A stretch of DNA of 38,622 bases from Thiomargarita sp. (GTDB lineage: Bacteria; Pseudomonadota; Gammaproteobacteria; Beggiatoales; Beggiatoaceae): the NCBI GenBank assembly GCA_020718845.1, contig DYRG01000026.1:1-38622 (forward strand). The letters run 5' to 3'. This document shows positions 1 through 38,622 of this stretch, piece by piece. Within the stretch, counting starts at the first letter, position 1. The number at the start of each line of letters is the position of its first letter. The translations under genes were made by a program, and so were the position numbers. The notes beneath the pieces are model-generated. The model searched no databases and was not told the DNA's origin. It saw only the letters and a program-made list of their open reading frames with translations.

Positions 1-339
1 TTTTTTATAAGTAATATCCAACGCTTTTAATATTCTACCTATTTGAGCTGTGTGTGTTGCTCCACACGGGAAACCCCAAAATGTTCTCCATATTCTTCTT
101 GAGTTAAATCGGGATTCTCTTTAACATAATCTCTTAATTCTTCCCAATTTATTTTAGGGGTAGAGCAATACCCCCGCAGGTGCTTGCCGATAGGCTTCTT
201 TTGGATTGAGGTGTCCTTCTTCCCAATATCTATTCAACCATTTTGAAATCGTATTGTAATGGATTTTAAATATCTTATGCGCTTCTTGCATAGTTTTTCC
301 TTAATATACCCTTTCTCTTAATTCTAATCCGTAACTCAT
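1..339 (-). pseudogene. Decayed IS630-family transposase, N-terminal part
   Basis: Reading the minus strand from the ATG at 339, the translation begins MSYGLELRERVY and hits a stop. It then continues as KTMQEAHKIFKIHYNTISKW and, in a further frame, as a stretch ending QIGRILKALDITYKK near position 1. This is the helix-turn-helix N-terminal region typical of IS630-type transposases, which normally begin M-Y-S-x-D-L-R-x-R-V and end this half with a 'gkiLkrlgitykK' motif. A stop codon after codon 12 and at least one further frame change show that it is dead. The catalytic DDE half would lie to the left of the window. Confident as a transposase remnant; the family call rests on the motifs only. 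Confidence 0.7.
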
Positions 340-368
340 CTTTTCTCTCCTCTTTCTCTATTGTTCAT

Positions 369-626
369 TTGTTTTTAGGTATTATACTATATATAACTTG
401 GGGAGATCAAAATAATCCAGAAGTTTTCTTTAAAATTTGGCTTGATGCACCTACCAAAAGATATGATGTTAATTTCTTCCATGTTTCTGTGCCAGATATT
501 GAAGTAGCATCTGCTATGGTTTATATAGGAAATACAAATAATGTGCTTGGTGTAGATGAAAGCACTTATAAACAAAGCACTGCTACACTAAGCAACCGCT
601 ATGTACGACATGAGTACAACCAATAA
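369..626 (+). pseudogene. C-terminal fragment of an unrecognised protein
   Basis: An open frame of 85 codons with no ATG start; the only possible initiator is TTG at 369, without a ribosome binding site. It lies directly beside the transposase remnant, so it is probably the 3' end of a gene cut by the insertion. The residues (for example NPEVFFKIWLDAP and DVNFFHVSVPDI) look like a folded extracellular or periplasmic beta-rich domain, but I cannot name the family. It ends just before a good intrinsic terminator, which supports it as the genuine end of a former transcription unit. Confidence 0.4.
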
Positions 627-641
627 AATTTACTAAATTAT

Positions 642-680
642 AAAACCTGCCGAGTTTCTAAAATTTGGCAGGTTTTTTTA
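642..680 (+). terminator. Intrinsic terminator after the 369-626 fragment
   Basis: AAAACCTGCC (642-651) pairs with GGCAGGTTTT (667-676) and is followed directly by a run of T to 679. The ten-base-pair stem with a T tract is a textbook Rho-independent terminator for plus-strand transcription. Confidence 0.8.
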
Positions 681-960
681 TTTCCACGTTCGAGTGTTGA
701 AATTAAATATTTTCAAGATGAATTATCAAATGTCGAATCTAAAATAATTGCTTTAAACACCACAATGTTAGTTAAACAACTAGAATTAATTGCGGAAGTG
801 GTTAAAGAATTAGTAAAAACTGAATGAAATTATATGATTAAAAAAGAAAAAACCACCATCATTTTAGAACGCACTAAATTTGAAGTTGTTTCCTCTCAGC
901 CCGACCGTTTGTTTTAAATAGGCTTGTCGACGGCGTTGAAATGTGGCACATTGAAATTTT
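681..960 (+). other. Intergenic region with two short open frames
   Basis: About 280 bases between the terminator and pdxJ. One frame, 696-827, reads VEIKYFQDELSNVESKI and onward to a stop but has no usable start, so it looks like the tail of a lost gene. A second, 834-917, has an ATG and 27 codons (MIKKEKTTIILERTKFEVV...), with no clear ribosome binding site. Neither resembles recO, the usual gene upstream of pdxJ in gammaproteobacteria. No clear promoter is visible for pdxJ. Confidence 0.3.
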
Positions 961-975
961 TTGGACATTAAAAAT

Positions 976-1701
976 ATGTATTTTCAAAATATTGCATTAG
1001 GAGTAAATATCGATCACGTTGCCACGTTGCGCCAAGCACGCGGGACACGTTATCCCGATCCGATTCAAGCCGCCATCGCCGCTGAACACGCGGGTGCAGA
1101 TGCGATTACCGTTCATTTGCGTGAAGACCGTCGCCATATTCAAGAACGTGACGTACTTTTGTTACAAGAAACTATTTTAACTCGCTTGAATTTAGAAATG
1201 GCTGTCACAGAGGAAATGCTGCAATTTGCAGAGAAAATTAAACCCGCCGATTGTTGTTTAGTGCCTGAACGTCGTGAGGAATTAACCACCGAAGGCGGAC
1301 TCGATGTCGCGGGAAATTTATCAAAAATATCAGAGGCTTGCCAACGTTTAGCGGCAGCAAATATTCGAGTTTCTTTGTTTATCGATCCCGATCCGCGTCA
1401 AATCGATGCCGCATTACAAACGGGCGCACCCACCATCGAAATTCATACGGGAAAATGGGCAGATTCTTTAGATAAATCAACAGAATACCAACGCATTCAA
1501 TTAGCCGCCCAACGCGCTCATCGCGGAGAATTACAAGTTAATGCAGGGCATGGTTTGAACTACCAAAATGTGGGAGCAATTGCTGCCATTCCAGAAATCC
1601 GCGAATTAAACATCGGACACGCCATTGTTGCAAGAGCATTGTTTGATGGATTTAAAACCGCCGTGCGTGAAATGAAACGCCTAATGATCAACGCTCGTTA
1701 A
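976..1701 (+). CDS. pdxJ: Pyridoxine 5'-phosphate synthase PdxJ
   Basis: Catalyses the last ring-closing step of DXP-dependent vitamin B6 synthesis in the cytoplasm: 1-deoxy-xylulose 5-phosphate plus 3-amino-2-oxopropyl phosphate gives pyridoxine 5'-phosphate. The protein follows the family end to end: [17 protein letters not shown] near the N-terminus, the HLREDRRHI active-site segment, [32 protein letters not shown] and [11 protein letters not shown] with its catalytic-loop histidine. From the ATG at 976 it has 241 residues, close to the 243 of E. coli PdxJ; a TTG at 961 would add five residues that homologues lack, so I prefer 976. No strong Shine-Dalgarno is seen. It appears monocistronic and converges with pfp. 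Confidence 0.95.
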
Positions 1702-1704
1702 AAT

Positions 1705-1732
1705 GAAAAATCCTCCCGAAGTTGGGAGGATT
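1705..1732 (-). terminator. Intrinsic terminator, pfp side, possibly shared with pdxJ
   Basis: AATCCTCCC (1709-1717) pairs with GGGAGGATT (1724-1732) around a six-base loop. On the minus strand the stem is followed by five T residues, so it best serves pfp. On the plus strand no T run follows, so it could act only weakly for pdxJ. Confidence 0.75.
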
Positions 1733-1751
1733 GGATTGAATTAGAAAGAAA

Positions 1752-3008
1752 TTATTTCTTTAGTTCAAAAGGAGAGCATTTTTTAGGAACGGCAACATTT
1801 TGCAATGTCACATAATCTGGCATTCCGTTCTTATAAGGAGGTGGGTCTTCGCCTTGAATTAAAGGAATTAAATATTCTTTACACGAAGCCGTAATCCCAA
1901 AACCATCGTCAGAAATAAAATCACGCGGCATCATTTTCTCAACATTTGCAACCTCAGACAAAGGTGCAGCACCAACTTCCCAAGCAAAGGGTGAATTAGA
2001 GGTTCTTACAATGGTGGGCATCATCGAGTTCTTACCTTGTAATGCTAATTCAACGCCTGCTTTACCCATCGCATACGCTTGATCTACATCGGTTTTTGAA
2101 GCTAAATGACGCGCCGCACGTTGTAAATAATCGGCGACTGCCCAATGGAATTTGTAACCCAACGCTTCTTTAACCATATTTGCCACAACTGGAGCAGCGC
2201 CGCCTAATTGTGCATGACCGAATGCGTCGCGTGTTCCTTGTTCAGCGAGAAATGATCCGTCGGGATTTTTTGCACCTTCAGAAACCACAATCGTACAGAA
2301 ATCAAATTTCTCAACTTTTGCTTTCACTAAAGCGAGGAATTTTTCTTTGTCGAATTTAATTTCTGGAAACAAAATAACGACAGGAATGTTATGATCTTCA
2401 ACTAATCCGCCCGCCGCTGCAATCCAACCTGCGTGTCTTCCCATGACTTCGATCACAAAAATCTTGGTCGATGTTTTAGACATTGAACGCACATCAAAAC
2501 TGGCTTCTAAGGTAGAAACTGCAATGTATTTTGCAACCGATCCAAACCCCGGGCAAGTGTCGGTGATCGGTAAATCATTGTCGACGGTTTTGGGAACATG
2601 AATCGCTTGAATGGGAAATCCCATTGAGTCAGAAAGTTGAGAAACTTTCAAACAAGTGTCTGCGGAATCGCCCCCGCCATTATAAAAAAAGTAACCAATG
2701 TCGTGGGCTTTGAAAACTTCAATTAAACGTTCGTATTCAGCTTTGTTTGCCTCGAGGGATTTCATTTTATAACGGCACGATCCAAATCCGCCCGACGGGG
2801 TGTGACGCAAGGCAGCAATTGCCGCGTCGGATTCTTGGCTGGTGTCGATTAAATCTTCGGTCAACGCGCCGATAATGCCATTTCTGCCCGCGTACACGTT
2901 GGCGATTTGGTCTTTGTGTTGGCGCGCCGTTTGAATAACCCCACACGCCGACGCATTAATAACGGCGGTCACACCACCTGATTGCGCATAAAAAGCATTT
3001 TTAGCCAT
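1752..3008 (-). CDS. pfp: Pyrophosphate-dependent 6-phosphofructokinase
   Basis: Phosphofructokinase-family enzyme of 418 residues converting fructose 6-phosphate and fructose 1,6-bisphosphate reversibly with pyrophosphate as phosphoryl donor. The donor choice can be read from two sites: GGGDS at 111-115 has Asp114 where ATP enzymes have Gly, and PKTVDND at 139-145 has Lys140 where ATP enzymes have Gly. Both are the known pyrophosphate signature. MGRHAGW (189-195) is the sugar-phosphate site. The overall type matches the enzymes of methanotrophs such as Methylococcus, which also act on sedoheptulose 7-phosphate; that side activity is inferred here. A good ribosome binding site (AAGGAG) lies 8 bases before the ATG. 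It is transcribed alone, with a terminator at 1705-1732. See hppA at 16470 for the likely functional partner. Confidence 0.93.
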   Translation of the reverse strand: MAKNAFYAQSGGVTAVINASACGVIQTARQHKDQIANVYAGRNGIIGALTEDLIDTSQESDAAIAALRHTPSGGFGSCRYKMKSLEANKAEYERLIEVFKAHDIGYFFYNGGGDSADTCLKVSQLSDSMGFPIQAIHVPKTVDNDLPITDTCPGFGSVAKYIAVSTLEASFDVRSMSKTSTKIFVIEVMGRHAGWIAAAGGLVEDHNIPVVILFPEIKFDKEKFLALVKAKVEKFDFCTIVVSEGAKNPDGSFLAEQGTRDAFGHAQLGGAAPVVANMVKEALGYKFHWAVADYLQRAARHLASKTDVDQAYAMGKAGVELALQGKNSMMPTIVRTSNSPFAWEVGAAPLSEVANVEKMMPRDFISDDGFGITASCKEYLIPLIQGEDPPPYKNGMPDYVTLQNVAVPKKCSPFELKK

Positions 3009-3330
3009 AGAAAGTCTCCTTATCTTTTTGATTAAAAGAGGTTATTTTATCATAGAATTAAAGCGAGGTTTATATTTTAGAAAATATCTTCAAATTCAAA
3101 AAGTTACTTTAGCATAATAAATCTTTATGAAACAACAAGAGAGTCTTGAAATTCAAATGATCTTTAGAAAAAAGCCTAACATTAACAAGAATGGTATAAA
3201 ATTGAGTGAAATTTGCGAAGTAATCCCAGCCAAAAAACCGATGATTGGTTGTTTTAATCCGCTTAAAGATGCCTATTTTGCAATAAAACTGAGTACAATC
3301 AAATTTTTAATTTTTTAGGAGGAACTCAAA
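3009..3330. other. Intergenic region between pfp and the beta-helix gene
   Basis: AT-rich spacer holding the divergent starts of pfp and the plus-strand gene at 3331. A possible -10 box TACAAT lies at 3294-3299 with no convincing -35. A 63-codon frame (3127-3318) exists but shows no family resemblance and has a poor start, so I do not call it. The ribosome binding site AGGAGGA (3317-3323) belongs to the gene at 3331. Confidence 0.4.
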
Positions 3331-5040
3331 ATGCGTCGTTTGTTATTAGGATTAATGTTTTCAGTGGCACAATTAACGCAAGCTGCTGATATTGGGGCTT
3401 ATTCTTATCCGTTTAAAGCCGCCCCAAGATTAACGGTGAATGGAAAATCAGGTCAAGTTTGGTTATATCCAGGGCAACCTTTTTCAGTGAAAGTTTCTTT
3501 AGATGCGGGTGCGCAAGCGGGTCATAATGCAGATTGGTGGGTGCTCGGGCAAATCGGTAATGATTTTTATACTTATGATCCCATCAAAATAGATTGGCAA
3601 GCGGGGAAAAATCCCAAGTTACAAATGGGTCTGGGAACATTTAATGATTATCCATTGTTTGACGGAATGACTCTGCCAAGTGGTAATTACGCATTACATT
3701 TTGGGGTAGAAACGCCTGTCGATGGACAATGGACAACGGGTAATAATCGGATTTCTAGCACACAATTAATTATTCCTCCCATTGCACGAATTTTTGTGGT
3801 TTCTCCGCAAGGCAATGACGCAAATGCTGGCACAAGTGCCGATCAAGCGTGGAAAACCTTGAAAAAAGCCGCCGACACTGCACAAGCTGGTGATTTGGTG
3901 CTCATTCGTGAAGGAACTTATGCAGAGCAACTTGCGCCCGTAAATAATTGCAAACCCGATCTAAAAAGCCAAGTTTTACCCGCCAATATTCCAGCGGAAA
4001 CTTTACCTATTATTTTTGCCGCATATCCTAATGAAAAACCTATTTTAAATGGGTCGGGTGTTTCTCTAACCAAAGTATTACAAAATGCGCGTTTTAATGG
4101 TTTGATTCATGTAAATGGTTGCCATGATATTTGGATTGTAGGATTAACTGTTCAAAATTCCTCAGAAATGGGACTTTATACTTACAATAGCAACCGTATC
4201 AAATTCATCGATAATAGCACTAAAAATACTAAAAGTTCTGGGATTGGTGTTTGGTATAGTAGAAACGTTTTAGTCGATGGAAATGAAGTTAATCTAGCAA
4301 ATACAGGTGGCGTACAAGAAAATATTTCTGTTGGTGAAAGCGCTCAACAATTTGAAGTACGTTATAATCATGTGCATCATGGTGGTCCTTCTTCTGAAGG
4401 AATGGATATTAAAGATGGCAGTAGCAATGGCACAGTTCATCATAACCATATCCATGATATTTCAAGCGTTTGTTTATATTTAGATGCTTGGGATCAGGTT
4501 TCTGAAAATATAGAATTTCATAGCAATATTATTCATGATTGTTCACCTTATAATGGGATTTCTCTGGCAGCAGAACAAGGTGGAACAATTAGAAACATCA
4601 AAGTGTATAACAACCTCATTTATCGAGTTAAACAAAATGGCGTGCATATTGGCGCTGGTTATCATCATCCCGCAGAAAATATTTTTGTGTATAACAACAC
4701 CTTTTATGAAAATGCTTATACTGCTACAGGTTTTGGCGCATCGATTGTGATTTATAACAGCAAAGCAAAAAACGTGGTGATTAGAAATAATCTTGGAGCA
4801 AGTACCGATGCACAAATTATTAATCCCGCTAAAATTGCTGCAACAATTGAAAACAATTTGTTTATTCGCGCTCAGAAAACAGGAAACAATGAAACTTATG
4901 GAACAAATCATATTATTGGTGATCCATTATTTGAAAATGCAGCGGGGAGAGATTTTCGTTTGAAAGCGGGAAGTCCAGCGATTGGAAAAGCAAACCCTGC
5001 AACATTGCCAAGCGTTGATTTTGCGGGTCAGCCCAATTAA
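3331..5040 (+). CDS. Exported right-handed parallel beta-helix protein
   Basis: 569 residues. A signal peptide is plain: MRR, hydrophobic LLLGLMFSVAQL, then TQA-A as a likely cleavage site, so the protein is exported. After about 150 residues of beta-rich domain comes FVVSPQGNDANAGTSADQAW, the start of a DUF1565/pectate-lyase-like beta-helix, followed by many short coils containing N-x-I/V-x-N patterns (for example IKFIDNSTKN, VLVDGNEVN, IEFHSNIIHD, IKVYNNLIYR, IFVYNNTFYEN). Such folds bind or cleave polysaccharides, but no catalytic set can be recognised, so the substrate is unknown. The His/Asp-rich stretch near VHHGGPSSEGMDIKDGS resembles the centre of polysaccharide-lyase or epimerase-like helices. 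A strong ribosome binding site lies 8 bases upstream and a terminator follows. It appears to be a single-gene unit. Confidence 0.85.
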   Translation: MRRLLLGLMFSVAQLTQAADIGAYSYPFKAAPRLTVNGKSGQVWLYPGQPFSVKVSLDAGAQAGHNADWWVLGQIGNDFYTYDPIKIDWQAGKNPKLQMGLGTFNDYPLFDGMTLPSGNYALHFGVETPVDGQWTTGNNRISSTQLIIPPIARIFVVSPQGNDANAGTSADQAWKTLKKAADTAQAGDLVLIREGTYAEQLAPVNNCKPDLKSQVLPANIPAETLPIIFAAYPNEKPILNGSGVSLTKVLQNARFNGLIHVNGCHDIWIVGLTVQNSSEMGLYTYNSNRIKFIDNSTKNTKSSGIGVWYSRNVLVDGNEVNLANTGGVQENISVGESAQQFEVRYNHVHHGGPSSEGMDIKDGSSNGTVHHNHIHDISSVCLYLDAWDQVSENIEFHSNIIHDCSPYNGISLAAEQGGTIRNIKVYNNLIYRVKQNGVHIGAGYHHPAENIFVYNNTFYENAYTATGFGASIVIYNSKAKNVVIRNNLGASTDAQIINPAKIAATIENNLFIRAQKTGNNETYGTNHIIGDPLFENAAGRDFRLKAGSPAIGKANPATLPSVDFAGQPN

Positions 5041-5049
5041 GAAATTTAA

Positions 5050-5081
5050 AATAGGTAGTTCTAAGAACTATCTATTTTTTT
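5050..5081 (+). terminator. Intrinsic terminator of the beta-helix gene
   Basis: AATAGGTAGTTC (5050-5061) pairs with GAACTATCTATT (5065-5076), with one G-U pair and a three-base loop. A T run extends to 5081. It lies 10 bases after the stop codon. Confidence 0.85.
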
Positions 5082-5090
5082 GAAATGTTC

Positions 5091-5096
5091 TATAAT
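5091..5096 (+). promoter_or_regulatory. Possible -10 box for the DUF6489 gene
   Basis: A perfect TATAAT sits between the terminator and the next gene, 30 bases before its ATG. No good -35 element is found at 16-18 bases upstream, where the terminator lies, so the promoter would be weak or activator-dependent. Confidence 0.4.
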
Positions 5097-5125
5097 GAAA
5101 TCAACATTTAGAGGAGAACAAATCC

Positions 5126-5389
5126 ATGAAAATTAAATTTGACATTGAGGCAACCCCGCAAGAATTAAGAACTTTTTTTGGTTTGCCAGACGTTGAACCA
5201 TTACAACAAGAAATGATGAATATTATCCGCAAAAATATGAGTGCAGGAATGGAAGGTTTTGATCCAACGGCTTTATTGAAACCTTGGTTGCCTTCGCATT
5301 TGCAATCTGTTGATTTTATTCAAAAAGCCTTTTGGCAAGGCTTCCAAAATACCGCCGACATGATTACGCCAAAATCTGAGCATAAATAA
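5126..5389 (+). CDS. DUF6489 family small protein
   Basis: 87 residues, cytoplasmic, acidic to neutral. It begins MKIKFDIEATPQELRTFFGL followed by PDVEPLQQEMM, and has LLKPWLP and a Phe/Trp-rich C-terminal half. This matches a small family found in proteobacteria (DUF6489) whose members share 'T-P-E-E-x-R-x-F-F-G-L-P-D-V' and a 'W-L-P' motif. The function is unknown. The ribosome binding site AGAGGAG lies at the right distance before the ATG. It converges tail to tail with tssF, only 4 bases away, with no visible terminator between them. Confidence 0.75.
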   Translation: MKIKFDIEATPQELRTFFGLPDVEPLQQEMMNIIRKNMSAGMEGFDPTALLKPWLPSHLQSVDFIQKAFWQGFQNTADMITPKSEHK

Positions 5390-5393
5390 AGGG

Positions 5394-7214
5394 TTACAAT
5401 AAAACCTTTTGACCACTTCGCGGAGGAAATTTCTTCCAAATTCCTTCGCGCTGGGTATTTCTAATAATTAACTGCGTGAAACTATTTCCAGAAACATATA
5501 AGGGAAAGAATCTTTCTAACTCACATCCTAACAAAAATGCACTCCCACCCACATAGAAACTATTATCAAATTCTAAAGTAATTTCAAATCCTCGTACAAA
5601 TCCCCGCCAAGGCTCAGTTCCTATACGCCGAGTGATTTCTTTGACCTCTAAAGTTCTAATCCCCATCACTTGACGATCAATCGGTTTGTGAGGCGCGGCA
5701 AATTGATATAATCTGAGCATTTCTCGCAACGCCGTTAAACTCTCTTCTCCACTACTTAACGACAAATGATTGACATTCAAATGAGAAATCAATCGCCAAA
5801 TCGTTCCTCCTTGCAAAGGTGGATCACGTTGTTCTGTGGGTTTTGTTAAACAAAAGATTTGTTGTAAAGGCGCAGTTTCTTCAATTTGTAATGAAGCATT
5901 AACGGGAATTTGTTTTGCAATATTTCGATTGGTACATAACAAATGCGCATACGCGACATCTAATGCCATATCAGTGGGTTTAAAATTCAAATCTACAAAG
6001 TTCAAATAAATATCTGTTCCAGTAATATCTTTTCTATCACAAACCACTCGACGCGCTAACCAAAAATAATGCGGGTCTTTTCCTTCATAATGATGTCGAA
6101 ATGAAAAGAAAGGTTGTAATATGTCGGTTTCATTTTGTTCATCACTGCTGGCGGACACTTTTAAAATCGAATGAATTTCAGTCGATTGCTCACGTCGTAA
6201 ATCAGCAATTAAACGATATTCCATTTGTTGATGAGTTACTCTTAAAGGTTCACTTAACCTCTTGAATAAATTGATAATTGGAGAACAACCTAAACGAAAA
6301 TTATCGGCATTTATTGCTAATCCTTGTTTAGGACGTTTTTTAAGCAATAATAAAACATCTAAGGTTTTACCGTGAAAGGTTAAAGGTTTTAAATTCAAAT
6401 CAAAAAAGAGGAATTTTTCTGGAAACGCAAAATACTCTTGTAATAAACGATAAGCGGGGTGGGCGTGTTTGTAGAAAGGAATAACTTCTTCATCAAAACC
6501 TACCGATTGAATACAATCCGCAGAAATCATTACGGGTTGAGTTTTATACTCTGATAATAAAGCAATTTTCTCAACATCACAAAACAACATTTCATATAAT
6601 TGACTAACTTCATTCCAAATCCCATTTAAAAAGAATCTTATATTATCTAATTTCAAATCTTCTAAAGTTTTTTCTCCCACGACTTCTAATCTAATTTTTA
6701 ACACCGTCATGGTTTCATAAATTTGATTGCCTAAGAAATCATATTGGGTGGGCGATTCAAATGAGGCTTGAGAAACTTTTAAAGGATATAATTTAATCGG
6801 ATAACAAGTACGAAAGCGACAAATCATTTCTTCATTTGCTTGCGTAAATAACGGCGTAAGTGCAGCAATATGATGACCATTTGCAGGCAAATCTTGTAAT
6901 GGATCAATATCAAATTGAGCAATTGCCATTGAAGGAATTGGAGAGGAATAATGCGGATATAAATTATCCAAAAGTGCAGACGTAAAGAGAGGAAAATGGC
7001 TATCGATGTTATATTGAATTCTTGCAGATAATAATGCAAAAGATTCTAATAATCTTTCAACGTGCGGATCGGGACATTCTCCTTCACTTAATTCTAATCG
7101 AGCGGCAACTTTTGGGTATTTCTCCGCAAACTCCGAACTTGAACGTCTTAAATACGCAAGTTCTTGAAGATAATAATGTAATAAATCATGACTTTCCGTT
7201 AAATTCACAATCAA
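5394..7214 (-). CDS. tssF: Type VI secretion baseplate protein TssF
   Basis: 606 residues, the usual length for TssF (ImpG/VasA). The N-terminus has the family's hallmark: a YYLQELAYLR stretch, EFAEKYPKVAARLEL, then DPHVERLLESFALLSARIQ and FPLFTSALLDNLYPHY. In the type VI machine TssF joins TssK, TssG and TssE in the cytoplasmic baseplate. The start appears to be TTG at 7214, with AAGGA five bases upstream; a GTG at 7208 is the alternative. None of the other type VI genes is in the window. It ends a tight minus-strand run, 6 bases after sdhE. Whether it works in a secretion system elsewhere in the genome or has been co-opted cannot be told from here. Confidence 0.9.
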   Translation of the reverse strand: MIVNLTESHDLLHYYLQELAYLRRSSSEFAEKYPKVAARLELSEGECPDPHVERLLESFALLSARIQYNIDSHFPLFTSALLDNLYPHYSSPIPSMAIAQFDIDPLQDLPANGHHIAALTPLFTQANEEMICRFRTCYPIKLYPLKVSQASFESPTQYDFLGNQIYETMTVLKIRLEVVGEKTLEDLKLDNIRFFLNGIWNEVSQLYEMLFCDVEKIALLSEYKTQPVMISADCIQSVGFDEEVIPFYKHAHPAYRLLQEYFAFPEKFLFFDLNLKPLTFHGKTLDVLLLLKKRPKQGLAINADNFRLGCSPIINLFKRLSEPLRVTHQQMEYRLIADLRREQSTEIHSILKVSASSDEQNETDILQPFFSFRHHYEGKDPHYFWLARRVVCDRKDITGTDIYLNFVDLNFKPTDMALDVAYAHLLCTNRNIAKQIPVNASLQIEETAPLQQIFCLTKPTEQRDPPLQGGTIWRLISHLNVNHLSLSSGEESLTALREMLRLYQFAAPHKPIDRQVMGIRTLEVKEITRRIGTEPWRGFVRGFEITLEFDNSFYVGGSAFLLGCELERFFPLYVSGNSFTQLIIRNTQREGIWKKFPPRSGQKVLL

Positions 7215-7220
7215 TTTTCC

Positions 7221-7457
7221 TTAACAAGGCATTGCACGAATATTAACCACTAAACTTTGCCATTGTGGTGGTGGAGAAATGTCTTTTAATAACCATTCAA
7301 TTAAAGGATCGTCGGGTAAATCGACAAAGGCTTCAAATAGGGTTTGTTCTTCTAATGTTGCATTTGAAAATCGACGGTCTAAATAACGTTCTAATAATAC
7401 ATCTAATTCACGCATTCCACGTCGACAACGCCATTTGAGTTTTGAAAGGTTGCTCAT
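7221..7457 (-). CDS. sdhE: FAD assembly factor SdhE
   Basis: 78 residues of the SdhE/CptB/YgfY family, which helps attach FAD covalently to the flavoprotein subunit of succinate dehydrogenase and fumarate reductase in the cytoplasm. The diagnostic RGMRELD motif (14-20; family consensus RGMxExD), preceded by LKWRCR, and the DPLIEWLL segment are all present. Length is slightly under the usual 85-95 residues. It lies between an OmpA-domain gene (11 bases upstream) and tssF (6 bases downstream), an unusual context: the common neighbours (ygfX, ygfZ or nadB) are absent. Confidence 0.92.
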   Translation of the reverse strand: MSNLSKLKWRCRRGMRELDVLLERYLDRRFSNATLEEQTLFEAFVDLPDDPLIEWLLKDISPPPQWQSLVVNIRAMPC

Positions 7458-7468
7458 GTTGTTTGATC

Positions 7469-7999
7469 CTATTTAATTGAGCTAATATTGATAAATTCAA
7501 TGCGGCGGTTTTTTGCTTTATTTTGAATAGAATCATTTGAAACAATCGGGCAATGTTTTCCAAAAGATTCGACTCTTAATCGTTGAGATAAAATTTGATG
7601 TTTTTCAATGAGATATTGTTGAACTGCTCGCGCACGTTTTTGAGAAAGAATTAAGTTATAATCATCAGAACCATCGCTATCAGTATGACCTGCAATTGAA
7701 ATCACTTGTTCTTTTAAATCCGATTTCAAAGCTAATGCAAATTCATTGAGCAACGGGTAAGATTCTGGCTTAATGTTGCTTGAATCAAAATCAAATTGAA
7801 TCAATGCGCCCGCACGAGGTTTATCATCGATAATTCCTCCCATGCCTCGAGTTTGAGGAGTGATTAAACAAACGGGGCGAGAAATGGCATTTCGTTTAGG
7901 CATTAATTCCCAAGCAATATTTTTAGCATTCGTAGGAAATTTCAAATCAATTTCCTCTGCATTTACATTTGAAATAAAAGCGAATAAAAGCCACCACAT
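7469..7999 (-). CDS. Exported protein with OmpA-like peptidoglycan-binding domain
   Basis: 176 residues. A short signal peptide (MWWLLFAFISNVNA, cleaved before EE) lacks the usual positive N-terminus. Residues about 63-175 form an OmpA C-terminal domain: ALIQFDFDSSNIKPESYPLL, then IAGHTDSDGSDDYN, LSQKRARAVQQYL and the closing KNRRIEF, containing the Asp and Arg that hold diaminopimelate in this family. So it should anchor to peptidoglycan in the periplasm. Between signal and domain lies TRGMGGIIDD (50-59), which recurs almost exactly in the DUF4384 protein encoded just upstream, suggesting that both proteins carry the same sorting or interaction tag. The start follows the upstream stop by 7 bases. 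Confidence 0.85.
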   Translation of the reverse strand: MWWLLFAFISNVNAEEIDLKFPTNAKNIAWELMPKRNAISRPVCLITPQTRGMGGIIDDKPRAGALIQFDFDSSNIKPESYPLLNEFALALKSDLKEQVISIAGHTDSDGSDDYNLILSQKRARAVQQYLIEKHQILSQRLRVESFGKHCPIVSNDSIQNKAKNRRIEFINISSIK

Positions 8000-8005
8000 A
8001 ATATT

Positions 8006-8935
8006 TCACTCGTGTTTGAAAGTTAAAACATTGACGCACCCTTTTTGACCCCCGCACCAACCCGCTAATTTCTTTGGTGTGACGTGAAAAATTGTTCCAT
8101 CATCGTCGATAATTTGGTGTTTCAAAGTAGAAACAGGATCATCAGAAATACCGCCGACCCCGCGGGTTTGTAATGCAATAATGGTGGGCGATTGTTCTAA
8201 CTCTGGATCAGCTTGAGAACTTGCAATAAAATAAATCTTTTCTTCACCTTGTTGTTGATCTAAATAAAAAGATTTTTTTTCAGCGGGAAGAAAATAGGTT
8301 TTATTGGCTTGCACGGGATTGGTTTGATGAATGGTTGCATTTTTGAGAGGAAAAAGTTGATAAACTTTGCCCGCGCTATCGGTTTGAAAAATATAAATAA
8401 AACCATTAGATTGAGGTGTGAAGACAATTTTATAATGATCACCATCTTTTAAAACCGAACCATTGATTAAATCTTTTAATTCATCTTGATGTTTTGGGCG
8501 GTATTTGTAACTAATAGAAACTTGCATATTATTTTGTAACGTTTTTAAGATAGGATTATCTTTTGGAAGTTGTTGTTCGTTTCTTTTCAAAATATCGAGG
8601 ATTTGTACAAAATATTTGTCATGCAAAGCGATTTTATTTTCTAAAGAAGGATTGGTTTTAATTGATTCAATCGAGGTTTGTAAGATTTTAATCAATTGTT
8701 TAATGTCTTCTAATTCTTTGGGATTTGAAGAAGCAGGTTTTAATTCGGAGAGTTTTTTAGAAATATCTTTTAATAAAATATCTTGTTGATTATTCTGGAG
8801 TTTATTATCAATAACTTGCATGGCTTCGATAGCATTAAAAAGCATATTAATCCCTTCAACGACAACGCCCCAACTTATTGCATGAACGGGCATATTGAAA
8901 AGCGTTAATAATAAAAAGAAAGCTAATTTGTTCAT
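8006..8935 (-). CDS. Exported DUF4384-domain protein
   Basis: 309 residues from the ATG at 8935, which has GAGG 6 bases before it; a GTG at 8947 would add four residues. A signal peptide (MNKLAFFLLLTLFNMPVHA) is followed by a helical, probably coiled-coil region (about 30-130). Residues about 165-245 look like DUF4384: YKIVFTPQSNGFIYIFQTDS, GKVYQLFPLKNA, FLPAEKKSFYLD and GEEKIYFIASS. That domain is often found in exported proteins together with caspase-like or protein-kinase domains; its role is unknown. The tail holds TRGVGGISDD (257-266), shared with the OmpA-domain protein next door, and Cys294/Cys300, which could form a disulfide. Part of the minus-strand run 9513-5394. Confidence 0.7.
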   Translation of the reverse strand: MNKLAFFLLLTLFNMPVHAISWGVVVEGINMLFNAIEAMQVIDNKLQNNQQDILLKDISKKLSELKPASSNPKELEDIKQLIKILQTSIESIKTNPSLENKIALHDKYFVQILDILKRNEQQLPKDNPILKTLQNNMQVSISYKYRPKHQDELKDLINGSVLKDGDHYKIVFTPQSNGFIYIFQTDSAGKVYQLFPLKNATIHQTNPVQANKTYFLPAEKKSFYLDQQQGEEKIYFIASSQADPELEQSPTIIALQTRGVGGISDDPVSTLKHQIIDDDGTIFHVTPKKLAGWCGGQKGCVNVLTFKHE

Positions 8936-8948
8936 AGAAAACCTCACG

Positions 8949-9278
8949 TTAAATTAATTCTATAAGTGTTTCATTTTGAGAAAGTTTTTCTTCTAAAGAA
9001 GGTAACAGTTTTTCAAACCATGTAAGCAAAAACTTTTTACTGGTATTTCCAATGCGAATCCATACAACAGAAGTCTTGTTTGGTTGTAAGTAGTTGAGTA
9101 TAACAAAATCTTCGTCTTTTGTAATAATAATCGCATGATTTTCTATAGCATATTGCCAAATAATTTTATCTTCGGCGTTTGCTAAACCAATATCAAAAAC
9201 GTGTTTAGCATCGTGCCCTCGACTTTCGAGAAAACGCGCTAATGCAGCAGGTAATTGAGCATCAATGATAAAACGCAT
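8949..9278 (-). CDS. DUF5615 PIN-like protein, putative toxin
   Basis: 109 residues starting MRFIIDAQLPAALARFLESR, with HDAKHVFDIGL, DKIIWQYAIENHAIIITKDED and FVILNYL. This is the Mut7-C/PIN-like DUF5615 fold with conserved acidic residues (Asp6, the D-x-D of KDEDF) like those that bind metal in PIN ribonucleases. Members are almost always encoded directly after a DUF433 protein, as here (1-base gap), and are treated as toxins of a VapBC-like pair by association. RNase activity is inferred, not shown for this protein. The gene runs straight into the DUF4384 gene. Confidence 0.82.
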   Translation of the reverse strand: MRFIIDAQLPAALARFLESRGHDAKHVFDIGLANAEDKIIWQYAIENHAIIITKDEDFVILNYLQPNKTSVVWIRIGNTSKKFLLTWFEKLLPSLEEKLSQNETLIELI

Positions 9279-9279
9279 T

Positions 9280-9513
9280 TTAAGCAGCTTTCAGAATAGG
9301 GTGATCCATTTGTATAGAAGCGAAGATAAGAACAGCAGTAATATCTTCGGTTTCTAAATAAGGATAATCTTCTAAAATTTCTTGAGAAGAAACGCCAGCA
9401 GCAAGCATTTCTAAAATATCTTTAACTCTAATGCGCAACCCACGAATGCAAGGGCGACCGCCACATTGTTGAGGATTGATGGTAATTCTTTGTAAATATT
9501 GGTTAGTATTCAT
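9280..9513 (-). CDS. DUF433 protein, putative antitoxin
   Basis: 77 residues. The DUF433 signature is clear: ITINPQQCGGRPCIRGLRIRV, then VKDILEMLAAGVSSQEILEDYPYLETEDI. The family forms a winged or Mor-like helix-turn-helix and is thought to bind DNA and neutralise the DUF5615 partner. It is the first gene of the minus-strand run and so would read the whole set from its promoter, in the 74-base gap shared with the divergent caspase gene. If it represses its own promoter, it would also control the DUF4384, OmpA, sdhE and tssF genes behind it (inference). Confidence 0.82.
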   Translation of the reverse strand: MNTNQYLQRITINPQQCGGRPCIRGLRIRVKDILEMLAAGVSSQEILEDYPYLETEDITAVLIFASIQMDHPILKAA

Positions 9514-9537
9514 TTTATTTTACTTTTGAAAAAGGAA

Positions 9538-9543
9538 TATAAT
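9538..9543 (+). promoter_or_regulatory. Possible -10 box of the caspase-WD40 gene
   Basis: A perfect TATAAT lies 44 bases before the ATG at 9588. No clear -35 is visible at the right spacing. The strong ribosome binding site AAAGGAGG (9576-9583) follows. Confidence 0.4.
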
Positions 9544-9587
9544 TCTGTTAGTTTAATGGGGTGAGAATACAAAGTAAAGGAGGATGT

Positions 9588-11489
9588 ATGCGATTGATTT
9601 TGTTTATATTTTTAATGTGGAGTGCGGTGGCGACGGCGGAAACGCGGCTGGCGTTGTTGATTAGCAACGAAAAATATCCTGAAAAAGCAGCGGGGTCGAA
9701 TTTGTTTGGACCGTTGGGGAAAGCGCATCGAGATCGGGAACAAATGGCGGAAGCCTTAAAACAGTATCGCTTTGAAATGACTGAAGTTTTAGATGCCGAT
9801 AAAGACAAAATGGACGCGGCGTTGGTGGCATTTACGGAGAAATTAGAGAAAAGTGGTGTGGACAGTGTGGGCGTGATTTATTTTGTGGGACACGGTGCGG
9901 AAGTTGGAGGAAAGTTGCATTTGATTCCGACGCAAGAAAAGCTCGCCGACGACAAAGCGATTAAAAATCGGACGGTTAGCGCGGACGAACTCATTGATCG
10001 ATTAACAACTGGGATTGAAAATGGGAAAAATCAAGGGGTTAGATTGTTGATTTTAGATGCGTGTCGGTCGAGGATCAAAACGCGGGGTGTGAATGAAAGA
10101 AAAGTTGATTTGAATGCGCACGGGGCGTTGGTGGGTTATGCGGCGGCATCGGGCAAAGAGGCGGTAGATAGCGATGATTCGTACACCATGCACTTGACCA
10201 AACAAATGAAACTCAACGGGCATTTGAAAATCGAGGAAGTCTTTAAAAAAGCCCGCATTGAATTGGCAAAAGCCTCGGGCAATAATCAAATTTCTTTAGA
10301 ATATGGCGGTTTGTTAGGCGATTTTTGTTTAGATAATTGTCAAAGCAACCCCTTAGAAAAAGATTTGAAAGCCAAAGAACAAGAACTCGCCGATTTGAAA
10401 CAAAAGCTCGCTCAAAATATCACTAATCCCAATGAAATCAATGAGTTGAAAAAACGTTTGGAAGCCATCGAAAAACAATCGGGAATGTCGGGCATGACTT
10501 CAAATGACGGCATGAAAGGTATGTCCAGTGAACCACAACCCAAAAAAACACAAATAAAATCAATTGATTACGATAACTGGCGAGAATTGAAAACCTTTAC
10601 GGGACATTCTTTTTATGTTTCGTCAGTGGTGTTCAGTCCCGACGGGAAAACCGCCTTATCGGGAAGTGAAGATAAAACTCTCAAATTGTGGGATTTAGAA
10701 ACGGGCAACGCACTTAAAACCTTCACGGGGCATTCTGGTTATGTTAACTCAGTGGCGTTCAGTCCCAATGGTCGCCGTGCTTTGTCAAGTGGCGGTCATA
10801 GCCTTAAACTGTGGGACATTGCAACGGGCAAAGAACTCAAAACTATTTCGGGGCATTCTGCTCTGGTTAACTCAGTGGCGTTCAGTCCCGACGGGAAAAC
10901 CGCCTTATCGGGAAGTAACGATAAAACCCTCAAACTGTGGGACATTACCTCTGGAAAAGAACTCAAAACCTTCACGGGGCATTTTGGTGATGTTTATTCA
11001 GTGGCGTTCAGTCCCGACGGGAAAACCGCTTTATCGGGAAGTGAAGATACAACCCTCAAATTGTGGGATTTAGAAACGAGCAACGCACTTAAAACCTTCA
11101 CGGGGCATTCTGATTATGTTTTTTCAGTGGCGTTCAGTCCCGACGGGAAAACCGCCTTATCGGGAAGTCGGGATAAAACCCTTAAGCTCTGGGATTTAGA
11201 GACAGGAAAAGAACTCAAAACCTTCACGGGGCATTCTAGTAGTGGTGTTAAATCAGTGGTGTTCAGTCCTGACGGTCAGCGTGCGTTGTCCGGAAGCTAT
11301 GACACAACCCTTAAACTGTGGGACATTGCCTCTGGAAAAGAACTTAAAACCTTTACGGGGCATTCTGGTTGGGTTTATTCAGTGACATTCAGTTCCGACG
11401 GACAGCGGGTATTATCGGGAAGTTGTGATAAGCCAGCGGGTATAGGTGGTTGTCAAGAAGGAGGATTCAAACTGTGGGGTGCACCTTAA
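9588..11489 (+). CDS. Exported caspase-like protease with WD40 propeller
   Basis: 633 residues. A signal peptide (MRLILFIFLMWSAVATA) is followed by a caspase-fold (peptidase C14) domain at about 18-250. It has the catalytic pair: His102 in YFVGHGAE and Cys159 in LILDACRS. The loop TRGVNERKVDLNAHGAL follows, as in orthocaspases. Residues about 255-300 are a charged coiled coil (LEKDLKAKEQELADLKQKLA), then a Met/Gly/Ser linker. Residues about 330-633 hold seven WD40 repeats (LKTFTGHS...VAFSPDGKTALSGS...LKLWD), enough for one closed propeller that would sense a protein partner. The ATG at 9588 has AAAGGAGG in front; an upstream GTG at 9561 would spoil the signal peptide. Export would place the protease in the periplasm, unlike most defence caspases. 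The gene is divergent from the DUF433 run, and another DUF4384/OmpA set lies next door. Confidence 0.88.
   Translation: MRLILFIFLMWSAVATAETRLALLISNEKYPEKAAGSNLFGPLGKAHRDREQMAEALKQYRFEMTEVLDADKDKMDAALVAFTEKLEKSGVDSVGVIYFVGHGAEVGGKLHLIPTQEKLADDKAIKNRTVSADELIDRLTTGIENGKNQGVRLLILDACRSRIKTRGVNERKVDLNAHGALVGYAAASGKEAVDSDDSYTMHLTKQMKLNGHLKIEEVFKKARIELAKASGNNQISLEYGGLLGDFCLDNCQSNPLEKDLKAKEQELADLKQKLAQNITNPNEINELKKRLEAIEKQSGMSGMTSNDGMKGMSSEPQPKKTQIKSIDYDNWRELKTFTGHSFYVSSVVFSPDGKTALSGSEDKTLKLWDLETGNALKTFTGHSGYVNSVAFSPNGRRALSSGGHSLKLWDIATGKELKTISGHSALVNSVAFSPDGKTALSGSNDKTLKLWDITSGKELKTFTGHFGDVYSVAFSPDGKTALSGSEDTTLKLWDLETSNALKTFTGHSDYVFSVAFSPDGKTALSGSRDKTLKLWDLETGKELKTFTGHSSSGVKSVVFSPDGQRALSGSYDTTLKLWDIASGKELKTFTGHSGWVYSVTFSSDGQRVLSGSCDKPAGIGGCQEGGFKLWGAP
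10587..11486 (+). repeat. Seven tandem ~126-bp DNA repeats coding the WD40 blades
   Basis: Units begin at 10587, 10713, 10836, 10962, 11088, 11214 and 11343, each starting with a variant of CTCAAAACCTTCACGGGG. Spacing is 126 bp with one 123-bp and one 129-bp exception. Long blocks are identical in DNA between non-adjacent units (for example TCAGTGGCGTTCAGTCCCG), and two versions of the blade ending (GATTTAGAAACG... or GACATT...) are shuffled among the units. The pattern suggests recent duplication or gene conversion rather than old divergence. Confidence 0.9.
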
Positions 11490-11500
11490 TTTTTCACTCG

Positions 11501-11520
11501 CTCCCACGCGCCTGCGTGGT
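11501..11520. repeat. Short REP-like palindrome
   Basis: CCACGC (11504-11509) pairs with GCGTGG (11514-11519) around GCCT. It belongs to the general 'CTCCCACGC...GCGTGG' palindrome type that is scattered in intergenic regions of some sulfur bacteria and cyanobacteria. A degenerate relative with CGTTCC/GGAACG arms occurs at 26441-26465. It might also act as a weak terminator for the caspase gene. Confidence 0.5.
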
Positions 11521-11525
11521 AGCCC

Positions 11526-11659
11526 GTAGGGTGCAATGCAATTGCACCAACAAATGATGTTATTAACTAAACTTAAAAACCAGCTACACCTTGAAAATCT
11601 TGTAGATTTTTATTATTTCGTTTCTCAAAAATTTCTGGTGCACTTACATTGCACCCTAC
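11526..11659. mobile_element. MITE-like element with 23-bp terminal inverted repeats
   Basis: The left end (11526-11548) reads GTAGGGTGCAATGC followed by AATTGCACC; the right end (11637-11659) is its reverse complement with about three mismatches. The 134-bp element has an AT-rich centre with no coding capacity. Size, end symmetry and intergenic position between convergent genes fit a miniature inverted-repeat element or a large REP-like unit. No target-site duplication is obvious. Confidence 0.6.
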
Positions 11660-11731
11660 AAATGAAATCTTCGCTTTTCGCTGAGGATGTGATTGAAAGG
11701 AAAGGAAATTAAAAGGAAGTGGTAGAAAACA

Positions 11732-11774
11732 TTAGGAGCTACGCATTAATGAATTTTAGATGCGTAACTCCTAA
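11732..11774 (-). terminator. Long hairpin downstream of tuf, probable terminator
   Basis: TTAGGAGCTACGCAT (11732-11746) pairs with ATGCGTAACTCCTAA (11760-11774), with 14 of 15 positions complementary and a 13-base loop. It begins 23 bases after the tuf stop codon. On the minus strand it is followed only by a short T stretch (TGTTTT), so termination may be imperfect. It could also be a repeat element. Confidence 0.5.
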
Positions 11775-11796
11775 AGAAGAACTAGATAAAAAGTGA

Positions 11797-12981
11797 TTAT
11801 TTAAGGATTTTAGCAACCACGCCCGCGCCGACGGTTCTACCGCCTTCACGAATCGCAAAACGTAAGCCTTCTTCCATTGCAATCGGTGCAATTAATTCAA
11901 CGACCATTTTGATGTTATCGCCAGGCATTACCATTTCAACGCCTTCAGGCAAAGTCACTGCGCCAGTCACGTCGGTGGTTCTGAAATAAAATTGTGGGCG
12001 ATAGCCTTTGAAGAACGGGGTATGACGACCGCCTTCATCTTTACCCAAAATATACACTTCGGCTTCGAATTGGGTGTGAGGTGTAATTGAGTTAGGTTTC
12101 GCAAGTACTTGACCACGTTCAACATCTTCGCGTTTCACGCCGCGCAACAAAACGCCCACGTTTTCGCCAGCGCGACCTTCGTCCAATAATTTGCGGAACA
12201 TTTCAACGCCAGTACAGGTACTTTTAATGGTGTCTTTTAAGCCCACGATTTGAACTTCTTCGCCAACTTTCACAACGCCGCGTTCAACCCGTCCAGTTAC
12301 AACTGTGCCGCGTCCAGAAATTGAAAACACGTCTTCAATCGGCATTAAGAAAGGTTTGTCGATAGCACGTTCTGGTTGAGGAATGTAGGAATCTAAATAT
12401 CCAGCGAGTTCTAATATTTTTTCTTCCCATTTGGCTTCGCCTTCTAAGGCTTTTAACGCAGAACCTTTAATGATAGGAATATCGTCGCCTGGGAAATCAT
12501 ATTTGCTAAGTAATTCACGGACTTCCATTTCAACGAGTTCTAATAATTCTTCGTCGTCAACCATGTCGCATTTATTCATAAATACAACCATGTATGGAAC
12601 ACCCACTTGGCGAGCTAATAAGATGTGCTCACGGGTTTGAGGCATAGGACCGTCGGTGGCAGCAACCACTAAAATAGCGCCGTCCATTTGAGCCGCACCC
12701 GTAATCATGTTTTTGACATAATCCGCGTGACCAGGGCAGTCGACGTGCGCATAATGGCGTTCTGCCGTATCGTATTCAACGTGAGCGGTGTTGATGGTGA
12801 TTCCGCGTGCTTTTTCTTCGGGGGCTTTGTCGATGTTGTCGAACGCGACAGCTTTTCCGCCGAAGTGTTTTGCTAATACTTTGGTGATAGCGGCGGTCAA
12901 GGTGGTTTTACCGTGATCGACGTGTCCGACTGTTCCGACGTTAAGATGCGGTTTATTCCGCTCAAACTTTTCTTTTGACAT
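11797..12981 (-). CDS. tuf: Elongation factor Tu
   Basis: 394 residues, full length. It carries aminoacyl-tRNA to the ribosome as a GTP complex. The GTP-binding motifs are intact: GHVDHGKTT (P-loop), DCPGHADYV (switch II) and NKCDMVDD (guanine specificity), along with the [14 protein letters not shown] switch I loop. Domains 2 and 3 follow in order, ending in [10 protein letters not shown]. It is the last gene of the str operon, 44 bases after fusA, with AAGGAT as ribosome binding site. In most gammaproteobacteria rpsJ and the S10 operon follow; here the next gene downstream is the convergent caspase gene, so the link is broken. Confidence 0.98.
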
Positions 12982-13025
12982 GATTGAAAAATCCTTTGTT
13001 TAAAATAAAAACTCAATAAAATCAA

Positions 13026-15143
13026 TTACTTAGTGTTACGCGCTTCGATAACAGCTTTTGCGATATTGCTGGGAGTTTCGGCGTATTTACCGAATTCCAT
13101 TGAGTAAGAAGCACGACCTTGTGTAGCGGAGCGTAAGTCTGTCGCGTAGCCAAACATTTCGGCTAACGGCACTGATGCGCGCACCACTTTGCCCGACGGA
13201 CCATCTTCCATCCCTTCGATCATACCACGACGACGGTTTAAGTCACCGATCACGTCGCCCATGTAATCTTCAGGGGTTTCGACTTCGACGCTCATAATGG
13301 GTTCGAGCAACGTGGGCTGGGCTTCTTTGCGCATGAAAGCTGCTTTGAATGCCATTGATCCCGCGACTTTGAACGCCATTTCAGAGGAGTCAACATCGTG
13401 ATAAGAACCGTCAAACACGGTAATTTTCACGTCGACGACTGGATAACCCGCCAACACACCGTTTTTAACTTGTTCTTGAATCCCTTTATCGATCGCAGGA
13501 ATGTATTCTTTAGGAATTACACCGCCGACGATTTCATTCACAAATTCATAACCTTTGCCTTCTTCCAACGGCTCGAGTTTGATCCAGCAATGACCGTATT
13601 GACCACGACCGCCCGATTGACGCACGAATTTACCTTCTTGCTCGACAGGTCCTTTGGGACAACGAATCGTTTCACGGTATGCAACCATCGGTTTGCCGAC
13701 GTTTGCTTCGACTTTGAACTCACGTTTCATGCGATCAACGATGATTTCGAGGTGCAATTCGCCCATTCCAGAAATGATGGTTTGACCCGATTCTTCGTCG
13801 GTGTGAACGCGGAAAGACGGGTCTTCTTGCGCTAACCGATTGAGAGCCAAGCCCATTTTTTCTTGGTCGGCTTTGGTTTTGGGTTCGACCGCGACCGAAA
13901 TTACGGGCTCGGGGAATTCCATGCGCTCAAGAATGATTTGTTTGTCTTCGTTGCAAAGGGTATCGCCAGTCGTTACGTCTTTCAAGCCAACCGCTGCTGC
14001 GATGTCGCCTGCGCGTACTTCTTTGATTTCTTCACGATTATTGGCGTGCATTTGCACCATCCGCCCAATCCGTTCACGACGGTTTTTGACGGGGTTGTAC
14101 ACGAAATCGCCCGAATTTAACACGCCCGAATACACGCGGAAGAAGGTTAATGTGCCCACGAAGGGATCAGAAGCGATCTTGAATGCCAACGCAGAGAAAG
14201 GTTCTGCATCTTCGGCTTTGCGAGTATCTGGTTGATCATTATCAGGTTTAATGCCCGTAATTGCCGTCACATCGACAGGAGAAGGTAAATATTCGATCAC
14301 CGCGTCCAACATGGCTTGTACGCCTTTGTTTTTGAAGGCAGTTCCGCAAGTCACTAAAATAATTTCGCTTTTTAAAACACGCGAACGCAGACCTTGTTTG
14401 ATTTCTTCTTCGGTGAGTTCTTCTTCTGCCAAATATTTATCCATTAACTCATCGTTGGCTTCGGCAGCGGCTTCGATGAGATTTTTACGCCATTTGTCGG
14501 CATCGGCTTGCATACTTTCGGGAATATCTTCGTAAGTGAAAGTCACGCCTTTGTCTTCTTCGTTCCAGTTGATCGCCTTCATTTTAACTAAGTCGACGAC
14601 ACCTTTGAAGTTTTCTTCTTCGCCGATGTTTAATTGCAAAGGAACGGGATTGCCTTTCAAACGGGTTTTGATTTGTTCAACACAACGCAAAAAGTTTGCG
14701 CCCGTGCGATCCATTTTATTGATGAACGCGAGGCGAGGAACGCCGTATTTGTTAGCTTGCCGCCACACGGTTTCGGATTGGGGTTGAACGCCGCCGACCG
14801 CGCAATACACCATTACTGCGCCATCGAGAACCCGCATTGAGCGTTCGACTTCGATAGTAAAATCAACGTGTCCTGGCGTATCGATGATGTTGATGCGATG
14901 GGGTTCGAACTGCTTGCCCATGCCCGACCAAAACGCGGTGGTTGCTGCCGAAGTGATGGTAATACCGCGTTCTTGCTCTTGTTCCATCCAATCCATGGTT
15001 GCCGCGCCGTCGTGGACTTCGCCGATTTTGTGATTGACACCCGTGTAAAAAAGGACGCGCTCGGTGGTGGTGGTTTTGCCAGCATCGATGTGAGCAGAAA
15101 TACCGATGTTACGGTAACGCTCGATGGGAGTTATGCGTGCCAT
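13026..15143 (-). CDS. fusA: Elongation factor G
   Basis: 705 residues, matching E. coli EF-G (704). The GTPase drives translocation of tRNA and mRNA and, with RRF, ribosome recycling. Motifs: [10 protein letters not shown] (P-loop), [11 protein letters not shown] (switch I), DTPGHVDF (switch II), NKMDRTGA and the domain IV tip region around [12 protein letters not shown]. No unusual insertions are seen. The gene lies 21 bases after rpsG, with AAGAGGA as ribosome binding site, and is cotranscribed with rpsL, rpsG and tuf. Confidence 0.98.
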
Positions 15144-15164
15144 TGTTCAAAAAAATCCTCTTGA

Positions 15165-15638
15165 TTACCAACGGAAATGGGCGAAGGCTTTGTTTGCTTC
15201 TGCCATACGGTGAACGTCTTCACGTTTTTTGATGGCAGTGCCTTTGCTTTCGTAGGCATCCATGATTTCGCCGGCTAAACGCAAATCCATGCTTTTTTCG
15301 CCGCGTTTGCGAGCCGCATCGACCAACCAACGCATAGCTAATGCCATCCGACGGGTTGCGCGAACTTCGACGGGGACTTGGTAGGTTGATCCACCGACCC
15401 GACGTGATTTAACTTCTACCAATGGGCTGACATTGTCTAATGCTTTGGTAAAGTATTGTAAAGATTCAGTATTTTTGGTTTTTTCAGAAACGCGATCTAA
15501 TGCACCATACACGATATGTTCGGCGACGGATTTTTTGCCGCGCTCCATCACCATATTGATAAATTTGGCAATGGTTTCATCGTGGAATTTAGGATCAGGT
15601 AAAATCGTGCGTTTTGCTGCGACGTGTCTTCTTGGCAT
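15165..15638 (-). CDS. rpsG: 30S ribosomal protein S7
   Basis: 157 residues beginning [20 protein letters not shown] and containing the family blocks [39 protein letters not shown] and [15 protein letters not shown]7 nucleates assembly of the 3' domain of 16S rRNA (the head of the small subunit). It follows rpsL after only 12 bases, with AAGGAG as ribosome binding site. In E. coli S7 represses its own operon by binding the longer rpsL-rpsG spacer; a 12-base gap leaves no room for that site, so any feedback must act elsewhere. Confidence 0.98.
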
Positions 15639-15650
15639 TTTAATACTCCT

Positions 15651-16025
15651 TTATTTTTTGGGACGTTTCGCGCCGTATTTAGAGCGACCTTGACGACGTT
15701 TAGCCACGCCCGACGCATCCAAGCATCCGCGCACCGTGTGATAACGCACACCTGGTAAATCTTTGACCCGTCCACCCCGAATGAGCACGACCGAGTGTTC
15801 TTGGAGGTTGTGACCTTCGCCGCCGATGTAGCTGGTGACTTCCATGCCATTGGTTAAGCGCACCCGTGCGACTTTACGCATCGCTGAGTTAGGTTTTTTA
15901 GGGGTCGTTGTATAAACGCGGGTACACACGCCACGTTTTTGAGGGCACGCATCCAATGCTGGGACGGTGCTTTTATTAATAAGTTGTTTGCGCGGGGCGC
16001 GCACCAATTGGTTAATGGTCGCCAT
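15651..16025 (-). CDS. rpsL: 30S ribosomal protein S12
   Basis: 124 residues, identical in length to E. coli S12. It sits at the decoding centre and controls fidelity. The two streptomycin-relevant segments are of the sensitive type: TPKKPNSA with lysine in place, and [13 protein letters not shown] with lysine and the aspartate that is often methylthiolated. First gene of the str operon, with GGAG seven bases before the ATG and a promoter 86 bases upstream. No rpoBC genes lie upstream, unlike in many proteobacteria. Confidence 0.98.
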
Positions 16026-16076
16026 GCTGACTCCGAATCATCGTATATTTTTCCGCAAAATGTAATAACCTCACAC

Positions 16077-16097
16077 AAAGGTCGATCTTTGACCTTT
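16077..16097 (-). promoter_or_regulatory. Hairpin in the str operon leader
   Basis: AAAGGTC (16077-16083) and GACCTTT (16091-16097) form a perfect seven-base-pair stem with a seven-base loop, inside the ~80-base untranslated leader between the promoter and rpsL. No T run follows, so it is not a terminator. A control role, such as an S7 or S12 binding site, is only an idea. Confidence 0.5.
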
Positions 16098-16110
16098 TAC
16101 AAAGCACGAA

Positions 16111-16139
16111 ACTATAGCTCTATCCTCTTAAACTGTCAA
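16111..16139 (-). promoter_or_regulatory. Sigma70 promoter of the str operon
   Basis: Minus strand: TTGACA (16134-16139, perfect -35), a 17-base spacer, then TATAGT (16111-16116, five of six matches). Transcription should start near 16104, leaving a leader of about 80 bases before rpsL. This is the strongest promoter in the window, as expected for ribosomal genes. Confidence 0.88.
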
Positions 16140-16345
16140 GACTTTAACCCCAAGCCCTCGCATTTTTAAACGCGTATTTCTCGTTCATACAAAAAATTTA
16201 TCGGGATTTGGATTATCTGTTTGAGTTAGTGAATCTGTGTCTATAAATGTGGTTTTTTAGGATCAATTTATTTTATATCACATTGATTTAAAAGTAAATT
16301 ACTACATCTTTCCATTCTCACCCTTAAAAAAGGCTAAAATCTAAA

Positions 16346-16374
16346 TTGCCGATTGAGCGAGATAGATTTATGAT
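16346..16374 (+). promoter_or_regulatory. Probable sigma70 promoter of hppA
   Basis: TTGCCG (16346-16351, four of six) and TATGAT (16369-16374, five of six) are separated by 17 bases. The start would lie near 16381, about 90 bases before the hppA ATG. The rest of the 444-base gap between rpsL and hppA (16026-16469) is AT-rich and shows no gene. Confidence 0.55.
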
Positions 16375-16469
16375 GAGTGATCTCGTGAAATTATTTTCCA
16401 TAATTAGCGAGAGGTTGTTTTTCGCAATACTTTGTTTTTATTACCATTAATAGAGGAGTCTTTTTAAAA

Positions 16470-18530
16470 ATGATCTTTGGCTTAACTTTTACGGTGCTCT
16501 GCGCGTTGGCAGCGATTGTCTACGGGATTTGGGCGCGGAATAAAATTTTGAGTGAACCCGCAGGAAACGAGCGGATGCAGCAAATCGCTGCGGCAATTCA
16601 AGAAGGTGCGAGTGCCTATTTGAATCGTCAATACACCACCATCGCAATGGTTGGGGCGGTGGTATTAGTTGCGATTGCCTATTTTTTAGGCGCGAAAACC
16701 GCCATTGGCTTTGCAATCGGGGCATTTTTGTCCGGTTTAGCGGGCTTTATCGGCATGAACATCTCCGTTCAAGCAAACGTTCGGACGGCGGAAGCGGCTC
16801 GCGGTGGATTAGCGAAAGCGTTAGATTTGGCGTTTCGTGGCGGCGCGATCACCGGTATGTTGGTGGTTGGATTAGGTTTATTGGGCGTTGCGGGCTATTA
16901 CATTGTTTTACAATACTTTTATCCTGCAGCAACCATTCATGACACCATTCAACCTTTAGTGGGTTTGGCATTTGGTGGTTCATTAATTTCAATCTTTGCT
17001 CGTTTGGGTGGCGGTATTTTCACTAAAGGCGCGGACGTTGGCGCGGACTTAGTGGGTAAAGTTGAAGCCGGAATTCCGGAAGATGACCCTCGTAACCCTG
17101 CGGTAATTGCCGATAACGTTGGCGATAACGTCGGTGACTGTGCGGGTATGGCGGCTGACTTGTTCGAAACCTATGCGGTAACTGTGATTGCAACCATGAT
17201 TTTGGGCGCGTTAACTTTCAAAGCAGCTTCTGAAAATGCGGTTGTGTATCCTCTTGTTTTAGGTGGAGTTTCCATCATCGCATCCATTATTGGATGTTTC
17301 TTCGTGAAAGCCCCCAACGGCAGAATCATGTGGGGTTTGTATAAAGGCTTGATCGTCGCGGGTGTGTTGGCATTAATTGCGTATTTACCTGTCACCATGA
17401 TGTTAATCCCTGATAACGCATTGAATGAATTAATGAATATCACGGGCGGTGCGCAAATGCGTTTATTTGGTGCGGCGGCGATTGGTTTAGTGTTAACCGC
17501 AGCGATTGTGTATATTACTGAATACTACACAGGCACAGAATACGCGCCAGTTCAACACGTTGCAGAAGCTTCTCAATTTGGTCACGGCACAAACATCATC
17601 GCGGGTTTAGGCGTGTCCATGAAATCAACCGCCTTACCAGTTTTAGCAGTGTGCGCAGCAATTTGGGGAAGTTACCACTTAGCGGGTTTATACGGAATCG
17701 CAATTGCTGCAACCTCTATGTTGTCAATGGCGGGAATTATCGTTGCGTTAGACGCTTACGGTCCAATCACCGATAACGCAGGCGGGATCGCGGAAATGGC
17801 TGAATTACCTAAAGAAGTTCGCGCCGTCACCGATCCTTTAGACGCGGTTGGAAATACCACCAAAGCCGTCACCAAAGGTTATGCGATTGGTTCGGCGGGT
17901 TTAGCGGCGTTAGTTTTGTTCGCGGATTACACCCACGCTTTACAAGCCAAAACCGCAGGTCACGTTGCAATGACCTTTGATTTATCGGATCACATGGTGG
18001 TGATCGGGTTATTCATCGGGGGCATGATTCCTTACTTATTCGGCGCGATGGCGATGGAAGCGGTCGGACGTGCAGCGAGCGCGGTGGTCGGAGAAGTTCG
18101 CCGCCAATTCCGTGATATTAAAGGCATTATGGACGGCACCGGCAAACCCGAATACGGCACTTGCGTCGATATGTTGACCAAAGCCGCGATCAAAGAAATG
18201 ATCTTACCTTCAATTTTACCGATTTTAATCCCGATTTTGGTGGGTTTATTATTAGGACCTAAAGCGTTGGGCGGATTATTGATGGGTACGATCATCACGG
18301 GACTTTTCGTAGCAATATCAATGACTACCGGTGGTGGCGCATGGGATAACGCGAAGAAATACATCGAAGACGGTCATTACGGCGGCAAAGGTTCAGAAAC
18401 CCACAAAGCAGCTGTAACAGGTGACACCGTCGGCGACCCCTACAAAGACACCGCAGGTCCAGCGATCAATCCCTTAATTAAAATCATCAACATCGTCGCA
18501 TTATTATTAGTGCCATTATTAGTTGTTTGA
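16470..18530 (+). CDS. hppA: K+-independent H+-translocating pyrophosphatase
   Basis: 686 residues with about 15-16 membrane helices. It hydrolyses cytoplasmic pyrophosphate and pumps protons across the membrane, or makes pyrophosphate in reverse. The substrate loop is present: [20 protein letters not shown] from residue 189, then [18 protein letters not shown], and the C-terminal [18 protein letters not shown]. At [16 protein letters not shown], Lys465 and Thr468 mark the K+-independent, H+-pumping subclass; K+-dependent forms have Ala at the first site. The ribosome binding site is AGAGGAG. It has its own promoter and terminator. Together with Pfp at 1752 it points to pyrophosphate-linked energy metabolism. 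Its 3' flank (from 18529) is copied at 26781. Confidence 0.97.
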
Positions 18531-18640
18531 TTTTGATTGAGTTTTAAATTTAAAAGAAACGCCTCAGCAATGGGGCGTTTTTTTATAGAAACGAGGAAAT
18601 AAAGAAATGTTTGATTCAGGGATTCGAGATAATAATCAAC
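18529..18640 (+). repeat. Left copy of a direct repeat flanking the defence module
   Basis: Bases 18587-18640 are identical to 26807-26860 (54 bases, covering the ribosome binding site and first codons of the helicase gene). Bases 18529-18561 match 26781-26813 at 30 of 33 positions. The right copy lacks the 27 bases between the two GAAACG words, exactly the terminator hairpin, as if lost by slippage between them. Confidence 0.85.
18558..18584 (+). terminator. Intrinsic terminator of hppA
   Basis: AACGCCTCA (18558-18566) pairs with TGGGGCGTT (18571-18579) around a GCAA tetraloop, followed by seven T. It is strong and placed 27 bases after the stop codon. The hairpin is missing from the second copy of this region at 26781-26860. 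Confidence 0.92.
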
Positions 18641-21600
18641 ATGAAAAAGTGGTTGAATTTTTTGAGGAACATCTCAAAGAAAATGCAGAGGTATCGATGA
18701 TTTCAGCGTATTTCACGATTTATGCGTTTGAACGATTACAAAACAAACTTGAGCGCATTGAGCATTTAAACTTTTTATTTGGAGAACCCCATTTTATTAT
18801 TGATAACCAACTTAAAGACAAAGCGTCGTTTAATGTTGAAGAAAAAGGTATTTCATTACACAGCCAATTACAGCAAAAGAATCTTGCAAAAAACTGCGCT
18901 GCATGGATTCGTAATAAAGTTGATATTAAATCGATCAAACAATCCAATCTTTTACACGGAAAACTCTATTACATTGAAGCAAATAATCGTGAGGAAGCAA
19001 TTTTAGGAAGCTCTAATTTCACTTTGAAAGGCTTAGGGGTTTCTCAGCATGAACAACATAATATTGAACTTAATTTAATTGTCGATAGCAATCGAGATAA
19101 ACAAGCCTTAAAACGCTGGTTTGATGAACTATGGAATAATCAACAATTAGTTAAGAACGTCACAAAAGAAGTTTTAAAATATTTAGAGCGTTTGTACATC
19201 AATAATAGTCCACAGTTTATTTATCAAAAAACCTTATATCATTTGTTTGAACATGAAATAAATCAAAATCTTGCCGATGATCCGTTTTATAATCGTGAAG
19301 ATTTTTTTAATAGCGATATTTGGAACGCGCTTTTTTTATTTCAACAAGATGGTGTTAAAGCCGCGATTAGAAAAATGATTAAACACGGAGGTTGCATTTT
19401 AGCAGACAGCGTGGGTTTAGGAAAAACCTATCAAGCATTAGCCATTATTAAGTTTTTTGAGAGAAACATTCAAAGAAAAGTGTTAGTTTTATGCCCAAAG
19501 AAACTCAATGAAAATTGGGTATTATATCAAGCAAAAAATCACAAATTAAATCCCTTTCTAAAAGATCGATTTGGTTATCAAGTTTTGGCGCACACTGATT
19601 TAACTCGAACCAGTGGAAAATCAAATGGAATTGATTTAAAACACTTTGATTGGTCGGATTTCGATTTAGTGGTCATCGATGAGTCGCATAATTTTCGTAA
19701 TGATCTGAAAGGAAAAAAAGGATTAAGTCGTTATGAACGTCTAATGAAACACATCATTAAACAAGGTGGAAAAACTAAAGTATTATTGTTATCCGCAACG
19801 CCTGTTAATAATGATTTGTCTGATTTGTTTAATCAAATTCGTTTTATTAGTGAAGATCGAGATGACGCATTTCAAAATAGCATGGGGATTTCTAGCATTA
19901 AAGACACCGTTTATCATGCTCAAAATGCTTTCAAAACATGGATGTCACAAAAAACATTTAATAAAACAAGTTTAATGGAGAAATTTCGCGCAGATTTCTT
20001 CAAATTATTAGACGAATTGACTATTGCACGATCACGGCAACATATTGAGAAATACTATCCTCAAACTTTAATCGATTTAGGAGGATTTCCCAAACGAAAC
20101 AAACCGATTTCTGTGCATTCAGAAATTGATACACAACAACAATTCATGGCATTTGATGAATTAAGCGATGAAATTTCAAAATACGAATTATCATTATTTA
20201 ATCCTTCTGCTTATTTGTTAGCAGAATTTAAATATTTGCCAGAGTATAAAGAAAAGTTAGGAAACATTGCTCAATTAACGCGGGAACATTTGTTAATTGG
20301 AATGATGAAAATTAATTTTCTAAAACGTTTAGAAAGTTCTATTTATTCTTTTGCAATTACAATGGATCGAACGGTTAAGAAAATTGAAACCTTAATTGAT
20401 AAAATTGAGCAATTTGATCGACAAAAAGATAAAAAGTCCTTATTTGATAAAATAGAAGCACCTTTAGATATTTTTGAAGAAAATAATGATGAAGATGATA
20501 ATTTTATTGTCGGCGAAAAATTGCAATTCAAAATTGCGCATTTGAACTATAAAAATTGGTTACAAGATTTACAGCAAGATTGTCAACAACTTATTAAATT
20601 GCGTGATATTGCAAAAATAATCACTTCCAAACGAGATGCTAAATTACTAAAATTAAAAGAACTAATACATCAAAAGGTGTTGCATCCGACGATAAATAAA
20701 CAAGGAGAACAAAATCGTAAGATATTGATTTTTACAGCATTTGCGGATACGGCTGACTATTTATTTCATCATTTAGAAATATGGGTACGTCATGAATTAA
20801 AGTTACATCTTGCTTTAGTGACTGGCTCAAAATTAAATAGTAGTTTTGGAGAGAAAAAATTTGAAGAAATTTTAATGAATTTTTCACCTCGTGCAAAGAA
20901 ACGCGATCAATTTATGGGCATTTATGCAGAAGAAATTGATATTTTAATTGCGACCGATTGTATTTCTGAAGGTCAGAATTTACAAGATTGTGATTATTTG
21001 ATTAATTATGATATTCATTGGAATCCAGTGCGTTTAATTCAACGTTTTGGAAGAATTGATCGGATTGGAAGTTTGAATGAAACAGTGAGCATGGTTAATT
21101 TCTGGGCAACTAAACATTTAGAGCATTATTTGAATTTAAAAAATCGGGTTGAAGCGAGAATGGTTTTAGTGGATATTGCCGCGACAGGAACAGATAATTT
21201 GCTTGCTGAACCTGAACAAGAAGAAATCATTAGAGAAGAATTGCATTATCGTGATCAGCAATTGAAACAAATTATGGAAGAAAATATTTTAGATTTGGAA
21301 GAATTTAATGATGGTGTTTCTTTGACGGATTTTAGTTTAACCGATTTTCGTTTAGATTTAGATGTTTATTTGAAAACGATTGAAACGCAATTAAAAGAAG
21401 CTCCCTTAGGTTTATATGCGGTTGTTCCCACAAATCCACATTATCCCGATATTAAAGCGGGCGTTATTTTTTGTTTGCAACATAATGTAATTTTCAATAA
21501 TGAACAACTGATTAAAGAGCGTTTTAATCCATTACAACCTTTTTTCTTAATTTATTTGTGCGAAGATGGAACTGTGCATTATAATTTCACGCATCCGAAG

Positions 21601-21882
21601 CAAATTTTAACGATATTTCGTCAATTGTGTGCGAATAAAACAGAACCGTATGAAGAACTTTGTGATTTATTTGACGCAGAAACCAAACAAGGTCAAAATA
21701 TGGATAAGTATAATGATTTAATTAAGCAAGCCTTTAGTGCGATTCAACAGCATTTCAATCAACGTGCCGCCAACGCATTACAATCTGGGCGTGGTGCATT
21801 GCTACCGATGATTGAAAATCAAATCAATAAACTCTCTGATTTTTCTTTAATCACTTGGTTAATTATCAAAGAAAATGGATAG
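18607..21882 (+). CDS. Phospholipase D-like / SNF2 helicase fusion, putative defence nuclease-translocase
   Basis: 1091 residues. Residues about 1-200 are a PLD-type nuclease domain with His117-x-Lys119 (LLHGKLYYI) and GSSN at 134-137, a catalytic set seen in restriction nucleases of the BfiI kind. Then comes a full SNF2/superfamily 2 motor: DSVGLGKT (Walker A, 267-274), DESH (358-361), LLSATPVNND, an acidic coiled insertion, DILIATDCISEGQNLQDC and QRFGRIDRIG (812-821, motif VI). The C-terminal 200 residues are unrecognised. Combined with the methylase two genes downstream, it looks like the cutting and translocating subunit of a restriction-type system, related in architecture to DrmD plus DrmC of DISARM but fused. 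The ribosome binding site is GAGG; no promoter is seen after the hppA terminator. First gene of the operon. Confidence 0.85.
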   Translation: MFDSGIRDNNQHEKVVEFFEEHLKENAEVSMISAYFTIYAFERLQNKLERIEHLNFLFGEPHFIIDNQLKDKASFNVEEKGISLHSQLQQKNLAKNCAAWIRNKVDIKSIKQSNLLHGKLYYIEANNREEAILGSSNFTLKGLGVSQHEQHNIELNLIVDSNRDKQALKRWFDELWNNQQLVKNVTKEVLKYLERLYINNSPQFIYQKTLYHLFEHEINQNLADDPFYNREDFFNSDIWNALFLFQQDGVKAAIRKMIKHGGCILADSVGLGKTYQALAIIKFFERNIQRKVLVLCPKKLNENWVLYQAKNHKLNPFLKDRFGYQVLAHTDLTRTSGKSNGIDLKHFDWSDFDLVVIDESHNFRNDLKGKKGLSRYERLMKHIIKQGGKTKVLLLSATPVNNDLSDLFNQIRFISEDRDDAFQNSMGISSIKDTVYHAQNAFKTWMSQKTFNKTSLMEKFRADFFKLLDELTIARSRQHIEKYYPQTLIDLGGFPKRNKPISVHSEIDTQQQFMAFDELSDEISKYELSLFNPSAYLLAEFKYLPEYKEKLGNIAQLTREHLLIGMMKINFLKRLESSIYSFAITMDRTVKKIETLIDKIEQFDRQKDKKSLFDKIEAPLDIFEENNDEDDNFIVGEKLQFKIAHLNYKNWLQDLQQDCQQLIKLRDIAKIITSKRDAKLLKLKELIHQKVLHPTINKQGEQNRKILIFTAFADTADYLFHHLEIWVRHELKLHLALVTGSKLNSSFGEKKFEEILMNFSPRAKKRDQFMGIYAEEIDILIATDCISEGQNLQDCDYLINYDIHWNPVRLIQRFGRIDRIGSLNETVSMVNFWATKHLEHYLNLKNRVEARMVLVDIAATGTDNLLAEPEQEEIIREELHYRDQQLKQIMEENILDLEEFNDGVSLTDFSLTDFRLDLDVYLKTIETQLKEAPLGLYAVVPTNPHYPDIKAGVIFCLQHNVIFNNEQLIKERFNPLQPFFLIYLCEDGTVHYNFTHPKQILTIFRQLCANKTEPYEELCDLFDAETKQGQNMDKYNDLIKQAFSAIQQHFNQRAANALQSGRGALLPMIENQINKLSDFSLITWLIIKENG

Positions 21883-21891
21883 ATAAATTTT

Positions 21892-22146
21892 ATGAAAAAT
21901 ATGATACACATCCAATGTCCTACAGAGTTATTAGTTAGCTTACAAGTTAATAGTGAAATTTTTGCTGATCTTATAAAATTTCAAACAGCAATTGCTCTAT
22001 TTAAACAGGGAAGAATTTCATCTGGTATGGCTGCACGCTGGCTTAATGTACCTCGTATTATTTTTTTAATGCAAGCAATGGAATTAGGGGCAGAACTTCT
22101 TGAAGATTCACAAGATGATTTTGATAGAGAAACCAAATTTACATAA
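21892..22146 (+). CDS. UPF0175 family protein, antitoxin-like
   Basis: 84 residues with the UPF0175 pattern: IHIQCPTELLVSLQVNSEIF, then AIALFKQGRISSGMAARWLNV, a small helix-turn-helix core, and an acidic tail. Such proteins usually precede a DUF3368 PIN toxin and are thought to be DNA-binding antitoxins. No toxin gene follows here; instead it is wedged between the helicase (9-base gap) and the methylase (12-base gap). It may be the operon's own regulator or a leftover of an invaded toxin-antitoxin locus. Both readings are inference. Confidence 0.75.
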   Translation: MKNMIHIQCPTELLVSLQVNSEIFADLIKFQTAIALFKQGRISSGMAARWLNVPRIIFLMQAMELGAELLEDSQDDFDRETKFT

Positions 22147-22158
22147 GGAATAATTCAG

Positions 22159-25100
22159 ATGTTATTAAAAAAAATTGAAGAAACAATTCAACACTTTGAG
22201 AACAACGATTTTATTAAACAATCAAAAGATTTGTTTAAAATATTGGGGTATGAAGGGGAAAGAGGATTAGATCAATTTTCACAACAACCTAATGAGTTTT
22301 TAAATCGTTTCGATGTTAATCAAAGATTTCAAAAACATCGGGGTCATTTTGAAGATTGGAAAAGAATTACGCTTTTATTTCAATACACAGATTCTGATGT
22401 TCAAAAAGCATTAGGATTTAAACAACTCTTTGAATCTAAAGGTAAATTTGATGGTTCAATTATTGAATCTTATTTGTTTATTGCATTAGAATTGGTAGAA
22501 GAAACATATAATCGTACCAAATACGCCGAGATAACTCGACATCTTAATAAAATCTTTGATATGCCTGCGTTAATTTTGTTTAAATCGGGACAATCTTTAA
22601 CTTTGGGTGTTATTCATCGGCGATTACATAAAAGAAATAAGCAACAAGATGTATTAGAAAAAGTGACTTTACTCAAAGATATTCGGATTTCAAATCCGCA
22701 TCGAGCGCATTTGGAAATTTTGAATGATTTAGCGTTGAGCAATTTAACGCCGAGTCCGCATAATTTTGTTGAATTACATCAACGTTGGCAGCGAGTTTTA
22801 GATACCAAAGAACTCAATAAGAAATTTTATAAAGAAGTATCGCAATGGTATTTCTGGGCGATCAAACAAGTTAATTTTCCTAATCCTGAAAATATCGAAT
22901 TAAATCAATATCATGCGCAAAATTTAATTCGTTTATTAACTCGGTTGTTGTTTGTGTGGTTCGTTAAGGAAAAACAACTTATTCCAGATCAACTGTTTGA
23001 AGAAAAACATTTGAATACGTTTTTAGAAAGCGATGATCACAGTCGTTATTACAAAGCGATTTTGCAAAATTTGTTCTTTGCAACTTTAAATCAAATTCGA
23101 GGAAAACGTCAGTTTAGAAAAGATAAGCAACAAATGAATGTCACTAATCTAATGCGGTATGAACGTTATTTTAATAAACCAGAGGAATTTTTAACGTTAG
23201 TTGAAAGCATTGTGCCGTTTATGAATGGAGGATTATTTGAATGTTTGGACAAACCACATCCCGATAAAAAAGGTAAGCAAGGCGGTGATGTGATTGTTTA
23301 TTATGATGGGTTTTCTGATCGGGAAGACAATGTATTAAAAGTCCCTGATTTTATCTTTTTTGGAGAACATAAGAATATTGATTTGAGCAGTGAATTAGGC
23401 ACTAAGCATAAATCAGTGCAAATTAGAGGATTAATTGATATTTTTAAGCAATACAAATTCACTGTCACAGAAAACACGCCGATTGAGGAAGATGTCGCCC
23501 TTGATCCCGAATTATTAGGACAAGTTTTTGAGAATTTGTTAGCAACTTATAATCCAGAAACGGGAACAACTGCGCGTAAGCAAACGGGTTCATTTTATAC
23601 GCCGCGTGAAATCGTTGATTATATGGTTGATGAATCATTAATTGCGTATTTAAATTCAAATCTACAAGGTTTCGAAAATCTTGCAAGTTTGCGTAAATTA
23701 TTAAATTATTCGACGGTAGAAAATCCTTTTAATACTGAAGAAACCTTGCAATTAATTAATGCGATTGATCATTGCAAAGTGCTTGATCCCGCGTGTGGTT
23801 CTGGGGCATTTCCGATGGGGGTTTTACACAAATTAGTGCATTGTTTGCATATTTTAGACCCGCAAAATAAGCAATGGAAAGAACGCCAACTTGAGAAAGC
23901 GCACGCCATTGATGATGATAAAATTCGTGAGCAACTCATTAATGATATTGAAGAGGCTTTTAATAACAATGAATTAGATTATGGGCGTAAATTGTATTTG
24001 ATTGAAAATGGCATTTATGGCATTGATATTCAATCAATTGCTATACAAATCAGTAAGTTACGATTTTTTATTTCGTTAATGGTTGATCAACAAATTGCTC
24101 AACATAAAGAGAATTTTGGGGTGCGTCCGTTGCCGAATTTAGAAACCAAATTTGTCGCGGCAAATACTTTAATTGGGATTGAGAAACCCAAAGCGCAATC
24201 TTCTTTATTATCAAATAAGGATATTGAGCAACTAGAACAAAAATTAAAAAATATTCGGCATCGGATATTTAGTGCAAAAACGCCCAAAACTAAACGAGAA
24301 TTGCGAGAACAAGATAAAATTTTACGCGAACAAATCGGTGAATTATTAGAGAAACATGGATTAGAACATCAAACCGCCGTGCAATTAGCACAATGGAATC
24401 CTTACGATCAAAATATGTCTTCTTCGTTCTTTGATCCAGAATGGATGTTTGGGGTTTCAAATGGATTTGATATTGTGATTGGAAATCCGCCTTATGTTCA
24501 AATCCAAAAGTTTAGTGGTCAAGAAATCCAAAAACAATGGGAAAATCAAAAATATCAAACATTTGTTAAAACGGGAGATATTTATACTTTATTCATTGAA
24601 AAAGGGATTTCATTATTAAAACAAAATGGTTTATTAACTTTTATTACTTCAAATAAATGGATGCGGGCGGGTTATGGTAAAGCATTAAGAAAGTTTCTAG
24701 CTATTAAAACTAAGCCATTAAAATTAATTGATTTTGGCGATTCGCAATTATTTGAAAATGCCACGACTTATACGAATATTTTAATTACTCAAAATAACAA
24801 TGAAAAAATAGCATTTAATGCCTGTGTTATACAAGATGATTTTACAATTGAAACACCATTAGCTAATTATTTTGATACTCATAAAAAAATCATGCCGTTA
24901 TTATCAGAAGAATCTTGGGTTATTTCTTCAAGTATTGAACAACAAATTAAAGCAAAAATTGAAGCCAAAGGAATACCGTTAAAAGACTGGGATGCAAAAA
25001 TATATCGAGGAATTACAACAAGCTTCAATGAGGCGTTTGTTATTGATACTCCGACGAAAGAACGTTTATGTTCAGAAGACCCAAAATCAACTGAAATTAT

Positions 25101-25722
25101 TAAGCCAATTCTACGCGGACGAGATATTAAACGTTATAAAACAGAATGGGATGGATTATGGATTATTTTTGCTCACAGAAGTTATGAAATAGAAAAATAT
25201 AAAGCAATATATGCGCGTCTTTTGGAATATAAACCTAATTTAGAAAAGCGTTTAAATGTTGTTAGAGATGGCGAGTTTTGGTGGCAAATTCCTTATGCTA
25301 TTTCTTATTTACACGAATTTGAAAAAGACAAGATTGTTTGGTTAGAAATGTCACCTTTATCAAATTTTACTATTGATAGTGACAAATCTATTGTTTTAAA
25401 TACAGCTTACATTTTAGCCAGTCCATTTATTAAATATATTGTCTCTGTTGTGAATTCAAAAGTAATTGATTTTTATTTTTTAACAATTGCGACAGAAGTT
25501 CGGGGAGCAACAAGAAGATATACAAAACAATATGTTGAACAAATGCCGATTCCAAAAATACCCCACGAACAACAGCAACCGTTTATAGAATTGGTGGAAA
25601 AGATTTTGTTGGATAAAAAAGCGGGACGCGACACCAAAGAATTAGAAGAAAAAATAGATCAACTGGTTTATAAGTTGTATGAATTGAGTGAGGAAGAAAT
25701 CAACATAGTGGAAGGAAAATAA
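22159..25722 (+). CDS. Eco57I-like N6-adenine DNA methylase, putative modification subunit
   Basis: 1187 residues. The gamma-class amino-methyltransferase core is intact: QTGSFYTPREIVDYMVDESL, DPACGSGAF (543-551, AdoMet site) and IVIGNPPYVQ with NPPY at 776-779 (catalytic). The ~480-residue N-terminal region includes FKSGQSLTLGVIHRRLHKRN and VTLLKDIRI, blocks recurring in large Eco57I-family methylases of defence islands. The last ~250 residues resemble a TaqI-C-like target recognition domain, ending in an EEKIDQLVYKLYEL helix. It should add methyl to adenine in a specific site to protect the host. No PD-(D/E)xK nuclease was recognised in it, so cutting may fall to the PLD-helicase partner. 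The ribosome binding site is AAGGA. Two scraps of its 3' end lie downstream (26393, 26583). Confidence 0.88.
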   Translation: MLLKKIEETIQHFENNDFIKQSKDLFKILGYEGERGLDQFSQQPNEFLNRFDVNQRFQKHRGHFEDWKRITLLFQYTDSDVQKALGFKQLFESKGKFDGSIIESYLFIALELVEETYNRTKYAEITRHLNKIFDMPALILFKSGQSLTLGVIHRRLHKRNKQQDVLEKVTLLKDIRISNPHRAHLEILNDLALSNLTPSPHNFVELHQRWQRVLDTKELNKKFYKEVSQWYFWAIKQVNFPNPENIELNQYHAQNLIRLLTRLLFVWFVKEKQLIPDQLFEEKHLNTFLESDDHSRYYKAILQNLFFATLNQIRGKRQFRKDKQQMNVTNLMRYERYFNKPEEFLTLVESIVPFMNGGLFECLDKPHPDKKGKQGGDVIVYYDGFSDREDNVLKVPDFIFFGEHKNIDLSSELGTKHKSVQIRGLIDIFKQYKFTVTENTPIEEDVALDPELLGQVFENLLATYNPETGTTARKQTGSFYTPREIVDYMVDESLIAYLNSNLQGFENLASLRKLLNYSTVENPFNTEETLQLINAIDHCKVLDPACGSGAFPMGVLHKLVHCLHILDPQNKQWKERQLEKAHAIDDDKIREQLINDIEEAFNNNELDYGRKLYLIENGIYGIDIQSIAIQISKLRFFISLMVDQQIAQHKENFGVRPLPNLETKFVAANTLIGIEKPKAQSSLLSNKDIEQLEQKLKNIRHRIFSAKTPKTKRELREQDKILREQIGELLEKHGLEHQTAVQLAQWNPYDQNMSSSFFDPEWMFGVSNGFDIVIGNPPYVQIQKFSGQEIQKQWENQKYQTFVKTGDIYTLFIEKGISLLKQNGLLTFITSNKWMRAGYGKALRKFLAIKTKPLKLIDFGDSQLFENATTYTNILITQNNNEKIAFNACVIQDDFTIETPLANYFDTHKKIMPLLSEESWVISSSIEQQIKAKIEAKGIPLKDWDAKIYRGITTSFNEAFVIDTPTKERLCSEDPKSTEIIKPILRGRDIKRYKTEWDGLWIIFAHRSYEIEKYKAIYARLLEYKPNLEKRLNVVRDGEFWWQIPYAISYLHEFEKDKIVWLEMSPLSNFTIDSDKSIVLNTAYILASPFIKYIVSVVNSKVIDFYFLTIATEVRGATRRYTKQYVEQMPIPKIPHEQQQPFIELVEKILLDKKAGRDTKELEEKIDQLVYKLYELSEEEINIVEGK

Positions 25723-25723
25723 G

Positions 25724-25972
25724 ATGCCAGAAATAGTCAGATTTTACGGGATTATTATTAAATTGTTTTTTAGTGATCATCCGCCGCCACATTTTCATGT
25801 AATTTACGGCGAATATAACGCGCTTTTTGATATGAATACTTTAGAAATGATAGAAGGCGATTTGCCAAGTCGAGCCAGAAAGCTAGTTATTGAATGGGGA
25901 ACACGTTACCAAGCTGAGTTATTAGAAATGTGGACAACACAGCAATTTCGCAAACTCCCACCTTTGGAATAA
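25724..25972 (+). CDS. DUF4160 protein
   Basis: 82 residues: MPEIVRFYGIIIKLFFSDHP, then PPHFHVIYGEYNALFD and a helical tail with WGTRYQAELLEMW. The FFSDHPPPHFHV block defines DUF4160. It begins one base after the methylase stop (TAAGATG), so translation is likely coupled. DUF4160 and DUF2442 genes are commonly adjacent, as here, and are suspected to form a toxin-antitoxin pair; neither the activity nor which partner is toxic is established. Confidence 0.82.
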   Translation: MPEIVRFYGIIIKLFFSDHPPPHFHVIYGEYNALFDMNTLEMIEGDLPSRARKLVIEWGTRYQAELLEMWTTQQFRKLPPLE

Positions 25973-25977
25973 TTGTT

Positions 25978-26238
25978 ATGAATATACCTAAAATACTATT
26001 TGTACGACCGCTTGAAAATTACAAATTGATGATTGAATTTTCTAATCATGAATGCCGCCAATATGATGTTAAACCTTTATTACAAAAAGAAATGTTTTCG
26101 CCATTAAAAAATCGCGCTTTTTTCAATAATGTGAAAATAGAGCAAGGCGGTTATGCAATTAATTGGAATGAGAACATTGATATAAGTGAATATGAATTGT
26201 GGATTAACGGAGAAGATGATGAAATGCGTAATTTGTAA
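25978..26238 (+). CDS. DUF2442 protein
   Basis: 86 residues from the ATG at 25978: MNIPKILFVRPLENYKLMIEF, followed by YDVKPLLQKEMFSPLKNRAFF and IEQGGYAINWNENIDIS. This is the DUF2442 pattern (x-V-x-P-x-x-N-Y-x-L-x-x-x-F ... G-x-x-I-x-W). It follows the DUF4160 gene after 5 bases. An upstream GTG at 25930 would overlap that gene and is not needed. Its 3' end overlaps the start of a broken YgiT-type gene. The function is unknown beyond the pairing with DUF4160. Confidence 0.82.
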   Translation: MNIPKILFVRPLENYKLMIEFSNHECRQYDVKPLLQKEMFSPLKNRAFFNNVKIEQGGYAINWNENIDISEYELWINGEDDEMRNL

Positions 26239-26390
26239 AAGTGGTTATACTGAAATATGAAAATTGTGGAGAAACTTATTTGGGTTCAGAAATAAACCAA
26301 GTGTTATTTAAACAAGCTGAACACGAATTACGGCGCGGTATTTTCTTAGAAATGGTTAATTACAAAGTTGACGACTTATGCTTAATCTAA
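26219..26390 (+). pseudogene. Broken YgiT-type zinc finger (MqsA-like) gene
   Basis: The ATG at 26219 (overlapping the end of the DUF2442 gene) gives MKCVICKSGYTEI and a stop at 26258. The frame two bases earlier then reads YENCGETYLGSEINQVLFKQ and on to a stop at 26388-26390. Together these are the start and end of a YgiT-type zinc-finger antitoxin (MKCVICK ... CENCGE ... I-x-x-x-L-x-x-x-A-E), with the middle third deleted and the second zinc-binding pair damaged (Tyr for the first Cys). The usual DUF4258 toxin partner is not found. Confidence 0.75.
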
Positions 26391-26392
26391 AA

Positions 26393-26427
26393 ATGAAGAA
26401 ATCAAGATAGTGGAGGGAAAATAAGAT
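26393..26427 (+). repeat. Partial copy of the methylase gene's 3' end (copy A)
   Basis: Matches the last bases of the methylase gene and the start of the next gene (25692-25726): GAAGAAATCAAGATAGTGGA against GAAGAAATCAACATAGTGGA, then GGGAAAATAAGATG. Only a few positions differ. The copied piece includes the stop codon and the downstream ATG, showing that it comes from a duplication of this junction. Confidence 0.7.
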
Positions 26428-26440
26428 GAATCAAAATGTG

Positions 26441-26465
26441 TCGTTCCTCTCAATCGTGGGAACGA
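26441..26465. repeat. Degenerate REP-like palindrome
   Basis: TCGTTCC (26441-26447) pairs with GGAACGA (26459-26465). It resembles the CGTTCCCACGC...GCGTGGGAACG family and is a relative of the palindrome at 11501-11520. Confidence 0.5.
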
Positions 26466-26482
26466 GAAAATAATGATCACCT

Positions 26483-26538
26483 GAGTGCAAAACCTTCAGG
26501 TATTGCTTTATAAAGCAATAGCTAAAGCTATTGCACTC
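26483..26538. repeat. 56-bp palindromic repeat element
   Basis: It is bounded by GAGTGCAA (26483-26490) and its reverse complement TTGCACTC (26531-26538). Inside are three nested hairpins: ACCTTCAGGT, ATTGCTTTATAAAGCAAT (a perfect 18-base palindrome) and AGCTAAAGCT. It has no coding capacity and is likely a small REP/MITE-type element. Confidence 0.65.
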
Positions 26539-26582
26539 CGATTTTACTATTTTTATAAGAACGCTACTAATAAGAAAGAGAA

Positions 26583-26625
26583 AACTGGTTTATAAGTTGT
26601 ATGAATTGAGTGAGGAAGAAATCAA
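26583..26625 (+). repeat. Partial copy of the methylase gene's 3' end (copy B)
   Basis: 43 bases identical to 25661-25703, coding the QLVYKLYELSEEEI segment of the methylase C-terminus. It has diverged on both sides. With copy A and the helicase start at 26807 it shows that pieces of this operon were duplicated downstream. Confidence 0.88.
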
Positions 26626-26691
26626 GAGAAAGGATTATTTTTATTAGAGAAACTTCTTGAGAAATTTGGTTATCTTCCTAAACGTAACATT

Positions 26692-26806
26692 ATGAATAAA
26701 CAAGAATTTTTAGCGTTCAAAGTATTAGTGGATTAAAACGTTATCGGATTTTATCTGAACGATTGAGAACACAATTTCTTGATTTTGATCGAGTTTTTAA
26801 TCTAAA
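26692..26806 (+). pseudogene. Transposase C-terminal remnant
   Basis: NKQEF (26695-26709) and, in a shifted frame, ISGLKRYRILSERLR (26724-26768) match the 'VEH-x-I-S-G-L-K-R-Y-R-I-L' end of DDE transposases of the IS5-related kind. The frameshift and loss of both catalytic and terminal parts show a dead fragment. It abuts the right copy of the flanking repeat. Confidence 0.5.
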
Positions 26807-26860
26807 AGAAACGAGGAAATAAAGAAATGTTTGATTCAGGGATTCGAGATAATAATCAAC
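26781..26860 (+). repeat. Right copy of the flanking direct repeat, with truncated helicase start
   Basis: It repeats the post-hppA sequence (26781-26813, 30 of 33) fused to the helicase ribosome binding site and first codons (26807-26860, 54 of 54). After MFDSGIRDNNQ the reading frame runs into unrelated sequence and stops near 26931, so this is a 5' gene fragment. It lies 8,220 bases from the left copy. Confidence 0.85.
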
Positions 26861-26917
26861 CCAGATTATTTTCTTTAATTACAAAAAAAGCAACTCTTGT
26901 AATTTCTTTTCTTGCAT

Positions 26918-28213
26918 TTATTCGGATGTAGTTAGAGCTTTTTCTCTCACTCTCCACACACTAATTAATGAAAGTACAGAACAACCTAACATTAAATAAA
27001 GTGCTGAACGATACGCAAATTCTGGATAAATGCGCATTTCATTCTGTAAAGTTCCTTGCCAATACCAATCTAAAACAACGCCAAATAAAGGTTGCATAAT
27101 TGCTGCGCCGAGAAATATGCCCATATTAACTAAACTTAACGCCATTCCAGATAAAGCAGGTTCAACGGCTTCTTTTGCTAAAGGATAGGTTAAAACAAAG
27201 CAACCTGCGCCTAATCCAAATAATCCAAACATTACAAATAATGAAATCCCACTTTGCCATGTCATGAAATAAAAACTTAACCATGAAAGTGCATAAATTG
27301 AAATACCTATTACTAATAAAATTTTACGTTTTCCTAAGCGATCAGAAATCCCACCAATGACAAATGCGGTGATTGCAAAAATTAGTAATCCAAAAGAGGT
27401 ATATTGTGAGGATTCGCTTCGAGCAATATCGCACGCATCGCGTAATAAAGGAACTGCCCATAATCCTATAAATGCAAAGAAACTTCCTGCTAATCCAAAA
27501 TTTAACCAAAACAATCTCCATAAACTGCGAGTTTTTAAAACTGTTTTCAAACCTTCTAACAAATTAAATTTAGCATTTTCTTTTAATGTTGTTTGCAAAG
27601 AAGGAAAGCCCGCGTCTTCGGGTTTATTCTTTACAAAAATGATCGCTAGAAATGCCAATATTAAAGAAAAAATCCCAATCCCAACAAAGATCGTTCTCCA
27701 CGAATAAAACTCTAATAACATTGCTAAGGGTTTTGCCGCGAGAATTGCGCCAACATTTCCTAATAAAACCGTTAATCCACTAATAATTCCATAATGTTTT
27801 CCACTAAACCATAAGGTATTGCTTTTCATTAAACCGACAAATATCACAGAAACCCCTAAACCCACTAAGAATCTTCCAATCATTGCGATTTCAAAATCAG
27901 CCGCTAATCCAAAGATAATTGAACCAATTCCCGCCACTAAATTTCCTACCGTCACAGAAACCTTTGCACCTAAAGTATCTGCTAAGATTCCAGCGGGCAG
28001 TTGCATTGCCGTATAAATGTAATAATACATTGCTGCTAATGAACCCAAAGCGGCGGCAGTTGTATTAAAAGATTGCATTAAATCTCCCGCCACAACTGCG
28101 GGTGCAATTCTTTGAAAAAACACCAACATAAAAGATAATGCTAATAAAATATAGATTGTCCAACGGATGCGTTCAAATCGCCATGAATCAAAGGTTGTCA
28201 TTGAGTTGTTCAC
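26918..28213 (-). CDS. Major facilitator superfamily transporter, substrate unknown
   Basis: 431 residues with twelve predicted membrane helices and the MFS signatures: GILADTLGAK after helix 2, GRFLVGLGVSVIFVG in helix 4, GGISDRLGKR after helix 8. The closest style is the organic-anion/sugar-phosphate type (uptake or exchange), but no residue fixes the substrate. Two starts are possible: GTG at 28213 and ATG at 28201; neither has a good ribosome binding site. It follows engB by 19 bases on the same strand, so it is probably cotranscribed. Its last codons run into the repeat-filled region that separates it from the defence operon. Confidence 0.85.
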   Translation of the reverse strand: MNNSMTTFDSWRFERIRWTIYILLALSFMLVFFQRIAPAVVAGDLMQSFNTTAAALGSLAAMYYYIYTAMQLPAGILADTLGAKVSVTVGNLVAGIGSIIFGLAADFEIAMIGRFLVGLGVSVIFVGLMKSNTLWFSGKHYGIISGLTVLLGNVGAILAAKPLAMLLEFYSWRTIFVGIGIFSLILAFLAIIFVKNKPEDAGFPSLQTTLKENAKFNLLEGLKTVLKTRSLWRLFWLNFGLAGSFFAFIGLWAVPLLRDACDIARSESSQYTSFGLLIFAITAFVIGGISDRLGKRKILLVIGISIYALSWLSFYFMTWQSGISLFVMFGLFGLGAGCFVLTYPLAKEAVEPALSGMALSLVNMGIFLGAAIMQPLFGVVLDWYWQGTLQNEMRIYPEFAYRSALYLMLGCSVLSLISVWRVREKALTTSE

Positions 28214-28232
28214 TATTTAAAATAAAAGTTTC

Positions 28233-28829
28233 TTATGTTTGGATGTGCAACCATTCATTAAGTTTCAAATACGCGGTTTCTAAACCTGTTTTATCGACCG
28301 AAGAAAAGAGTTGAATGGTAACATTTTGTTGTTTGAGAGAATGCTGGACTTTTTGTAATACACCCATCCCATTTCCTCGACTTAATTTGTCGGCTTTGGT
28401 TAATAAAATATGCACTGGCAATTCTTTCATTGCACCCCATTTCAACAAACGCACGTCAAATGGCATTAATGGGTGACGAATATCCATCATTAAAATCAAA
28501 CCCTGCAAACTTTCTCGATTATGCAAATATTTGTCGAGGGTCATTTGCCAATGTTGTTGAATTGCAACGGGAACTTTCGCATAACCATAACCTGGTAAAT
28601 CTACTAAACGGCGTTGTTCATCTAATTCAAAAAAATTTAATAATTGAGTTCTACCCGGGGTTTTGCTGGTGCGTGCAAGGCGATGATGATCGGTTATCGT
28701 GTTGATTGCACTGGATTTTCCAGCGTTCGAGCGACCCGCAAAAGCAACTTCCCAACCAATATCTGGCGGCGCTTGAGTGAAAGTATTTGCACTCGTTAAA
28801 AACCGTGCGCGTCGATAAAAATGCTGCAT
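28233..28829 (-). CDS. engB: Ribosome biogenesis GTPase YihA/YsxC (EngB)
   Basis: 198 residues of an essential GTPase that assists late assembly of the large ribosomal subunit. Motifs: GRSNAGKSS (P-loop), [11 protein letters not shown] (switch I), [10 protein letters not shown] (switch II), TKADK (guanine specificity) and SSVDKTGL (G5). The start ATG at 28829 has AAGGA eight bases upstream. Upstream is a 130-base spacer containing the ferredoxin terminator, so engB has its own promoter, not clearly visible. Confidence 0.96.
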
Positions 28830-28918
28830 TTTTGAAATCCTTACATTATTAACGATGTTTTTTATTTATTAAGCAATAAAAGAGAGAAAAAAAGAGATGA
28901 ATTATAGGTAGGAAATTA

Positions 28919-28948
28919 AAATTAGATGCAGGGTTTTGCATCTAATTT
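28919..28948 (-). terminator. Intrinsic terminator of fdx
   Basis: AAATTAGATGCA (28919-28930) pairs perfectly with TGCATCTAATTT (28937-28948) around GGGTTT. On the minus strand TTTTAATTT follows. It lies 12 bases after the fdx stop codon. Confidence 0.8.
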
Positions 28949-28959
28949 GAAATGTTGTT

Positions 28960-29298
28960 TTAATGATGTTCAGAAGCTAAATTGATGGTGTATTTGGGGA
29001 TTTCAATAATTAAATCTTCCTCACCCACAATGCTCTGGCAAGAAAGCCGAGATTCCATTTCTAAACCCCATGCTTTATCGAGCATATCCATTTCTAAATC
29101 GCTCGGTTCATTTAAAGAATCCAATCCTTCCCGAATAATGACATGGCAGGTTGTACAACTACAAGATTTCTCACACGCGTGCTCAATATCAATATCGTTT
29201 TCTAATGCAGCATCACAAATGCTAATTCCACTCTCGACATTGATTTCTAATCCATTTGGGCACAACGTTTCATGCGGTAGAAAAGTTAGTTTAGGCAT
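28960..29298 (-). CDS. fdx: [2Fe-2S] ferredoxin, ISC/adrenodoxin type
   Basis: 112 residues. The cluster ligands follow the adrenodoxin-like pattern HACEKSCSCTTCHV with a distant fourth cysteine in SRLSCQSI. The N-terminal FLPHETLCPNGLEINVESG and LNEPSDLEMDMLDKAWGLE match Fdx of the iron-sulfur cluster (isc) system, where it supplies electrons for cluster assembly. No isc genes are adjacent: it stands alone between soeC and engB with a terminator on each side. It could serve the Fe-S-rich Soe proteins next door, but that is inference from position. Confidence 0.93.
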   Translation of the reverse strand: MPKLTFLPHETLCPNGLEINVESGISICDAALENDIDIEHACEKSCSCTTCHVIIREGLDSLNEPSDLEMDMLDKAWGLEMESRLSCQSIVGEEDLIIEIPKYTINLASEHH

Positions 29299-29313
29299 AT
29301 TTTAATCCAATTT

Positions 29314-29344
29314 AAAAATCTAATCCGATTAGTTGGGATTGATT
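29314..29344 (-). terminator. Intrinsic terminator of the soe operon
   Basis: GGATTGATT (29336-29344) pairs with AATCTAATCC (29317-29326) with one bulged base. On the minus strand it is followed by a T run. It lies 15 bases after soeC. Confidence 0.65.
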
Positions 29345-29358
29345 ATTTAAAAACAACC

Positions 29359-30330
29359 CTAAACTGTTTGATAGTAAAGGTTTTGTGGGTGATTGGCTTG
29401 AGCAAAGAAAAACCACCGTTCAAATAACAAACCAATGTATTGCACGACAAATGCCGCAATTAAAAGATTTTTCTCTCCATTTAAACCCATCAACAATAAC
29501 ACCGTCGGGATTAAGAAAGTTAAAATCAAAAATATCCATTTTATTGATTTGAAAAGAAACACCGTTGCATGATGAAAATATTCTCTTGTATTAAAAGAAC
29601 CGCCCATAAAGCCCATTGCTTTTTGTTTAATATGGGTGTGACGAATACCAATTGCACTTTGGATATTTGAACTATATTTTAACCTTGCGTTTCGATATAG
29701 AGAAAATCCTCTGGTAATCAGAGCAACTATTGTAATAATCACCGTCCAACCCGCATAGAATAAAACTAAATCAGGTGCTTGAAATACTGCAAACAACGTT
29801 GCAAAACAAAATCCCGATGCACCTCCTAACAAAATGTAATTCACAACTGTAATGGGATTTGCCCATTCTTGAAGGAATTTAATTCCCGCATACACCATGC
29901 CCGTACAAATAAATAACGCAAAGGTTGCAATCGTAGTTAAAATGCCTAATAAAAGCGTTAATTGTCCTTTAAATTCAGGTAGTTGCAAAAAATTAACGTC
30001 TAAATTAAAGAAATGTGCAACCCCATATAAAAACACTAATCCCATCATTAATGGCAGTGCAATCACTTCACGAGAAAGCCATGAGGTTTTCCATTGAACA
30101 ATTGCTCGCCATGCTCTTTCTGGATGTCCTAAATGAAATATTGAAGCGATTAATCCGCCAATTAAAAAAACTAAACTAATTGCACTGCCCAACGCATAGA
30201 AACTCACATGGTCTTGTTGAGGAATTAATTTTAAAGTGGCGTAACTTTCGACAGTAAATAATGCTAAGAAAAATCCTTGCCCAACGCCAATTAAAGTGGT
30301 GAGGAAAATTACAGAAAAAGCGGGATGCAT
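29359..30330 (-). CDS. soeC: Sulfite dehydrogenase membrane anchor SoeC
   Basis: 323 residues from the ATG at 30330, which has AGGAG 11 bases before it; a TTG at 30360 would overlap soeB. Eight or so membrane helices of the DmsC/NrfD-like family: MHPAFSVIFLTTLIGVGQGF at the start, SIFHLGHPERAW and WKTSWLSREVIALP are the typical blocks. It anchors SoeAB on the cytoplasmic face and passes electrons to quinone. It ends the operon, with a terminator 15 bases on. The assignment to sulfite oxidation rests on SoeA and SoeB type and on the AT-rich sulfur-bacterium setting; DMSO or polysulfide reductase anchors look alike. Confidence 0.88.
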   Translation of the reverse strand: MHPAFSVIFLTTLIGVGQGFFLALFTVESYATLKLIPQQDHVSFYALGSAISLVFLIGGLIASIFHLGHPERAWRAIVQWKTSWLSREVIALPLMMGLVFLYGVAHFFNLDVNFLQLPEFKGQLTLLLGILTTIATFALFICTGMVYAGIKFLQEWANPITVVNYILLGGASGFCFATLFAVFQAPDLVLFYAGWTVIITIVALITRGFSLYRNARLKYSSNIQSAIGIRHTHIKQKAMGFMGGSFNTREYFHHATVFLFKSIKWIFLILTFLIPTVLLLMGLNGEKNLLIAAFVVQYIGLLFERWFFFAQANHPQNLYYQTV

Positions 30331-30347
30331 AATTAAAAGAACTCCTA

Positions 30348-31073
30348 TTACATTAACCAATCGTCGAGAGAAACTTCTTTGCTGGTTTCGTGACGAATAT
30401 CTTCTTTTTTCAACGGATTATCCGCACGCACTAATTCATCTTCATGAATTCTCAAATGAGTTTTACGACGCGGCAAATAATGATTTGAAGGTTTTGTTCC
30501 CCATTCTGGCATCAGTTGATACCCTCCGCGTTCTCTAATTGCGAGAGAAACTTCTGAGGCTGGATCGTGAACATCACCAAATAATCTTGCACTGGTTGGA
30601 CACGACATTACGCACGCAGGTTTTCTCTCATTGGGAGGAAGATTTTGATCATAAATTCTATCCACACAAAGCGTGCATTTCTTCATCACTTTTTGTTTCT
30701 CATCAAACTCTCTTGCTCCGTATGGACAAGCCCACGAACAATATTTACAACCAATACATTTGTTATAATCAACTAAAACAATTCCATCTTCAGTTCTTTT
30801 ATAACTTGCTCCCGTCGGACAAACAGGAACACAAGGCGGTTCTTCACAATGCAAACAGGATTTTGGGAAATGCAACGTTTCTGTATTTGGAAATGTCCCA
30901 ATTTCATAGGTTTGCACTCGATTAAAAAACGTCCCCGTAGGATTTTCATCATATGGACGATCATCAAACATCGGACCTGCTTGTCCCGAAGTATTCCATT
31001 CTTTACAAGAAGTTACGCACGCATGACAACCCACGCACACATTTAAATCAATTACCAAAGCTAATTGTGCCAT
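30348..31073 (-). CDS. soeB: Sulfite dehydrogenase iron-sulfur subunit SoeB
   Basis: 241 residues with four cysteine clusters for four [4Fe-4S] centres: CVGCHACVTSCK (Cys13, 16, 19, 23), CLHCEEPPCVPVCP, CIGCKYCSWACP and CTLC with ACVMSCP. No Tat or Sec signal, so it stays in the cytoplasm, as known for SoeB of Allochromatium. It wires electrons from the SoeA molybdenum centre to SoeC. It starts 4 bases after hepT, with no proper ribosome binding site, so its translation probably depends on reading through the inserted toxin-antitoxin genes. It overlaps nothing; soeC follows after 17 bases. Confidence 0.9.
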   Translation of the reverse strand: MAQLALVIDLNVCVGCHACVTSCKEWNTSGQAGPMFDDRPYDENPTGTFFNRVQTYEIGTFPNTETLHFPKSCLHCEEPPCVPVCPTGASYKRTEDGIVLVDYNKCIGCKYCSWACPYGAREFDEKQKVMKKCTLCVDRIYDQNLPPNERKPACVMSCPTSARLFGDVHDPASEVSLAIRERGGYQLMPEWGTKPSNHYLPRRKTHLRIHEDELVRADNPLKKEDIRHETSKEVSLDDWLM

Positions 31074-31077
31074 AATA

Positions 31078-31500
31078 TTATTCTTTAAAAAACATTGCCT
31101 GTTTAGCAGTTGAAATAAAATTGCTCAAAAAAATATAATGACGTTCTTTAAGCAATAAATGTAATAATTCGCTATCAATAGTCAAATAATCATGAACAAG
31201 CGCATTACGCATTCCAATAATTTTTCGCCATTGTCTTAAATCTTCTAATGAAATCTTTTGTAATTCGGCTAATTTACTAAAACAATCGTAAGCATCAAGA
31301 GGTTGATGTTTTTGCTCAGTTTTTAGCCAATATTTTGCAACACCAATACAAGATTCAATTAACACTTGTAATGCTCGTTCTGCGGCTCGCCGTTCTAAAC
31401 GATTAAACAGTCTTATTTGTGCTATTTCACTGAGCAAATTCAAATCTTCTACACATTCAAAACAATGTTGCTCAACGGCTATAAGATATTCTTTGAACAT
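31078..31500 (-). CDS. hepT: HEPN ribonuclease toxin HepT
   Basis: 140 residues of the HepT (DUF86-type HEPN) family, all-helical. The active motif RX4HXY is present as Arg98, His103 and Tyr105 in RNALVHDYL. In characterised pairs HepT cleaves RNA (tRNA) as a dimer, and the MntA partner silences it by adding AMP groups to the Tyr of this motif. The gene overlaps mntA by 29 bases, in the usual antitoxin-first order. It sits inside the soe operon between soeA and soeB. Nothing in the motif suggests it is inactive. Confidence 0.9.
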   Translation of the reverse strand: MFKEYLIAVEQHCFECVEDLNLLSEIAQIRLFNRLERRAAERALQVLIESCIGVAKYWLKTEQKHQPLDAYDCFSKLAELQKISLEDLRQWRKIIGMRNALVHDYLTIDSELLHLLLKERHYIFLSNFISTAKQAMFFKE

Positions 31501-31864
31501 AATCTAATTCCATGCGGCTATGTATTCTAAGTGTTTCTTGCCACAAACGCATTTCATTACGACAAAATAACACCCAATCCGTTTGAATAATGCTCCAAGC
31601 TAATGGAATAGGTGCTTGATTTATATCAACAATTGACAATTTAAAATCATGCAAACCTAACTCTTTTTGCCAATCAATTGCTAAACATTCTGGACGCAAG
31701 CGTTTCTCTATTGGATCGTTTTTAATGAATGAAACAAAAGCAACCGCCAAATCATAATCGCTTTTTATATGTTCCAAACCTTTTGCTCTCGAACCATACA
31801 ACCAAACAATTGCAACATCCGAATTGCTTTGTGAAAGATTAACGATTTGCTCTAAAATATTCAT
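31472..31864 (-). CDS. mntA: MNT nucleotidyltransferase antitoxin MntA
   Basis: 130 residues of the minimal nucleotidyltransferase fold. The catalytic pattern GSX10DXD is complete: Gly24-Ser25 (LYGSRAKG) and Asp36/Asp38 (SDYDLAV). It is expected to AMPylate HepT and so neutralise it. It starts one base after the soeA stop codon (TAA-C-ATG) and overlaps hepT. The soeA end and the hepT end carry similar short sequence (TTTTTAAAGAA-TAA), so the pair is bordered by an imperfect direct repeat. Confidence 0.9.
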   Translation of the reverse strand: MNILEQIVNLSQSNSDVAIVWLYGSRAKGLEHIKSDYDLAVAFVSFIKNDPIEKRLRPECLAIDWQKELGLHDFKLSIVDINQAPIPLAWSIIQTDWVLFCRNEMRLWQETLRIHSRMELDYVQRISYSR

Positions 31865-31865
31865 G

Positions 31866-34742
31866 TTATTTCTTTAAAAACTTACCAGCAAAAAAGTTTT
31901 GCCAAGGGCGACGTTTATTCATGCCAGAAACGGGTTTTAAAGGTTTAAATTGTGGCGAAGTTGTTTCAGTTTCTTCAGGTTTTGCGGGGTAGATTTTTAC
32001 TCGAACATCATACCAACCTGCTTGTCCTGTTACTGGATCAGAATTTGATAAGTGTTCATTTGAATTTGTAATCGGGAGTTCTTCACTAATCAAATGGTTT
32101 AAAAGAAACCCTTGTTGTGATTCATTTGCATACGGCGACAAATTCCATGCTCCCGCCGCTTTTCCTATCGCATTCCACGTCCAAACCGTATGCGGTTCTA
32201 CTGCTTCAGAATAACGCGCCATGCAACGCACTTTTCCATGCATCGATTCTACCCACATCCAACCACCGTCCTCAATGCCAGCCGCTTTCGCCGTTTGAGC
32301 ATTAATGTAAAGATAATTATAGGTATGAATTTGACGCAACCAAGCATTTTGTGAATCCCAAGAATGATACATCGCCATCGGACGTTGCGTAATAGCATTT
32401 AAAGGAAATTGATGCTTATTTGTTACACTTGCTTCCAAAGGTTCAAAATAAAACGGCAATGGATCAAAATAGGTTTCTACCCGTTTTTTCAAACGTTCGG
32501 GCGGGCGACGTGTTCCTCTCTTTCCTTGCGCCGCCAAACGAAACTTTTGTAATACTTCCGAATAGATATGAATATTAATCGGTTCAGCATAACGAGTCAT
32601 CCCATTTGATTGCGCCCATTGCAAATAACCTTGATTCCAATTTCTCATATATTGATAAGATTTAGGCAATTCATGATGATAAACGCAATTGTTTTTCTCA
32701 TACATTTGCCATTGATTGGGATTAGGTTCACCTTTAAGGTTTTTCTCACCGCCAGTTCCTCTCCAACCTGCTAAAAAACCAATCCCAGAATTAGGCGCAG
32801 TTTCAAATCTTAAAATGAAATCTGGATAATCTCGATATTTGCGTTCACCTTTCTCATTTACAAAGGCGGGAAGTTGTAATCGTGTTCCTAATTCAATTAA
32901 CACTTCTTGAAAGGGTTTGCATTCTCCAGTTGGGGGAAGAACGGGGATACGAACTGAATCAACAGGTCCATCAAATTCAGAAATCGGTCGATCTAACATC
33001 GACATTACATCATGTCTTTCTAAATAAGTAGTGTCTGGCAATACTAAATCGGCAAACGCAACGGTTTCTGACATAAACGCATCTGCAACAATTAAGAAAG
33101 GAATTTTGTAATCTCCGTTCTCATCTTTATCATTGAGCATTTTACGAATTTGCTCGGTGTTCATGGAAGAATTCCACGCCATATTTGCCATAAATAACAA
33201 TAAGGTATCTATTTTATACGGATCGCCCCGCCAAGCATTTGTAATCGCATTATGCATAAGTCCGTGAACTGATAACGGATACTCCCAAGAAAAGGCTTTA
33301 TCTAATCGAACGGGTTCTCCCTTTTCATCCACAAACAAATCATTGGGATCAGCGGGCCAACCTAAAGGATTTCCATTCAAAGGCGTATTAGGTTGCACAT
33401 CATTTGGACTATTGGGTGTTTTAGGACACGGAGGAATGGGGCGAGGAAAAGGTGCTTTATGGCGAAATCCACCAGGTCGATCAATTGTTCCTAACAATGA
33501 CATCAAAATTCCTAACGCTCGAATGGTATGAAATCCATTTGAATGCGCCGCTAATCCTCTCATCGCGTGAAATGCAACAGGATTACCTTTAATGCTTTGA
33601 TGTTCAGTGCCCCACGAATCCGTCCATGCAATGGGTAATTCAATGCGTTGATCTCGAGCAACAATTCCCATTTCATGCGCTAATCTTCTAATCGTTTCTA
33701 CAGGAATTCCAGTAATGTCGGCAGCCCATTCTGGGGTATAATTTTCCACTCTTTCTTTTAGAAGTTGAAAAGCGGTTTTAACGGGTGTTCCGTCATCTAA
33801 TTTGAAATCACCTAACAAAAACGGATCAGCGGTGCGATTTTGAGTAGAAACGGGTTTATTTAAAGTCCGATCCCACCAGTATTTATTTTGCGGATCAAAA
33901 CAGCCTTCTTCTATTGGATCATTAGATCGAACAAATAATCCATAATTTGAACTATTTGGATCATCATTCACTAACTCGGCTGAATTAGAATATTGCACTA
34001 AAAATTCGCGGTCGTACAAACCTAATTTAATAATTTCGTGAATTAACGCTAATAATAACGCGCCGTCTGTTCCTGTTTTGATTGGAATCCATTCATCTGC
34101 AATCGCTGAATAACCCGTTCGAACGGGGTTAATTGAAATAAATCTTCCACCGTTTCTTTTAAATTTAGAAAGCTCGATTTTCATTGGATTTGAATGATGA
34201 TCTTCTGCCGTTCCAATCATTACAAATAATTTAGAACGATCTAAATCTGGTCCTCCAAATTCCCAGAAAGAACCGCCAATCGTATAAATTAAACCTGCCG
34301 CCATATTTACCGAGCAAAATCCTCCATGCGCGGCGTAATTGGGTGTTCCAAATTGTTTTGCAAACAAACCTGTTAAGGCTTGCATTTGATCGCGTCCGGT
34401 AAATAAAGCAAACTTCTTTGGATCAGTTGCTCTAATTTTCTTTAAACGTTCTTCAACAATATTAAAGGCTTCTTCCCACGAAATGCTTTCAAATTCGCCG
34501 TCGCCACGATTTGAATTTTCTTTTCTTTTCAAAGGCTTAGTTAAGCGGGCGGGCGAATATTGTTTCATGATCCCCGACGCGCCTTTTGCGCACATGACCC
34601 CTTTATTTAGAGGGTGATCGGGATTGCCTTGGATGTAACGCACTTCGCCATCGCGCAACGTCACGCGAATCCCGCATCGACACGCGCACATATAACAAGT
34701 GGTTGTTTTTACTTCAATTCTTTCTTTATTATTGTCAGACAT
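31866..34742 (-). CDS. soeA: Sulfite dehydrogenase molybdopterin subunit SoeA
   Basis: 958 residues of the DMSO-reductase family with bis-MGD cofactor. One [4Fe-4S] site near the N-terminus (CYMCACRC at 16-23 plus Cys51 in GVMCAKG). The likely molybdenum ligand is Cys143 in AAHGGFCSVNMA. Further blocks: DEWIPIKTGTDGALLLALIH, VLPDTTYLERHDVM and MYHSWDSQNAWLRQI. No Tat signal, so it is cytoplasmic; this, with SoeB and a DmsC-like SoeC, fits SoeABC, which oxidises sulfite to sulfate and feeds quinones in purple and colourless sulfur bacteria. Polysulfide or tetrathionate reductases are the main alternatives, but they normally have a Tat signal. The ribosome binding site AGAGGA precedes the ATG. 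Confidence 0.88.
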   Translation of the reverse strand: MSDNNKERIEVKTTTCYMCACRCGIRVTLRDGEVRYIQGNPDHPLNKGVMCAKGASGIMKQYSPARLTKPLKRKENSNRGDGEFESISWEEAFNIVEERLKKIRATDPKKFALFTGRDQMQALTGLFAKQFGTPNYAAHGGFCSVNMAAGLIYTIGGSFWEFGGPDLDRSKLFVMIGTAEDHHSNPMKIELSKFKRNGGRFISINPVRTGYSAIADEWIPIKTGTDGALLLALIHEIIKLGLYDREFLVQYSNSAELVNDDPNSSNYGLFVRSNDPIEEGCFDPQNKYWWDRTLNKPVSTQNRTADPFLLGDFKLDDGTPVKTAFQLLKERVENYTPEWAADITGIPVETIRRLAHEMGIVARDQRIELPIAWTDSWGTEHQSIKGNPVAFHAMRGLAAHSNGFHTIRALGILMSLLGTIDRPGGFRHKAPFPRPIPPCPKTPNSPNDVQPNTPLNGNPLGWPADPNDLFVDEKGEPVRLDKAFSWEYPLSVHGLMHNAITNAWRGDPYKIDTLLLFMANMAWNSSMNTEQIRKMLNDKDENGDYKIPFLIVADAFMSETVAFADLVLPDTTYLERHDVMSMLDRPISEFDGPVDSVRIPVLPPTGECKPFQEVLIELGTRLQLPAFVNEKGERKYRDYPDFILRFETAPNSGIGFLAGWRGTGGEKNLKGEPNPNQWQMYEKNNCVYHHELPKSYQYMRNWNQGYLQWAQSNGMTRYAEPINIHIYSEVLQKFRLAAQGKRGTRRPPERLKKRVETYFDPLPFYFEPLEASVTNKHQFPLNAITQRPMAMYHSWDSQNAWLRQIHTYNYLYINAQTAKAAGIEDGGWMWVESMHGKVRCMARYSEAVEPHTVWTWNAIGKAAGAWNLSPYANESQQGFLLNHLISEELPITNSNEHLSNSDPVTGQAGWYDVRVKIYPAKPEETETTSPQFKPLKPVSGMNKRRPWQNFFAGKFLKK

Positions 34743-34782
34743 GAAACCGCGATCCTCTTTTTTAACTCATAAATTAAAGAAT

Positions 34783-34812
34783 ATTCTAATGTACTTATGA
34801 ATAAAAAGCCAA
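34783..34812 (-). promoter_or_regulatory. Possible promoter of the soe operon
   Basis: Minus strand: TTGGCT (34807-34812, four of six) and TAGAAT (34783-34788, five of six), 18 bases apart, about 45 bases before the soeA ATG. Confidence 0.4.
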
Positions 34813-34903
34813 AGTAATTTGGTAATGGTGCACAATGGCGTGAAATTCTGTTCTAACTTCTTGAAATATAAAGACCATCACTCAGCAAATGCACCACTAC
34901 CAT

Positions 34904-36127
34904 TTATTCGTAACGCAAGGCTTCGACGGGTTTCATGAGCGCGGCTTTGCGAGCGGGATAAAATCCAAAGAAAATCCCCGTTCCAGCGGAGAATAAAAAA
35001 GCTAACGCAATTGAAACGCCCGTCACGACCGTAATCATCCCCGTGAAATAACCCACTAACCACGCGCCGCCGATTCCGATTGCTAATCCCAACGCGCCGC
35101 CGAGCGTGCAAATCATGATCGCTTCGACCAAAAATTGCCACAAAATATCACGTTGACGCGCCCCAATCGCCATTCGAATCCCGATTTCTCGCGTGCGTTC
35201 GGTGACGGAAACTAACATGATATTCATGATTCCAATTCCGCCGACTAACAACGAAATCGATGCAATCGCGCCCAACATCATCGATAACACGCCCGCCGCC
35301 ATTGCCGCCATTTGAGCCATTGCGGATAAGTTTTTGACGCTAAAGTCATTTTCTACGCCGTCGACAATCCGATGCCGCGTGCGAATGAGTTGGGTCATGT
35401 CGACTTCGGCTTCTTCGAGCATTTCAGCGGATTTTGCTTGCGCCATGATAAATCGCACCGTTCCAGGAAAAGGATTCCCAAACAATTTGCTTTGTGAAGT
35501 GCTCAATGGAATCAAGATCATATCGTCCTGATCGCGTCCGTCCAAACCTTGCCCTTTTTCATCTAAAACGCCGACAACCAAAAAAGGCATATTTTTTACG
35601 CGGATGGTTTTGCCAATCGGATCGTCGTTTCCAAAGAGGTTTTTGACGACCGTTTGCCCGATCAACGCGACTTTATTTGCGCCGCGCACATCGGTTTGGG
35701 AGAAAGGTTGCCCTTGCTCAACGCCCCATTCGCGCACCGTCAACCAATCGGGCGTGCTGCCGTAGACGGTGGTGTTCCAATTATTTGATCCAAAAGCCAA
35801 TTGCGCGCTGCCCGTATAAATTGGCGCGACCGCTTTGAGTGACGGCAAACTCGCCAACGCCTCGGCATCTCGAATGGTCAAGGTGGGGGTTGTGCCGCCG
35901 CTAAACCGCATTCCGCCCGACGTTGCCGCGCCAGGTATCACGATCAATAAATTACTCCCCATCGACGCAATTGATTGATTTACCGTGTGTTGTGTGCCTT
36001 GACCGATTGCCAACATCAACACCACCGCGCCGACCCCGATCACCATCCCCAACATCGTCAAAACCGTCCGCAAACGATTCACCGTCAATGCCCGCCATGC
36101 TTCAACTGGTAAAACATACCATTTCAT
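34904..36127 (-). CDS. MacB-type ABC transporter permease
   Basis: 407 residues with the MacB/LolC architecture: one N-terminal membrane helix (WRALTVNRLRTVLTMLGMVIGVGAVV), a ~200-residue periplasmic domain (MacB_PCD), and three C-terminal helices with the FtsX domain (LLVGGIGIMNIMLVSVTERT, then EIGIRMAIGARQ). Such permeases work with a separate ATPase and a MacA-type adaptor to expel peptides, toxins or lipoproteins. Neither partner gene is in the window: upstream (36128 onward) is non-coding. Codon use is visibly GC-richer than in the soe and helicase genes, hinting at a different origin or higher selection. AAGGAGA precedes the ATG. Confidence 0.87.
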   Translation of the reverse strand: MKWYVLPVEAWRALTVNRLRTVLTMLGMVIGVGAVVLMLAIGQGTQHTVNQSIASMGSNLLIVIPGAATSGGMRFSGGTTPTLTIRDAEALASLPSLKAVAPIYTGSAQLAFGSNNWNTTVYGSTPDWLTVREWGVEQGQPFSQTDVRGANKVALIGQTVVKNLFGNDDPIGKTIRVKNMPFLVVGVLDEKGQGLDGRDQDDMILIPLSTSQSKLFGNPFPGTVRFIMAQAKSAEMLEEAEVDMTQLIRTRHRIVDGVENDFSVKNLSAMAQMAAMAAGVLSMMLGAIASISLLVGGIGIMNIMLVSVTERTREIGIRMAIGARQRDILWQFLVEAIMICTLGGALGLAIGIGGAWLVGYFTGMITVVTGVSIALAFLFSAGTGIFFGFYPARKAALMKPVEALRYE

Positions 36128-36548
36128 TTTATTTCTCCTTTCTTTCTAAATACTCTGCGTTCTCGATAAGGTAAAGGATAAAAGGTTAAATCTCCAGAAA
36201 AAATTACTGATCTTGTTTTTGAATTAAATTTCATCAAAGAAATGCTGCTGCGGTTGCACCACATCTTTCGGGTTGCGTTATCCAAAATTCATCCAAGAAA
36301 AAAATTTTAAGGTCTTGGATTGTAAAAAAACAGCAGATATTTTACCATGAGCATATGTTTTTTTCAGTCGCTGGGAAAACAGTTTGCCCTTTCTTTTTCT
36401 TTAAGGAATTTATTGTTATTATACCGAATATAAATGAAGAAGGAAAAAGAAAATGGAAAAGGAAATGTCGTTGAAAGAAGTAATGGATAAAAATGACAGC
36501 GTTAGATAATGATAAACGCATAGTAAGTAGTTTAGTTCATTTAAATAA
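36128..36548. other. Non-coding region upstream of the permease
   Basis: About 420 AT-rich bases with only tiny frames (for example ATG at 36493, 21 codons, reading MTALDNDKRIVSSLVHLNKM and stopping). No ABC ATPase, RNA gene or clear promoter is recognised. The last part may hold the lost N-terminal codons of the restriction endonuclease that follows. Confidence 0.4.
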
Positions 36549-36599
36549 AATGAGATAATAATTGAGGAACAATCTGTTAATTTATGGTCTTTAGAGTTA

Positions 36600-37130
36600 T
36601 TGCAAAGATTAGAATGGAGAAGATTTGAAGGGGTTGTTGCTGCTTATTTTCGTGCAAGTGGTTATCAAACTAAATCTTGTAATTTAGGAGCGGATGGGGG
36701 AATTGATATTTATTTGTATAGAAATAATGAATTAGAAGCATTAGTACAATGTAAAGCATGGTCTAAAACATTAGTAGGTGTAAAGGAAACAAGAGAATTT
36801 TTTGGCGTATTAACTTTGCATAGAGTTAAGTTAGGTTTTTTGATTACTTCGGGTCGTTTTAGTCTTGATGCGATTAATTTAGCTAGACAAATTAGAAATC
36901 AAGGTAAATGTCGATTAGATTTGGTAACTGGTGAACGTTTTTTAGGATTCATTTCTCAATTGTCTGCCAATCAGCAAAATAAATTATTAGAATTTGCAAC
37001 TGATGGCGATTACTCAACACCAACCTGTCCACATTGTGGAATTAAAATGGTTCGGCGTTCTTCTAAATCAAATGGTGGTGTGTTTTGGGGTTGTAGAAAC
37101 TATCTGCGTTGTCATCAAATTTTGCATTAG
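36600..37130 (+). CDS. Mrr-like restriction endonuclease with zinc ribbon, possibly N-truncated
   Basis: 176 residues if started at TTG 36600. The Mrr_cat nuclease fold is evident: LEWRRFEGVVAAYFRASGY, GADGGIDIYLY with Asp36, and VQCKAWS with Gln50-x-Lys52, the D...QxK active set of Mrr-type enzymes that act on foreign or modified DNA. The end is a topoisomerase-type C4 zinc finger (CPHCGIKMV ... GCRNYLRCHQ) that would bind DNA. The frame is open back to 36549 and reads SVNLWSLELLQ, which also belongs to the family, but has no ATG, GTG or TTG in that stretch and no ribosome binding site. So the true N-terminus seems lost, or the start is non-standard. It may be a recent pseudogene. Confidence 0.75.
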   Translation: MQRLEWRRFEGVVAAYFRASGYQTKSCNLGADGGIDIYLYRNNELEALVQCKAWSKTLVGVKETREFFGVLTLHRVKLGFLITSGRFSLDAINLARQIRNQGKCRLDLVTGERFLGFISQLSANQQNKLLEFATDGDYSTPTCPHCGIKMVRRSSKSNGGVFWGCRNYLRCHQILH

Positions 37131-37234
37131 ATTTTTTTGCAAAATAATTTTCTAACAAATTGAAATCAAAGGGGATTTTCTAAGATTTTCCACTGGGTGG
37201 AATTTTGAGGATTTTTTATAAGTTATTGAAAGAT

Positions 37235-37284
37235 TGGCTCCCCGAGACGGACTCGAACCATCGACCCAGTGATTAACAGTCACT
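37235..37284 (-). tRNA. 3' part of tRNA-Asn(GTT), no 5' half
   Basis: On the minus strand: anticodon arm AGTGA-CTGTTAA-TCACT (37284-37268, anticodon GTT at 37277-37275), a variable loop, the T arm GATGG-TTCGAGT-CCGTC, and the 3' acceptor strand TCGGGGA-G-CCA ending at 37235. The 5' acceptor strand and D arm are missing: upstream sequence (from 37285) is unrelated. Anticodon, T and acceptor parts are well formed, so this is not random decay. It is best explained as the copy of a tRNA-Asn 3' end displaced by an integrating element, that is, an att site. It cannot make a tRNA. Confidence 0.85.
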
Positions 37285-37310
37285 TACAAAAAGAATAACA
37301 TATTGAATTT

Positions 37311-37345
37311 AAAAGAGTTTATATGCTTTATATAAACTCTTTTTT
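37311..37345 (-). terminator. Bidirectional terminator
   Basis: AAAAGAGTTTATAT (37311-37324) pairs perfectly with ATATAAACTCTTTT (37330-37343), with T runs on both strands. It closes the minus-strand membrane-protein/XRE unit and insulates it from the tRNA fragment. Confidence 0.85.
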
Positions 37346-37407
37346 AATGCAAATCTTTAATAAAATCAAATAATTATAAAATATTTGGAAAATTTTTTTA
37401 AAGAAAA

Positions 37408-37929
37408 TTAACCAGAAGACAAAGGCTTATTTTGAGCTAATTTCTCTAAACGTTGATGTTCAAGTAATTCTAAGCGTTGTTGTTCGAGCATACGTTGTCT
37501 AACTTGTTCACGAACTTTAGCCTGTTCCTCTGGTGAAACAGGTTTAACTACTCGTTTAGGAATAGGTTCAGAAACGGGCTCAGAAATAGGTACAGACTTA
37601 ACTGGTTTGGAATTAACCTGCTCGGTCTTAGATTCTGATTTTAATTGAGGTTCAGTTTTTTTAACAGGTTCAACTTTTAAAGGTTGAGAAAATAAAAATG
37701 CAACATTCTCAAGTAACTCAGTTTGTTTAACATTATGCTCAAGAATAAAGCCATAAATTATAAAAAATATACCCGTAGATAAAGAAAAATAGTAATCAAT
37801 AGATAATATCGGATTATGTCTATAAATAAATAATGCAATAGTAGAATAAAAGAAAAGAATAAGACCTACCACAGTCAAAAAGCGAGGTAAAAAACGAGAA
37901 GAAAAAAAGCGTTCAAAAAAATTATCCAT
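37408..37929 (-). CDS. Small membrane protein with Pro/Lys/Glu-rich tail, function unknown
   Basis: 173 residues from the ATG at 37929; a TTG two codons earlier is possible. Two membrane helices (FLTVVGLILFFYSTIALFIY and YYFSLSTGIFFIIYGFIL) form a hairpin with a short loop. The rest is hydrophilic: VEPVKKTEPQLKSESKTE, repeats of S-E-P-x-P, then a basic helix QAKVREQVRQRMLEQQRLE that could form a coiled coil. I do not recognise the family. It follows the XRE gene by 11 bases, so both are likely in one unit, as in the immunity regions of some integrated elements. Confidence 0.7.
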   Translation of the reverse strand: MDNFFERFFSSRFLPRFLTVVGLILFFYSTIALFIYRHNPILSIDYYFSLSTGIFFIIYGFILEHNVKQTELLENVAFLFSQPLKVEPVKKTEPQLKSESKTEQVNSKPVKSVPISEPVSEPIPKRVVKPVSPEEQAKVREQVRQRMLEQQRLELLEHQRLEKLAQNKPLSSG

Positions 37930-37940
37930 GACCAATATTC

Positions 37941-38363
37941 CTAAGCAATTTCTATCTTTGATAATGTATCTAACAAACCCCGCACAATAGTTTTATCACG
38001 AGCAGACAAACGCAAATAACCCTCTAATAATAAAAGAGAATCAGAAGGCAAACTATGTGCAACGTGCTGAGGTAAAGCCCATGATGGAAAGTTTGGATCA
38101 ACATCTCTAGGATCAATCTTCAATAAATAAGAAAACTTTAAGATAGTTTCTATATTAAGTGCTAAACGACCATTCAAATATTGCCAAAAAGCACCTTGAG
38201 AAAACCCCAACAACTCACTCGCAGTCGCTTGTGTTAAACCCAATTCAGATTTTTTGGATTTCCAAATTTCTCTAAGACGAGCAGCTCGTTCAATATCAAT
38301 ATCAGAAATATTGCGATGAAGTTTAAAAGTCGCAAGAACTTCAGTTGGGTTAGACATATTCAT
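37941..38363 (-). CDS. XRE-family helix-turn-helix repressor
   Basis: 140 residues. A cro/cI-type helix-turn-helix occupies about 28-85: LREIWKSKKSELGLTQATAS, then ELLGFSQGAFWQYLNGRLAL and ETILKFSYLLKIDPRDVDP. Unlike phage cI there is no LexA-type autoprotease domain; the C-terminal 55 residues (LSARDKTIVRGLLDTLSKI) are helical and may dimerise. It is divergent from the gene at 38561, with AATAGC-type inverted repeats between, so it probably represses that promoter and its own. Start ATG at 38363, or 38357; both lie inside a short upstream frame with a better ribosome binding site (38350-38376). Confidence 0.85.
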   Translation of the reverse strand: MNMSNPTEVLATFKLHRNISDIDIERAARLREIWKSKKSELGLTQATASELLGFSQGAFWQYLNGRLALNIETILKFSYLLKIDPRDVDPNFPSWALPQHVAHSLPSDSLLLLEGYLRLSARDKTIVRGLLDTLSKIEIA

Positions 38364-38376
38364 AAAAAAAATCCAT
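38350..38376 (-). CDS. Possible 8-codon leader peptide overlapping the XRE start
   Basis: The best ribosome binding site upstream of the repressor, AAAGGAG, is spaced 6 bases from an ATG at 38376, which opens MDFFYEYV and stops at 38350, just past both candidate repressor starts. The arrangement suggests translational coupling or damping. The peptide itself need not matter. Confidence 0.35.
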   Translation of the reverse strand: MDFFYEYV

Positions 38377-38403
38377 AAAAAACTCCTTTACATCATATCA
38401 AAA

Positions 38404-38414
38404 GCATTGCTATT
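38404..38414. promoter_or_regulatory. Repressor half-site near the XRE gene
   Basis: GCATTGCTATT (reverse AATAGCAATGC) shares the AATAGC word with the operator at 38511-38526 and lies about 40 bases upstream of the XRE start, where it could serve self-repression. Confidence 0.35.
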
Positions 38415-38499
38415 AAAAAAGTAACGCATGCTAGTCAAAATAAAGATCATAGACTACACTAAATAGGTATGGCTAATAAAAAATAAATATCAATGATGC

Positions 38500-38549
38500 T
38501 TGACATAAAAAATAGCTTATGCTATTGTTAAATTCAACATCATAGCTAT
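38500..38549 (+). promoter_or_regulatory. Promoter with overlapping operator for the divergent gene
   Basis: TTGACA (38500-38505), a 17-base spacer and TATTGT (38523-38528) form a sigma70 promoter. A perfect inverted repeat AATAGC-TTAT-GCTATT (38511-38526) covers the spacer and -10, and a second palindrome ATAGCTAT (38542-38549) lies just past the start point. This is the layout of a repressor-controlled promoter, the neighbouring XRE protein being the obvious candidate. Confidence 0.75.
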
Positions 38550-38560
38550 TAAATAATATC

Positions 38561-38622
38561 ATGAGCACGAAAGTCACGAATTTTTATATTAAGGAACAGG
38601 ACACCAAAGGCACACCCCGCCT
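38561..38622 (+). CDS. Start of an unknown protein, cut by the window end
   Basis: ATG at 38561 opens MSTKVTNFYIKEQDTKGTPR and continues off the window. It has no visible Shine-Dalgarno; the leader would be about 26 bases. Position opposite an XRE repressor and under an operator-covered promoter suggests an early gene of an integrated element. The family is unknown. Confidence 0.5.
   Translation, partial: MSTKVTNFYIKEQDTKGTPR

Follow-up and report, generated by a model that had tools for sequence, protein, structure and literature searches.

A predicted HepT/MntA toxin-antitoxin pair between soeA and soeB of Thiomargarita sp., at a gene junction hit repeatedly in the Beggiatoaceae

In the window, a 38,622-nt stretch of DNA from a draft genome of Thiomargarita sp. 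(contig DYRG01000026.1), a HepT/MntA toxin-antitoxin pair is lodged between soeA and soeB, the genes for two subunits of a predicted sulfite oxidase. The pair is absent from the soe loci fetched from relatives, and other modules occupy the same soeA|soeB junction within the family, Beggiatoaceae. We consider it probable that the pair represents the operon insertion of a selfish poison-antidote module, with soeA|soeB as a favoured site in this family. The best supported form of this reading is that the site is one that the family tolerates or favours.

Results

Organization of the soe locus

The genes lie on the minus strand of the window in the order soeA, mntA, hepT, soeB, soeC. The molybdopterin catalytic subunit gene soeA (31866..34742; PF00384/PF04879/PF01568) encodes a protein with a full-length C-terminus, many homologues aligning to residues 952-958. 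Its stop codon is separated by 1 nt from the ATG of mntA (31472..31864), which overlaps hepT (31078..31500) by 29 nt, and 4 nt lie between the hepT stop and the ATG of soeB (30348..31073), the gene for a 4Fe-4S subunit with PF13247 and other Fer4 families. The sequence-only reading had described mntA as starting 1 base after soeA and soeB 4 bases after hepT, which is exact by the coordinates. Read-through or fusion of soeA and mntA is ruled out by the separate stop and start codons. The start codon of soeC (29359..30360; PF04976), encoding a DmsC-like membrane anchor, is uncertain: the listed TTG at 30360 gives a 13-nt overlap with soeB, and an ATG ten codons further in is a possible alternative. 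On the same strand, 60 nt past soeC, a 2Fe-2S ferredoxin gene (28960..29298; PF00111) may belong to the soe unit. Judged by strand and spacing, soeA-mntA-hepT-soeB-soeC would constitute one operon. On the plus strand of the window (18607-25722), an HKD+Snf2 helicase gene is followed by a type IIG restriction-methylase gene, likely forming a defence pair.

The name soe is based on gene order, Pfam domains (molybdopterin oxidoreductase, 4Fe-4S, DmsC) and a Tat check. A molybdopterin subunit, a 4Fe-4S subunit and a membrane anchor follow in the order A-B-C, and no Tat signal is evident by eye at the SoeA N-terminus. Against NCBIfam, neither SoeA nor SoeB reaches a cut-off among the best 25 matches listed, and SoeC has no match. 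The product is a predicted sulfite oxidase by domains and gene order, both of which resemble the cytoplasmic SoeABC enzyme as presented in an excerpt of PMC6397845; unlike that system, the window has a 787-nt toxin-antitoxin stretch between A and B. By sequence similarity, SoeA and SoeB belong to the host family. SoeB is 78-86% identical to its counterpart in 19 of the 56 other genomes searched, and in long matches most soe-bearing family members share 75-80% identity with the window in SoeA and 78-86% in SoeB. A second family group (G005, G014, G018, G020, G028) shows 54-57% and 62-63%, respectively. The window genome also carries dsrB and aprA, so that soe is probably less essential.

With a draft genome of 123 contigs, a wrong join of two contigs might in principle have created this arrangement. 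Such an artefact is hardly credible: neither soeA nor soeB is truncated, the joins fall at distances of 1 and 4 nt from a stop and a start codon, borders that a false join would ignore, the 38,622 nt include no N, and the assembly has a completeness of 99.97% and a contamination of 0.22%.

Identity and integrity of the HepT/MntA pair

The HEPN RNase toxin HepT matches PF01934 (E 6.7e-23) and passes the NCBIfam model NF047751 (HepT_toxin) with 85.9 bits against a cut-off of 60. Its RX4HXY motif is intact (RNALVHDY, residue 98). The adjoining MNT adenylyltransferase antitoxin MntA matches PF18765 (E 4.1e-16) and PF01909 (26.5 bits against 21), and is only just over the cut-off of NF047752 (MntA_antitoxin; 61.4 bits against 60, a margin of 1.4 bits), with an intact GSX10DXD motif (GSRAKGLEHIKSDYD, residue 24). 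HepT also matches the solved HepN toxin chains 5yep and 7aer (E 8.5e-6); MntA has no match among solved structures at E 0.001. In PADLOC, HepT is unmatched and MntA has a weak PDC-S09 match. In comparison with four close relatives, codon positions 1 and 2 of the pair are more conserved than position 3 (0.73/0.83/0.52 for hepT against the relative at L050), as expected of genes kept as proteins; mntA and hepT are real genes, not chance ORFs. The pair is most likely an intact type VII HEPN/MNT system, and the earlier description of a complete module with intact motifs between two subunits of one enzyme is borne out by family models and motifs alike.

The HepT/MntA type VII system of Shewanella oneidensis (SO_3166/SO_3165) is defined by the motifs RX4HXY and GSX10DXD; there MntA uses ATP to modify HepT, and the AMP-receiving tyrosine of the studied HepT is Y104, according to the available portion of PMC7641770. 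The window pair shares with it the order mntA-hepT, both motifs, the PF01934 toxin and the 5yep/7aer chain match; it differs in lying between subunit genes of one enzyme, and its activity is predicted. By motif position, the residue matching Y104 would be Tyr105 in the window HepT. As established for the family, MntA would attach AMP to the RX4HXY tyrosine of HepT, silencing the RNase.

A second HepT/MntA pair is present in the same genome (L094:2745-4790, contig C77). Both of its proteins score above their NCBIfam cut-offs (60.7 against 60 for MntA), and 19 nt of its hepT are shared with the 5' end of tilS.

Relatives, composition and entry of the pair

The GC content is 34% for mntA and 31% for hepT, against 40% for soeA, 40% for soeB and 35% for soeC. 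No mntA or hepT match occurs at the other fetched soe loci. Within the 56 other genomes searched, HepT identity peaks at 38% over at least 90 residues, apart from a single 39-residue match at 41%. One genome from each of 84,980 species was put through a pattern scan, which detects close relatives only and gives 21 loci. The six closest (L049-L054, 69-72% identity) belong to Crenothrix, Methylobacter, Methylococcaceae and one unassigned gammaproteobacterial MAG, none adjoining soe; the nearest HepT/MntA relatives are found mainly in methanotroph MAGs. Not every copy is whole: a stop interrupts hepT in L051, and part of the gene is deleted internally in L057. Three of the 21 loci (L052, L054, L057) carry the pair between a CRISPR gene of PF08798, which we take to be of Cas6e type, and cas1, with other genes also intervening in L052 and L057 and the hepT frame overlapping cas1 by 31 nt in L054. 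The module lineage thus also occurs inside another gene cluster. By eye, further small toxin-antitoxin-like ORFs surround mntA-hepT in L052. Phage records contain no HepT relative, and none is confirmed among viral contigs; no clear vehicle emerges, since only three plasmid records hold a HepT relative (at most 52% identity), two of them replicons of 0.8-0.9 Mb.

The end of soeA (GTTTTTAAAGAAATAAC-ATG) and the end of hepT (GTTTTTTAAAGAATAATATT-ATG) have the 11-mer TTTTTAAAGAA in common. This direct repeat has its left copy at the soeA 3' end (31870..31880, minus strand) and its right copy at the hepT 3' end (31081..31091, minus strand), beyond the part of hepT that still resembles other HepT proteins. 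Sharing of at least 11 nt arises by chance in 52 of 20,000 AT-matched and 13 of 20,000 unmatched random segment pairs, and in 33 of 20,000 shuffles, so the modest AT-rich signal hints at duplication or short-homology joining, short of proof. The AAAGAA within each copy is so placed that, as a weak ribosome-binding site, it could help to initiate translation of mntA or soeB, respectively. An insertion acquired horizontally is the best explanation of the pair, as part of the reading that we hold probable as a whole. A type VII module, antitoxin mntA first and toxin hepT second, would have entered the 3' end of soeA, perhaps by way of the short common AT-rich stretch, and left soeA and soeB unharmed.

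The tight embedding in the soe operon could also point to domestication, in which the pair regulates the operon or the cell and ties toxin output to sulfite-oxidation expression and ATP. MntA spends ATP in modifying HepT (as stated in part of PMC7641770), and the second pair of the genome overlaps tilS. However, the pair is found at the soe locus of one genome only, and the conservation expected of a useful regulator is missing over the species searched, which makes domestication improbable.

The soeA|soeB junction across the family

The order is represented in the collection by this family only, with 42 genomes, 25 of which have SoeB at E 1e-80. The junction is readable, a single contig spanning the soeA end and soeB, in 15 genomes; ten others are not readable in this way. 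Four of the 15 readable junctions, from three lineages, carry a poison-antidote or restriction gene set. The window genome (G000) has HepT/MntA. Two genomes of one genus (G001, G035) have BrnT (PF04365) with a 66-aa partner ORF that matches no Pfam or NCBIfam family; this insert retains a leader of about 160 nt and is consequently not tightly embedded. The fourth (G020) has a DNA methylase and an RE_TdeIII restriction enzyme (PF09520) whose ORF matches its profile from position 32, the continuity of this insert resting on scaffolding because 100 N separate the two genes. In the window, a same-strand module stands between linked genes that adjoin in relatives, which is the arrangement of operon insertion, and the junction itself is hit repeatedly in this family; this recurrence is the new point.

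The remaining 11 junctions have no gene insert (G003, G005, G008, G014, G016, G018, G025, G028, G031, G059, G060). Their gaps range from -4 to 288 nt, and those of at least 150 nt contain no ORF over 53 aa. The gap in G025 (L082) holds an inverted-repeat element, GTAGGGTGGGCAAG...CTTGCCCACCCTAC, pieces of which also lie beside the BrnT insert in G035.

Elsewhere in the family the link between soeA and soeB is broken. In at least four genomes (G019, G029, G033, G057) soeB-soeC stands apart from full-length soeA, which in G019, G029 and G057 lies elsewhere with other genes after it. In G033, a 52-residue soeA remnant (49% identity) is followed by 3.2 kb and then soeB, full soeA being located elsewhere; the 3.2-kb stretch holds a 147-aa ORF, an AAA ATPase and a HEPN ORF. 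In G022, soeA and soeB are at least 3.2 kb apart, with soeB on another contig, and a CdiA_C toxin-domain ORF and an unassigned 150-aa ORF lie 3' of soeA (L205:4756-5670). soeA is not found at E 1e-100 in G030, G034 (59% complete) and G058 (63% complete), and in G013 and G017 the locus ends at contig edges. soeB and soeC are together in 23 of the 24 fetched family loci; for G058, soeC is not found in the stretch taken.

These broken loci bear on a neutral explanation, which overlaps with the preferred one on all but the role of selection. The soeA|soeB link would simply be loose in the family, SoeA and SoeBC being expressible apart, so that any DNA can land between them, and the pair would bear no special relationship to the operon. 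This is a serious contender, though we lean somewhat against it. The separation of soeA from soeBC in four genomes, the distance of at least 3.2 kb in G022 and the failure to find soeA in three fit it, as do the gene-free gaps of 160-288 nt in five family genomes, the repeat element in G025, and the G033 insert, which is not a plain poison-antidote set. On the other hand, in all four genomes with a gene insert between full soeA and soeB, that insert is a poison-antidote or restriction set; both window junctions are nearly gapless with every frame intact; and dsr gaps as large as 1,061 nt lack such modules by eye.

Junctions outside the family and control operons

The sequence-only reading had suggested comparing soe loci of sulfur oxidisers for soeA-soeB adjacency, and outside the family this adjacency proves to be the rule. 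In a survey of the class, 105 of 369 genomes matched, 104 of them outside the family. soeA lies directly upstream of soeB, with a gap of at most 382 nt, in 90 of the 91 fetched outside-family loci, the 91st being at a contig edge. None of these 90 junctions carries a poison-antidote or restriction set, and their gaps of at least 150 nt contain no same-strand ORF over 50 aa; in L086, a 104-aa frame in the gap runs on the opposite strand. The difference from the family (4 of 15 against 0 of 90) has p 2.9e-4.

As controls, dsr, apr and nuo junctions were taken from the 30 best-scoring family genomes per anchor gene, a set that differs from the soe genomes: dsrA|B (30), dsrB|E (30), dsrE|F (30), dsrF|H (27), dsrH|C (22), nuoH|I (30), nuoJ|K (8) and aprB|A (30), in total 207. 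No toxin-antitoxin or restriction set is seen in these 207, gaps over 300 nt having been read by eye and their ORFs judged without a family search; the dsrB|dsrE gap of G006 has a small same-strand ORF, DsrE-like in look. With the reservation that soeA|soeB was chosen because the window genome has an insert there and that the controls are core genes, with nuoI|nuoJ omitted and soe probably less essential, 4 of 15 against 0 of 207 gives Fisher p 1.4e-5, 3 of 14 with the window genome left out gives 2.1e-4, and 2 of 13 with the genus also collapsed gives 0.003.

Two junctions were omitted from the control, nuoK|nuoL (n=1) and nuoI|nuoJ, where by eye 28 of 30 fetched loci (L244-L273) have an ORF of mostly about 180-270 aa with MORN-like repeats, between the genes or right after nuoI. 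This ORF is absent from the window genome. Two further small same-strand ORFs in G012 and one further ORF each in G008 and G002 also lie at nuoI|nuoJ, so the control is not insert-free in a wide sense. The dsrA|dsrB gaps of L224 (G035:C264) and L227 (G061:C3) agree in length and in ORFs across two genera, and another contig of G035 carries a second dsrB; together these may reflect contamination of G035.

Transcription of the locus

The soe promoter would probably read through the pair, giving a transcript soeA-mntA-hepT-soeB-soeC. The earlier proposal that all soeB and soeC translation must come from an mRNA bearing the toxin pair fails as a necessity, since soeBC has no soeA ahead of it in at least four relatives (G019, G029, G033, G057) and is thus expressible without it. 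In genus g23, a similar stretch, as judged by eye, lies just upstream of soeB in G022 and G034 despite different neighbour genes, which suggests a transcription start of its own there. Promoter and terminator scans are near chance level; the consensus promoter scan, with 20 promoter-like sites against 19.6 expected, says nothing on a promoter inside hepT.

Discussion

Earlier publications describe an MNT-HEPN module inserted in an operon as well as restriction systems lodged between the subunit genes of a single enzyme. The former is from Thermus thermophilus HB8, where it sits in the operon for lysine biosynthesis; HB27 lacks it (PMC2701414, in part). This case resembles ours in having the same kind of module in a metabolic operon, missing from a close relative; it differs in operon and organism, and the passages concerned describe one site and not its repeated occupation by different modules. 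For PabI-family restriction-modification genes located in glutamate and histidine operons, the term 'operon insertion' has been used, together with the proposal that it imposes maintenance of the operon; in the his cluster, one restriction system has partly replaced another (excerpts of PMC4615327 and PMC10273834). Like the window pair, these genes share the strand of the functionally linked operon genes around them, with glutamate synthase subunits among the cited examples; unlike it, a type VII pair, they are restriction enzymes of Helicobacter and Campylobacter, as far as these excerpts extend. Among the papers listed for soeABC or Beggiatoa together with toxin-antitoxin systems, no title concerns such an insertion at soe.

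Under operon insertion, the module would gain persistence, because its imprecise deletion would break the sulfite oxidase, and the pair would be retained by selection rather than tolerance. Loss of the stretch would also end the supply of antitoxin. Stabilization of the operon by the pair is possible, and reasonable given the imposed maintenance that the authors on operon insertion propose (PMC4615327, PMC10273834, in the parts cited). For a type VII system it would be less straightforward, since AMP-marked HepT presumably stays silent; the mark being covalent, simple post-segregational killing would be less obvious than with a labile antitoxin. More speculatively, the junction might be a reoccupied niche, in which HepT/MntA, BrnT and a type II restriction set settle independently and operon and modules shield each other, the pair perhaps also reporting the energy yield of the enzyme through the ATP use of MntA; we regard this extension as doubtful.

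In conclusion, what is new here is recurrence at one site, with unrelated modules in related bacteria at the same soeA|soeB spot. In the excerpted work, persistence through operon insertion is argued from gene neighbourhoods (PMC4615327, PMC10273834). One junction with occupied, empty and broken versions in one family offers a place to test whether operon insertion aids the persistence of a module.
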